Made by a program: the position numbers and the translations under genes. Under the pieces are notes generated by a model that saw only the letters and a list, made by a program, of their open reading frames with translations, had not been told where the DNA came from and did no database searches. Of a DNA stretch of 64,000 nucleotides, positions 1 through 64,000 are shown in pieces. Position 1 is the stretch's first letter. Every line of letters starts with the position of its first letter. Source of the DNA: Perkinsus olseni (Eukaryota; Perkinsozoa; Perkinsida; Perkinsidae); assembly GCA_013115135.1 (NCBI GenBank), contig JABANP010000087.1, positions 62,001 through 126,000 of the forward strand. The letters run 5' to 3'.

Positions 1-530
1 ATCTATGCTGTGTTAAATATCTATATTCAGAACACGTCATATCGTAGTCAAGGACAGCCTCCACGAATACTGAATCAACCACTCGTTGACGAGCAAGAAA
101 GAGGTTCTCAGGTAAGTCAATTTATGAATCTTAGAATACGATTTGTGTTATAGATAAATCCAAGCCGACAATCTAATAACCAACAACTACATTCTCGCTC
201 AGTTGGTGACCAACAACAACAACATTCTGACTCTGTAGTAAATCACTCGAGATCGATACCCAATATTACGTACGAATTTCCCAGATTATCCACTTCTCGT
301 CGAGCCCAAGTCGTTCACATTCAAACCCAGCTAATGTTCAACAAGGAGAACCTGATCATCAAGTAAGTCAAGCTTGATGCAACGATTCAACGACAGACAG
401 ATTTCAATATGTCGTAGATTACCCGATTACCATCAATGCCAGCTGATACACAAAATGGGCATCGTTCATCTCACAATCGACAATCACGTTCTAATCCACC
501 TCATGATCAACCAGAACCTGACAATGAGGT
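1..530 (+). repeat. Direct duplication, copy 1 (period 693 bp)
   Basis: This stretch recurs almost unchanged at 694-1233. Copies diverge after about position 527. Copy 2 carries a short extra segment near 820-830. Each copy contains the same coding-like blocks and two GTAAG...TAG introns of about 44 and 60 nt, so the duplication repeats part of the Helitron N-terminal exon-intron structure. Confidence 0.9.
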
Positions 531-693
531 TTGTGCGATTTAAACTACGAATACATCATGACTTTAATTTATACAATTAATTTTGTCAGGTCAGTGGAGT
601 CTCCTCAACTGCTTCACATCGTTCACATCCTTACGTGCATCATCATTCGTCTCTCGATACACTGTCTAATGCTGTTGTATGTTATTGAACGGA

Positions 694-1233
694 ATCTATG
701 CTGTGTTAAATATCTATATTCAGAACACGTCATATCGTAGTCAAGGACAGCCTCCACGAATACTGAATCAACCACTCGTTGACGAGCAAGAAAGAGGTTC
801 TCAGGTAAGTCAATTTATATTCTGAGTATGAATCTTAGAATACGATTTGTGTGATAGATAAATCCAAGCCGACAATCTAATAACCAACAACTACATTCTC
901 GCTCAGTTGGTGACCAACAACAACAACATTCTGACTCTGTAGTAAATCACTCGAGATCGATACCCAATATTACGTACGAATTTCCCAGATTATCCACTTC
1001 TCGTCGAGCCCAAGTCGTTCACATTCAAACCCAGCTAATGTTCAACAAGGAGAACCTGATCATCAAGTAAGTCAAGCTTGATGCAACGATTCAACGACAG
1101 ACAGATTTCAATATGTCGTAGATTACCCGATTACCATCAATGCCAGCTGATACACAAAATGGGCATCGTTCATCTCACAATCGACAATCACGTTCTAATC
1201 CACCTCATGATCAACCAGAACCTGACAATGAGA
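694..1233 (+). repeat. Direct duplication, copy 2
   Basis: Second copy of the segment at 1-530. It runs into the downstream Helitron exons: it ends at a GTAATC donor near 1233, and the next exon starts after TTTTTTTACAG at 1284. This copy is therefore the one continuous with the Rep-helicase frame. Copy 1 looks like an internal tandem duplication. Confidence 0.85.
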
Positions 1234-1284
1234 TTAACGTAATCCAGACAACTCCTTAAATCCATACATAATCATTTTTTTACA

Positions 1285-4200
1285 GGTTAATCACATTTCC
1301 GACGTGTCAGCTCAGAGGCCCTCTCCTATTAATCATCGAAACGTAACGAATGAACATCCCGATCCAAGAGTACCCGTAAGAAGGCATATAGTTCGAAATC
1401 GTCCACGTCGTCGACCTCGACGTGCGTTGCTCAATAATATGGGTAGAGTTTGCACTATTGATGACTTTTCATATGATACCGTAGTATATCATTCCCTAGG
1501 TAGTATGACAGAAGTTTGTCCTTCATGTGGTGCTTTTATGTGGAAACTTGAACGTCTCACTCGTTCAACTTCGCGCAATATATCTTTCGGTTTATGTTGC
1601 TTGTCGGGTAAAGTTGTAATACCGTCTCCTCCTGCATGTCCCCTTTATCTTAAAAATCTTTTGCGAAATGAAGAAGCTATGAACAGATATTTCGTCAAGC
1701 ATATTCGACGATTTAATACTGCATTAGCCATGTGTAGTATGATAGCTAAAGACATCTCACCGAATGGGCCTTCAGCTTACGTAATACAGGGGCAAGTTTA
1801 TCGACGAATAGGGTCATTATATAGCGGAGATCATGTACGCCCCTCATTTTTTACAAACTTATTTTTATGATCCTATATGCCAAGACACTTTGAGATCCGG
1901 ATTTTTTTATTTATCGATCATCGTCTCAATATTCAAATATTATTCGCTTACTTGCAGGTCTTCGTTCGATGCTTCACTCATTACCTAACACGTACGTACA
2001 TAGCTTTCTAACTATTCATGACCTCTTAAATCGGGGTCTTATTTCACGTAATGTTCGTATTGCACTTCATGCCGATCATCGGCCTACGGATGAACATATT
2101 CGACGATATAACCTACCAACTTCATCTGAACTTGCTATTTTGATTCCGACAGATCCACTCCCCTCAACTCGCCTTTTTATTACTTAATATTGATAATCCG
2201 TCCAGTACTAATCAGCATTTACAATTTATTGCTGATTCCCATAGGTCGTATGATCCTTTGCAATATCCGCTTTTATTTCCACATGGAACTGACGGATGGT
2301 CATCGGATCTGAGACAATGTCAATCACAAACGCAGCTCACACAACGACAGTTCTATGCCCATCGTCTTATGATCCGTGATCGTTCATTTTCACTTCTTCA
2401 TAGATCTGGTAGACTTTTTGAGCAATATTGCGTTGATATGTATACTAAAATTGAGTCTTATCGATTAAATTGGTTTGTTCATCATCAGGAAAATATACGG
2501 TCAGAACTTTATGCAGGCCTAGCGGATTCTTTTTTCAACACTGATATTCCAATGGATCGTGTAGGTCGGAAAATAGTACTGCCCGCATCGTTTACGGGAT
2601 CACCAAGATATATGATGAAATCTTATCAAGATGCGATGGCAATAGTACGGAAATTCGGCAAACCAACACTTTTTATTACGTTTACAACAAATCCGAATTG
2701 GCCCGAAATACAGGATGAATTACGTCCTAATGAATCACCAGTTAATCGCCCAGACATAGTCAGTCGTATTTTCAAAATGAAGCTTGATAATTTACAGCGT
2801 GAAATTGCAGGGGGTCTCTTTGGGAATGTTTTAGCAAATACGTATACTATCGAATTTCAAAAGCGGGGGCTTCCACATGCCCATATGTTGTATATTTTAG
2901 AAAATAGCGCCATGACCTGGCAAGATATTGACAATTTAATATGGAGTGAAATACCTAGCCCTGATAATCCCGCTACTCTCCACCTACATAACCTTGTCAA
3001 GGAATTACATATGCATGGTCCCTGTGGATCCCTTAATCCGAATTGCCCATGTATGATTGATGGTAGATGTTCAAAACGTTATCCAAGAGCCTTCTGTTCT
3101 GAAACAAGTATTGGAAATGATTCATATCCACAATATAGACGACGGAGCCCAACAGAAGGAGGTTACACATGTACAGTTCGCTTCCGCAATTCCCCTATTA
3201 TCATGGATAATCGCTCAGTTATTCCTTATAACCCGTTCCTTCTGCTCCGTTATCAGGCTCATATAAACGTAGAATATTGTGCGTCGATCAAAGCTGTTAA
3301 ATATTTATATAAATATATCTTTAAGGGGCATGATATGGCTACCATTTCTATATCTGAGAATACCAATACAGTACGAGTTAGACCACATGATCACTCTGAC
3401 GAAATACGCGCTTATGCTGATTACCGCTATTGTGGTTCTTGTGAAGCTTGTTGGAGAATCTTTGACTTCCCTATCCAAGGTAGATCTCCAGCTGTTGTAC
3501 CGTTAGAAGTGCATCTACCTAATGAACAAAATGTGCTTTTTGATCCTTCTAATCCTTTATCAGCTCTCAATCGTCGTAATGTTACCAAACTTATATCTTA
3601 TTTCGAAACTAATGTAACTGATGTTGATGCACGACATCTCTCATATCACGAATTCCCAGAACATTTTATTTGGAAAAATGGGTCTTGGAAGCGACGTCAT
3701 AGACCCACTAACAATTTAGCTACACCATTAACTATCGGACGTATGTATACCATTCATCCCACTAGAGGTGATCTTTTCTACCTTCGCCTTTTATTAACGC
3801 ATCGGAGGGGCTGTACTAGCTTCGATGATCTCCGTACTGTGAATGGCCAACTCTGTGATTCATTCAAAGCGGCTTGCCAACAACTTCTCCTCTTACGTGA
3901 TGATAACGAGTGGTATACCTGTTTAGAAGAAGCTTCTCAGTTCTGCAGCGCCTCATGCCTTCGAGATCTATTTTGCGTTATTCTCGTCTTCTGTGAACCT
4001 GTTGATTCACTTACTTTGTTTAACCATTTTGAGGAAGATCTCTCCTCAGATTACTCATACAATCTACGTACTCATATACTACATTATACTGAAGATACCT
4101 TACGCGAACATTCACATAATCTTCTTCTATCCACTTTACAATTTCAACTTGATCAATACAGCTTCAGTCTCTCACACTTCGTTTACCTGATGCACCCGAT

Positions 4201-5723
4201 AATAATGTGAATTACAATTTAGCTTACACATTTGCATCTGATCCCGATGCACAAACTCATTTCGACAATAATTTTCCTTCCTTAAACAATCAACAATTAC
4301 GAATTTTCCTACATTTTCAACGCCTTATAGACAACAGTTTAGGAGGAATTTTCTTCCTAGACGCTCCGGCTGGGACCGGAAAGACGTACCTTCTTAATTT
4401 ATTGTTATCATATACTCGTAAATCTAATAATTATGCCATTGCTGCGGCTTCGTCCGCGGCTGCATCAATTCTTTTACGTAATGCTCGTACGGCGCATAGT
4501 ACATTTAAATTGCCCCTTAAACCTCACGAATTATCTACTTGTGATATAAGTCCATCATCAAATTTAGGCTCACTTCTCCATGACTGCAAACTCATCATTT
4601 GGGATGAATGTTCTATGTGTCATAAATATTTAATCGAAGCTTTAGATCGTACCCTCCGTGATATAACGAAAAGTAGTGAACCCATGGGAAATAAATTAGT
4701 CCTTTTATCGGGAGATTTTAGACAAATCCTACCTGTAATACGACACGGAAGGCGTCCTGATATCGTTTCTGCTACTCTCCCTCGATCTTCGCTCTGGTCT
4801 TCAATACAAACTTTCCACCTGACACAAAACATGCGAGTGCAAAAACTTATAGATAACTACCCTCTTCGTGCTCATGAGTTAGAATCATATAGTCGTTGGT
4901 TATTGCTTCTAGGCGAAGGAAAAATACCGTATATTCCGCATTCCCGATTCTTTGACGAAATTTCATTGCCACCTTCAATATGTTGTTCTACTCTCGATGA
5001 TTTAATTACTCATGTATATGGCGAGCTTCTGAGCAATGCTTCTAATATCAATCGTGATTGGTTTGCACATAGAAGTATTTTGGCCACTACTAACCAAATC
5101 GTAGATTCTATTAACGACCGTATGATGGAATACCTTCCAGGTGAAAAATATACAATCACCTCGGTGGATTCAGTTAGTGAAGATGATAATCCTGCGCTTT
5201 ATCCTACAGAATTTCTCAACTCATTGAGTACTACTGGTCTCCCTTCACACAAATTCTCCCTAAAAATCGGAGCTCCTATAATGTTATTACGAAATTTAAA
5301 TCCGAAAAACGGCGATTGCAATGGAACCCGCTACATAGTGCGATCAATATCCTCTAGATTACTTACTGCTGAAACCCTCAGTGGAGAGCGTGCAGGCTCT
5401 GTCATAACAATTCCCCGTATTATACTCAGTCCTTCCGATACTGATTTCCCTTTTACACTGAAAGGAAAACTTTCCCGATAAAACCAGCCTTTGCTATTAC
5501 CATCAATAAATCTCAAGGTCAGTCATTATCGAAATGTGGAATCATCTTAGACTCTCCAGTCTTCACCCATGGCCAGTTATACGTCGCATGTAGTCGTGTA
5601 GGAGATCCATCTGCAGTTAAAATATGCTGCTCAACAGATATGACTTCTACTTCTCCTACTGTTACCACTACTCGTAATGTTGTTTATACGGAGATTTTTT
5701 CATCACATAGGCAAATACAATGA
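1285..5723 (+). pseudogene. Helitron Rep-helicase gene, frameshifted
   Basis: Reading blocks are 1285-1868, about 1930-2187, 2214-4190, 4180-5465 and 5457-5723, in changing frames. The first holds a C-x2-C motif and an NGP segment typical of Helitron N-terminal domains. The third holds the Rep HUH site (a PHAHML motif near 2870) and the two-Tyr motif (YLYKYIFKG near 3300). The fourth holds the PIF1 helicase Walker A (DAPAGTGKT, about 4360-4386) and the DEC Walker B. The last block holds helicase motif VI (VACSRV). The protein would nick and unwind DNA for rolling-circle transposition. Two of the breaks, near 1850-1905 and at 2172-2185, sit at T runs, so either decay or assembly error is possible. 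The breaks near 4170 and 5460 are not at long homopolymers. Confidence 0.85.
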
Positions 5724-6535
5724 ATCATCGACATATGGCCATATATTGATATTAACCTATTCTATGTGGATGACCTATACCATCATTAAGAAGCTCCTGT
5801 TCGTATTCCGAGGATCTGTTCTGTGAGATAAGCTATCGAATATTGCTATGGGCAGTGTTCTTCGACGGATTACTTGTCGAGAACTCATTAGTAGCTTTTT
5901 CTCTTAACAATTGATGACTTAAGGTACTGGGGACTATGTTACTGCTGTGGAGCAGTTGCTTCACCAACTCCAATCGTGATGTACTTATCTATCATCGCTT
6001 TACCCGACATTAACACGAGAAACATTAAAAGTACTTCTGCCAACGATTATTATATACACGTCAAGCACCACATCAGCTACTATTTTGTCCATAATCTATG
6101 CTCTATGTTGTGTTAGCTATTCTGTCTATCATCCCGTCAATTAACATTAAATAAACACGCTCATTTTCCAACGAAATACTTATCTATTACATGCGATACA
6201 AGATAACACCAGTCAAGTCAGCCTTACTATATTACAGTAAACATATAAACACGTATCACAATCCGTCTCTTCAATATACTAAGTTGCTTAATCCTTTCCT
6301 GCATAACTATCATAACTCTTCTCGCTCACGTCAAAACCACAGACTACAGTTCTCCTTCATGATATACTTCCATACCTCCAGCTCAGCGCAACCGTACTGC
6401 TCGGATTTGTCTCGCTCGCCAATGTAATCGATCTTATTATTCTTAGCTATTTAATTCTGCATCTAAAACAACCTCCATGTTGAAGACTCCTCCATTTTGA
6501 TCTACTCTAGATGTAGTTTATGTCTTCTTAAACTA
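5724..6535. other. No clear gene; probable 3' tail of the Helitron
   Basis: AT-rich sequence with scattered short frames, none of which has recognisable protein character or convincing splice sites. Composition is like the Helitron to its left. No Helitron 3' hairpin was recognised. Confidence 0.4.
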
Positions 6536-6987
6536 ATGTTCACCAACTACACTTGCGTAGTTTGTTGCCGAGAAGTGAAAGTGTTAGGTTTCGTGCCTCA
6601 TAATGAGCGGCTGCTATGTGATGATTGTGGCGATACTTATCTCGATGCCTTATTGGCTAAGTCTGATGAAGATCTCATTACAGTAATTCATATCAATAAA
6701 ACTGCTTCTCAATAATTTATTTCAGGAATGCCGTCAAACCTGCCTTACACCTGCCAATACTGATCCAGCTCTTCTACCTTTAAGTACTACTATCTTCTAC
6801 ATACCTCCCACTACTACAGAGGTACTCATCTGCTATAATTCTATAAATGACCGCATTTTCTCTGTTGCAGGCCTCCTCAAATTCTACCTTCACATCTACT
6901 GTTGCTAATTCTGCGCCGACCACAACGCTGTCAACCAAACGTTCACCTTCGAAAAGACGGAAGTTCAAAATTGGGACGATAATATAA
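6536..6987 (+). CDS. Small zinc-binding protein, three exons (119 aa), function unknown
   Basis: Exons 6536-6682, 6726-6821 and 6871-6987 join with matching phases through introns of 43 and 49 nt (GTAAT...TTCAG and GTACT...TGCAG) to give 119 residues ending in a basic tail (KRSPSKRRKFK). Residues 7-31 hold C-x2-C and C-x2-C pairs separated by 17 residues, as in a treble-clef or Zn-ribbon finger. The middle is Thr/Pro/Ser-rich. The basic C-terminus could be a nuclear localisation signal. The ATG at 6536 is the first in frame, 11 nt ahead of the finger. It lies next to the Helitron and could be an accessory gene of that element or a captured host gene; I do not recognise it. The splice model is well supported, the function is not. 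Confidence 0.6.
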
Positions 6988-7037
6988 AAATATGTTCCCA
7001 GATCACTCTTCATTTATCAACACCAACACTTGTCTTA

Positions 7038-7724
7038 ATGTTAAACATTTACTCCTTTCAGTATACACTCTTTCGTTATGAGTCCTCCTCCGCTGTACAA
7101 ATCGCTTATACCCGCGAACGTGAAGTCCGTGCTTTCTCTCCTAGGCGTGTCCAAGTCCGATTCCCTGGTGGCCTTCTGACCTATGAGAACGCCTTCAACT
7201 TGGTCATTTTACGTCCCTTCCCAAGGCTTGACTCCGACATTCCTGTGGTGTCACGTGAAGGACTCCGTCTACGAGTACGGGATGACCAGGCGGTTGGTCA
7301 GTGGCGTTCTGGCGTCGTTACTCATGATCCTTGTGATCTTGATGACGACCGGGTATGGGTACAGTTCGACAATGGTGATGCTCCGAAGTTCATCTCCCTC
7401 AGCACTTGTCGATGGCAGCCCTTAGACAAGAACATCAACAACAAGGCCGATAATGATGATGGTGCTCGCGTGCCCTCGCAAGGGGGGCGTGATGAGACCG
7501 AAGACTGTCTCATAGATGACCCGCTTCCCTCTCGTGTAGGGATGCGCATCTCTGTTGCTACTGGTGTCTCAGCTGGTGTTCGACGTCCCCGGCGTTACTG
7601 GTCGTCAGGTAGGGTCTGTGGCGTGCGCAGGTCTGGCGCCCTGGATATCCTATTGGACGGTTCCGAAACGGCTGGCTGCGAAACTGTCCGAGTTGATGAT
7701 GCCGAATTTAAAGTGTTGCGATGA
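7038..7724 (+). CDS. Hypothetical protein with two SH3/Tudor-like beta-rich repeats (228 aa)
   Basis: An uninterrupted frame of 228 codons with an ATG 50 nt after the preceding stop. It begins with a basic, beta-rich stretch (about 25-75). Two similar blocks follow. One, about 85-130, opens with GLRLRVRDD and contains GQWRSGVV and a strand rich in V, W and D. The other, about 168-228, opens with GMRISVATG and contains YWSSGRV and ILLDG. An acidic linker lies between. The pattern (G-x-R-h-x-V, then W-x-S-G-x-V, then h-x-h-D-x-G) resembles small SH3-like barrels of the Tudor/Agenet/DUF4537 kind. That is an inference from residue pattern, not from a family match. The spliced-leader relic lies 31 nt after the stop. 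Confidence 0.5.
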   Translation: MLNIYSFQYTLFRYESSSAVQIAYTREREVRAFSPRRVQVRFPGGLLTYENAFNLVILRPFPRLDSDIPVVSREGLRLRVRDDQAVGQWRSGVVTHDPCDLDDDRVWVQFDNGDAPKFISLSTCRWQPLDKNINNKADNDDGARVPSQGGRDETEDCLIDDPLPSRVGMRISVATGVSAGVRRPRRYWSSGRVCGVRRSGALDILLDGSETAGCETVRVDDAEFKVLR

Positions 7725-7754
7725 GTTGCATGCTCAGTATTATTCCGTATATAA

Positions 7755-7776
7755 ACCGTAGCCATCTTGGCTCAAG
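7755..7776 (+). other. Spliced-leader sequence relic
   Basis: These 22 bases (beginning ACCGTAGCC and ending GGCTCAAG) match, as I recall it, the trans-spliced leader found at the 5' end of Perkinsus mRNAs. A functional SL RNA gene needs a GT splice donor directly after CTCAAG, but here the next bases are ACCTTAG. The copy is therefore best read as the trace of an SL-capped mRNA that was reverse transcribed and reinserted, as described for dinoflagellates, rather than as an SL RNA gene. Confidence 0.75.
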
Positions 7777-8369
7777 ACCTTAGTTGGGTTTTTGCGTTTC
7801 CCCAATTAGGATCTAACAACCCCAATCGTTATCTTTTCCAAATCTACAAATCCTTCTACCACCGTACACTATGCTCTTAAACTTACGTTCTCAATTCATC
7901 CCCCCCCAAAAAAAACCTCTATTCCCCGAGCGCAGCGAGGAACATGGTCCCTCTGACTAAGAGCTAGAGAACCCCCGGAGCGAAGCGACGGGTTCTGCTA
8001 GTTCCCTAAGTGATCAAATTCCAAGGAGACATCCTTAGGGATCTGGTAGCCCACTCGGGTTTCGAGAGGGGTCTCGGGTTTCTCGTTTCTCACGAATAGC
8101 TCCTGCCGTCACCCGCAACTCCAAGGTTCTCTTCTGCTGCCTTTCCCCCACTGTCGCTCGCGGTTCCTTAAATTTTGTCCTTTGCCCTGCTCTTTGAGCC
8201 GTGCTCCAAAGACGCCTTGAAAGCACGGGTGGAGCTTAAGCTGTTGCCAACAGCCTGCTTGTGACTTTTGGTGGCAAAAGATGTGCTTGAGCGTCCTCAT
8301 GCGCCTCCCTGTTGCGGTTGGATCTAGTCATTCTAATAATATCAGTTTTGTCGTGTAACGACATTCTCC
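7777..8369. other. Intergenic stretch with a C9A8 tract and purine-pyrimidine palindromic bits
   Basis: No supported gene. It contains a run of nine C followed by eight A (about 7900-7917) and two GAGCGAAGCGA-type blocks at 7929-7992. A frame at 8312 reads like a signal peptide but has no ATG, so I did not use it. Confidence 0.4.
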
Positions 8370-9552
8370 ATGTACACGCCGCGCTTAGCGTTCCTTCATC
8401 TGCTGTACGTTGTCCGGAGTGCCGCTCCCACATACAACCCAGTCGTGAAAGAAGAGCTGCCGTCCGGAACGTACAGGGCAAAAGAACGGGGTGCCGGTCG
8501 AACTTGCCCGGCGTTACCGGGGCTTACTGATTTTGAAGTGGTAGTTCGGGAGGATAAGGGCCGACAAGTAGCTTCCCTGAGAGCCAAAGTGGGTGATGAG
8601 TGGTTAACGGCCGACGAGGAATCGCGTTTGGTGTGGTACAACGACCGCTTCGTCAAGGGAACTAAGAAACGAAAAATCTTCAGAACTCATCAAGCGTCCA
8701 AATGCTTCCACCCTGCAAGTAACTCTGGCAAACGTGGTGCCTCGGCTAGGTTCATGCGCTCGCTATACCACAGCATGGGTAAGAGTGATGCCAGGTTGTC
8801 TGGTGCGGCGTTCGCCTTCTGCCTCCTCGTCGGTTCGTCGGACATATTGGTTCTTATTGGGCTGGAGACGCGACACACTCGACTAGCAGATTTCGACGCA
8901 GCACTTCTACTCTGTGGACCTGCCGGGAGAACAGCGCATAATGCAGCCCCTCCCCCAGTAGCGAGTTCTTTGATAGATTGGAAGGGTGCCCTCGAACTGC
9001 CGGACACAAGCGGTCTTGGAGAGCCGCCGGGCTCGTATGATGATGTGGATCAAGCCGAGCTCATGGACCGATACTTCAACTTTGACGAGAGTGAGCAGTT
9101 GGTCGATGACAGGGATCACCTAACTGGAGGTGGGGATGGATTTGAATTAGGGGCCGCTCTACCAGACGGAGACTATGAAACGTTCTATGGGACGGCTCGT
9201 ATCGGTGTGGGTATTACAACTAGCCCCCCCCTTTACCGATCGTCGTATGATCAGCTTGGAACTGGGGGAGAAGTTCCGACGTAAGGTGGCATTTACAGGC
9301 GTGGCGACGACTACTGATGACAACTGTATGCAGCTTGCCTTGCCGTCTACTAACTGGTCGTTGTCGGTGCATGTCATTAGAACATTCTTAGACCACGGCA
9401 ACTTCCTTCCGAACAAGATTAGCATTTGTTACAAGACTGACTTGGGCTGGTCTTTAGAGTTTCATGAGAAGGGTACGGGCAACCCTCTAGCTACTGGCTC
9501 TACCGGCGCACTCAAACTCAACAAGATAGGCTACGGCCGGGGGCGGAAGTAG
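8370..9552 (+). pseudogene. Probable secreted lineage-specific protein, one frame break (about 394 codons)
   Basis: The frame from ATG 8370 starts with a hydrophobic signal-peptide-like segment (LAFLHLLYVV, ending near AAPTYNP). It continues through a polar, charged protein to about 9230. A second frame takes over and ends at 9552 with a basic C-terminus. The switch falls at a run of eight C (9225-9232), so one inserted or missing base would unite them. No domain is recognised. The style (short signal peptide, SGTYRA motif shortly after it) fits lineage-specific secreted families, which is inference. Whether the break is real or a sequencing error at the C run cannot be told from the sequence. 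Confidence 0.5.
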
Positions 9553-9780
9553 TTCATGCTGCACCTCCGAGGATAAAGATCGGGAATCTCGTCGGGTATG
9601 GGGGCAGCGCCGCCCGCTGAAGGCCGGCATCCCGTGCTGTTCGTCTACCTCTCTCCTATTCATCCATGACATATTCACTGCTCGCTATAACGTTGTTGAT
9701 GTCGGTGTCGAATAGCACAAACTTGTGTTCACGTTTGGGTGTCAAATAGTGGAAACATAACATCCGGACGAGAATTCGCT

Positions 9781-10020
9781 AAAGCTTTCCTCGACGCCAA
9801 CTAACAGTTGGAGGCCACCACGGTTCAGTAGGACACGAGAGCTGCCAGACTCCATACGCGATCTGGCTCAGCGGTCTCTAGTATCCTACCTCCACATCCA
9901 GGGAGCAGAGGGCTGGGTCGAGCTCGCATCCGCCGTCATTACAGCCCCAGAAACTTCATGGCTGTACCTAATGCTACCGCCTTGCTAGCCTAGCTAGCCT
10001 AGCTCTAGCATTGAACTATA
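9781..10020. repeat. Dispersed repeat, copy related to 61680-61860
   Basis: About 200 bp here align by eye with 61680-61860: both carry the block AGTATCCTA(C/T)CTCCACATC, then GGGTCGAGCTC(G/A)CATCCGCCGTC, then a CTAGC-rich end. Divergence with small indels suggests an old interspersed element. No coding content is seen. To 10457 there is a short CTAGC-CTAGC tandem and a TATAGTATAGTTACTATA-type near-palindrome, but no gene. Confidence 0.7.
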
Positions 10021-10457
10021 GTATAGTTACTATACTGAACTACCGCAACTCTTGTTATCTTCGAGGCGCATGAGCCTTTCTTGTGCGCATAGATTCTGCG
10101 TGGTAGTTTCGCTCACGCCGATCCTCCTGCGTAGGATTGCTACCACGATATGTGCTGTAAAGGAAGTTCCTTCAAGGAACTGTAATGGTAGTAGCTTATT
10201 ACTATGACAAGCTCTGCGCTGGAATTGCAATTTCTGCAATAACTAGCTTGAGCGACGCCTCAGACCCTCTCGTGGAAGGAAAAAATTAAAATAAAAGAGA
10301 TAGGCGGTGGTATCTGGCTACTGTAACCTGTGCGGAATTTTCCTGTGAGCTGTCCCTATGAACGAGTGGACAGCACAGTCCAGCACAAGCTCTAATAGTC
10401 GTTAGATCACTGTAGTGAGCACAGGTTTACGTGCGGCACGTGCGTGACCATGCGCGG

Positions 10458-10810
10458 TGTGACGAACCGCTGGTTCGAGGGGGCAGCGCACGGTAGTTGG
10501 CGCGCGCCTCAGTTGTCTACATATAACCGTCAGCCGTTTCATTTTTTGGGGGGGCCCCTAAGCTGAGATTTCGAGTGATTTGAGAGAGACTCTATTACGA
10601 GTTTACTCATTTGCTGCCGCTGTGGACTCCTCCTACGTGGCATTTGATCTCTGCAACCCGACCTTTCAACAACTACACCTCTGACTTCGAGTTCCAAGTA
10701 TTTGGGATTGAGGCCTTCTTGAACCACTGTGACATCAAGAACCACTCAGACCTGTCTACATCGACTTCCCCTTTCCTTCGGTTCTGCTAAGGCCACCCCG
10801 ATACTTCACA
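10458..10810 (+). repeat. 5' LTR of the BEL/Pao element
   Basis: 353 bp with perfect TGTGA/TCACA ends, preceded by the target duplicate GCGG. It contains a TATA-like ACATATAA box (about 10519) and a T6G7C4 tract (about 10541-10558) that could mark the promoter region. Confidence 0.95.
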
Positions 10811-10838
10811 TTCTACCGGGATCACTCAACTCTAGATC

Positions 10839-13800
10839 ATGCCCTCTACCAGACGAAGAGGTTCTAACGACCAAGAGAGCAAGGCGTCCAATGCTGAGGA
10901 TAATGAGCAGGGCCACACGTCCGATGAGTTCATGACTCCCGAGACCGGCGACGCCTCTGCCCTCGAGAACACTGGTGACCCCCCTCCGAACAACGACAGT
11001 GCTGAGCCTACCCCCTCTGCAGAAGAGCTCCTGAGAGCAACTGAGACTGCAAGGGGAACCGCTGCTGGTTCGGGGGACACCGCTGAGACTGAGACTAACA
11101 CTGAGACTAAGAACCAAGCTGACCCTGAAGACCCTGCCGACCCTTTGATCACTATCTCCAAGGAGAGCCGTGAAACGACCCAGGCCGGTGGGAATGAGAC
11201 TGCTGACTCCCGGGTACAGGGTCCGGGAACTGCTGATCGGAGCTACTCTAGTTCCAACCGAGCGCCTCTACCCCACGTTATGGCTGGCGGTGGTGTGCCT
11301 CCTGCGACTACTGATCGGAACTACTCCGGCTCCAACCGAGCGCCTCCACCCCACGTTATGGCTGGCGGTGGTGTGCCACCTGAGACTGCTGATCGGAGCT
11401 ACTCCGGCTCCAGCCGAGCTCCTCTACCCCACGTTATGGCTGGCGGTGGAGGACTACCCAAGATTGCTGAAGAGTCCGCCATTCACGTCGTGAGAGCGCC
11501 TGTGGAAACGACCTCCTCTGGCATGACGACACCCTTGAGACCGACGAAGGATGAGCCCGGACCATCGAGACCAGCACCATCTGCGCATCAGACCAACTAC
11601 TCCTACGACTCCGGTGACCACTACAACGACCAGGGTGGTAACGGTTGGGATGGTTGGAAGGATTCCTGGTGGTCTTATGGGAAGAAGAAAGGCCCCCGTG
11701 ATATCAACTATGCGTACTATCAAGTAAGCCGTCAGTACTACCTCCTAGGTGAGCAATGGACCGGTGATGCTGATGGAATCCCTTTGAGTGAATTCAGATT
11801 CAAGGTTCAGACGTCCCCCGACTATGTCTGGAGCGACTATTGCACCAAGTACTTCACGGTGCGGCACAACGTCACCCCGGCCATTCAGAGGTTGCTCGAC
11901 ACCTACGAGTCGGACCGAGGACTCAACGACGTCGACCGCCACGGCAACGAGGCTTATGATACTACCGGTACCTATTGGAAGATGCGACTAGACACCTTGT
12001 GGGAATTCATGGACGAGATCTACTCCGGCACCGATGCTGATACTCTGGAAACCAAGTGGAGTCAGATGTGGCTGCACAAGGGCGTCAAGTTCCTTCAGTT
12101 CTGGAGCGACTTTGAGACTACTGCGAGAGAGGTCGCCCGGAGCCGTGGTTGTTCTTCTGCCAAGCTGACTGACTCTGAGATGAAATGTCGTCTGCATGCG
12201 TCCCTCCCGGCGAAGTGTCAGACCTTCCTCAACGAGCGGGGCTACAAGCTACCCGGAGCTCAAGGCATGTCATACCAGGAGGTGGTGCAAGCTGCCAAGG
12301 CTTGGGCTCAAGTGCACTGGGACCCCCACTGCAACGCCAAGGATGTCTGCGGCGTCACCTGTGAGACTACTGAAGACCCTGACTACCAAGTGAATGCTGT
12401 TGCTCTGAACCCTGGGGCTCCTACCCGAACGACTTCTTCACATTCTACTACCAAACCATCTGACCGCCCCAGCAAGGGTTCAGCTTCAGCTAAGGCCAAC
12501 AAGCCAGCAAGGACCCGAGCAGATGATTTGATTCTCAACGCTGACAACAACCGGCGGATTATCAGAGCCCGGTGTGGCCGATGCCTCGACAAGGGTGGTG
12601 TGTCTCATCTACCAGAGGTCTGCGAGCAGGAGTTGGAGTTGGAGTCTGAACGTTGTCTGTTCTGTGGCTTGTGCCATGGTAAAGCCTATTTTTGTCCCCG
12701 GCAGTTCGACAGTTACGGTGTCAAGTGCGGAAGGTGCGGCAAGATGAACCACTCTAGTCTAGCCTGTCGGCAGAAGAAGCCTGGTGTTAAGGACATCCAA
12801 GCCATTAGCCTGTTACCCTATCGTGGTCTGTCACAAGTCGTCACCATCTCCATCAACGGCAGTAAGGCTCAGACCGCTTTGTTGGACAGCGGGGCTATGA
12901 TATCGGTTATGCACAAGCGAGTCTTCGACGCTCTCCCCGGTGGCCATATGCAAGACACTATGATCCGGTTGAGAACGGCGAATTGTAGCTCACCCGTGGT
13001 TGTGGGTAAGGCGGTTGGGTTGGTCGTCCGCTTCGAGGATGGTACTGAGGCTCCGGAAGACTTTGTCATCGTCGACTCGGACCTGGCCTACGACCTCATC
13101 CTTTCGACTAATCTTCTGCGGGACCTTGGGGCTCTCTGGCTACTTGACCGTAACCTGTTGTTGGTCGGAAATGAGGCTGAGAAGTTGGCTAAGCACATCT
13201 ACGGTCCGAAGATTAAGCCTGACTGCCCTGATAGTCGTCGACGAGAAGAGTACCAACTGACTGAGCTGTGCTACTTGGCCGTTGACCACGAGACGGACTC
13301 CGAGGAAGACGACTCCGACTCTGACGAAGACCCTGAGATCCCCACGGACGTCCTACTTCAGTTCGCCCAGCACGAGTGTCCACCCAGGGTAGAGTCCGAC
13401 TCCTCCGACCTCACCCCTTGCAAGGGATTGTCTGATGCTCAGCGGGCCCAGAGGACTCTGCGAGGTTATCAACAACCACTTGGCGATGACGGTGCTAAGG
13501 CCTTTGACTGGAAGCTGAAGCCACCAACCCCTAGGTCAACCAGAGGGCGGTTCTGTCTGTCTATACCGTGGAAGGGTGCGACGAGGCCTGACACTTCCAG
13601 CAATGGTGTTGCTATGAGACGAGCCCGATTAGTCAGTTCTAGGCTAACGCCTGAGGTTCAACAGGCCTACCACAAGGTCATCACTGAGCTACGAGATCTG
13701 GGGTTCACGAGGCCTACTACCAAGGAGGCGTTGACTCACATCATCCCTAGCATGCCGGTCGTAAGGCCGGGAGCGGTGAGCACGAAGGTCCGCCTCGTGT

Positions 13801-16800
13801 TAGACGCCAGCGTTCAGCTCAACCAGCACTGTCGAGAAGGCCCTCCTCCAAATGATCGGTTCTACTGCCAGACTCTCGCCGGTAACCTCCACTGTTTCCG
13901 ACTGTCGCCTGCGGTGGTGATCAGCGACATCTCTAAGGCCTTTCACCGCATTGAGATGGAGGCTGCTGATCAGAAGTTCCTGGGCATGTGTACCGTCAAT
14001 GAGAACGGCGACCTCACCTTTGACCAGTGGCTGAGTATGATCTTCGGTGCCAACTACGCCCCCTCAGGGCTCAACCAGTCTACTCAAGCGGCGCTGATCA
14101 TGCACGATGTCTACGAGAAGCGGCTGGAGGCGACTGAGGCTAAGGAGTTGGACCCTGTGGTGAAGCAACTACTCGACACCTACTTGGAGTACCGCCGTGC
14201 TGCTGCCGCCAAGGATGTGGTTCAGGACCCCAAGAACGGTCAAGCTCGGTCGTCACTCAAGCTCCTGGATCGGGTCGCCGTCTACGTGGATGACTCTCAG
14301 TCTCGGGGACCTACCCCCGAGGAGGCCGAGCAGACTGCTGACGAGGTCGACTGTGCGCTAGGTGGACATGGTTTCCCTCCAAATGACGTCAAGAAGTACC
14401 GGTCCTGGGAGAAGCCCGATACGTCCTATCTCGGGTACAGATGGAGCCACGACAAGCTGAGCGTCCGGTATGAGCCTAAGTCTGAGCTCTTGAGCCTTGA
14501 CCCCGAGCGCATGAGTCGGAAGCAGGCCTTCGGCCTGGTGATGGCTTTCTACGACCCCCTTGGCTTCGGTGTGGAACTGGCGTCCTGTCTGCGAGCTCTA
14601 GCCCGAGCATCTTACGAGTCGTCCAAGGGTTGGGATGAGCCTATAGACCAAGAGGTAGCGAGCCGACTCCTGCGACTAGCCCGAGCCGTGAACCAAGAGG
14701 CCATGCCGAGGACCCTTACCCCAAGAACGGTGCATGTCTCTGAGCTCTACCTCTTCACCGACGCCTCTGGAGTGGCTAGCTGCCAGTTGCTGTACGACGC
14801 TGAGTTCGTGAGGGTAGTGGGTAACACCCACCTGTGGACCCGAGCTGAAGGGCGATGGACTATTCCCAAGAAGGAGACCCTCTCCTATTGTTCTGGTATG
14901 ACCATGCTCTCTGACTACTGCGATCTGGTTCGGCAACACGGCCCCTCCTTGAACAACACCACTCTGAGAATCTTTGTGGACTCCGAACTCATCATCTACA
15001 GACTTCGACGCCTAGCCAAGAACAAGAAGATCAAGACTATTACGGCCTTGGAGTACCGCAAACTGAAGTACGCTCTGAAGGTTCTCAATGACTTGACCGA
15101 TGAGACCGGCTGCAAGGTTGCGGTGCTACACTTATCCGGCTTGGCGAACCCGGCGGATGTTGCTACGAGGCCTACTACAACAGGTGAACTTCCTCCTACC
15201 ATCGACATCGAGCAGCTCAAAGACGAGGTGCGGCTTGCCGTTCGTAACGACTTCTCCTTCGTGCCCAACTCTGAGAAGGTTGATGACTGCGATCTGAGCG
15301 ACGGTACTGACCCTCATGAAGGAGCCTACGATGCTTTAGCCCTAGATCTGGAGGAGCACTTCACCCCCGAGAAGATTATTGAGATGCAGGAGGCCGACCC
15401 CAAGGTCATGGCGCAGATAGCCGCCCTACGGACTACCCCCGAGGCCGACCTCCCCCCTTCTCTACGACTTTATCATCTAGACGGTAACACCTTGTACTAC
15501 CACGGTGTCACCTCGGTCGTCCAAGAACGTCGTAGAGCCCACCAGGTTCCTGTCATCCCCATGAACGGCGATGTGGTTCGGCTGATGAGAGAGCTCCACG
15601 ACACGTGGGGCCACCCAGACCCGAGTAAGATCCTATCCGTGTACTCTCGGTTCTACTTCACCCCTCAGCTTCGCCGTCTAGTCAGGCAGATCGAGAACTC
15701 GTGCCCCACTTGCAGAAGAACTAAGCGTCGAGGATGCGTCCGTCGTGCTTTCGGAGTCGTTCGCCCGAGCGGCTTGGTCTTCGACGCTGGGCAGGTGTGG
15801 TGTATGGACTTCGCCGGCCCCTTTGTGGAGACTGCTTCTGTCGAGGACCATGGCCAGAAGAAGTGGGTACTCACTCTCATGTGCCCCAGCTCCTACCAGA
15901 CCATCTACGACGTGCTACCATCCACCAAGACGGAAGCGGTGACTGCGGCGACTCAGAAGCTCTTCGCGGTGGTCGGTCCGCCGTTCGCGGTGGTATTCGA
16001 CCCTGGTTCGACGTTCAATTCCAGTGTGTACATCCACTACCTCGAGGACAACAACATCGCCTATGCCACTCTTCCTAGAGACGGTCAGCACTATGGCGGC
16101 CTTTTCGAACGGTTCCATGGGGTCTTGCTGCGGCAAATAAGGTCACGACTGAGCCAGGCGCGATCTCAAGACGAGGAGCTCACCATCGACAAGGCCGTTG
16201 CTGATTCGGTGTCTATGATCAACCGTCTCCCTCTGCAGGAGATGGGTGGGTTGACGCCTCATGAGTTGTTCTTCTGTCGGAAGCCTAGGTACCCTACAGG
16301 ACAAGGGGGTACCAGTGATGACGAAGAAGGCCGACGACGACTTGCTGAGTGGCTGCCTGGTATCATGGAGTTCGAGAAGGACAAGCTTCTAGGAGACTTG
16401 ACTGAGATCTGCCATGATATAAGCTCGAGACGGTGCGACAACCTCGTGGACTACTTCGACTACTGGTTGGAGAGAAGCGACCGTATCCGCAACCGTATGG
16501 CCAAGGCCCCGCTGAAGAGAGGTGCTACCGTTAAGTTCAAGGCTGGTGACTTGGTGTTGAGGTACAAGCACGGTAACCTCAAGCAGGAAGGGCTGTGGAT
16601 TGGGCCGTACAAGGTTCTGAAGGCTAACTCCTCGGGTACTATCTACCAGCTCGCCACTATGTCGGGCACGCCCCTGAGGTATCTCGAGGCCATCTTCAAC
16701 CTGAGAAGCTATGAAGACCCCCCTAGAGTTATCGACTCGTATGCCGTCCGGGAGCCCGAAGAAGGTGACGATGAGGCGGTGGTTCCCGAGCAAGGCTATG

Positions 16801-16877
16801 ATGGACTCTACCCCGTCGACATTCTGGATGGCATCGAGGCAGATGAGAGAGTGATGGATGAAGTCTTACATTTCTAA
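10839..16877 (+). CDS. BEL/Pao gag-pol polyprotein (2012 aa), apparently intact
   Basis: The ATG lies 28 nt after the 5' LTR and the frame is open to 155 nt before the 3' LTR. In order: a Pro/Glu/Thr-rich N-terminus with three near-identical repeats of about 35 residues (about 130-215, each with HVMAGGG), a gag region (about 280-560), a CCHC knuckle (C630 to C643), and an aspartic protease (D683-S-G). The reverse transcriptase has catalytic D1030 and Y1149-V-D-D. RNase H has D1308. The integrase has an HHCC zinc region (about 1588-1626) and D1657, D1721 and E1757, giving D-x35-E spacing. A C-terminal RYKHG...GPYKV domain follows. All catalytic residues are present. An acidic insert (about 815-870) lies between protease and reverse transcriptase. 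A single Gag-Pol frame means Gag excess must come from processing or another route. Confidence 0.95.
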   Translation: MPSTRRRGSNDQESKASNAEDNEQGHTSDEFMTPETGDASALENTGDPPPNNDSAEPTPSAEELLRATETARGTAAGSGDTAETETNTETKNQADPEDPADPLITISKESRETTQAGGNETADSRVQGPGTADRSYSSSNRAPLPHVMAGGGVPPATTDRNYSGSNRAPPPHVMAGGGVPPETADRSYSGSSRAPLPHVMAGGGGLPKIAEESAIHVVRAPVETTSSGMTTPLRPTKDEPGPSRPAPSAHQTNYSYDSGDHYNDQGGNGWDGWKDSWWSYGKKKGPRDINYAYYQVSRQYYLLGEQWTGDADGIPLSEFRFKVQTSPDYVWSDYCTKYFTVRHNVTPAIQRLLDTYESDRGLNDVDRHGNEAYDTTGTYWKMRLDTLWEFMDEIYSGTDADTLETKWSQMWLHKGVKFLQFWSDFETTAREVARSRGCSSAKLTDSEMKCRLHASLPAKCQTFLNERGYKLPGAQGMSYQEVVQAAKAWAQVHWDPHCNAKDVCGVTCETTEDPDYQVNAVALNPGAPTRTTSSHSTTKPSDRPSKGSASAKANKPARTRADDLILNADNNRRIIRARCGRCLDKGGVSHLPEVCEQELELESERCLFCGLCHGKAYFCPRQFDSYGVKCGRCGKMNHSSLACRQKKPGVKDIQAISLLPYRGLSQVVTISINGSKAQTALLDSGAMISVMHKRVFDALPGGHMQDTMIRLRTANCSSPVVVGKAVGLVVRFEDGTEAPEDFVIVDSDLAYDLILSTNLLRDLGALWLLDRNLLLVGNEAEKLAKHIYGPKIKPDCPDSRRREEYQLTELCYLAVDHETDSEEDDSDSDEDPEIPTDVLLQFAQHECPPRVESDSSDLTPCKGLSDAQRAQRTLRGYQQPLGDDGAKAFDWKLKPPTPRSTRGRFCLSIPWKGATRPDTSSNGVAMRRARLVSSRLTPEVQQAYHKVITELRDLGFTRPTTKEALTHIIPSMPVVRPGAVSTKVRLVLDASVQLNQHCREGPPPNDRFYCQTLAGNLHCFRLSPAVVISDISKAFHRIEMEAADQKFLGMCTVNENGDLTFDQWLSMIFGANYAPSGLNQSTQAALIMHDVYEKRLEATEAKELDPVVKQLLDTYLEYRRAAAAKDVVQDPKNGQARSSLKLLDRVAVYVDDSQSRGPTPEEAEQTADEVDCALGGHGFPPNDVKKYRSWEKPDTSYLGYRWSHDKLSVRYEPKSELLSLDPERMSRKQAFGLVMAFYDPLGFGVELASCLRALARASYESSKGWDEPIDQEVASRLLRLARAVNQEAMPRTLTPRTVHVSELYLFTDASGVASCQLLYDAEFVRVVGNTHLWTRAEGRWTIPKKETLSYCSGMTMLSDYCDLVRQHGPSLNNTTLRIFVDSELIIYRLRRLAKNKKIKTITALEYRKLKYALKVLNDLTDETGCKVAVLHLSGLANPADVATRPTTTGELPPTIDIEQLKDEVRLAVRNDFSFVPNSEKVDDCDLSDGTDPHEGAYDALALDLEEHFTPEKIIEMQEADPKVMAQIAALRTTPEADLPPSLRLYHLDGNTLYYHGVTSVVQERRRAHQVPVIPMNGDVVRLMRELHDTWGHPDPSKILSVYSRFYFTPQLRRLVRQIENSCPTCRRTKRRGCVRRAFGVVRPSGLVFDAGQVWCMDFAGPFVETASVEDHGQKKWVLTLMCPSSYQTIYDVLPSTKTEAVTAATQKLFAVVGPPFAVVFDPGSTFNSSVYIHYLEDNNIAYATLPRDGQHYGGLFERFHGVLLRQIRSRLSQARSQDEELTIDKAVADSVSMINRLPLQEMGGLTPHELFFCRKPRYPTGQGGTSDDEEGRRRLAEWLPGIMEFEKDKLLGDLTEICHDISSRRCDNLVDYFDYWLERSDRIRNRMAKAPLKRGATVKFKAGDLVLRYKHGNLKQEGLWIGPYKVLKANSSGTIYQLATMSGTPLRYLEAIFNLRSYEDPPRVIDSYAVREPEEGDDEAVVPEQGYDGLYPVDILDGIEADERVMDEVLHF

Positions 16878-17031
16878 TTTGAGATGCTCGATTATTATCA
16901 TTATTATTTATCGTAATGTGATGACCATAAGTCATTTCGTAATCCTGTAAGTATGATCATATGTAGTGCAGTGCATTCGGCCCCTCCCATTTAGTGATAT
17001 GCATCATCCTTCGGAATGATGGGTTCTATGG

Positions 17032-17384
17032 TGTGACGAACCGCTGGTTCGAGGGGGCAGCGCACGGTAGTTGGCGCGCGCCTCAGTTGTCTACATATAA
17101 CCGTCAGCCGTTTCATTTTTTGGGGGGGCCCCTAAGCTGAGATTTCGAGTGATTTGAGAGAGACTCTATTACGAGTTTACTCATTTGCTGCCACTGTGGA
17201 CTCCTCCTACGTGGCATTTGATCTCTGCAACCCGACCTTTCAACAACTACACCTCTGACTTCGAGTTCCAAGTATTTGGGATTGAGGCCTTCTTGAACCA
17301 CTGTGACATCAAGAACCACTCAGACCTGTCTACATCGACTTCCCCTTTCCTTCGGTTCTGCTAAGGCCACCCCGATACTTCACA
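17032..17384 (+). repeat. 3' LTR of the BEL/Pao element
   Basis: Identical to the 5' LTR by eye except for one G-to-A change near 17189. It is followed by GCGG, the second copy of the target duplication. Confidence 0.95.
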
Positions 17385-18097
17385 GCGGACCCCCTTTATT
17401 CGTAGACAATAGCTCTTGTGCTGGCTAGGATGACGAGAATCCCGTACGCCCCTTGAACACGACTCTTTCATACATCCTGTTTTATCTTCTTTATCTACAC
17501 CCAACGCTTATTGCGTTCGTCAACCTACACTACCCACCGAAGAACGATAAATCATAGCTTTCTTGCACTCTTGCATCTCCTCATCTTTCCTCAATGCCAT
17601 TGACAACTGCGTCGTAGTGCGCGGTACTACCGCTCAAGTCTCGGTGCACTACTATACGAAAGAGTTTCGTTGGCTCTTCAATAACTCTGAGGACTTCTCT
17701 CATGCCTCCAGTCGAAGAGCCCGTAGCATGAAAGTATATCGGCAGGTGAAGGGTCGTACGCGTCCACCCGGTGGACTCCACCAATCTTGGCTTTTCACCA
17801 CGAAGAGCCTCGCGAACCGTGAGCATATGCTGATCAACTAAGGCTCGTTGACAACACATTTTCCCGCTTTGCCCTGTTGGTAGTAGACCGTTAATTCGCC
17901 GTACACCAGATGACGATGCAGTAGATGGCTGTCTCGAATGGAACAAAATGGGAAGATTCCACGCCTGTAGTCCCCGCAGGTCAGTCAACCTATGATGGCT
18001 GGTCGACCCTTAAAGGTGCCTGTTCCTATCCTATTTCCTCAGTACTCCGCCACTTCACCTAAAAGTCCTGTTACTCTTGTTATCTTAGTATTTGTTA
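17385..18097. other. Intergenic; weak overlapping frames only
   Basis: A plus-strand frame at 17563-17841 and an overlapping minus-strand frame at 17581-17988 (135 codons) occupy the same DNA. Neither has a recognised domain, and I cannot choose between them or show that either is expressed. The last 100 bases are pyrimidine-rich with AG dinucleotides (for example TATCTTAG at 18081-18088), which could serve trans-splicing of the next gene. Confidence 0.3.
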
Positions 18098-21000
18098 ATG
18101 TCCAGCTCTGGCGGTGGCAGCGGCGGCGGTGGTGGTAGCGGGAACTGGTATAGAGGGCATAATAAGAATCAGCAAAACTATCCTACGGTACTAATGCTGA
18201 TGGGAATCGTGGAAAGTCTGGTCTCGTTATGTCGTTTCTCGCCCGTCTCGGTCGAGCTAGCCATCCTCGTGTTTTGCTGACCGGCAGCCAAGATTTAAGC
18301 GTAGCCACAGCAAGACTACAATAACTGCGGCACTTATGTACTGACTGTTTACGCTCATTTCTCGAAGGAGTGGTAGCTGCTGGGAACTCCCCTGTGAAAA
18401 TTATTTTCATTCAGTACGGCAAATATGGGGGTAATCGTCAACAGCAACAAGGAGTCGGTAAGAAGTCTCAACCCGTGGTGATGAACCAGAGAGTGCAGCA
18501 ACAGCAACAGCAGCAAAGTAATAAAGCCTTGATAATGTCAGCACGAGACTCTTAGCTGACGCTGAGGTTACTACTCGGGCCTTTTACTTTTATAGTCATT
18601 CTCGTGGGTGATGAAGATGGGTGTTGCTCGTCAGGAACATCTTCACCTAGCGGACCATCAGCCAGAGCAGCCCTCACACGATCACTCACTTCGAGCAGTT
18701 CAGCCACAACGAATGAACCTGTCGCTGACCGGATGTCGGAGTTGAAGAGGAAACTTGTGGAAAGTCGTGGAGGTAGTTGAAGACCTGTGGTTTTTAGTTC
18801 ACTCAGTGCCGCCGGTCATTATCCGGTCTCAGCTGATTTCAATAATACGGTTGCTGGTGTAGCTCCAACGTCGTGGCGTGGAAAAACTGCAGAATGAATC
18901 GGAGATGTGAAACGCATCGGCCATTGGGTAGATTTACCAGAAATGAGAATCGCGGATGCTGAAAGCGGCGGGGATCTCTGGCGAGCCTCCCCAATTGGAG
19001 AGAACGATCGGCGGGAAAAATACATGCTTCGAGCCTGACTTGAGGCCGGCTTGTCGTTTGGACGTTGTGTTGTTCGGCATGTCCGAGTCGGCCCCGAGCG
19101 GAGACTTTCAAAGCGCCGCTCTATCACCGGGGGGAAGATGTTCAACGGGAGAGTAGATGATTGAAATGGAGATTTCGGGGCGTGTCGAAAATAAGATTGT
19201 TTATCACCCTTGAAGCTCCCAATCATCAGGTTTAACTGCGGATTTATCGGCGATGCAACCCTCGGCCGAATCAGCAGCCAAAATCCCGAAAGTGGCGGCT
19301 AGGGGTGGCAGGGGTAGTATCACCACAGAGCAGTCTCAACAAGTTCATATACACCCACGGAGAGGAGGGGGTAGAGGGAGCTCGGCTACGCCAAAAGTAG
19401 AAGACATATTGGGGGTCGACGATTTACCCGGCTCCCATGTTCTGGTCGCCTTCGTTGTTTCGCGGTTTACGCGGTTATCAACCTGCGAATGAGAGTTATC
19501 AACTTTCTAGTGTATGCTGTTTTCGTCTCAGAAGTCATCAGCGTCCAGCCCATCTCATGGGGTCCCCAAGGCGGGAGTGAGAGCCCCTGCGAAGGTCGGT
19601 AAACAGATCAGAGTGCAACATCCCCCTCCTCCACCAGCGTCGATCGTTCGGACAGGCTCGGCAGCAGTAGCGCATGGAGTGCATCTGGTAGGCCATCTCG
19701 GTGAGTATGACTGATCGGGTTGGGGCAGTTCGAAGATTTGCGCGTATTGTGAGCACCACGGCTGTGGGGATGAGAAGATATTTACCGTGGGAAATGTTCC
19801 AACCGGGAATTGAACTTGGGACCTCGCCGTGGTCATTGCAGGCGAAGCATAAACCGCAAACAACGCCATCGCCACCCCCTCCCAAGGCGACTGCCCATCC
19901 AATGCGGCGTAGGAGGGGGACGTCACCAGCCGTCAGTGAGGGCAGTGGCAGCAGCGACGCCGCAGTGGCCCCACCGACGATGCCAGTCCCCCTACTGTCA
20001 ACAAGTGGTGGGAAGAATCTGCACCAGCATCATAAGGTGATCCTAACATTCTGGAGTGTCGACCGACTTTCTGATGAGGGTAGTCAGTCCAAGTCGTTTG
20101 GAGTGATATTCGTGGTCTTTGAGAGCTACCATACAAGTCCGGTAGCGGGAAGGTCTCCATTTGGTTGTGACCCCTTCGATCCATCATCTTGCCGCTATCG
20201 ATGATCGGACTGTGATGACTGATTCTCCTGTCCGTAGGCCGTTCAGCCCAAATCATCGGGGTTAGCTCATCAACATCATCAGCAGACGACGACGACGACA
20301 CCGAAGAGTAAACCTGATGATGGAAAGGTAGTGAGGGGGGTGAGGGTCGCGCTGTGATTTTCGTTTCAACCTCTAGGTTCGTGCTTCTGTAATTGGCTCG
20401 CCCGTTGATCTATCGTGCGCTACTCGAAATTGTTACTGCCCGCGGTAGGGTAGTGAGAATCTAAGCTCGATTCTGGCGCGTCTCAGAGCCAAAGATACTC
20501 AGTTGCTGAGCGTATCACAAGAGGCTCCTGTCGCTCATTTCAGTTACTGGAGCTCATACCTGCTCAAGTGGCATCGAGTCCGCCCACACTGCCGTCTTCA
20601 GCGAAAAGTGCCCCGCCGCCGGTAGCTGCTCATAAACCCACTTCCCCGGTATGGTTATCGCATAATTTTGTGGCGCGTGACGGAATTTGGGTGGCTTGTA
20701 GGAGGTGCCGAGTAGAGGCACGCACTCGGCGGTTAGCCGGCTACGTACAATAGAACATCTCAGAGCGAAGAGAGCGCAGCAGCAGATCTCGAAAGAGGTA
20801 GCAAGGCTGGATCGAACCAGATACCTTCGGATGGGGGTGCGCGAATTCTACCGTTATGCCATAATTTCTCGTAGCATCCAACACCGAAGGTGACCCCAAG
20901 CGTTGCAGCGCCCTCAACGCCTAAGCCTGCTGCAACGCCGTTGCCTCCACCTCCGGTAGCTGCTGAGAAGACAGTAAGTGGAGGCTTGGTCGCTGGTACC

Positions 21001-21667
21001 GCTCGATCGCCATACTGGAATGCCAGCAGGTGCCCAAGCCTGCTCCGAAGTCTGAGCCGACCCGGCCGGGCTTCGAAGGCGGCGAACAGTCGTTGACGGA
21101 GAGAATGTTAGAGGCGGTGTTGTCGCAGCTTATTGACACTCATAGTCAATGGTAGAAAATGTACAGCTTCGCTCCGCCCTCATTTTGCTGTATTTTTAGG
21201 CTGGTAGAACACTGCGGAGTGGAGAAGGAGTCCCTGCAGCCGAGACCGGTGGATGTTACCGCCATGGACCTCTGTCGGGTGGAACAGATGGTTCTAGACG
21301 AAACGGCCAATTTCGAAACCAAACTCAAGGCTTCCTCGCGGTGAGATCTCAGGGAGGGGAGCGTTCGGTTTTTTCGTACGCAAATTTACTCGAGGGAGAA
21401 AATGACGCAGTCGGTGTGATGGGAGTATAGGTAAAGATGACGGTGTGGACATAGGCTCTGAAGCAGGGAACATCTTGAGCTGTTGGGTTTTAGAGCAGTT
21501 CTCGCGCGCCACGAAATGTGTGTATTTTGATCAGGTATCTTGACGCAGTTCGACCAGTGTTGGATCAGCTACCGAAGCTGACTCCAGCGGAGGAGGAATC
21601 TTTCGGTTTGCATCAGAAAAGTAAACCTCCTGCTTCTGCTGGACCGCCGGCAGCGGCCAAAACTTGA
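18098..21667 (+). CDS. Pro/Ser/Gln-rich RGG-motif protein, about 14 exons, function unknown
   Basis: ATG 18098 opens a Gly/Ser stretch. Successive coding blocks, each bounded by GT and AG, include a Gln-rich block (about 18414-18555), a Ser/Thr block ending in a charged helix (about 18638-18766) and an RGG block (about 19240-19405). Pro-rich blocks follow at about 19540-19700, 19840-20037, 20239-20330 and 20569-20622. A C-terminal helical part ends at the TGA at 21667. The last three exons (about 21028-21150, 21200-21343, 21535-21667) read smoothly across introns. RGG and low-complexity content suggest an RNA-binding or condensate-forming protein, which is inference. Two introns (near 19798-19870 and 20796-20868) contain antisense tRNA-like sequence. 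Exact internal junctions are provisional. Confidence 0.55.
20796..20868 (-). repeat. tRNA-like sequence in an intron, antisense to the gene
   Basis: On the minus strand an A box (TGGCATAACGGTAG) is followed 43 nt later (start to start) by a B box (GGTTCGATCC) flanked by complementary CTGG and CCAG. The acceptor strands do not pair, so this is not a functional tRNA gene. It resembles the tRNA-derived head of a SINE. Confidence 0.6.
21501..21517 (+). repeat. Intronic GCGCGCC motif, copy 1
   Basis: TCGCGCGCCACGAAAT lies in the last intron of the 18.1-21.7 kb gene, about 15 nt before its 3' splice site. The same 16-17 nt recur at 28150-28166 and 32841-32857. Confidence 0.8.
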
Positions 21668-21843
21668 CGATATTACAGTTGTCTGATAATGATAGTTTCC
21701 TAATCGAGTGCTTGGGGACACGGTGATTGTGTTAAATTCAACCTGAGGGGACAGCCTCTTGTGTTGTTAGATGCTCCCACCTGCTAGTATTAAAGTGCTC
21801 TTAGTTTCTGTCGGTCAGGGGCCCCTTAACTATTTATTCTTGT

Positions 21844-23148
21844 ATGGTGGTTTTGGTTAGCTTGCTGCTGCCGCGTCTCTTCGGCTTCCTGTGGTTGGCG
21901 CTGTCACAGTGCCCAGAAAGATTCGACGAATTTCGTGAGACGGTGTTGACAAAGTTGAATTTTTCGTCCGTCGACGGGCAGCAGGATGTCGATTTTTATC
22001 GCTCCGCCCAGGAGGCTGGAGTTTTCGAGGGATCCCAGGTTGTCGACGAGTGCCCGGAAGCCCTGCTGGTTGCCTTGGCTGTCTTTATCGCTGACCAGTA
22101 TCCTGTTACTGAAGCCTTGGAATCTTTTGTTGCGCACGCGGAAGATTTCGAGGTTACCAATGACAATTATCTGCGGCTGCTGTCTTATTATTTGCTACCT
22201 GCTCTCATGAGGGCCCCTGAGAGGGTCCTGGAAGGTTGGTCGAAGTGGAACGTTGCTGAGGGCGTGCGAAGGCTTCGACAGATCGCCGTCACTCTGGACG
22301 ACTTTATTTTATCGGCGTACAGCATCCACGAGGTCACCGTTTACGACGAGATCTTGTCACGCGCCACTAAATTCGACCAGCAGGCTCGGCAGGTGGTGGA
22401 TCTGTCCCTGGCTGAGGAGTCCGTGTATTCTCAGAACGGTGAGGACGGCGTCATCAGAGCGGCAGCTGAGGCCCTGGCTGACCTGCCCCAGTTTGAGGGG
22501 AAGGAGCGGTACTTCGTCGAGATCGGCGTTGGCAACGGCATCCAGTGCAACACCCGGGCCTTGAGGCTTGCTGGCTGGCGTGGTGTTATGTTTGACAAGT
22601 TTCGCAGGAACCCCTATGTCAACCTCTACAGGGAGTTCATCAGCGCTGAGAATGTCAATGATGTGTTGAGAAGGTATTCGGTGAAGCAGGATATCGCTCT
22701 GCTCTCAATCGACATCGACGGCAACGACTTCTACGTCTGGTCTGCTCTTGGGTATCTAAGGTCGATTCTGGTCATGGTTGAGATCAACGGTTCACTCGGC
22801 GCAGATGACAAGGTCATCCCGTACGACTCTGAGTTCGTTTCCGATGGCACCACCTATTACGGAGCGTCATTGCCAGCTATGGTGGCCTTGGCCCGCCTCA
22901 AGGGCTACGTCCTTATCTGGGCTAACAAGATAAACGCCCTCTTCGTCAAGGAGGCCTATGAGCATCGCTTCGCTCATGCAGGTTGGTCTTTTTTTGTGAG
23001 TTTTGTCGCTCTAATTTTTCTATTTTCAGGTGATGTAAGTTTCTGGATCCGGTTTGACGATGGCCATTTAGTGGACCCGCACGATCGCCCGTTCATTTCT
23101 AGTGAGGAGGCTTTGAGAATGTGGCATGGTGAAATTGAACTTTCGTGA
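21844..23148 (+). CDS. FkbM-like SAM-dependent methyltransferase domain protein
   Basis: The frame gives 434 codons, or 418 if a 48-nt in-frame intron at 22982-23029 is removed. It starts with a hydrophobic segment (residues 1-18), a likely signal anchor. The C-terminal half holds the SAM-binding fold: SQNGEDGVI (about 196-204), VEIGVGNG (about 225-232) with NTR and GWRG after it, and DIDGND (290-295). This is the arrangement of FkbM-type and related methyltransferases, which methylate sugars or small molecules. The N-terminal 190 residues are not recognised. The trehalose synthase ATG follows 82 nt after the stop on the same strand. The substrate is unknown; a Golgi or ER location is inferred from the N-terminus. 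Confidence 0.75.
   Translation: MVVLVSLLLPRLFGFLWLALSQCPERFDEFRETVLTKLNFSSVDGQQDVDFYRSAQEAGVFEGSQVVDECPEALLVALAVFIADQYPVTEALESFVAHAEDFEVTNDNYLRLLSYYLLPALMRAPERVLEGWSKWNVAEGVRRLRQIAVTLDDFILSAYSIHEVTVYDEILSRATKFDQQARQVVDLSLAEESVYSQNGEDGVIRAAAEALADLPQFEGKERYFVEIGVGNGIQCNTRALRLAGWRGVMFDKFRRNPYVNLYREFISAENVNDVLRRYSVKQDIALLSIDIDGNDFYVWSALGYLRSILVMVEINGSLGADDKVIPYDSEFVSDGTTYYGASLPAMVALARLKGYVLIWANKINALFVKEAYEHRFAHAGWSFFVSFVALIFLFSGDVSFWIRFDDGHLVDPHDRPFISSEEALRMWHGEIELS
22982..23029 (+). other. Probable 48-nt in-frame intron without a stop
   Basis: Begins GTTGGT and ends TATTTTCAG, with a CTAAT branch-like motif 12 nt before the T-rich 3' end. It is a multiple of three and has no stop. If retained it adds 16 mostly hydrophobic residues. 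Removing it joins HAG to DVSFW and restores a polar C-terminus. Confidence 0.6.
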
Positions 23149-23230
23149 TCTATCGGAGTGGTGTTTTTGGGTCTGGCTTGATGCTCAGCATTTTACGTTT
23201 TTTCCATCAGTTTTAGTTTTTTCAATCGCC

Positions 23231-26200
23231 ATGATAGCGCCTCAAGAATCCGCTAAACAACAACCGACTAAAATTGTCCCTTCGGAAGGCAAATCTGCCG
23301 TTGAACACGAAGTTGCCGCCGCTGAGGTCGTCGATGAGGGTGTCGAGTAAGCTGTGCTCTCTTGCAATCTTGCATTTTCTCAATTTTCTTCTTGAGCAGG
23401 ACGCAGAATTGTAGTCAGAAGGATGATGAGCAGGTCCAGCCGCAGTTGGACCAACGACAAAGGCTCATTTCAGTGGCCAATCGATTACCTTGTAAGCAGA
23501 AATGGCACATGTGGGAATCGAACCATAGACCTCAGGGTTGTGATGCTTGACTGGCGACCTGTTGAGCTATGGATGACTTTCTTTTCGATAGGTACCATTC
23601 ATAAGGATAAGGCCACGGGGAAGTGGGTCGCTAGCAAAAGCTCAGGAGGCCTGGTGTCGGCACTGAGTGGTGTGAGCGGCATCGACATGCTTTGGATAGG
23701 GTGGCCAGGATGCGAGGTCCCTGATGAAGATAAAGCAGAAGTCTCGGAGTTGGTATGAATCACGTCCTGCTGCTGTTGTTGATTTTCCCGTTTGTTATCA
23801 GGTGAAGGCACAGGGATGCTATCCAGTGTTTCTCACTGATGCCGAGATCGAGCTGTACTACAATGGTTTCTGCAACAACACGCTTTGGCCGTTATTTCAC
23901 TACATCACCCCTTCAACGGAACGTAAGTCCAACATTCCTATTTACATTCGACGATTCTCGGTGTCCTTCTTGTGATACCATAAAATCACCAATTCCTGGT
24001 GACCATGCGTTATCACGCTCCGCGTAGTGAGAGTCATTCATATTTGTATTTGAGTATTCATATTTGGTAGTGAAAACTACGCGGATCACTTTTGTATCAT
24101 GGGTCGTTTGCTAGGTGTGATTCAGCGCAAAACGTTAGAATGGGAGACTTATCAAAAAGCCAATGCCAAGTTTGTAGATGCCATCATGAAGGTAACGCTC
24201 TGCGCATGAGGATACTATATCGACTTCGATGTCGTCGTTTTCCAGGTTCTGCACGACAACGATCTGGTGTGGGTTCATGATTATCATCTTATGCTGGTAG
24301 CATACCTCACCCCAGCCGGCCGCTGTGGACTGTGTTGTTGTTGTAGGTGCCCAAGCTGCTACGAGAACGAGTTCCTAACGCCAAAATTGGCTGGTTCCTT
24401 CATACACCCTTCCCCTCCGCTGAGATCTACAGGATGCTACCGTAACAATCATAATCTCCGCCGATAGTGGATTATTGTGATCTTTACTCAGGCAACGGGA
24501 AGAACTCCTACAAGGTCTATTGTCGGCCAACTTATTGGCTTTCCATGTAAGATAACAACAGGCATTTCTCTCCGGGAATCTTAGGTCGAAGCGTAGCACT
24601 CATGGATTGTGTTGCGTGTCCCCGCGCTGCCTTTCGGGCTCGTGGTGATGCCATTGGTCCGCATCAGGTACATGACTATGTTCGACATTTCCTGTCCAGC
24701 TGTGTGCAACTAACCACCTTAGAGATCACTCCGCAAGGAGTTGACGCTACACCCCTCAATGGCAATTTTGTAGGTCCCCGGTTCGAATCCCAGTGGAGGC
24801 ACTTTTTCTCCTCTCTCCGTAGGTGAAATGCACTACTATACCTATTGGCATCGACCCTACCTCATTCACCTCAGTAGCTGAGTCTCAGTCCGTGGCAGCA
24901 CGAGTGGCTAGTTTGAAGGAGCAGTGGGGCGACAGAAAAGTCATCCTTGGTAATTTGCCGTGCTCATACGCCGGGTTGTGGGAATTAAGGATTTTCATCT
25001 TTTATAAACGATAGACCATCGGTTTGCGATTTTCCGTCACGCATCAAAATGAGAGTGCGATGGCTTGAGAGTATGCTCGGGAATCGTCGAAAGTTCTCGT
25101 CATTTTTCTCTGCCGTTGGCACCCTCTTCCAAATTTGTCGTTTGCGCGTTCTGCTCCTGCCTTGCGGTAGGCGGGCCCATCGTGGTTCATGGTGGTTGTG
25201 TCGCTCATCAGGTATCGATCGTCTTGACTACATCAAGGGTATTCCGCACAAGCTGAAGGCGTTCGATATGTTCCTGGATGACCATCCTGAGTGGGCATCC
25301 CAGTGCGTCTTGGTAAGAGGATACCACCTTCAATTACAGAGGGTATCACCATTTCTTTCCTCAAGGTCCAACTGGCTATTCCCACTAGAAGTGAAGTGCC
25401 TGAGTATCAGCGACTGAAGCGACAGGTGAGGGGTGGATGTCGAATCACGGGTGTCAGAATGAGTGGAGTGTATCAGGTTCACGAGATGGTTGGGTCGATC
25501 TGCGGAAAGCATAGCAACCTTTATACTGGTCCACCTGTGATCTATCTGGATGGATGTGTCGACCATCAAGAGCTGGTATGTGGCGTTTTGTCCTGGCAGT
25601 TATGCTTATGATCTCACTCGCGAACGTCCCTAGTTCGATCCTTGCTGACGGTGTTTTTCAGACTGCCCTCTATAGAGTAGCTGATGTTGCACTCATCTCG
25701 TCCATCCGTGATGGTATGAATCTGGTAGCCTACGAATACGTGGCCTCTCAGCAACACAAGTAAGCCCGAGCGTTCGTCTGTAGGAGTTGGTGGAAGTGTG
25801 GTATGTAAACGAATGTACTGTCTCTTCAGGAACGGTGTTCTGGTCATCAGTGAGTTTGCCGGAGCATCGCAGTACCTCGGGGCCGGAAGCGTAAGTCAGC
25901 TTTACTGTGGTCTGCGTGACCGTTTTACACTGTGTAAAAATCTCCGTCTTAGATACGAATTAACCCATGGAACCTTGAGGAGGTGTCTTGGGCGATCTAC
26001 GAGGCTCTGACTATGGGTGAGGACCGCCGGAAGGAGATGCACGAGTATTGCTTCAACTACAGTAAGCATGCCTTCCTGTGATATCGCGTTGCTGATATTC
26101 ATTGATCAGTTAGTAACCACAGTGCCCAGCGCTGGGCTGAGACGTTCATCGAAACTCTCAAGGATGCTTGCGCTCAGCGGGAGGAGGTCTCCGCTTCGGT

Positions 26201-29200
26201 AAGCTTGTTGGTGGTGTTCCATTTCGTCTGCAATACCATCTTTATCGCAGGTGTCCCCTTTGGTGCCCTTTGATAACGTGTGCCGTTCTATCGAGTCTAG
26301 CAACAAGCGTCTGCTGGTAGGTTGCGGTGGGTAGTTAGGCTCTCTTTTTTTGGATGCACGCAATACCACACCAATCGTAAATCACCGACGATCTGGTCAG
26401 GTATTGGATCTCATGGACTGCCTCGTCCCGTCTAAGACAAGAAGAGGAGTGCCGGCCAAGCTGTACCAGTCTCTTAGGTCGGTACCGAAGGACCTCATGG
26501 CTAGTCTAGGCCGTCTGGCCAGTGATAAAAGTGAGAGGCGGCTTAGGTTCGATCCTCGCACCTGTCAGTTCTCAACCATTTATCAGATACTATAATGGTT
26601 GTGACGACCAGTCACTCTAAGCAAATCTTAGAACGCCTCCTCGGTCATCTTCCGATCTACTTGTTACCCGAGAACGGCTGCATTTATCGAACGTAGGCCG
26701 CCGCCGCCGTCGCCTTGCCTCGTCTATGGTCTACTATTATCACTTCCGGCCGTTAGCACTGCGAGGCGCATCGACTTCGTGTTCTCTGCTGTTACGGAAT
26801 ATCCGTATCATTTATAGATTCTTTCACCATGTATGAAATTTTATTAGTATTAACAGAAAATTGTATGTATCGAAGTGGAAAGAAAGCTCATAATTAAATA
26901 TCAGGAAATAGCAGGAAAAAATTTATGCTGAATTTCATTCAATTTAGCCAATTAATTCTACTCAGTTGAATATCAAGGAGTCATTTATGGTTAGTTTAGT
27001 TCGATTAGCTGAATCTTCTGATCAAATTTTAGAAACTGTTTTTTATTTGATTTAATCAATCAATTTTATTTGATTGGATATTACAGAATTATTAATGGTT
27101 AGTTTAATTCGATTAACTGATTTTTATTACTTATTGAAAGTGATTACTAATTAACTAATCTTATTCGCTTGAATGCAGTTTACAATACTGTTATAGATTA
27201 TAATACACTTTATTAAATATGAAAATGCTCGTGAAAGGAGTACCACATTTTCTCCAAGTAATGGTGGTGACCACTCGTTTCCTGCATTTTCAGTCCCGAA
27301 GGCGAGTGGAAGTACGCTGATGCCCTCGGATGCAGCTGCGCGACAGCAGAAGACAATTCGCTTGCTGAGGTAGGGAGCGCGTGCTAGTGATACCACTCCT
27401 TCCGCGAATCATAGTGTACCTTTGGTTCTTCAGGTTGAGGAAGGCACAGAGTCCACTGCAGGCATCAGCTCTCCTCGTTCGCGTGCTGCTTCTTCTAGTG
27501 CCGACAGTGAGTTCTCGAGGTCCCTGGTTCGATCCCATGCTAGAGCATTTTTTCAGCTTCGGACCATGGCTGGATGAACGGCGTCGAGGAAGTGCTACGG
27601 TATTTCCAAGAGAGGACACCCGGGAGCTACATTGACCGGACAGAGTAAGAAGCATCAGGAGGCCTTTTAAGTTGCCACGGTCTTGTCCCTCTCTTCAGAT
27701 TCAGTCTAAAATGGTTCTTCGATAACACGCAAACTGACTTCGGTGCTCCTCAAACTCGAGATCTCATGATACAGCTCTGGGCTGGCCCGCTGGCCAACGC
27801 TGAAGCAGAGATTGTCGTTGGCAACAGGTAGGGGTCCGCAGCGCTGTGGAGACGGTTCGAATTTTTGGGGTATCTTTCAGGTATATCGAGATTCGACCTA
27901 AAGATTCTTCGATAGCGTCCAATCTAGAGAAGATACTCCATCATGAGATTCTCGATGCTGACACAACGTCTGATTCCAAGGTGCCACGATTTAGCTAATT
28001 TTCATTCGTTCGAAAGACTTGGCGCTCGCCCTCAGGTTGACACTTGCGTCGTTATCGGCGCGTACCCCTTCCGTGATCAAGATGTCTATCAAGCAGTGGA
28101 AGACACGCTTGTTCAGCAATGGATACCTAAATACACTCGGTAAGTTTTTTCGCGCGCCACGAAATTAGCGACCGTTGGAAGGACGGTGTCAGACACCACG
28201 GCTGCCCACCCAGTGTCTCGTCGTCGTCCATGCGACACTCGAGCGCTGATTGCATCATGGATGTGATGGGTTGTGATGCTTTGCGATTGAAAGGGAATCC
28301 TCAACAGCTTTCCCAGCTAAAGTGGGTTACTGTTAAGATGCCGTCTGCGGGAATAGAACCTGGGTCCTTCGTGTGTCAAACGTGTGTTCTATCGTTCAGA
28401 CCTATCCAAGATGGTGGCAAAGACTCTCTTGAATACGAAGGTGAGTCGACTGTCCTGCCCTCTACCGATCCTTATCATCGTCTATTCAGGCGAGACGGCT
28501 GTGAGCGGCCACGACGTTTTGTACGAAGAAATGGTCAAGTCGCATACTCTAACGTAAGTGTTGGTCATCACCTCGCTATCATTATCTCTGTGCTGCTTTC
28601 CTCAGGCACCCTACTCGACAGACGTCTTCTGCTGACAACCAGCTGGACTTGGAGCCGCCTACAGCTGTAAGGCTGTTGAGACCTTTTCGTTGTTTTCGCC
28701 CTCGCTCGGCTGCCTGTGTTGAATGATTTGAGCGTTGTTAGGCTGCAAGCGCATCGACTGCATCAACGTCGTTCCTGGACGAGTCATCGCCAACTGAGTC
28801 GACTAAAGAGGATCTGCAGCGCTTACACGACTCCTATTATTCAGTGGCCGTGGGGCAGTGTAAAGTCTCCAAGGCGAAGTAAGTACATCATTCTAGGAAG
28901 GAACAGCTCATTATTAGCCACACCGCGGGGCCCTCTATTTCTGCTGTGCATCGTCATGGGAATTCACCTTTCTTGCTGTTCGCTTTTCTTCGGGTTTTGG
29001 AGTTCCATTCTCGCGATCATAAATATTATTGTTGTTGGTGTCCTCCCACTCCCCCATGTCAGATATTCTATCCCAAACACTTACTATGTGGCCAATCTTG
29101 TCCATGATATTGCGACGCACCTCCCGCAGTCGCCAACGGGTAGCAGCGCGGCCAGCACCAGCAGTACTGGTGTCAGCAACAAGAGCGTCGTCGCCGAGCC

Positions 29201-29249
29201 TGCCCAAGCTGAGCATGCTGCTGCTGCTTCTGTAGCCGTCACCCCTTAA
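23231..29249 (+). CDS. TPS: Trehalose-6-phosphate synthase fused to a degenerate trehalose phosphatase domain (31 exons, 997 aa)
   Basis: Exons 23231-23346, 23400-23491, 23592-23752, 23802-23922, 24115-24191, 24246-24296, 24347-24441, 24492-24546, 24668-24769, 24823-24949, 25212-25312, 25366-25425, 25477-25575, 25662-25759, 25830-25890, 25953-26061, 26110-26198, 26251-26316, 26401-26530, 26569-26692, 27294-27369, 27434-27506, 27557-27644, 27699-27827, 27881-27980, 28036-28139, 28400-28440, 28490-28553, 28606-28666, 28742-28878 and 29063-29249 total 2994 nt, and every phase closes. The GT20 part makes trehalose-6-phosphate from UDP-glucose and glucose-6-phosphate in the cytosol. It keeps [45 protein letters not shown] and [11 protein letters not shown], so it looks active. 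The HAD phosphatase part has LDLMDCL where LDYDGTL is expected, TSH for SGR and GAYPFRD for GDDxTD. The AENG-like and ERTPGS-like elements survive. It is probably non-catalytic. Two AG-bounded T tracts just before the ATG could be trans-splice acceptors. Confidence 0.93.
23502..23576 (-). repeat. tRNA-like sequence in synthase intron 2, antisense
   Basis: On the minus strand, inside the intron at 23492-23591, TAGCTCAACAGGTC (A box) precedes GGTTCGATTCCC (B box) by about 44 nt start to start, the spacing of a tRNA. Acceptor and T stems do not pair properly, so this is a tRNA-derived remnant. Confidence 0.65.
24770..24822 (+). repeat. 53-nt intron built around a sense T-arm/B box and T-run
   Basis: Synthase intron 9. 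After the donor GTAG comes GTCCCCGGTTCGAATCCCAG, then GGAGGCAC, then TTTTT, then a pyrimidine tract ending GTAG. The order B box, acceptor-like GC-rich end and T-run matches the 3' half of a tRNA gene with its Pol III terminator. Confidence 0.65.
25576..25661 (+). repeat. 86-nt intron ending in a sense T-arm/B box and T-run
   Basis: Synthase intron 13. The last 37 nt read GTCCCTAGTTCGATCC, a short GC-rich segment, then GTTTTTCAG. The layout is the same as in introns 9 and 22. The T-run forms the polypyrimidine tract. Confidence 0.65.
26531..26568 (+). repeat. 38-nt intron containing a sense B box
   Basis: Synthase intron 19, GTGAG to GTCAG, contains AGGTTCGATCCTCGCACC. Reading through it destroys the family match. 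Removing it joins SDK to [12 protein letters not shown] in phase. It is the shortest intron in the gene. Confidence 0.6.
26820..27230. other. AT-rich island inside synthase intron 20
   Basis: The 601-nt intron 26693-27293 carries about 400 bp far richer in A and T than anything nearby. It includes repeated blocks such as ATGGTTAGTTTA(G/A)TTCGATTA at about 26986 and 27095. It looks like an inserted sequence with internal repetition; no coding frame or terminal repeats were found. Confidence 0.6.
27344..27403 (+). repeat. Repeat spanning the exon 21/intron 21 junction (second copy at 38855-38920)
   Basis: CAGCAGAAGACAATTCGCTTG and the following GTGCTAG...GATACCACTCCTTCC recur at 38855-38920 with a few indels. 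In the synthase the first 26 nt are the end of exon 21, and the rest starts with its GTAGG donor. Confidence 0.8.
27507..27556 (+). repeat. 50-nt intron built around a sense T-arm/B box and T-run
   Basis: Synthase intron 22. It reads GTGAGTTCTCGAG, GTCCCTGGTTCGATCCCATG, CTAGAGCA, TTTTTTCAG. A T-stem of four pairs with a 7-nt TTCGATC loop can be drawn. The similarity to introns 9 and 13 covers the whole 3' half. Confidence 0.65.
28150..28166 (+). repeat. Intronic GCGCGCC motif, copy 2
   Basis: TCGCGCGCCACGAAATT, immediately after the donor of synthase intron 26 (GTAAGTTTTT). Confidence 0.8.
28340..28411 (-). repeat. tRNA-like sequence overlapping a 3' splice site, antisense
   Basis: On the minus strand, TAGGTCTGAACGATAG (A box) and GGTTCTATTCCC (B box) are 44 nt apart. 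The AG acceptor of synthase intron 26 (28398-28399) lies within the complement of the A box, so exon 27 begins inside the tRNA-like unit. Confidence 0.6.
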
Positions 29250-29484
29250 AGCCCCTTATAGGAGCCCATTGCTTGACACTGATGTATGAACTACTATATG
29301 ATTATGCTTGCTATGCTCGCTCGTGTTGTCCTCCTTCTTCTCATCATTTCTTCTATCTAATCTCGATCATCATCATCATTATCATCAATTATGTTGGAAA
29401 CTTTCAACAACTCGGCTGGGGACTTTGTGTTTTGTGATAGCTTTGGTGTACTCAGCACCATCAAGTCTGGCTGCAGTTATTGCG

Positions 29485-30428
29485 ATGACCACCGAATGCC
29501 GGTCTCGTAGCGAAGACAAAGTTGACGAACCGGAGCTGGATCGTCGTAAGCGTTCTCTTACCAGTTTCGCCATCTCTCATTCTCTGCAAATTTTTCTTCC
29601 AAAAATTGTGTTTGAGCAAGATTCGAAGGACGAGAGGATTGTTCAGGTTCTCGCCTGAGTGGGCCGTACTCGAAGGATGAGTTAGAAGGATGCATTCTCA
29701 AGTTCCGCAAGCATTTCTTATCGCCACAAGTAGGTCGCCCATGCCCTGCCCGGCGAGAATAGATTCTCTTCGCTCAGTCGCGATCAAGAAGTGTCTCACC
29801 CAAACGGCCACGGAACGACTATAGCAGCAGCCGGTGAGTCTCGTGGCGATAATCGTTGAAAGGCCATGCCATCTTGAACAGTTGGCCGTTGATCTCGTCG
29901 ATAGGTTGGCGCCTTCAGGCACTCTCACGAAGCGAAAGACAGCCGCAGCGGCGTGAACCCGTCGGGTCCACATACCATGGGCATGCGTGCTAGTGGAAAG
30001 TTCATGCGTGTGGAGCAACCACGGGAAGAAGGCAAGTGGACGTGTTGTCCGTCCATGATAAAGCCAGCTTGTAGATCGTTCGTCCGAGTGGTGGTTGACT
30101 AGATCAAAACTCAGTCCGGAAGACTACATCAAATGCTACGGCTTTGCAATGGATGCCCAAAGGGAGTCTGTAAAAGTAAGAAGCGAAGTTCGCTAATGTC
30201 GATCGCTTCGGAATGAAGTTTGAACAGGCGGTAGATTTCGTTATACTGAATGAGTAACTCAAGTGTAATCGTTATATATAGACTCGGGTTTCGTATCGGA
30301 ATTACCGACTTCCTCAGGAGCACTGCCCCCATTCCCCGTCGACTGATGCCACCGTTGCCGGTGAGGACAGGTTGCTTGAGGTTAATGAAGGCTCAGCGAC
30401 GGCAGTAGTGTATTATCCGTTTACATGA
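29485..30428 (+). CDS. Hypothetical small multi-exon protein
   Basis: ATG 29485 opens an acidic/basic exon to about 29547, where a GTAAG donor leads to an acceptor at about 29647. The next block (SGPYSKDELEGCILKFRKHF) reads well to a GTAGG donor near 29727. Further blocks at about 29879-29945 (LAVDLVDRLAPSGTLTKRK), 30104-30174 (SPEDYIKCYGFAMDAQRESVK) and 30282-30428 end at TGA. I do not recognise it. The mix of helical charged segments and a Cys pair around 30040 gives no clear function. It sits 235 bp after the synthase stop, on the same strand. Junctions between 29945 and 30104 are uncertain. Confidence 0.45.
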
Positions 30429-31398
30429 GGTTGCTTGTTTGCACGGCGAAAGAATCATCATCGTCACTTTTGCTGACCATAAAAATCATTTTTAATTGTC
30501 TTTGGACGACTACTGTTCATCTTACCGCCGTATCGAGTTATCCCAGTTAGTGAAGGGAAGTCAAGGGCTCCTACGAGGGAAGCTTCTTGATGAACCGTCT
30601 GATTCTACTACATATCAACGCTACAGAGTCTCTAACTGAGCACAACGGCGATAATCTTAGCGGGAAGCGGCTTTGGACTATTGTGTGCGAGTTTCAAGTC
30701 CAACGCTGAAAACGGCTTAGTCAGACTAGCGCCGAAGTATCTTGTTAGGAGAGGGACGAGTTAGGCAAGCCTAGGCTTTCAACTACCCCGAACTCACACA
30801 CACTGCAACCACCGAGAATGGTCTAACACTACTGGACTGCTTGACGGCTCAGCATCCGCCGAAGGCAATCAAGTTCCATTAATAGTGCTGGATGCTCGCA
30901 TAGCTACCCCTATCGCACATACCGTGTTCGAAGAGCGAATAGAAACAAGCTGCTTCTGTCATCTACACGGTGATCATCCATACTTGGTAACACAGCGCTG
31001 AGTGAATCATCCAGAAATGGTTGAGTCCACTGCGGACCACCTCGAGTTGACAGATTATAATTATTCACCAGAATCATCAACAAACATGATAATGCTGCTT
31101 CATACCATAACAGCGTACTCGACCGCGTCGCTGTCGGCTGCTGCTGCGCCGTTGTTAACTCTATGGGGAGGGTCCCATTCCCAACGCCATTGTGGCCATT
31201 GGTATTTCGAGGGACGAACCTCCCGCCATTTACCGTGGTAAGTTACTAAGATAGGAAGGACTTCGACAACACGTGATGATGCTTCTTACTTTCCTCCGGT
31301 TGTTTGATCTTTCCCTTGAACGTCCATGGATACTTCGGCTCCATGACGTACCAACCGAAGTCGTATCTAGAGCTCACCCTTGCACGATACAAACAAGC
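30429..31398. other. Intergenic, with a dispersed repeat at about 30618-30700
   Basis: CAACGCTACAGAGTCTCTAACTG and the following segment with GGCTTTGGACTATTG resemble 62029-62108 (CAACGCTACAGAAAGTCTC...GCGTTGGACTACT). No gene is supported here. Confidence 0.55.
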
Positions 31399-34300
31399 TC
31401 AGGTTTTCCCGCGATCTGACTTGTCCGGCAAACCTCGGTGAGAGGTCGGTATATGCCCGGCCTTCTTTTCGTACTCTTCCCACTCGAAGGGCTCGAGGTC
31501 CGGGCCGTACCTGCCGTCGGGGCCCCTGTCCATCAGCAACCCTGACCGAGGTACATGGTCGGGCCCGCCTGTACGACACTTCGCATGTGCTGATATCCCC
31601 AGGTGTAGTTAGTTGCCTTCGTGTCGTAACAGCCATTGGCCAGCTGAAGCCGTTGGGAGTGATCGAGTCTAAGTCGAAGGAAGCTCACCGGTTTGTCATC
31701 TGGGAGGTCGCCTCGAGCGCAGAGGGCTAAGGTGGGGTCGTGGCGTGAGAAGGGATCGATTTCATAACGGTTGCTGCGGATGAGTTCGGCCAAGTCCATT
31801 ACCTAACCACGACTCCTGGCGGAAAGGGAAGCGAAAATACACGGGAGAGAAGAAATCTGTGATGTTGCAGTGAGAAGAAATAGGTGATGAAAGAGAAATA
31901 TCCGCGAAAAGATGAATAGCCAACATGCTCATCGCCCTTGTTCATCCCAGTCGTCCTTAAGTGACGACAGTCCGACCACCTCAGTCGTGAGGGACGCCAA
32001 GTGGCTGTCTCGTCTGAATATTTCTCCCCTGGCCGCGAGGTCATAGGTGAAGGCAGGGTTGTGGGATTTATTATATCTAAGGACTTGCTCCGAACAGAGT
32101 TCCAATAGAGCGTCCCTACGCTCCATCATAGCCGGCAAGGCGACGGATCTCAGGAAAATAAGGTGAGTTGTACCTGAGGGCACATCACAGCTGCCCCAGC
32201 TCTGACCAGTAACGGAAAAAACAGCAACATATGTGGGAAAATAAGGGAAAAAAGACAAAAATTACGAGAGAGAAGAAAAAGAAAAATTCTGCCGGATGGA
32301 CGTTCCCCTTATCTTACGATGCCCAGTAGCCCCATCGCAGAGCTCCGGTAAGATCCTCGCCGACAGTAAGGCCTGCGAATGATGAGTCGCGAGGCCAGGG
32401 CTCGGCTCAGCCAACCTGGGATGGATTCGATGACCCAGAGAAGGTCCTCATTCAATGGCTTTCCGGGCGTGAACTTATTCAGATCGATAACCATGTATCT
32501 GCTCGCCGTGGCCACTAAAGTCTGAGTTCAAGCCCCTACTGATTGTTGTAAGTTCCGCTGTTGTAAGGCTCGTACAGGTCAAACCAGGAAGAGCCGTCCG
32601 TTGCCAGATGGTTGGCAATCCGTACTCCTGTGAGCGGTCATCATCACCAGCGTTGATCACATGCCGTCGGTACTTTGCCAGGCCAGCAGGGCCTCAGGAT
32701 TGATTTTGAGATGGGTATCCTTGTCGAGGACCCACAGCGTTGTTTGAATCATCGCCAGACCGGAGCTCATCAGATAGAAATCATCCAAGGACATCTGGGA
32801 GCCCGCGTACGAGGAAAAACTCATAACCTGCGGAGATATTTCGCGCGCCACGAAATTGATCTGCTTGAGTACCTCAGCGTTATTCTGTTGGAAATGAAGA
32901 TGGTAGTGTTTGTAAATTCTGTTGGTGGCAGCGTAACTAAGAGAGGCATGCCGACTGTACATCAGGCAGCGAACGTTCAGCATACGGGTGACGAGGGAGT
33001 TTGCATTTGAATTCTACGAGAGAAAATCTGAGGTGCTGATAATTTTGCCAGTTGGTCGAGCTCCTGAACTGATGAGACGAATTGGTTGTGGAGAAAGTGA
33101 ACAGAGCGATAGAAGGACGATAATTTTCTGACAGTTTCAGCGACCGGTGTAGTCAGGAACCCGAAATAACAAACAGCCGAGAGTAAGTGACCGAGAATAG
33201 CATGCCCTCCTATCGCCTTACGTGAACCAAGCTGAGTGGCCGAAACGGAGATCAGTGAAATCAGGCGCGATCTTCACCAGAGCCGTGCACATGGAGTGAC
33301 GGAAGAGACCTCTGAAGGGAGAAGGTGTCGGGAACAACGAGAGCACGGCCTGCCAGGAGGATATCGTCAAGCCCCGCGGACCAGTGATGGTGCGAGCTCT
33401 AACCAACGGTGTTGTCTAACGGGGTTTGGATAAACTATACTGGAAAAGCCCTCGAGAAGGCCTCCTTCCAGGGCTACACTCGTTACTAGCTACAATTCTC
33501 AGAGCTGGGCATCTGTGGGCAGGACGGAAGACAGAGCTTACAGCGGGTCCGGGGAAGAGGAGCTTCGGCTGTTGGTATCGTTGGCCTCCACCAGGACGTA
33601 TCTACAAGGCTGCTAACGATGATGCACACTCTCTGCCGTTCCTACACGATATCGAGGAGATCTCCAATGGCATTGAGGACGGTGGCCATCTGCCAAGGGT
33701 CGGCATTGTACGTGGCAGAGGTGATGTTATTCTCATCGAAATACCTAGGCAAGCAATCAAGTCTCGCTACGGTCTGGACACCCCCACGAGGGTGGTGTGT
33801 TCAGGAGGCAAGCCCGAGACTGATCAGAAACATGTAGTCCCTGAGTCGCCTTTCGTATTGTAGCAGAGACGAGGATCCTGTTTCCTCCTGCCATCCACAG
33901 GGACCACCACTGAGTATTCCGACGAAGAATCTTCAATTAAACGGAGGTGGAAGAAGATTTCCCGAATTTCCTTGTGTGATGATGATGAGGGCAAACGAAA
34001 TCAAATACCGAGGGTGAGAAGTGAGAACCACTCGGATACAGGAGAAACGCCAAAGCTCGGGAAGAATGGCTCCCAGAATTTTCTGATGATCGTCAGCACG
34101 AGTAGTAGAAGCAGTCGGCATTGAGCTAGCGTCAACTGCCCGACCGAGGGATACGCTCCCTTACTAGTGTAAAGAATGTGGCTCCGAAGAGCAGTCCAGC
34201 CAGGAAATAAGATCTCGTGAAATCACTCCGGAATAATGCTCAGCCACTGCGGCACGAATACAACCAGCGCCTGATTCGCTCGATGCACAGTCTAACCACT

Positions 34301-35165
34301 CGATGCTGAACGCGTGGCGAGCCAACTCAGTCCATAGGTTTCAGTTATGACGGACTTCTCACCGTTGGATTCCCGCAACTTCTCCTTGATACTGTTTGAG
34401 GACGAATCTGGCGGTCTGCCAGTAGTCCTTATGGACGTCCTCTGCAAAAGAGGAAACACTTCGCGCAGGAGTGGAGGTGGACACCCACCGTCGTTATCGC
34501 TAGCCACTTGCCGCAAGAACCAGTCGTACTGTTTCCTCATGAATTCCAGCACGACCTGGGATGGAAGGCCGATGATGAACAGGAAAGGCTGCAGCATCGT
34601 CTCATATTTTATTATAAAATGAATTCTGCAATAATGAATTATTTTTATTGTTATTATATAGTTATTTTGGGTATTTTTTTGATTTTACGAGAAAAAAGAT
34701 ACCACGTAAAATTTTCACATACTTTCTTTATCATCGTGATCCCCCTTCAGGCACTGAAACGCCAAGTGAAATATTGTCATCAATTTCCCATCGAGAGCAG
34801 CTTTCTAACGACTGCTGATCTAGAGGAGCTAGTTGCGTAGAGTGAGGGTCGTCAGTTTGGCCGACAAACTGATGAAGGCTGTCTGAGAAAATTAAAATTA
34901 GAAAAAATTAGCAAAAAAATTCGGGTGCGAAAATTAGCACCCAACTAACGTGAACGTGACGCTGTTCCACTTACATCAGGGAATGGTTCGTCCACCTTGC
35001 CGACAAAATAATCCCTCAAGTTGCGGAAGTTGTTGATAATGTGGTGGCCGGTGATGTAGCCTTCCAGGAAACTGAGGAGCTAACAACTGCTGCAGCGTGA
35101 TGAGGCAGTCCAAAGCTACCCGGCGGCGAATGCCTGGTCATCCGGGGAGTGTGTATCGTTAGTAT
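31399..35165 (-). CDS. Phospholipase B-like (PLBD1/2, LAMA-like) Ntn hydrolase, at least 14 exons, N-terminus not resolved
   Basis: Read leftwards, exons 35120-35165, 34975-35071, 33648-33744, 33222-33349 (acceptor may differ), 32873-32936, 32674-32827, 32540-32627, 32416-32498, 32318-32372, 32120-32173, 31980-32076, 31689-31802, 31555-31643 and 31399-31510 give family landmarks in the right order. These are DDQAFAAG/FLEGYITGHH, the CTALVK segment whose Cys would be the autocatalytic N-terminal nucleophile, SFSSYAG..LDDFYLMSSGL, RVRIANHLA, YNSGTYNNQYMVIDL, WVIESIPGGL, ASYNSPYFPEI, YDLAARGEIFRRD, GCYDTKA, GPTMY and PFEWEEY. Members are lysosomal or secreted hydrolases matured by self-cleavage. 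Introns are mostly 41-48 nt, and from exon 32873 onward all phases close. Additional exons must lie between 33744 and 34975 (a FMRKQYDW segment near 34530 belongs to it) and above 35165. Confidence 0.85.
32841..32857 (+). repeat. Intronic GCGCGCC motif, copy 3
   Basis: TCGCGCGCCACGAAATT within the 45-nt intron 32828-32872 of the minus-strand phospholipase B-like gene. It is antisense to that gene and makes up over a third of the intron. Confidence 0.8.
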
Positions 35166-36275
35166 CTGACGACCGAGGAGTCAAGCACGGTATGGTCGAG
35201 ATGTTCGTTAATGCGTCGGAAGCAGTAAAAACCGAAAGATGTGAAAGATTCGTTGATCCAACACGAATGAGACGATGGAGTGTGTTATGATAGATGATCG
35301 ACGCCGTACAGCGATGGAAGTCCTAGGTGTCCTCAGCGAACAGCAGTGCGTCCTCTCCGGCTGTATGATTCCGGCACGGTCTTCTTTTCGAATTTCACGG
35401 CAGTCCGCGGACGGTCGATCGGGGTGTGTAGAGCTGGTAGCACGCTAGTAACTTCTCCCGCAGTGGGCTACAACGTGGCAGTGCTACCGTTACAAGGACT
35501 ACCGAAGCAGCTAGCGGGCGACAGAGATGACAACGCCCTGTCAAGAATCCGGAGACTTACAGAGCTCCAGCACGCCCCAGCCACGAGACAGGAGGGAATC
35601 TTCGAAGTACCTTAGCGTGAGGGGAGGAACTCTTTCTGCTAGTGACCGACATGGGGAAGACGGAAGAGCATTGTCAAGAATCATTGCGACCAAAAGCGCT
35701 CCACTGTCACCGCTTCAACGGAAAACGGCCCTTTCAGTGAGCCCTAGAGGCTACGCTTGGCAAGCTTACCCCTTAGCGGCAGCTGAGTCGTCCTGCACAC
35801 CCTTCTTGTAGTGAACGCCTCGCTGTGCGGTATTCCCATTGCTCATGGCACCTGCACAGGGGCGAGTATGTCAGTGGTGGGAGTTAATAATGAGAGGTGT
35901 ACTGACCAGGAACATAGACAGAAATCGAATGAGTCTCGAAGGGCTTCACGTCGTCATGACCGGTTGAAGGTGATATGAGTATGAGACAGTGTGTGATGAA
36001 GAGTAATGATAGCATTATAATAATTGGGGTAATGAACTGGGAGAAGGTGCCCCTTTAAATACATGTTTTTACTGTCTCCACCAAAGATACGTTGATAGGT
36101 TACGCTAACCTCATCCGTTGATAGCCATCTTCGAGCTAAGATACGCTACGGGTTGAGAGAGGAGCTGAACGCAACACAGCAGGCTGACGTGAATGGCTTC
36201 AGCTAGGAAGTGTGCCAATGAGAAATGCTCTCGTGAGTTAAAATGGAACAAATTTTAAATGTAGCTTAGAAAAAA
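35166..36275. other. Probable 5' exons and upstream region of the phospholipase B-like gene
   Basis: The N-terminal signal peptide and first exons of the minus-strand phospholipase-like gene should lie here, but I could not fix them. Overlapping plus-strand frames at 35346-35811 have no recognisable content. The stretch 35990-36100 is AT-rich. Confidence 0.35.
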
Positions 36276-39200
36276 TCAGATAACAACAGAATCTACTTCG
36301 ACGCCATGCTCGTCAACAGCGACGAGTGAAACGCTCCCCTCCACATTGAGATCGATCTTGGCTATCCACACGTGGTTGACGGTACCTGCAGCACGCGCGA
36401 GCAAGTTGCTATTGAAATGCAGAAATTTGCGATTTACGATGAAGGGAAATTGTCGACGAGTATCGTGGTTTACGGTACAGCATCTATGATGACTAGTGAC
36501 GAAATCACGTACCACACCACAGGCTCATCCTGATACTAAATGCCGCGCGAGGGTGAGAACCCACAGTCCGACGAGTGAAATCGACGATGTGATACAGGAG
36601 GGCTCTCGCCTTACCTAGCTTAGCGAAACGCTGATCATCCCGAGCGAGGGAGTCTTCAGATGGACTGTCGTTGGGAGACACACCCCATTTACCATCGCCA
36701 ACAAATCTGATCAACAAACAACACTAGACCGTAACGAGGCCCTCCAAGCCCTTACACTGTACTGAACCCGCTGCTGCTCCCGTTCGACGCTACCTTGCCG
36801 TCCCTTAACGGATGTGTTCGTTTGAAGGCGTGGACGTGGTGCTCGAAGGCCACCGTGATGTTAATTCTGAAGAGGGCACAAGTTGGTTGCCGATGCGGCA
36901 TCTCAGAATGAAAAACGATCTTCGCGCCGTCTTTACGATGAGAAGCGAGAGCTCAAGAAAAATAAGAAATGAGTACTAGTGGGATAAGAACCGATTATGA
37001 TACTAACCGACTTCGCAAAAAGATCCCTCTCCCAAACCTCCCTCAGTCGGGTACTCTGGGCCCATATTCCCGGAGAGGATAGACCAGGATACATCGGCAT
37101 CTGAACGGGACGAACGTGCTACAAGGGAATCTTAGGTTGAAGCTTGACACACATGGTAAACCGCCATGTGGCGTCTTGGCCGTGGTTCCAGTCCGCCGGC
37201 AAGGTAGTACGCCACCGGTATCCAATCTGCGGTGCTCTGGGCTGGCTCACCGTAGTCAGAGTCAAGCGCCCAGAGAAATGTGGTATGACCGAGCACGTGC
37301 AACTGAGGGAAGGGCGGCAGCGAGTGAGAAAGATTCTTGAAAACGGCAAGGGTACCGCACAGAGAAGATTCGTGAGCAGTTAAATAGAAACCGGTAACGC
37401 GATAGAACGGGTAGCCTGGCTAGAGGGAACAGGGAATCCTAGAGGAAGGCGAGTTTTAGCAGCAGCAGTGGTGGTGGTGGCATGAGAGTGATGATACTCT
37501 TCCGTGCAGGGCGAGCATGAGAGGACAGTCGGACGTACAATAACTTATTGTACTTATTGTAGCTTATCGTCAATAAGCTAGAACTCACGTGATTGTTCGA
37601 CCGTCGACATATTTCGGGTACTTCACCATCATGGACCTCAAATGCGAAATATCCGAAATACAGAGGTCGAAGCTTGCGCATGACGGTCCTAAAAGATATG
37701 CTGCGACCAAAGATATTTTTCGAATCGCTTACATGTCGCAATCGTGAGAATCGTATCGCTGCGTAGAGGGCTGTGCCTGAGCGCACAAGCCATGGAATAA
37801 GCGATTCGAAACATGGCAGGAGAAAGTCTGTCTTACGTTGACACCAAGGTCGTGGTTGCCCGTAGTAAAAATTAGCGGAATCATGTACCCTTGAGTATCA
37901 TTCAGGCCGGCCGAGGATGACATATCTTTCGGTTTCACGCGTATCTTGTCCCAGTTGCTCAGGAACTTATCCCAGATGCAAGCACATCCAATCAGCGAGT
38001 TGTCGTAGCTTACGTCTCCAGCAAAAACCTGAGAAGAAATCAACGAAAAAAGGCGGAGCGACGCGGATGGTATTCGCTGTAGTACCGCAGCATAAGGATC
38101 GTATTTGGCCACTTGCTCGCTCACTCGCTGGCCCAGATCGTTGGCGCCCGCATCGCCGCCAACAGCAATGGTTACTTGACCTGACGTAAGTACAATAAAA
38201 CTCCGTCTGCGATCTCGCTAGCTCGCGAACCAGACAATGGGAAGCGACGCAAGCAAGCAAGCTTCACAGACAGAGGGGCGAGACCATCCCAGGGGATGGA
38301 GAGCCTCGATGGCTGACCCCCATTGTAGAAGCTGTACTTGGTCAGTCGCTAACCACTGTCTTCCGATACAATATAGTAAGGGAAATCTTGCTCATCTTGC
38401 ATACACTTGCTAATCCCATACACAATGCGACGCATCTTTATACGGCATCCAAGCTTGATTGAGTGAGACTTTCCACGGGGTAAATAATTAACAATACACT
38501 CGACCGATTTATCAACACCAAGGGCACGCGCTAGTCGGAACGCTGAATAGGGTGGCCTCCTCCCCTTACCACTGAGTGGGACCGTCCGGAATCGTCTGAC
38601 ATCACTGACGATCTTATCATCAGCCAGAATCCAGAACTCTACGACGGCCCCGGGAGTCAAACCATTGACGTAGGCTGCATGGACGTCTCGAGAGTAATCA
38701 CCGGGGACCTGAATAACAGAATCTTCAACTTAAAACAGCGCCCAACTGCGCGTAGTAGAAGTGGTGAGGGGAGATACTGTCGACTGATGATGTTCCTGAA
38801 GGCCCGATAGAGGTGGTCCCACAATTTCCCATCAAACTTTGATGCCGAATTTCTCAGCAGAAGACAATTCGCTTGCTGGGGTACGGCGCGCGTCCGTGCT
38901 AGTTTGATACCACTCCTTCCACAACTTCTCATACAGCTCTGATGTTCTCGTAAACTAGACAGTTGATGGGGAATTTTTACGAACGCATAACGAGGTGTTT
39001 CAGAAATATGCATGCCAAGTTTCCCTTGAGCTCGCTCAGCCATTACGACAGCGGGCGATGGCAAACTCTTCGCAGTGCATTGGCGAACTCTCACAGGAGA
39101 GGTAGGTTCTCCCCAAAACGTGGTCTTATCAGGAAGTACAGTAAGAACGAACAGCAGCCTCCGTGCAGCCAAAAGTACTCAATCTCCAAGGGTTGCTCGT

Positions 39201-40128
39201 CATGGTTATGGACATGTGAGAGAGCCATAACCATCACCAGGGATTCCCAGCCTGCTGTCGAACCGGTTACACTCAGAAGGTGCGACTAGGTTAACAGCTG
39301 CAGGCGGTGCTCGGTGGACGGAAATAAGGATTTCGTCAGACTTATGATGCAGGCAAGAAACAGCACCCTCCCGACTCACGCTGAACTTCTGCGGCACGAC
39401 TCCACGTTCGGTCTGCTGGCCACCGCCGCTCTCTCGGTACACGAACACGACTTTTCGAGACTCGTCCGCTGAGAAATGGGCCTGCGAAGGAGACGGGTAG
39501 GACTGATCACCAAGTATGGTGCAAGTACAAACTGAGGAGATGTCTCCTCGGAGATCGCTGACTAAGACCAGCGAGTATGCGCGCGCACGCGTGACACCAA
39601 AGATGATGGTGTCTCGAGAGGAAAGCTCATTGTAGTGGTGACACAAATTCTAACCGAACCCTGGTCAACACGTTGCTAATATCTCACTACATACTCGAAA
39701 TGACTGACGAGACTGTGGTGGCGTACTCAGTACGCGCTGATAGTGGATTACTAGGAATCCAGTGATGCTATAATGCTCGAGAGCCGAGAACATAGCATTC
39801 CGGAAAACCGCGCACTAAGACGAGCGATACTCCCCGAACTTTTCCTGTGAGCATCAGCACCCAGGAGGTCCGCTGATCGATGAGCCTTCGGCGTCCATAA
39901 AAGATTCATCCAAGTGGGGAACGCAGACTTATACTCACTAGTGGTATCTTGCACTCTGGCTAGTGACAGAGAGCTTACATTGATGATAATCTCACTGGAC
40001 AGGTTGTTAGCGGCAGTGAGGTATATTTGACAAGGTCCATCGACGCTGCCGGGTTCACAGGGACGGTGACTGAACGTCAAGGCTCTGGTGAGGCGAGTAG
40101 ACCATTGATAGTTAGACGGCCATGCCAC
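36276..40128 (-). CDS. Purple acid phosphatase-like metallophosphoesterase, multi-exon
   Basis: Going leftward: an N-terminal region (about 39960-40128), then a fibronectin-like block with PSQAHFSADES...VVFVYRES (about 39390-39520). Next comes LTPGAVVEFWILADDKIVSDVRRFRTVP (38566-38649). Exon 38086-38180 has the GGDAGAND metal motif. Exon 37837-38028 has FAGDVSYDN, then WDKF and TTGNHDLGVN. LDSDYGEPAQ and AVYHV (about 37155-37300) follow. The C-terminal VSLVAVDEHGVEVDSVVI ends at the TGA at 36276. The two central exons join in phase through a 57-nt intron. These are the dinuclear metal-site motifs of purple acid phosphatases (GDxG, GDxxY, GNHD), enzymes that release phosphate from esters, usually secreted or vacuolar. 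Other exon limits, the GHxH motif and the true start are not settled. Confidence 0.75.
38855..38920 (+). repeat. Second copy of the exon-intron-spanning repeat
   Basis: Matches 27344-27403. It lies between coding blocks of the minus-strand phosphatase gene, on the opposite strand relative to that gene, probably within an intron. Related GATACCACTCC-type endings occur near 44666 and 63847. Confidence 0.75.
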
Positions 40129-40480
40129 CTGAGAAAACAGGAGCTCATGTCATAATGAGGTTGCTGCTGGTCCGAGGATTCTGTTTGTGCGGCACTCCAA
40201 CAGAGGCTTCCCTCTCGTCGAGCGGATATCCAGGGAATCTCCGTTGGTATAACACGGTGATTGACTATACAGGAAAGGTACCATCAAATGAGCGTCTAAT
40301 ATCCCTTTAAGGGGCTCACAGCTCCCTAGCATGCATCCGGGCTCAATTGAGAGGCGTTATAGGACCTTCATTCTTAAGAAAGGCTTCGCGAAGCCACAGG
40401 AATGTAGTACATTCAATACACCGATTATTATGTAAAAATCCTAGGAGCATCTTAGTGATGGATGAATGCTAAGAATGTTG

Positions 40481-43354
40481 TTAAGATACCTCCTCCTCGA
40501 CGACGGCCCCTATCCATCGGAAGACAACGGGCTGCTGTGAGCGTCCGGAGTCCGTACTCACCGGAGTCCCCGCCAGGACAACCCCGACGCCATGGTCAAT
40601 CGTAGCGAATATGGAGATGCACGATCGCTGCAGCCCGTAGGACATCACCTGAGACCACCAGCGAGTGTCGACACGTAGCTGGTGACCAGCGAGTACCCCA
40701 GCTATGAGGAGGGCAATGAGGAAACTCCGCAGTATGTGGACGAAGCTATCGGAGTTGAACTTCAGCGTGAGCATCTGAGGACACTATTCGTCGCAGCCGC
40801 TAGGAGGAGTGGGCTCACTATCGGCAAGGCTCCGATGAGCATACTGAGGTACACCTGCCCGTGGTACGTCCACATTGTAGGTAGTTGTATGATGTAGCTG
40901 AGGGGAGTGTGGGTCCTCGGGAGAGACTTAGGTTGATGAGGCTCACCATGTTGCGATCGCGGCTTGCCATTGTAGCAGCCTTTTGAGTGCCCTTAGGGAC
41001 GCCTCGCTCGGCCGTAGGAGCCTGGCAAGGAGCGCTGTGAGGAGGTAGACGAAAAGCATGCCACCGAGACAGAATCTGAGATCAGGACCAGCTATGACAC
41101 CACCTAGCGATCCGATGACAGACGAGGCCAAGGGACTTAGCATAGAAATTGCAATTGATAGACATCCCTGTACACCGAATCACACTGAGACTTGACGGCT
41201 ACTAACACATGCTTGAGACCTCCCCAGCGGTCGAGGAAGGCTTACAGTAGTTGCTTCGGACTGGAACCAATAGAAATAGCGATGCACCAATACCACACAA
41301 CCAGCGTGAGTAAGGACATGACACCACAGGCTCCACGACTGATGCAATTCTCAAGGGTCGATGCACGACCATCTGCCTCGGGGGTATCCTGAAATTGTGA
41401 GTAGGGGGAGTTGTGGTACTGGTGGTGACTGACCTCGATAGTGAGGCTACCCTCCTCCGCATCTTGCAGTATCCTCGTGTAAGCTACATCATCCTTGATT
41501 CTACTAACCCAAAGGGCGGTGAGGAGTGCACAGACCACAAGCACTGCGGAAACAAAGGCTTGGGATACTATGAGAGCATCTCGGTAGAATAGGGTACTCA
41601 GGTAGGGCAATGAGCTGAGCATTTACTACGATGATTATTGAACTGAATAGGAAGCCACTACGATCGACACTCAACGCAAGTCGCGAATCAACGGCGGTGA
41701 TAGAAAACAGTGACCACGCACGACCGTTATGGTTTATCCTGGGGCCGTATGCGGATACTGATTCGAGAATCACAGGCACTGATTCAACTCACTATCTGAT
41801 TTCCGATTTTGATTCAACTCACACCATGATTCGCAAGTGTTGATTCAGATTCCGTATTCATGAGTAAGATTCATGATTCGTGAGTATGATTACTGATTCC
41901 AGATTCAGATTCAGGATTCGTGAGTATGATTCCTGATTCCTGATTTCTCTCAAGCGTTGATTCTGATTCTTGATTCAGAATCATGATTCCTGATTCAGAA
42001 TCATACTCAGCCGCTGATTCTGATTCTGAATCAATGTGTCAGAGTATTTACTCAACCCAGTGAGTAAGAATCATGATCCTAGATTTTTTCAACGTGATTG
42101 TGATTCAAAACTCATACTCGTGAGTATTTTACTCAACTCGAGAACGCCGCAGATTCAGAATCACATTTTTACTCAGCGTGTGATTACGAATCATACTCAC
42201 GTCTTGAGTATCCCCACTTTTGCACGTTAATTCCCTTGATTCGTACCGGGGGTCCGGACCCCCGGCATCGAAGGCTGATTCAGATTCTCCACGCTGAGTA
42301 TTCATGCAATTTTCCCGCACTGGCTTGGCATCGGTAATGGTTGCTCCAAGAATTGAACTTGGGTGGAGTGGATGACGGTCCAAGTTATTATCCGCTACAC
42401 CAAATTCCCTGAGGCATTAAGAGTCGTGACTCGCGGAGGAAGGCCCCAAGGGCTTCCCGCCATCCGACATTTCTGGGCAATGAACAACGAAATTGTCTAA
42501 GTCGCTGGATCGCTCGTTTCGGCGAGCGCTAACCCACTTCCCATATTCCGCCTCAAGTGGGTGATTCAATTTAGTGAACGAGCAATACCGCGAATTGACC
42601 ATCTGATTTTGAATCAGAGGTTCTGAGTAAAAGTCAAGCAAAAAATCGGCTCCTGATTTTTGAATCACGGTCGAGATTCAACTCAAGCTCGAAAGATTCT
42701 GATTTCGTACTCTGGAGTAAAAAATTACTGAATCACGACGTATCACTCACTGTGTGATTTTTTTCTCTGAGCACAAAATCTGACTCACCCCTCGAATCAG
42801 TATCCGCATACGGCCCCTGGAGGTACTCACGCATGCAGGGGTCGATGTGAAGCATGAGGCACAGCAATAAGGAGACAAGCACAGCCGCGGTACCTGCTTC
42901 GGAGTTGTGGTAACCAATTGCTGTAATCGCAGTGTGAGTCGCGGGAAGAGTTGAATCGACACCTGACCAGATGTTGCATACGTCCAACACTAGGCTTGTG
43001 TCTGCTATCCGCCAAAAGCACGCTTCGACCTCGGATACTTTCGTCTGGCGATGTCCACAAATGACTCGCCCCGGCATTGATGGGACAGCAAGGCGAATAC
43101 CGAATTCCCGTCTCAACTAACTCTTCGGGAGATCTCCAGAAAACATACAAACCGCCGCCAAGATAGGTTGCTACGGAGACTGCCACCACGCTGGGTGTTG
43201 AATGAGCATCACCATTTAAGTGAAGCAGCAGTCCCCTCAAAGGGTTCGGATCGTTATTTCTGATGACATCTCCTCCAGCCGTCCCGAATGATAAAGCCCA
43301 GAGCCTTCCCTCTCCAGCTGGGCCTTCTCGGATAAGCGGCGAAGCTGGCGTCAT
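40481..43354 (-). CDS. Multi-pass membrane protein, multi-exon, family not identified
   Basis: Minus-strand blocks alternate hydrophobic spans with short polar loops: SVVAVSVATYLGGGLYVFW (about 43130-43190), AAVLVSLLLCLMLHIDP (about 42841-42893), LIVSQAFVSAVLVVCALLTALWV (about 41510-41580), VMSLLTLVVWYWCIAISIG (about 41263-41320), FCLGGMLFVYLLTALLARLL (about 41010-41070), YLSMLIGALPIVSPLLLAA (about 40800-40860) and FLIALLIAGVLAG (about 40685-40725). A loop with WWSQVMSYG and DHGVG precedes the stop at 40481. A polar loop with an LHLNGDAHSTP motif recalls cation diffusion facilitators, but the match is too short to name it. The 1188-nt intron 41643-42830 contains an inverted-repeat element. 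The start is not resolved. Confidence 0.5.
42246..42265. repeat. 20-bp perfect palindrome
   Basis: CCGGGGGTCC followed by its exact reverse complement, inside the inverted-repeat element. It could form a cruciform or bind a dimeric protein. Confidence 0.9.
42338..42410 (-). repeat. tRNA-like sequence inside the GATTC-rich element
   Basis: On the minus strand TGGTGTAGCGGATAA (A box) precedes AGTTCAATTC (B box) by 43 nt. The T stem CCAAG/CTTGG is perfect around a 7-nt loop, and the anticodon loop would read CCGTCAT. The acceptor stem does not pair, so it is a pseudo-tRNA. Confidence 0.65.
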
Positions 43355-43716
43355 GCTCGCATGACGTGAAACACAAGCATAGTCCTTCGAGTATCATACA
43401 AGAATAAGGAGGTCGTTGATCCATCCCTGTAGTTTCCTTTCTCCGGAATCCGGTAGGCTCCGCCTTAGTCGTTGTCCTCGCCGCCTTCCGGAAAGGACGT
43501 CTTCGGGTGTGAGAGACTGATCTTACCTGTCGATAGCACTCATGAAGTAAGCAAGATACGCAGAGGGTCAACGCGAGACGTGATTCATTCACAGCCACGC
43601 AGATGCGTCTTTGCTTCGCTCCGCTGCAAAATAGCTTCATGTTTCGACATTTTGTCTGCGCTATTTCCACTCGAGTATCGATTAGCGTCTCATATTTCTC
43701 ATTCACCTCCACCACC

Positions 43717-46700
43717 ATGGCGAGCAGCACGGCAGTAGGAGCCCCGCGGACGGATGGATCGAGCCCGAACACTGTAGTAGTCAAACTGCTCCTGTCCAAG
43801 TATCAGTAATGTGCCTCCCACAACTTCTCATTCATTTTCGAAAGTGTTTTTCTCCTAAGTGGTTGAGGGTTCGATTACGTTATCTCGAGGGTAGTTCAAA
43901 ATTATTCTGGTCGAATTTCTGTTCGATTTTCGCCGTGAGCTCCTCACAGCGGCTCGCGGCGTGTAAATTTTCTGGAAGTCCACAGAGACGCGTCTTGAGC
44001 TACGTTCGAGATATCATCATCAAATTCTCAACCACCAACGATAAAATGCCTTCCGAGATCGGATGAGAAGTTCGGCAGGGTCTCCAGTTTTCATGAGGGC
44101 TCGGAGGTCTCTAGTAACCAAGATTGGCCCGTTCTTTCGGCGGTATTGTGGGTGAATGCAGCATTTTAGGTCGTCTGCTGGTCTGTCTTTGCTATCACAG
44201 TAGCGGCATTAGCAGCGATTGACGCTCTGGTCATCAATAAAGGTAAGGGGGGATAGCGATCTCACCACTCGAGGGCCCCGTTATGTTCACAGGAAAAGTG
44301 CTGCTGCGTAGCGACATCGGGAAAGCTAGTTTCGAATCCGCGGCTCAGGATAGGTCCCGGGATATCTTTTAACTTGTGGCGAACCGTCCGGGTGCCCAAT
44401 CAACCTCATCTGAGGTCAGAGAGCACTCCAGGGGTCGTTCAATAAACAAATTCTGAATTGTTTGCATTTTACGTGTAACTTTATTGAACCAGGGGGCCAG
44501 AATGACTTTCCACGTAATACAGTCAATCCTGGGAGGGCTGTTGAATCTGAGAAGAAGTGTACTGAACGTCCTCTATGCTAGGCTCGATAATGAGCTTTGA
44601 GGTCGGTTTCACTGGACAACCATCGTATATCGAGTGCGGTGCGGAATCTACAGTCGTACGGTACGACATCGTACCACTCCTTACACAGCTTTCCTGTTAG
44701 TATTTTTGAGTAGGTTCGAAAGTAGTGGAAGTCCCTCCTCGTCGTGCCATGGTCTATTGTATAACGTACCTTGCTTGTGGTCTGCTTTTCAACGTTGTGG
44801 TTTATCTATTATACGGCTATGACTCAGAGGTAAGGAACCCGCTGCTGCAGCTATCCGGTAGAGGCTCCGTCAGGCTGCCTTTGGCTGGTTCAACGGATAC
44901 GTACTCGAGTACATGCTCAGTATGGATAACGTCTTCTTCTTCCAGGTAGTCCACATCATCAGGCGTATCCTTCGCTGTGCGGAAGATATGTCGAAACTCG
45001 CACAACTTCGATTCTTCGACTCGCAACAGCTTGTTTACGATGGGCGTAAAGACGCACGATTAACTCGAGATCTTCGGCGCTGGTAGACGAGAAAACTACA
45101 ACAACCATCCCTAGGCCTAGTTCTGAATGAGCCCTGAAGACGATGAAAAGCCACTTATCGTATCGATCTTCTCCCCTACGAACCTGGGGAGACGATCCTT
45201 TCAAGTACGACGTATCTTAGATTGATCCTTGTCTTAGGTGGTTTTCAAGTACTATCGTACTCCTAAATCTCAAGTGAACCGTGCCTTGTTCCACGGCATT
45301 GCCATGGCGGCTGGATTGCGGCTGCTGTTCTTCTTCCTAGGCAAGCCCAGTCGCTCTTCGTCACTGTTGATGATAGCCTATTATTCCACAGTAGAATAAA
45401 GGCAGACGATGATGATCGCCGGAATATGGTCGGGTCAAAAAAGGAAAATATTCAATTCGAAAATTTGCCTATCAAGGCAGATGCCGGTCAGAATTTTTTT
45501 GACCAGACTGTTTTCAGGAGACGCCACTAGGCCATTGTCACCAGCACCTCTCAGGTACCACCTTTTTCAAGCTTATCTTTTTCACTCGTTATATATTCGG
45601 ACTGGTAAGGCTGTTGTGACGTGGACGATTTATGCTCTCTACTGCTACATGGGGACACGGACGAGCTTCCAGTAGAATTGCCGACAGATTCTTATTTGGA
45701 GCGGCTATAAGACTGCAACAGACTCGGATGACCAGGACTCCGGTGATCCCAATAATGCTTGTGCTCAGTGTAAGCTGCTTCCTACCGTGGCTGTTGCTCG
45801 TCCGTCATAGATCGACCGAATATGAAAAAGCAATTAGAAGCAGGGTTGTGTGCATCGTTTGGTGTGGTATTGCCAGCGGAAGCTCATCTTCACGGTATGG
45901 CTCAGCCCCCCCGGCTACCACTGGACTACCATCTCGAATTTTCCTGAATTTCCGGAGTAGCGCACCCGGCTAAGGATCTGATCTGAATCTGCCTCGACAA
46001 TGACGGTTTTGTAGATAATACTTGGCCCCGTGGCAATCAGGTATCACATCGAGGCTTCGGCTCTTCAACGCCTACTCCTCCGATGGCGCCTTCTTTATCA
46101 AAGTTCCTCGGGACACGTTTGGCCCTCCGCCGGATTGTGATCAATCTGAACTCATTTACGGTAAGAGAGCTGCGATGTGAAGGATAGTGGCGTATTAGGA
46201 GTGGCAGTAGTGAATCAGCTACTAGGTCTTTGAGGCGCAGGGGCGGAGCTCGCGCGACGTACGGAGTGTAATTCGGTAGGCGTGTGGTACCCAATTTTCT
46301 AGTGAAAACCGTGAGGAAACTTGCTGAATGAGCTGAACGCCGACGATAAATGGCATAAAGCATGCGATGCATAGCCTACGTAGTGATGTAGGACTGATAA
46401 CACGAGTTCCAGTCCGCGTGGATGAGGATGGCATTCTTGGCACTCCCTATATGAGAATTGTGAGTCACAATTCGTGACCATCATCATGACACCCTCTAGA
46501 TACCAATTCAACAGCAGCCACTGCTCGACTATCGCCTAACAGCTCATCGGGCGGTTCATCACACCACCAGCCGCTAGTTTACAAAGCCACGTTGTTGTTG
46601 ATGGTGGTCATCGTGCTTGGTGTTGTCGACGTCCTCTTCGCTGTGGACTCAGTGACAGCTAAGATCTCTCAATACGACGACATGTGAGCTCACAACAGCA

Positions 46701-48087
46701 GCGTCGTCGCTCATGTTCAGTGGTTTTCGGGTAGGTTCATCAACTTCTCTTCGTCGATATTCGCGATGCTCACTCTAAGATCGTTGTTCTTTCTGGTCAT
46801 GTACCTGTCCGACCTATTCGTCCTTATGAAATACGGTAAGAACCTCTTTTCTCAATTCAATCCATGGCCTTATTCACTTAGTCTCGTGCATGCGTTATGA
46901 TATCATCAGCTTGTCATGCGTCGTGGTGATTCTCTCGTCGGGGCATGGCTAGTGCGAGCTAGTGGTGCAACGTAAAGTGTGTAAAGTCGGTGTGGTGTGG
47001 TGGTATCAGTGGGGCGATTCGGACCTGTCAGTGTGCCCAAATGTATCTGTAGATAACGAATCACCCGAAACGGACTTCGGAATTGGCAGCATCCACAAGC
47101 CAGGGCTCAATAGTTGCAAATCACCTTCTCTACGCTGCACCTCCGCGTCATGATTGTTGGTGACTGGGCGATGCTCCTGTGATCAGGTATCGCCCTCATC
47201 CTAGTGCTGGTTGGTCTACAACTCCTGCTTGCCTCATACATCGACATAACGAATCGGCAGAGCTGCGCCATCATATCACTGGTCTTTTTCACCTCCATTT
47301 GCGCCAGTGTGGTAAGGGTTCCGACCACCCGATTGACCTCTTGAACTCTCACTGATTTCTGATGGGAGGAATTTGACAATACAGCTAAGAATATATATAC
47401 TTCTCTTCTAACACCGTAGCCAAGAGAAGGCAGACAGTGGTCGCTCAGTCCTGTCTGATAGTGACCAACTCCGTCAGCATCGCAGCGTTCGAAATGACTA
47501 TCGCTACATCTTCTGCGTGAAACCTTCTCAATGGAGACAGTTTCGAGACGAATAACTTTTCGAAAAACGGTTTTGCGAAAGCCAGTAGCGACAATCCTGT
47601 CACAACTATTGCCGCTCGCGCCTTTAAAGATTCTGTTCCATTCGGGCGTATCGCGACGCAACACGCGGGTGTGCTGAGCCGTGTAGTTCATGGTGAAAGT
47701 GTCGCGTCTTGAGCACAGCGGAGCGAAGCGCATTATCCTCCAGACGCCTCACTCCCCCGCCCCACCGCGGGCCTCTGAATACAGTAGAAATGTAGAGGCA
47801 GCTATCAACTTTCTTCCCTTCCTCAGTGTAGAGATGGGGAATGCCGGCTGCTTGTCGTGATGCAGGTATATTCGAAGTGCATAGCCTCGTGCGGCCGCCG
47901 TGGCTCGGTTGTTGAGCTGGAAGTGATCGGCAATCGGCATTTAGAACCCTCTGACGTCGAGCTGGGAGATTATAGTGAGCCACTCGTGTTGTGCTGTCTA
48001 GGAGGAACATTCCTCCTTCTCCCAGGCCCGCAGGTTGAGCCGTCTTCCTCGAGTACCTCCACTACGACTGGGGCCCCTCTTGAGTGA
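43717..48087 (+). CDS. TerC-family integral membrane protein, multi-exon
   Basis: Supported exons: 43717-43805 (start, tentative), 44170-44242, 44714-44829, 44874-44945, 45238-45340, 45555-45604, 45688-45769, 46041-46160, 46413-46459, 46571-46683, 46735-46835, 47187-47311 and 48034-48087. From 44714 onward all phases close. The two halves carry the hallmark TerC motifs GWFNGYVLEYMLSMDNVFFF and DVLFAVDSVTA, with VVFKYYRTPK, RYIFGLILIWSGYK, FSSSIFAMLTLRSLFF and GIALILVLVGLQLLL between and after them. The acidic DSDDQDSGDP loop follows the fourth helix, as in the family. TerC/Alx proteins are implicated in metal ion (Mn2+) handling; a eukaryotic membrane location is inferred. The intron 45341-45554 uses a GC donor. 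Exons between 43805 and 44714 are incomplete. Confidence 0.85.
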
Positions 48088-48426
48088 GACCCTCGCTGTA
48101 TGCATTCCCACAGACATTTGTTGTATTATTGACGATCAGCCGCTCGCAACAGCATCGGCACACTGTGAGAGTTTTTCTCAGTGAAAAGTCGTCTATTGTG
48201 TTTCAATGGCTGTGCTGAAATTTGGCCGCCCGGAAAACGTCGGCCCCGCAGCGGCGATGAGTAGATGACTGTGGAGGAGTAGACCTCCCCTCCCTACTGA
48301 CGAGCCCAAACCAGCATGGACCATTCAGTTGCATAGAGCTTGCGAACCTTACATGCGCTATGGTCCGCAGTCCCCGGGAAAATCAGAGCCTCAACACATC
48401 GACGATGTTTTACAGCCAACCCGTAG

Positions 48427-49372
48427 GTGACGCCCCCTACTAATGTCGATGATGGACGTTGTATTTCCACCAAGCCTTGTATTTCCAACCGACAGTTGGC
48501 AACCGTCGTTGAGGATTCCAGCCAGCAGCCGCATATGCTCACAATTTCAGGCCACTCTGGGCCGCAAGGCTGTCCAGAGGTTGATGACGCCTCCCCGGCT
48601 GTGTCGGTGGTACGGCAACGATTCAAACGTTTGCGGATTGACGGGGAAGATGATGAGCCTGAGTTGAGGTGAGGCCAGGGGAGGCCTTATGTAGCGAAAC
48701 GCCGAGGCCAGCTCAGTGGCATGCGAAATCTGCGTTGCGGATTGAGAAGGCGGAGCCTAGCGTGCTTTCAGTGAGAGCAGCGGTTTGATCTCTGGTGATG
48801 AGACACACGGCGAGTCGCTCGAGGGTGTTCCGGAGCACAAGCGGCGATGCACGGATGTCAGCAGCGACAAGTCTAGCATTGGCAGCAGTTGTGGAGACAG
48901 ATCGGACCAGGGTGAGTTTTGCGGGGAAATTTTGCTTTATGGAAGATGAAGTAGGAGAGTGCATTGGTGGGTTTTAGTACTCTCTCTCACGAAGTCCTCA
49001 GCATGGGGGTGGTTCAACTTGACCTCCTCCGGCACCGCGGATCACGCTGGCGGGCTGGTCATCATCCACGCCATGACGCCGTCAGGTACCTCACCTCCTC
49101 GACAATCTGACACTCCAATGGTGGCGAGTGGAGACGATCATGTTCATCATCATGAGCGTAAGATGCAACTGAAGCAGCTTCTGAAGGTGAGCTGTTCGGC
49201 GAATACCGTTGAGAAGTTGAGAATCTTTTATACCCGTTTTGCCCTTGCTCGACCTGTTCGTGTTCACAAAAAAGCAATACCTCAGGAGCAGATGGCCAAG
49301 TATCTCGCCGACTACCGATCCTTGTCACAGAGAACCCAAATAGAGTGGGCACAGCGCCCTCTATCCAGCTAG
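48427..49372 (+). CDS. Hypothetical polar protein, about four exons
   Basis: Blocks at about 48427-48672 (ending VVRQRFKRLRIDGEDDEPELR before GTGAGG), about 48790-48910 (polar, ending SCGDRSDQ before GTGAG) and 48979-49185 (joined in phase after GGGTTTTAG, ending MQLKQLLK before GTGAG) read as one hydrophilic protein. A His cluster (DHVHHHERK) lies near 49140. A last block, about 49200-49372, contains MAKYLADYRSLSQRTQIEW and a stop at 49372. I do not recognise it. The overlapping minus-strand frame at 48294-48626 lacks comparable splice signals. The start is unknown. Confidence 0.45.
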
Positions 49373-50680
49373 TGTTTTGGACCCTTCCTGGCCTCAGCTT
49401 CCGATGCCCGCCCAACCGTTGACCTGACGAGACATGATAGGCTGCCTGTACAGTATGCTTCTTCACACCCTCACCTTGCGTTATCAATCATCCCCCTTCC
49501 TCTGCTGTTCTATTCGAGTCTTACCTCGCCACAATGCGAAACGTCAGTAACGTGAGGACCACAACGAGTAATGCTTCGGCTACTGTCGCCAGCATAGTCA
49601 CTTTGGATGAATCGCTTCGAGTCCAGGCTCTCAGGCCCCTGTACTCTGGCCCGATCATGCTCGAGTCCAATACTCCTAGCGGCTGATGTCCACCCTACCT
49701 ATACCGCGGCCAGGGCTGAGGACTCGCGTGCCTTGCCCACAATAGTCCCACGGCACTTGGAAGACAAGATAGGTGGGCACCCTTGAACATGCCAGAGCTC
49801 AGCTGTCGCTGTGAGTAGGTGCCTACGCCTTGGCAAAACACTGGCCCAGCATGTTTCTTCCGAAGAGGGACACGGAGACACCCGAGAAGTTCCCAATACC
49901 ATTCCATCCGAGAATCGGATTTTTCTGATGGAGCTTGTATCCTTCATCGTCTGTGTTCAATCCGCAGGCGTCGTTGCAGGACTCAGAAGAAGCAGAACTA
50001 TATGGCAGCCTTACCCATGCTCAACCGAACTCATGGACTTTGTTAATTGTTGTTTGCGGGCGTCCTCGCTTTGCGTTGGACAGTACTCCTTCAGTTGATT
50101 GAAGCGAACCGAAGGGAGCTGAGCTTCCTCCGTGAATTTATTTAGTCAAACTCGGTTATTCGTGATTTACCCCATGCGCCCTCTGTTTCCTGTCCTTTTC
50201 GGCCGGTTTCCTGCGCAGTGCGACAGTTAAGTCACGATCGCTCATGTGTGGAATTTGTAACGAAAGACTGGGAACGAGCTCGAATTCACGACGTCCGCTA
50301 TCAGCGAAATAAGGTTCAATTCACAGTCAATTTGAGAAGTACATCTTGAAAGGTGTCAGGCTAACGGGGGAACTCATGACGTCAATGGCAACCTCACTCG
50401 TGACGCGTGCTTTCGTGGGGAGACTGACTGATTGAGAACACAACACCCGAGTTTTGCCATTTGGAATCCAATCTTTCATCCGTTGTTTCTTATCATCCGC
50501 TACTTTGCTTAGCTTCAGCGTAGCTTCTTGTCGGAGCAAGATAGGATCAGCGATATAAACATTACACTTCCGTAGTGACTCTCTCCTGTTCAGCGAACTC
50601 GAGACTTGTTCGAAATCGGCTGGAATTGTTGTTCATTCCATCCTTGTTTTAAAGATCAGTAGAATGCCTGCCGATGCCAC
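49373..50680. other. No supported gene; one 50-codon frame at 49534-49686
   Basis: ATG 49534 opens 50 codons, Ser/Thr-rich, to TGA 49686, preceded by a pyrimidine stretch with AG. It could be a first exon or a short protein. Frames further right overlap on both strands without recognisable content. Confidence 0.25.
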
Positions 50681-53600
50681 ATGTCACAGTTCTCTGGACT
50701 CTGGTCCTCGGCGGCTCTCGGACGATCGAGTGGTGCTCCGAGTGGTCATTACAGAGAAGTTGTGCCAGAAGTTGAGTTTTCCAATGCGGACCGACTCGGA
50801 TTGCGGTCGCAGGAGTTCCCCTTCGTCCCGGAAGGCCACGGCAACGAGTACGTATGATTAAGTGTGCGCCGGCTGCTGCTTGGGGAACAGTGATCTACTC
50901 TCATTGTTCCTAGCCTGGGGCGCTTGGACGCTTCGAACAGGCACGCGTACTTCACAGCGCTTCTCCTCAGGATCCCACAAAGGCTCTCCTTCACCGAGCC
51001 GAACGCATCTCCTGAGCGCTGCCGGCCTGTCGAGCTCGAAGAACGCAACTCACAGCCCGTTGAGTCGGTCCTGGGCAGCAGGCCAAGTGAGAACTAACTC
51101 GTCTCCTCCTTAAGACGATTGAGGGCCTTCGTGAGCAGCCGTCGCGTCGCACTTCTTCTTCCGAGGTCGAGAGGAGCATAGCAGAGCTGTCGCTGAAGTG
51201 CCAGCAGCTGACCGGCCAGCTGGAGAGGCTCGCAAAGGTCGGTGAGTCTGTTTCAAATCTGCCGTTCCGAATTCGGTTGACTTTGATAATTCCGACGAAG
51301 CTTGATTTGCATGCTCTAGTGCTCGCACTCGCGCCGTTAAGTCGGAATGGGGTGCTGCATAGCTCGAGGCTCGGGCCCCGGCCGCTGATTTATCGTGGTC
51401 CTGGAATCCCCGAGATGCTCAGAATTTCGCCAGAGAAGTTGATGAGAGACGAGGGACTGAGGACAAGCTCACGCGGCATGTTCAGCAGCAAGTGGAAGAG
51501 CTTGTGAATATAGTGAGAGAGAGCGAGGCCAAGACTGAGCAGGTGGGGAAGGCATCATAGAACTGTGAGCTCGCAGTAACCTTTGTTTCACACCCCCTGT
51601 AATTGGGTTCTTCATCACGACGGACTCAGGCCTGAGCGGCTCTGGCAACATGCAAGTCTAGCTCTTCTCGCACACTCTTATCGAGACAACTATGACTCCC
51701 AAGTTGCGAGTATTAAAGCGTTTTCAATCAGGATGTTGGACAAGCCCTGAAGGTCCTTCGGTCCAATTTGAGCCTGCAGATGACGGAGGCTTCAGGAAGA
51801 CATTTGCAGAAGCTTGAGAAGAAGCTTTCAGACGAATTCAACAAGGGTGATTCAATCCTCGCACACCCTCATTCGTCATTCTGAGAAAACGTCGGAATCT
51901 AACGGATGCGAGCGCATCTTTTTTGCAGTGGTGGAAAGAAGCAGCGCAGACTTCGGCGAACGACTCAGCCAGGAGGGAGCAGAAATCAATCAACGAGTTT
52001 TAAAGATCGAAGCACTGCTTAGGTCGGCTGCATCAGGGTTTATCAACCATTTTCGTCCGGGCCCTCGCAGTGGAATCCCGCATAGCGTCACGCGCGTGCC
52101 CTTATTATTGAGAGGGGAAGCTCTGGAGATTGATGGCATTTGTTGTCGGCCTAGTCTGTTGAGCATTCGAGGCCAGCTCCCTCGCTTGGCTGTGTCAGCT
52201 TCATGCCCTGTGGCTGTTGTCAAGTGAATAACCGGCTAGCACTATCCAGCGGTTCACCTTCCCTGTACTTAGGCTGTAGTGCCATGAACTCAGCTTGGCC
52301 ATGGCCAACAACGCCTCGCTTCCGACTTATAGGCGCCCTTTTCGTCCGGGCCCTCGCAGTGGAATCCCGCATAGCGTCACGCGCGTGTAATTATTGAGCG
52401 CGGAAGCTCCGGTGCTCGTTTGACACCACTTGCCGGCCCAGCCCTTGACTTCTATTCAACTCCGTGATTGTTATGTGAGCCGTCTAGCACAGCGCATTGC
52501 CTCCGACTCCTAGCCACTCTGATCGGCTGGAACGGGGTGGGCTGTATTTACAGCTTGTGATCAGGAGAAGCACGGAGAGATTCACAGACGCACTGGACCC
52601 CATGCGAGCTACTCTAACAGACCTATCCTCCCGCTTCGAGGAAGTGGAGTCCAAGGCTATGCTCGGTCAACCGGGAGAGGGGCAGATGTCGCCCAGCCGG
52701 CTCAAACAGCAGGTTGGACTTAACAAGGCATGCAGTTTCGTGGACGTGCGTACAGATACTCGCCCATGTCGAAGATCGGTTGCGTCAATTCGAATCGGAA
52801 AGCCTTGATAAAATTGCAAGTAGGCCGCTCAGTGCCAACTTTTCACAAAGTGAGTAAAGATTTGCTCTCGACAGATCACCGCGAGCGATCGCCTCCACGT
52901 GAGTGTGATGTCGAGATGAAACTGAAGCTGCAACAGATAGAGAGGAAGCTCGCAGGTTAGCCACCGTCTCTGGAACCTTTGCAAGGGACCGCTTCCCCTC
53001 TCGAGACTGTCCGACAAAACGTTCGCTACACCGGGCAACAAATCCTTAGAAAATCGGGCAGTGAGGCATCAATGCGAGAATAATATCGTGGAAAGACAAG
53101 ATGCAGAAAGAAACCGATTCTGAGAGAATTAGCTGCCCGGTGGAATTGTGCTTCGTCTCAGCTAAGAACCCGGATGTTCGACTAGCGTCCATGCGCTCCG
53201 AGACACAGGACAGCTTGAACGCTGTCAACCAGCGAATCGATACTCTCCAAGGGGAACTGGAGTCGTTCAGGGGGGAAGTGTGCAGTCTGTCCTACGGCCT
53301 CGGTCGGAGTGGTGCTCTCTCAGACTTCCGAAGCGATGAATAGTCAGACGCAGCGATTGAAGGACCACGTGCTAGGCGAAGTTAAGAAAAATGCAGCTGA
53401 AGCGCAACGCAGGGTGGGTTTACCGTTACGAAGTCCTTGACGAGCTCGTGGCGAGGCGACCGGCTACATTGCCTCCGTGTTGTGCTGTGCTTTGCTACGA
53501 GCTCTGCGATGGGAAAGTATCCTGCTGTAGGAGCAAGAGCTTTCGAGAACGCTTGAAGCGAGCATCAACAGCGTGAGTGATAGTCATGATGAACTGAAGA

Positions 53601-54859
53601 AGTCCCTGGAAACTGACTTCAGAAGTGCTGTTGACAATGTGAGCCAGTGACGCACAGCTGGTCATGAGTGAGGAGCACTCAGGTACGTAACGATTCAGAA
53701 AAGTCCAAGGCGGACAATAGAGAATTATCAGACAAAGTTGGTCGTATACAGCGAGAGTTGAACGGCCTTACAACGCAGAGCGCAGAGCTCGATAAAACCG
53801 TCGTAAGCTGTTTCGCGAAGATGGGTCGGGGACTAGCCTCTCAGGCTGAGTTCAAAGAGAAGGTTAACGTGATGTCTGCGAACAGCAGCAAGCTCATCAC
53901 CGAGCAAATAACCGAGTTGGAAGTAGGATCTCACTAGGTGGCTTCTCTGAGCGATTCGACGCAGAAACGAACAACGGAGAGCTTGGCTGAGTCCCGGAGC
54001 TCGATAATGCGGGGCTTCGAATCTGACCTTATGCGAATCACGGAGGAGGTGGGTGTGGCACTCCGCCCTGCCGCATACAGTGATGGAGCTTCAGCTTGAC
54101 TGCCACGTCAAGAGCGTGCAGTCGTCCACAGAAGAGAGGATGAAGGGCCAAATAGAAATTGTCAAGGCAGAGGTGCCGCAGTGCTCGACAGAACACTCGG
54201 AGATTATAACGGTTCAGATTGACTCGAAGTCGGCAGAAACCGCTGATCGTCTGCGTCGTATGATGGGATCTTTGATAGAACTCAATATGCGTGTTGAAAA
54301 GCAAGAGGACATGATGAGTGACCCCAAACTGCAGAGGCATATCCGAGGGTCGATCTTGACATTAGCAGATGAGGTCGGATCTCTAAGATTCAGGCTGGTG
54401 GATGAAGTTATCCAAAGAAGTATGGATGCTGATAGGCTGGAGCATCGGGAAATGATAAGCCAACTTTACAAGAAGATGAGCGACGTGGTCAGTGCTATGC
54501 ACTACCCAAAGTACGGTTCATGCCGCAGATCTTCTATGGTCGTTGCAGCTGCCAAGTATTCCCTGTTCACGAGTCGAGCGTGTCGAACTGCTCAGGCACG
54601 GCCCTTCGGTGTCGGCTATGCGGGCAATCGGAAATTCTGGCTCTGCTAACTCCAGTTCGCTGATGCGCTCTCATCAACGTTCAACTTCGTCAATCAGCGT
54701 CCCCAGGCACGAGTGAGTTTCCTTCTCATCATTGACAACGTCCGCAATGTTGTCTCACGGAATTAAAGGTACTTCGACCGAGTTCTCGCGCCTGCAGCAG
54801 CAACCCAGGAGCAGCTGCGTTCGCTGATGAGGGAAATGAGCCAAGATAGAGATCGATGA
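50681..54859 (+). CDS. Long coiled-coil protein, many exons, possibly cytoskeletal
   Basis: ATG 50681 opens exon 1 (50681-50851, 57 codons), which ends with an unusual FPFVPEGHGNEY motif at a GTATG donor. Following blocks are heptad-rich: about 51114-51238, 51440-51540, 51735-51846, 51925-52020, 52560-52720, 52900-52960, 53190-53280, 53690-53935, 53940-54048 and 54050-54510 (the longest, with SSTEERMKGQIEIVKAEV and RLRRMMGSLIELNMRVEKQED). A Ser-rich tail exon (about 54556-54714) and a final exon (about 54770-54859, ending MREMSQDRDR) follow. The short linking introns and the long coiled coil suggest a structural or basal-body/cytoskeletal role, which is inference. Junctions in the 50.9-53.6 kb part are provisional and the total length is unknown. 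Confidence 0.55.
52050..52128 (+). repeat. Local duplication, copy 1
   Basis: TTTTCGTCCGGGCCCTCGCA and the next 30 nt recur exactly at 52339-52388. The flanking GGAAGCTC(T/C) blocks are also shared. Both copies lie between coding blocks of the coiled-coil gene. Confidence 0.85.
52339..52412 (+). repeat. Local duplication, copy 2
   Basis: About 50 nt identical to 52050-52099, then a diverged tail (ATTATTGAG...GGAAGCTC). Separation is 289 bp. Confidence 0.85.
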
Positions 54860-55597
54860 TCATGGCATGATGCCGTGCAAGCGTGGTTGCGCCGGGTTTT
54901 GCGTTGCCCCCGGAGTGGGGTTCCAACCTTCCACGGGTTTTTCAATAAACCTGAATTAGAAATCAAAATCAATTCCAGAATCGACTCCGGGTTTCAGACT
55001 CCATTGAACCGGGGGGTCGGAACATATCGATACCGACTTTTCTTCACTGATACCTCTCACGGCACCCGGGTTCTAACCCTCGTACCGACATTTTGTACGT
55101 AATTTATCCGATCGATCTTTGCGGCGATCGCAAACGTGGATGAAACGCTATGCTCAGCAATCGATCATTCGGGCGAGCCCTTTTGACGTTCCGTGCGCGG
55201 CACCAACGATTTCAATGCAAAAGTCCATACTATCAATGCAGAGCTGAGTGAAGACAAGTTACCCAAGGGATTAGGTTTTCCCCTAAGATGAATTTCTTTA
55301 GTCATAGTTACACAGACAGCTCAATTGTTTTGCTTCTATGATGATAACTATCAAACGACATTCACTTAGAATGAGCGCAAATGCGCGTTGATATAAAACC
55401 CCATAGCACTGGGCGCTGAGAACTCATAATGCACGCGGTTTATGATGAATAAAAACTATTTTCATCACTTTGACCTGATCATACGTGATGACACCAAGAG
55501 CATTGCTGAATGACCAGCGTTAATGAATATTGAACTCTACGCGACAGTCTAACGTGCAGAATATGTCATGGGCATGCGAGGATCTCGGAAAGCAGCA
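54860..55597. other. Intergenic, no gene seen
   Basis: Scattered short frames only. An AT-rich part lies at 55320-55510. Confidence 0.4.
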
Positions 55598-56473
55598 TTA
55601 GAGCCCCACGTCAACTTGCCCGGGCTCTTGCACAGGGACAGCCGTGCTCAATCGCCTCTTCAACTTTATGCTAGGTCGACGAGCTCGGCTATGCTGCGCT
55701 GAGGAGAGCTCTCTGCTGGAGCGTCTCTGCTGCTGATCGCTCGAGGTCCCCTCGGAGTTTACCGGAGTCACAGATCTACGACGGCTTGTCGAGTACTGAT
55801 AAGACCGGTGTTTAATGCAACAGTTGACTATAGTCGCACCCACCCGAGAACTCCGACCAGACGTCCCCGCCGATTCCGCTGTGGATGGCCGCCCTGATGT
55901 GGGAGGCCGACCATTGTCGCCTGGCTGCCGCTCCGTGTTCATGAACACAGCCACGGCAGCCTCCTCGAACTCATCGGTCACGCGACACTTTAAAGTCTCC
56001 CACAGGAGCTCAAGTGCGGATGCATTCGCATCGTTTGAGCGTGGAACCGTGAAATCCGCGGCACTCCCGAAGAGGTCGATGGAGAGGTCCTCTCGGGCGC
56101 GCAACCCAAGGAGCACCTAAGGCCACCGTTGCAGGGCTCGTCGAGAGCAATGAGTTCCGAGTCGATGGACTGAATGCGAGCTGCGGTACTTCTTCCACCC
56201 ATTGGGAACACCCAGTGATGCGGGACAACTCCGCAATCTCGGCTTCGGCCAGGCGTATCATCACCTTGCCGAAGCGGCAATGGAGAAGCAAACCAGGTCG
56301 ATGCGCGCACCTCAAAGCAGTCGCTGATTTTCCCCGAGACCAGATGGTCTCCCGCCACGGAGCTCAGAGCCTCCCTAGGCATGTGCCGATTGAACCATTC
56401 TATCGTTGGCATGAACCTGTTCAGCGAAGGTGCTCCCAGTTGGAGACTCTCGGTTATCCGCTGGAGCACTCAT
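55598..56473 (-). CDS. Hypothetical protein, minus strand, three or four exons
   Basis: ATG at 56473 (reading left) starts MSAPADNRESPTG. A middle block contains GKVMIRLAEAEIAELSRITG (about 56219-56278) and a donor GTGTTCCC, then SIDSELIALDEP. The last exon, starting after CCTTAG near 56119, runs VLLGLRAREDLSIDLFGSAADF and on to a long Ser/Arg/Gly-rich tail ending at 55598. The tail contains PATTERN-poor basic segments (RRSSRELSS, RRPSIKLKRRL). No family is recognised. The acidic, helical core with a basic disordered tail gives no function. Junctions are approximate. Confidence 0.45.
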
Positions 56474-57142
56474 CGTGGTTGAGCCGCCGGTGTGCTTCGC
56501 GCCAAGTCTGCAGAGAAATCTTCGCAGCGGCGAGTTGACGTAGATTCTGAAGTGTCGAGCGTTTGGACACCCAAGGCGTCTGCACAAACTCACGCAGAGC
56601 AACTTTTCAGCTGCGATGATAATGACGGGTTTTATACCACGTACGAGAGGTGAAAAGAAGGAACCTGAAATCAGGACGGCTCAAGCCGACGAGATTGTCA
56701 TAAGTTTGCACTGAACCGTGGCCCGTGAGTCGTATCAAATGCTAGGTGGCGCATCTGGGCTATCAACCGGTATCTGTCCCAATGAGGCGGTAATGTGAGC
56801 TACACTGTAGTGGATTTGGGCAGCGGTTTCGAGTCTAGCGGTGCCTTTCGGAGAGAACCCCTCCCCCCACCAGACCTGATAGATCATCGACAGCTCTTTG
56901 CGCGACTTGCCTCGATGGTAATAGGGACACTTGATGAGGGACCTCCCAGGCTCCGTGGGGCATGTGAACGAGTGAACACTACGGCGGGGCCCTGCCTGGT
57001 CGATCGGTGGCCCTGCCGCATATCGACAGCCGAGCTCAGTCTTATTGCACGGCAGCTTACGATACAGCATCGAATCAGCTGGTAGCTGACAGCTACCACT
57101 GCCTACCAGAGGAAATGTCTACGCTACGAAACCCGCCACGGG
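56474..57142. other. No supported gene
   Basis: Overlapping frames on both strands at 56735-57085 have no recognisable content. The region separates the minus-strand hypothetical gene from the foldback element. Confidence 0.35.
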
Positions 57143-57533
57143 TCTACACCTTTTCAACATCTAGTTCGACAGTGGAACCATCAAGTTCGCCGAGGCGAGC
57201 GAAGTTGGATGTACGAATCTGAAACGGGAATATCTATTCCGCACGTGGAACATTCAATTTCCCGTTGGGACGTTCGAGTCCGCACGTTGGCCCTTCGCAA
57301 GTTCAATTTCGACACGATGGAACTTTCAACTTCGCAATAAGGAACTTCAATTTCACATTCGAACATTCAATATTCGTGAGCCGTCCTTGGAACCTTCAAT
57401 TTCGCGGCACTGGGAAATTGAATGTTCCACGTGCGGAATAGATGTTCCCGTTTCAGATTCGTACATCCAACTTCGCTCGCCTAGGCGAACTTGATGGTTC
57501 CACTGTCGAACCAGATGTTGAAAAGGTGTAGAG
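57143..57533. mobile_element. Foldback element with about 120-bp near-perfect inverted arms
   Basis: 57143-57263 and 57412-57533 are reverse complements with a few mismatches (for example GGAATATCTATTCC versus GGAATAGATGTTCC). The 148-bp loop is itself made of degenerate repeats of the form TTCAATTTCGNNNNNTGGAAC. The whole could fold into one long hairpin. No coding content. It lies 163 bp from the LTR element. Confidence 0.85.
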
Positions 57534-57696
57534 CTGGACAGAGATATTTGCGCATGCGTGCCAGACGAAAATATCGTAGAAAGCTCAGGAAGGCGACAAG
57601 GCTCTTGGACTGAGATGAGTGGGCCTGGTGCGGTGATTGGGAGAACTTGAGCCTGTAGAGGAAGCAATCGAAGTCCCGAGCGCGGGATCCCAGTTG

Positions 57697-57882
57697 TGTT
57701 GCAACTAATGTGGAGCAGGGACGTACTCGTAGAACGCAAGATACGAGAGACTGCTGACGAGGGGTGTATACTACTTGAGATGGTAGAAACCAACTGTCTG
57801 TCGTACGGACTGTAGCTATGTCAGCGACTTAAGAAAATAAGAGAGAGAGCAAGATAGCAAGACAAGCTTCCACTCTTCAACA
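57697..57882 (-). repeat. LTR (3' in element orientation)
   Basis: 186 bp with TG...CA ends, adjoined on the inside by a purine tract on the element's sense strand. Confidence 0.93.
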
Positions 57883-57965
57883 TTCCCCCGCCGCGGAAGT
57901 AATCATCTTGAGGTTACCGATGTACTCATACAACAAAGAAGGAGAGTTGATGGGAGAGATAACAG

Positions 57966-58322
57966 CTACACAGCCCTTAATGGCTCTCTTACAACATAGA
58001 CAGTACCAGTGAGCCATTTCTGGCCTAACTTGTTACGACCATGATTGTAACGAAGAACATGATCTCCCACCGATAATGTAGAGAAATCAGACCGAGCGAG
58101 AGAAGCATCACCGAAGGTGGATCGAGCACGAAGAATAGCATCTTCATTCTCAGCGCTCACCTGGATCCACTTACAGTCGGAAGATACTCGAGACGCAACA
58201 TCACGAAGCAACTCGTCAGCATCAGCACGGTCTGGCATCCTCAAAGGAATATGATGATCGAGACTGTCAGCAGCCTCCTTGGATAGGGTACGACCTGGTG
58301 CCATTGAAGGGTGCCAATGCAC
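57966..58322 (-). pseudogene. Remnant of integrase C-terminus
   Basis: The frame holds LSVGDHVLRYNHGRNKLGQKW, a chromatin-type integrase tail of the same kind as the RYKHG tail of the BEL/Pao element at 10.5-17.4 kb. It overlaps the gag frame by 56 nt in another frame, which marks the deletion point near 58270-58320. It has no start of its own. Confidence 0.7.
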
Positions 58323-59202
58323 AGTTGATCAGCTTGTCAAACACAGCCGAATCCGATAAGGTATCACCTTGAAGGCGGAGTTCTACCCTGAACTTGTCAA
58401 CCTGGGATAGAAATGATAGATAGGACGACCCGGCCGTCTGCCTCAAATCATGCCATTCCTGTCGCAGCCTCGCTGCTTCACTAACATCCTGATACGTCGT
58501 TAATAACGCCGCTCTCAAGTCCCTATACAACTCCTGGAAGCGAGCAACCAGTGCTTGAACATCAGAGAACTCCGAGAGAGCATAGTCCGTGGAAGCCGAA
58601 ATACGGTTCCTGACGTCTTCTGACAGGGAGTAGAGAAGCAGAAAGTACGAGCACACTGAGCCAGGGGCTATCGCGCTCGTAGCAAGCAGACGGTCAAAGC
58701 TACTTAGATGCGCTCGGACCGACCCTGAAGTAGATGTTGATCTTGAATTAGAAAATAGACCACCCCCTGACGTTGCCGGTAAAGCGACCGTAGCTGGGAT
58801 CTCCTCCGGACTTCCTCCTATAAATCGAGGAAAGTCAGTCGTCTTCAATTCCTGCCTCGCCTCCTTGCGAGCATTCTGCACTATCTGACAACACTTACTG
58901 CGAGCATCGGTCGGCTGGGCAGTTGACGACACTCCGTCTGCGGAAACCTGCAAAGGGGGGTCCTCTTGGGCCAAAGGCTGTCGCTGGGATGGCGTCGAAG
59001 GGGTAACATTGGGAGGCGTTGGGGGCAGTGAGGCAAGGGCCTCCACCCTCGCAGATAGGCCCTCAATCCTCTCAACAAGCTTAGCTACGACTCCTTCTGT
59101 AACCACACTCGGGGAGCCCGTCGGATCTGACTGCGAGTTCCCCGCTTCTCTCGACGGTGTGGCGACCGAAGCTGTAGACTTCCTCCTAGTTTGACGGGGC
59201 AT
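58267..59202 (-). CDS. Gag-like protein of the deleted LTR element (311 aa)
   Basis: The ATG is 36 nt inside the 5' LTR. The N-terminus is basic and Ser/Pro-rich with a short coiled coil (VVAKLVERIEGLSARVEAL). The C-terminal half, with W-H-D-L-R and F-L-S-Q-V-D-K-F-R motifs and FDKLI, resembles retrotransposon Gag capsid regions. The frame ends soon after the deletion junction. An intact gag with cis sequences would allow mobilisation by an autonomous relative. Confidence 0.75.
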   Translation of the reverse strand: MPRQTRRKSTASVATPSREAGNSQSDPTGSPSVVTEGVVAKLVERIEGLSARVEALASLPPTPPNVTPSTPSQRQPLAQEDPPLQVSADGVSSTAQPTDARSKCCQIVQNARKEARQELKTTDFPRFIGGSPEEIPATVALPATSGGGLFSNSRSTSTSGSVRAHLSSFDRLLATSAIAPGSVCSYFLLLYSLSEDVRNRISASTDYALSEFSDVQALVARFQELYRDLRAALLTTYQDVSEAARLRQEWHDLRQTAGSSYLSFLSQVDKFRVELRLQGDTLSDSAVFDKLINCALAPFNGTRSYPIQGGC

Positions 59203-59238
59203 TGAAGTACGTCTTCGGAGTTAACGTTCTCGGATGAT

Positions 59239-59424
59239 TGTTGCAACTAATGTGGAGCAGGGACGTACTCGTAGAACGCAAGATACGAGAGACTGCTGAC
59301 GAGGGGTGTATACTACTTGAGATGGTAGAAACCAACTGTCTGTCGTACGGACTGTAGCTATGTCAGCGACTTAAGAAAATAAGAGAGAGAGCAAGATAGC
59401 AAGACAAGCTTCCACTCTTCAACA
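59239..59424 (-). repeat. LTR (5' in element orientation)
   Basis: 186 bp, appearing identical to 57697-57882, followed by the GTTG target duplicate. Confidence 0.93.
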
Positions 59425-59663
59425 GTTGTTCGACGTTGTGCATGCGTGCAGTTCCGTGATGTGACGCGCCCTGCCTCCGTGAGACGCCATCGCGCCTTCG
59501 GTAGAGTCCTCAGGATTGACGGTCTGCGTTAGCACCAATTGCACACGCCCCCGAGTGGACGTGTGGTAGGGCGGTCGGGAGGCCTGGTCATGACCAGCGA
59601 CCAGAGCCCCAGTGGAAGCTCGGAAACGTCTAGTTTCAGGTTCTCCCCGCCTTTGAACCCACC

Positions 59664-61214
59664 ATGTCTGCCAAGCGAGAGGCCCTCTCCTGGACCGATT
59701 CCTCCGGGAACGTCTACCACTACTACCACAAACCCATGCTGAACGCCGTTATCTTTGTTCTATTACAGGAGCTCTGCGAGCGCCTGGCCTTCTTTGGAAT
59801 CACGCCCAACGCCCAGACTTTTTTCAAGGAGTACTTGAACTACACGGACGCCGAAGCCAACTCATACATTGCAGCCTTCCAAGCGATTCTCTACGTTACG
59901 CCGCTCTTCGCAGCGGTGCTATCCGATACCTTTCTGGGCGTGTATGCGACCATTTTATCGTTCTCTCTGATTTATATGATAGGGCTACTCTTACTTTTTC
60001 TTGCCACTATCAAGAGCATCAGTCAACCATGGATGATCCATTTGTCTGTGCTCGTTCTCATCACTATCGGTGGAGGTGGTATCAAAAGTTGCGTCAACGT
60101 CATGGGTGCACATCAATTCCATCCCGAGCATCACAAGGCTGATATCACTCAATATTATACCTACTTTTACGCAGCCATCAACATCGGCGCCGTGGTTGGT
60201 GGTATCGCCACTCCGATCGCACTTCAAGAGACAAACTTCACTGTTGCTTTCGCCATACCCTTAGCTGCCTTCGTCGTGGCAACAGCTGTGTTTGTACTCG
60301 GTGGTCTTCTCGGCCGATTTGTTAAGCCCAAGCCTCAGGGCTCCGCGGTCCTTAAAATTCTGCAAGTGATGGTTTATGCCGTCAGGAAGTGCTCCCTGGA
60401 AAAGAATAAAAAATCCCTGGGAGGTCGTTTCGAGGACGGCTTCATCGAGGACGTCAAAGCTCTCCTTCGCTTGGTCCCGCTGTTCTCTCTCATTATCCCC
60501 TTCGTTATTGCCTACGTCAACCTTAGTACCTCCTACCTCACTCAAGCCCAGAAAATGGATAGGCGGCTATTCAACTGGCAAATCCCGGCGGCCCTCATGC
60601 AGAATGTCGATCCAATAGCTGTTGTTATCAACTCACTACTAGTCAGCTCAGTCCTCTATCCGCTTCTCAAGAGGCGTGGTATAGTTCTGTCCGTCCTTGT
60701 GAGGTCCTTCATTGGAAGCGTCCTGGGTGTCCTTTCGTTGGTGTGCGCTGCCATAGTGGAGCTACAGATCAAATCCAGGCCACTCTTCACCGTATCGATA
60801 TGGTGGCAAGTGCCTCAATTCTGGATCGTAGCAGCCGGCGAGATCTTCCTCATTTCAACGTCGTATGAGATTGCCTTCACTTTTTCCCCGAGCTCATTGA
60901 AGGCAGTCGCATCGGCGGTGAATCTGTTGTTCTTTGCTGTCGGGTACGCGTTGGCTGGGGTAATTTTACAGTTGTGTGCTCCGTGGTTGCCCAATTTTGA
61001 CCCCAAGAAGCCCACCGATGTATCCCACAAGGGGGCCCACTACGAGTATTTCTATCTGGTCCTCATCGGACTATGTTGTATCGGAGCGATCGCATGCTTG
61101 GCCCTCATCCCCTACTTCAATCGTGTCGCCAAGGCCAACAAGGAACTGGAGGCGGCATCACTGAAGGACGACGGCACCGAGAAAGATAAAGGAGAGAGAT
61201 CTTCGGAGCCTTGA
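59664..61214 (+). CDS. Proton-coupled oligopeptide transporter (POT/PTR2, SLC15-like), 516 aa, intronless
   Basis: The uninterrupted frame from ATG 59664 has the POT signatures: E36-x-x-E39-R40 with FFG after it, the loop GGGGIKSCVNVMGAHQF (about 136-152) and YAAINIGAVVGG (about 169-180). About 12 hydrophobic spans cover residues 28 to 500, and a charged cytosolic tail follows. Length is normal for the family. Such proteins import di- and tripeptides with protons across the plasma or lysosomal membrane. An upstream TCTAGTTTCAG at 59628-59638 is a good trans-splice acceptor 25 nt before the ATG. The lack of introns contrasts with all neighbours and could reflect retroposition or transfer. The LTR element ends 240 bp upstream. 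Confidence 0.93.
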   Translation: MSAKREALSWTDSSGNVYHYYHKPMLNAVIFVLLQELCERLAFFGITPNAQTFFKEYLNYTDAEANSYIAAFQAILYVTPLFAAVLSDTFLGVYATILSFSLIYMIGLLLLFLATIKSISQPWMIHLSVLVLITIGGGGIKSCVNVMGAHQFHPEHHKADITQYYTYFYAAINIGAVVGGIATPIALQETNFTVAFAIPLAAFVVATAVFVLGGLLGRFVKPKPQGSAVLKILQVMVYAVRKCSLEKNKKSLGGRFEDGFIEDVKALLRLVPLFSLIIPFVIAYVNLSTSYLTQAQKMDRRLFNWQIPAALMQNVDPIAVVINSLLVSSVLYPLLKRRGIVLSVLVRSFIGSVLGVLSLVCAAIVELQIKSRPLFTVSIWWQVPQFWIVAAGEIFLISTSYEIAFTFSPSSLKAVASAVNLLFFAVGYALAGVILQLCAPWLPNFDPKKPTDVSHKGAHYEYFYLVLIGLCCIGAIACLALIPYFNRVAKANKELEAASLKDDGTEKDKGERSSEP

Positions 61215-61679
61215 AGCGACTATATTGCTTTATTCGAGTTAGTTGTCAGTAACATTAGTCACCCTCTTATATTAACTTGATATTATTGTGGTCGATCACC
61301 ATCACGGTGTGATCAGGGCCAATAATTTTTTCCTGATGACAGTTTAGGTAGAGCGATTCCCTGGTATCCACTATGTCTTATGGCATATCACAGCAGTAGC
61401 TCGATCGAATCATGTCGATTCACCGAGTCTGTGTGGTTCTAGCTCGTCCAATCCGTACTGTGGTGTTGAGTTCTTGAAGGGCGTCCTCTAAGGCGACTAA
61501 CGCACGCTAGCCGGAGTTGCCTACGCCAGCGCCGAACTGTGGCGCCGGTCATTACTCATGACGCAGTTCTTCTCAGCAAATCAAGGACGATGAGCGCAAG
61601 ATGCAGGGGAGTGTGAACAGCGGGTGGCTCTGCCCCGACCTGTTTAACACACATAAGAGTCGAAGTCAGTAACCTGTGT
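61215..61679. other. Downstream region of the transporter, no gene
   Basis: AT-rich 3' flank with short inverted bits (GATCACCATCACGGTGTGATC at 61295-61315 is a near-palindrome and may be a 3' processing or termination structure). No coding frame. Confidence 0.4.
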
Positions 61680-62120
61680 CCATTGCCAACTAGTAGTTGC
61701 GAGTCACCACGGTTAACTGCCCGATCCATACCAGGTCTGGGTAGAGCCGGCAGTCTATAGTATCCTATCTCCACATCAAGCAGGGGGTGGGTCGAGCTCA
61801 CATCCGCCGTCCTCACGGCCAAACTATCCCATGATAGCATTCATCGCTTGTTGCTAGCTCTAGCATCGCACTCCGAGGAAGATAGATCTCGATAGAACGA
61901 CTAGTCGCACGCAAACTCTCGTGCGCATTCCTCAGTCTCTGCGGACTCCCACATCGGGTTCTCACCACGACCCGCTTCCATTGCGTCGTTTCTTGTGCTT
62001 TATCGTTCGAGGCTCACACGACCATCCCACAACGCTACAGAAAGTCTCTAACTGTGCACATCGGCAAGAGTCTAACTAAGCCGGAGCCGTAAGCGTTGGA
62101 CTACTAACTCACACACACGA
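61680..62120. repeat. Composite dispersed repeat
   Basis: 61680-61860 is related to 9781-10020, and 62029-62108 is related to 30618-30700. The two families are adjacent here but apart elsewhere, so this may be the fuller copy of one longer element. No coding content. Confidence 0.65.
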
Positions 62121-62812
62121 CCATCCCGGGCGCCCACGTCAGGCAAGCGTGAGTAGAGACGAGGGGAGTACGACATGCTGTTGCTCGAGGTCACGGGTAA
62201 CAAGGGAGAAAGGAGTACAAATCCCAAGGAAACGTCTTCGGGGATTTTGTTGCAATCCACCGGTTTTTTCCTGACTGTCGCGCGCTTCCTTGGATTTGTT
62301 ATAATATAGATTGAGGTAGCGATTACATGTTATTTTATTAACATATACGATCACAATATTCTTGGCCTTCCCCCTCCGAGATCACCCATACGCCGTGTAT
62401 ACTCCCCCAAGCTTACTGCAGCAACTCAAATCCAACAGCAAAGATACTAAGTTCAACAGAACAAACCAGGCATATGTACACTCGTTGAAAACTAATCAGT
62501 TAAAATTGTGGGGAAGCATCTCATTAGAGTAGCAGTGTAGCAGTTGTTATCATCGACTACTTGAGGAAATGCGAGATTTCTCGAGAGAGCAAGTGAGTCT
62601 ACTGTTTACAACAACAGCATCTATAGTCTGGCGGGGCTTGCCAAATCACTTAGAGCTACAACAGAAGAACAGCATGAGTAACGGGAGCCGACTCTTCACA
62701 CGAGTCAACTTGTATCCCGGCATGGTCCTCATCAAAATCGGACTGGGCGATTCACAAAAATAAAAGACATTGCACGCTTCGCTCCGCCCTGCACAAGGAC
62801 GATGCTCGAGGA
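62121..62812. other. No gene; AT-rich core
   Basis: 62280-62360 is very AT-rich. A CTTCGCTCCGCCCT block at 62778-62791 also occurs in an intron at about 21166-21179. Confidence 0.4.
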
Positions 62813-63748
62813 TTAAAGTTCCTTCCGGAAAACATAGCCGCCGCAAGCACAGTGATGTGTGTACGTTATGACCGGGCGGATCTGACCCTCAATGGGGACA
62901 GCGTCACGGTCGCCTAAATCGCTCCAGGCCGAGACCACGCCACCAGAGCTACTGCCGGTGCTCCTCGAAGACCATTCGGGCTCCAAAAGCGTCGGCAATG
63001 GCTTCCCAGGCGAGTGGTGCGGCCGAGCCGTGTGTCTCTGATAAAGAACTTATGAGCGCTCACCCGAGCGTGGTAATCTAACCTGTGCGGAAGGACGCAG
63101 CGGCTGCGGGGTCGCCATGTAGGTCGTGCGGTGCGCCCTCGAACCTTCCCTCCTCCTGAGACGAAAGCACTGTACAAAGCAGTCCGCAATGAGTGAATCG
63201 CCTCACCATGCAGAGGCTGTATGGAGAGGTGATTCACGCAGTAAAACATGAGGATTCAGAGAACAGGGCACTTGAGGGCGTAAGTCCATGCGAGAGAGCC
63301 TCTCACGACGGTATACACTTACATAGTAGCACTCCTGGCGGACATCACATGGATAGACCCGTACTCGATCGGATAAGGCGTGCGACGGGTCGGCTGACAG
63401 GACTGAACAGGATTTCAAGCTCAGCAGACGGGAGCCGATTGAGTACGTTATAACGCCGGAGATGGTCATGGCGAGTGCTGCGGGGTGTCGTGACGTGGGA
63501 GGTCGTAAGGGGGCCCCAGGCCGGAGCTGATTCGATGCGTCGGAGGGGCTGCTGATACACCGGTGAACTCCTCCTGAGAACAGACAAGTTCCGAAACCGC
63601 TACGCCAGGATAATAGACACACGAGTGACAACTGAAATATAGAACTTAAGGGCAATCCTCGGATATCGGTTTGTCGCCCTGTGACCGAATCCCAGAGACC
63701 AGAAAAAGGGCTGCAACAAGCGGGACGACAATCCAAGTGAATTTTCAA
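62813..63748 (-). CDS. Possible minus-strand gene, hypothetical
   Basis: The minus strand has a long frame at 63203-63748 and a C-terminal-like block ending near 62815 that reads AVPIEGQIRPVITYTHHCACGGYVF, with a possible CxC metal site. A block with IADAFGARMVFEEH (about 62960-63002) precedes it across a possible 40-nt intron. No domain is recognised, and overlapping plus-strand frames weaken the case. The remaining bases to 64000 show nothing I can support. Confidence 0.3.
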
Positions 63749-64000
63749 TCAAGCGTTGTCATGCGCAAGACTTCGCGCTATAGACCATCGACTGAACACC
63801 GTCGCATAATGTGATGCAATGGAAATGATTCAACACGATATTTTTCGATACCACTCCTCACCAACAACATCGCAGTGACTAAGACCTGCTGAGGAGTTAC
63901 CTCCGAGAAGTTTGAGGAGAAGGCCTGCGCAGACCTCTGTTACGCTGGTGATAGATATCAGTGAGCAGGGCCAGAGGGGCCTGGGTCCTGCTGCCCTCAG

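Follow-up and report, generated by a model that had tools for sequence, protein, structure and literature searches.

The analysed window, a stretch of 64,000 nucleotides from the Perkinsus olseni genome, contains a gene for trehalose-6-phosphate synthase/phosphatase (TPS), identified by its PDB match and by Perkinsus proteins of 82-100% identity; the "synthase" of the original prediction is thus trehalose-phosphate synthase. Proteins derived from the P. marinus and P. chesapeaki genomes exist. The spliced TPS translation was scripted up to position 26530, and the 3' end of the gene is that drawn by a purpose-built gene finder alone. Copies of a tRNA-like element were located in the introns of this gene and elsewhere in the window (Table 1). 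With a 36-column profile trained outside the window, 9 copies were detected in the window, 6 of the 9 within TPS, while 10 Markov-shuffled windows gave 0-1 copies each, a real excess over chance.

Table 1. The TPS gene and the copies of the tRNA-like element in the 64-kb window
Feature	Position	Strand	Details
Trehalose-6-phosphate synthase/phosphatase gene, intron host	23231..29249	+	PDB match 1.3e-143
100-nt intron, antisense nearly full-length tRNA-like element	23492..23591	-	core 23498-23533, 28.0 bits; A box upstream of core
53-nt intron, element sense	24770..24822	+	core 24771-24806; homology
86-nt intron, element sense	25576..25661	+	core 25623-25658; homology
56-nt intron, element sense	26531..26586	+	core 26537-26572; homology
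50-nt intron, element sense	27507..27556	+	core 27517-27552, 38.0 bits; T-run then CAG
Antisense element copy within stretch 28140-28399	28334..28369	-	30.6 bits; intron limits putative
Antisense copy	20792..20827	-	22.9 bits; no gene there per gene finder
Antisense copy between GTGAGTATG and TTGCAG	19790..19825	-	25.4 bits; no gene there per gene finder
Sense copy outside predicted genes	55060..55095	+	19.4 bits

The four sense B boxes originally reported in TPS introns are present, at 24780, 25632, 26546 and 27526; three of the four match the 10-mer (A/G)GTTCGA(A/T)CC exactly, while that at 24780 is the 11-mer GGTTCGAATCC. Homology supports the ends of the introns at 23492-23591, 24770-24822 and 25576-25661, and the gene finder together with a Perkinsus alignment read by eye supports those at 27507-27556. 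The intron starting at 26531 had been ended at 26568, which proved wrong: an end at 26586 is required, 15 residues of the next exon being aligned against P0124. Across the junction of the 100-nt intron, which homology spans, the transcript-derived relative P0001 reads NRLPCTIHKDK; at the 53-nt intron, 3 residues are gapped in the PDB alignment a few positions ahead of the junction, and the Perkinsus alignment is ungapped. Antisense A and B boxes had been predicted for two introns at the tRNA spacing. In the 100-nt intron the B box was found at 23514 as the 11-mer GGTTCGATTCC, with the A box TAGCTCAACAGG 45 nt before it, and in the stretch 28140-28399, which is split by the gene finder, a clear antisense copy was found. 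The T-run claimed to stand immediately before the 3' splice site does so in the 86-nt and 50-nt introns but lies 15 nt before it in the 53-nt intron. As read by eye, the 47 nt located 5' of the core in the 86-nt intron may be a decayed tRNA 5' part.

Outside TPS, the copy at 20792-20827 is surrounded by a 77-nt GT..AG stretch (GTAGCAAGG...TCTCGTAG), a candidate tRNA-length intron on a reading of the context by eye; by the same kind of reading, the copy at 19790-19825 possibly lies inside an intron.

The element is repeated throughout the genome. In 61.5 Mb the B-box motif gave 3,384 matches against 623 for the reversed control, palindromic matches being counted twice for both; at about 0.65 per 64 kb in this control, chance B boxes are more frequent than the "far less than once in 64 kb" originally assumed. 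An 18-mer covering the variable loop and the T-loop was found exactly 392 times versus 0 for its reverse, 1219 versus 1 with up to one mismatch, and 2,688 versus 46 with up to two. The tRNA A-box motif (168 matches versus 34 for the control) shows no expansion comparable to that of the 18-mer. Among 84 sampled B-box sites, 48 had tRNA-like flanks and 36 did not. An A box was detected in 3 of 47 tRNA-like sites and 1 of 30 control sites; the Pol III A plus B box pair of a tRNA-derived SINE is thus not characteristic of these sites, which were themselves chosen for having a B box.

The 36-nt core corresponds to the 3' portion of a tRNA gene, comprising its variable loop and T loop, the discriminator and the Pol III terminator. 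Outside the search motif (tRNA positions 52-61), the conserved positions were A44-C48, C62, C72 and A73 followed by Ts, which are the typical tRNA ones at tRNA spacing. Identity was 0.510 at 72-77 and 0.281, or near random, at 66-71; it was 0.291 at -17 to -9, 0.256 farther upstream and 0.262 at +30 to +44. The copies are thus dispersed with a common 3' end and a lost 5' part, as is usual for tRNA-derived SINEs. Positions 49-51 and 66-71 vary while the core stays, and the flanks on the two sides of the B box are largely independent of each other. Examples of the modules are GTAATCGAAAGGTC on the 5' side and CGGCATGTTGCATTTTT on the 3' side.

A simple origin from tRNAs or from a SINE is opposed by three observations: the unpaired T-stems, the near-random positions 66-71 and the unlinked flanks. 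T-stem pairing was seen in 97 of 189 pairs against 99.1 in shuffles, and a full T-stem in either register in 12 of 62 against 13.3. A pool of intact real tRNAs would have left such pairing above shuffles, and a single decaying SINE family would have conserved 66-71 as well as 72-77; both were rejected. The Rfam tRNA model matched neither the TPS gene nor any of 20 loci at E values up to 5; on the introns, Rfam found just four matches, all weak and to other families, including one to 13 bases of tmRNA. The suggestion that tRNA or SINE fragments serve as introns is upheld for a genome-wide repeat that is enriched in short predicted introns and forms most of their length, but not for descent from intact tRNAs.

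Based on a purpose-built masked gene finder, checked on TPS alone, 21 of 48 tRNA-like sites were placed in predicted introns of at most 110 nt at a cost not exceeding 5 log units. The same test placed 6 of 140 random positions there (Fisher p = 7e-10), 1 of 30 sites of the control motif (p = 6e-5) and 2 of 36 B boxes whose flanks are not tRNA-like (p = 7e-5); without the cost limit, a short intron can be forced at 31 of the 140 random positions and 5 of the 30 control sites. This gene finder replaced a first local intron score, because at high thresholds the latter failed to tell B-box sites apart from random ones (0 of 84 versus 7 of 328 at threshold 30). Nine of the 21 short element introns contain antisense copies. 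Of 26 element introns, 5 are long or extend past the end of the locus, and 22 of the 48 sites were placed in no gene.

Several predicted element introns are backed by homology, including those in adenylosuccinate synthetase (PurA; 48 nt, antisense), a kinesin P-loop (49 nt, sense) and a PP5-like phosphatase (54 nt, sense), in all of which the homology is ungapped at the junction, and in a TPP enzyme (51 nt, antisense), in which it runs across the junction. As judged from sequence, these predicted introns have GT..AG ends and their removal would restore a conserved protein. In 29 element introns, hand-picked mostly for shortness, the median length was 53 nt. In this set, the 5' splice site lies no more than 22 nt from the core in 19 of the 20 sense introns, and the 3' splice site no more than 25 nt from it in all 20; for the 9 antisense introns, the corresponding limits are 11 nt (all 9) and 23 nt (8 of 9). 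Similar sequence is thus shared by many predicted introns of one genome and reaches near both splice sites, being weak beyond the core. Not every intron is a decayed copy, since only 7 of 147 background introns scored at least 16 bits, the next scoring 10.2; the seven include four in TPS, one elsewhere and two real tRNA genes caught in predicted introns.

Taken together, we consider it fairly probable that the family is tRNA-derived and introner-like, single copies in either orientation making up most of a short predicted intron through likely insertion into exons. The data suggest that inserted tRNA-derived pieces likely became ready-made introns. These pieces were probably reverse-transcribed from tRNA-like Pol III transcripts, because conservation ends with the T-run and declines on the 5' side of the variable loop, and their insertion into exons would have created the short introns. 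Sense copies often carry the T-run near the YAG of the 3' splice site, where it may act as the polypyrimidine tract, as originally proposed; this is not a general rule, because antisense copies make up short predicted introns too. In antisense copies, GT coincides with the 3' end of the tRNA and AG is found past the variable loop, and both could be used for splicing. Only insertions with workable splice sites would have survived, which would account for the uniform length of about 50 nt.

As to traces of insertion, the mean longest shared string was 4.82 in 28 element introns versus 4.76 in 102 others, giving no sign of target-site duplication. Among 12 positions compared, between paralogs alone, 11 kept an intron-sized insertion and 0 were empty.

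Pieces of a tRNA-derived SINE might instead have entered pre-existing ordinary introns, the surplus being trimmed later. In favour of this are the tolerance of introns for insertions, the abundance of reverse-transcriptase domains (421 candidates, 150 of them scored) and the length of certain element introns (in TPS 86, 100 and perhaps 260 nt, besides those noted above). Once the 36-nt core is subtracted, however, at most 25 nt are left in 22 of the 29 hand-picked introns, while so short a length is seen in only 5 of 177 background introns, and trimming would have had to bring back the usual length repeatedly and in both orientations. We regard this course as rather unlikely.

Quite improbable, in our estimate, is a more specific form of pasting, in which the introns are chimeric tRNA cDNAs, half-tRNA copies inserted into exons in either direction as ready-made introns. 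Reverse transcriptase would start at the tRNA 3' end, stall at the T loop, whose modified base m1A58 falls within the B box, then jump to another tRNA and stop a second time in the anticodon loop. This would explain the common 3' end, the lost 5' half, the unpaired T-stems and the free assortment of 5' and 3' flanks across the B box.

The core kept between variable neighbours (49-51 and 66-71), both orientations, the largely unlinked flanks and the clustering of sites (18 adjacent pairs under 1.5 kb apart versus 7.15 expected) would also suit a functional DNA site maintained by selection both in introns and between genes, for example a TFIIIC-binding B box acting as a chromatin boundary, with introns being simply places that tolerate it. 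Such a site leaves unexplained why the element fills most of a 50-nt intron and why the AGGTC block, like the CA with its T-run, stands at tRNA distance, and we find it very doubtful. Chance B boxes combined with biased intron prediction have practically no prospect: the reversed control still yields its 623 matches and 36 of the 84 sampled sites lack tRNA-like flanks, but the exact 18-mer counts and the homology support of several introns, independent of the gene finder, speak against it.

The origin of new introns is a long-standing question. If the preferred reading, insertion of tRNA-derived pieces as introns, is true, then tRNA, a cellular RNA of every organism, can seed introns, perhaps by hundreds, and the way in which flanks assort freely across the B box suggests a copying mechanism open to test. 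In tRNA-derived SINEs, a tRNA-like body, a B box and a Pol III terminator are combined with loss of the 5' part, and the Perkinsus element shares these four features. Unlike such SINEs, it has no conserved sequence past the T-run and an A box in few copies (3 of 47), and its copies make up introns. Extra-TFIIIC sites carry a B box without an A box in both orientations, as does the Perkinsus element, which differs from them in filling most of short introns and in carrying AGGTC and a terminator, both spaced as in a tRNA.

Among the open-licence papers retrieved, no title or abstract concerned tRNA-derived spliceosomal introns or introners in Perkinsus. In Farhat et al. 2021 (PMC7789003), the introner elements of Amoebophrya, an early-branching dinoflagellate relative, are described as invasive introns, as those of Perkinsus may be, with diverse splicing motifs and with repeats both inverted and direct, from which the Perkinsus introns differ in being GT..AG and in lacking an excess of direct repeats. 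According to Gozashti et al. 2022 (PMC9860276), in introners many introns of one genome share sequence to near both splice sites, their families have median lengths of 30-654 nt, some lack target-site duplications and terminal inverted repeats, and those of this 2022 survey mostly resemble DNA transposons; its main text contains none of the words tRNA, SINE or Perkinsus. Like the introners described there, Perkinsus introns share sequence near both splice sites; unlike them, the Perkinsus family shows no sign of recent gain, has largely unlinked flanks, occurs in both orientations and is tRNA-like.

The element under study resembles a tRNA 3' half (variable loop, B box or T loop, T-run). In the 61.5-Mb genome containing the window (968 contigs), its B box, RGTTCGAWCC, is matched 1670 and 1714 times on the two strands, against 306 and 317 times for the same motif read backwards (palindromic matches being counted twice in both). 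The longer motif AGGTCSBVGGTTCGATCC is found exactly at 392 sites against none for the reversed pattern; allowing one mismatch raises the counts to 1219 against 1, and allowing two to 2688 against 46. The excess of B boxes over chance, proposed from the window alone, is thus borne out genome-wide. One A-box motif, TAGCTCAGYDGG, gave only 168 matches against 34 for its control, indicating that the 3' half has expanded far beyond this 5' motif. As to clustering, eight of the nine profile matches in the window lie within 9 kb (19790-28369), and the 89 B-box sites among the matches listed on contigs C1 to C7 include 18 adjacent pairs less than 1.5 kb apart (7.15 expected). Regular spacing of A-box or tRNA matches suggests tandem tRNA gene arrays on three contigs of the genome (G000), C172:58499-73256 (about 1 kb and 0.23 kb alternating), C778 (about 166-183 nt) and C823 (about 183-186 nt and multiples).

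The location of the copies was predicted with a self-written gene finder, trained on the sampled DNA of this analysis. For 84 distinct sites among the first 100 matches listed (six being left out, five on C7 and one on C8), it placed 31 in introns (17 sense, 10 antisense and 4 palindromic); of the rest, 17 fell in exons and 36 outside any predicted gene. Only 1 of 27 control-motif sites fell in a predicted intron. When tRNA-likeness was scored from the flanks alone, using a profile built from 15 other sites themselves picked by the 18-mer, 48 of the 84 sites scored above the 99th percentile of 3,000 random positions. With the core barred from exons, these 48 were divided among predicted introns of at most 110 nt (21 sites, 12 sense and 9 antisense), long or cut introns (5) and no gene (22). 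With the cost limited to 5 log units, short-intron placement was obtained for 21/48 tRNA-like sites but for 6/140 random positions, 1/30 control-motif sites and 2/36 B boxes lacking tRNA-like flanks (at any cost, 31/140, 5/30 and 4/36 for the last three). The 15 profile-building sites, in stretches of only about 260 nt, gave 3 short introns, 6 long or cut introns and 6 in none; at two of them, L136 and L141, a short intron missed by the gene finder was read by eye.

Independently of the gene finder, introns were supported by homology (see table). A total of 23 spliced translations were made, and the 10 put to Pfam gave seven named proteins or domains, one doubtful match and two without a match. 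The "synthase" gene of the window encodes trehalose-6-phosphate synthase/phosphatase (TPS; PDB match 1.3e-143). Over 76% of its length the query shares 100% identity with a Perkinsus olseni protein, and the TPS proteins of P. marinus and P. chesapeaki are 82-84% identical; the source is thus very probably P. olseni. Five B boxes of this gene, four sense and the antisense one at 23514, are present as originally proposed. The 10-base form fits three of the four sense boxes; the boxes at 24780 and 23514 are one base longer. One intron end, formerly put at 26568, was wrong and is corrected by the Perkinsus alignment. For the proposed intron 28140-28399, a clear antisense copy lies at 28334-28369 but the intron ends are not settled. 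The long A+T-rich predicted TPS intron at 26693-27293 contains, as read by eye, a repeated stretch, atggttagtttagttcgattagctga / atggttagtttaattcgattaactga.

Predicted element-bearing introns supported by homology
Gene or domain	Intron	Orientation	Support
TPS	23492-23591		continuous protein from scripted gene model, aligning across junction; junction spanned unchanged by P0001, a relative's transcript-derived protein (mmetsp source)
TPS	24770-24822		continuous protein from scripted gene model, aligning across junction
TPS	25576-25661		continuous protein from scripted gene model, aligning across junction
TPS	26531-26586		alignment with Perkinsus relatives read by eye (gene models, not splicing proof)
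TPS	27507-27556		alignment with Perkinsus relatives read by eye (gene models, not splicing proof)
Adenylosuccinate synthetase	48 nt	antisense	removal restores protein; alignment ungapped over junction
Kinesin	49 nt, within P-loop	sense	removal restores conserved protein
PP5-like phosphatase	54 nt	sense	removal restores conserved protein
TPP enzyme	51 nt	antisense	removal restores conserved protein; match spans junction (Pfam 1.5e-8)
J domain (weaker)			Pfam 1.2e-4, below its cut-off; 3-residue alignment gap near junction
Ufd2 core (weaker)			Pfam 0.0012, below its cut-off
WD40-like propeller (weaker)			Pfam 0.0061, below its cut-off

Among 29 predicted element introns, hand-picked mostly for shortness, the median length is 53 nt, of which a median of 17 nt remains without the 36-nt core. 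The remainder is at most 25 nt in 22 of the 29, while only 5 of 177 background introns are that short (background median 66 nt in this comparison set, 55 in another). If the element entered an older, already existing intron, that host must have been shorter than nearly all introns seen here, unless trimmed later. In the same hand-picked set, the core's T-run end is at most 25 nt away from the 3' splice site in all 20 sense copies, and at most 11 nt away from the 5' splice site in all 9 antisense copies. The acceptor profile trained on predicted introns of the sampled loci has G at exon base 1 and T at base 2 (55% each); this AG|GT context is what entry of introns into AGGT sites would predict.

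Fold and linkage were analyzed in copies that had been selected for an intact B box; unselected copies could differ. Copying of intact tRNAs was rejected, since paired T-stems would be expected but complementarity (97 of 189 variable pairs) did not exceed that of shuffles (99.1), nor did it in the register shifted by one. Two better conserved blocks (0.473 and 0.510), a fixed distance apart, enclose positions 66-71 (tRNA numbering), where identity is close to random (0.281). Across the B box, the flanks 43-51 and 62-77 are uncorrelated (r = 0.003), with a slight correlation of 49-51 with 62-65 (r = 0.093, p = 0.045); same-side correlations are 0.101 (62-65 with 66-71) and 0.078 (-25 to -10 with 43-51). 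Look-alike copy pairs numbered ten for the 5' side, where the null averaged 1.4 and reached at most 5; for the 3' side there were nine, the null averaging 2.0 and never exceeding 8. The two sets of pairs do not overlap. The Rfam tRNA model gave no match to the introns. Together these results indicate that the copies share tRNA-typical sequence positions, not the tRNA fold.

The copies form a dispersed family with tRNA-typical sequence positions, a common 3' end and few full-length members, and there are predicted introns that consist mostly of the element, in both orientations. We infer that tRNA-like RNAs would have been reverse-transcribed and then inserted; the genome has abundant reverse-transcriptase domains (of 421 candidates, 150 were scored), and thus the machinery for the former step exists. 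The modified base m1A58 blocks reverse transcription, and we conjecture that a template switch within the modified T loop would account for both the unlinked flanks and the unpaired stems. One difficulty is that, by our own estimate, more look-alike 3' flanks than were observed would be expected if the source had been a few dozen tRNAs.

Several of 28 queried loci have second copies (C5/C451/C467, C7/C340, C8/C134, C19/C365 and C5/C226/C275), whose exon pieces, where these were measured separately, are 89-100% identical; a heterozygous or duplicated genome would show such a pattern. Among paralogs taken as two-piece matches with 89-100% exon identity, and a further set that is more divergent or gapped, no empty site was found: by our arithmetic, 11 of 12 positions retain a net 47-72 nt of inserted sequence, with the 12th ambiguous. 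The introns are therefore older than those duplications. This and the lack of excess target-site duplications at intron ends (4.82 against 4.76) count against fresh activity.

The main text of an introner survey (PMC9860276) mentions neither tRNA, SINE nor Perkinsus; it describes introner families both with and without duplications, most being read as the result of DNA transposition. In contrast to introners of the DNA-transposon type, the Perkinsus family shows no excess of target-site duplications. As in known introners, similar sequence is present in many introns and the similarity extends near both splice sites, and on these two grounds we class the family as introner-like, not as a proven introner.
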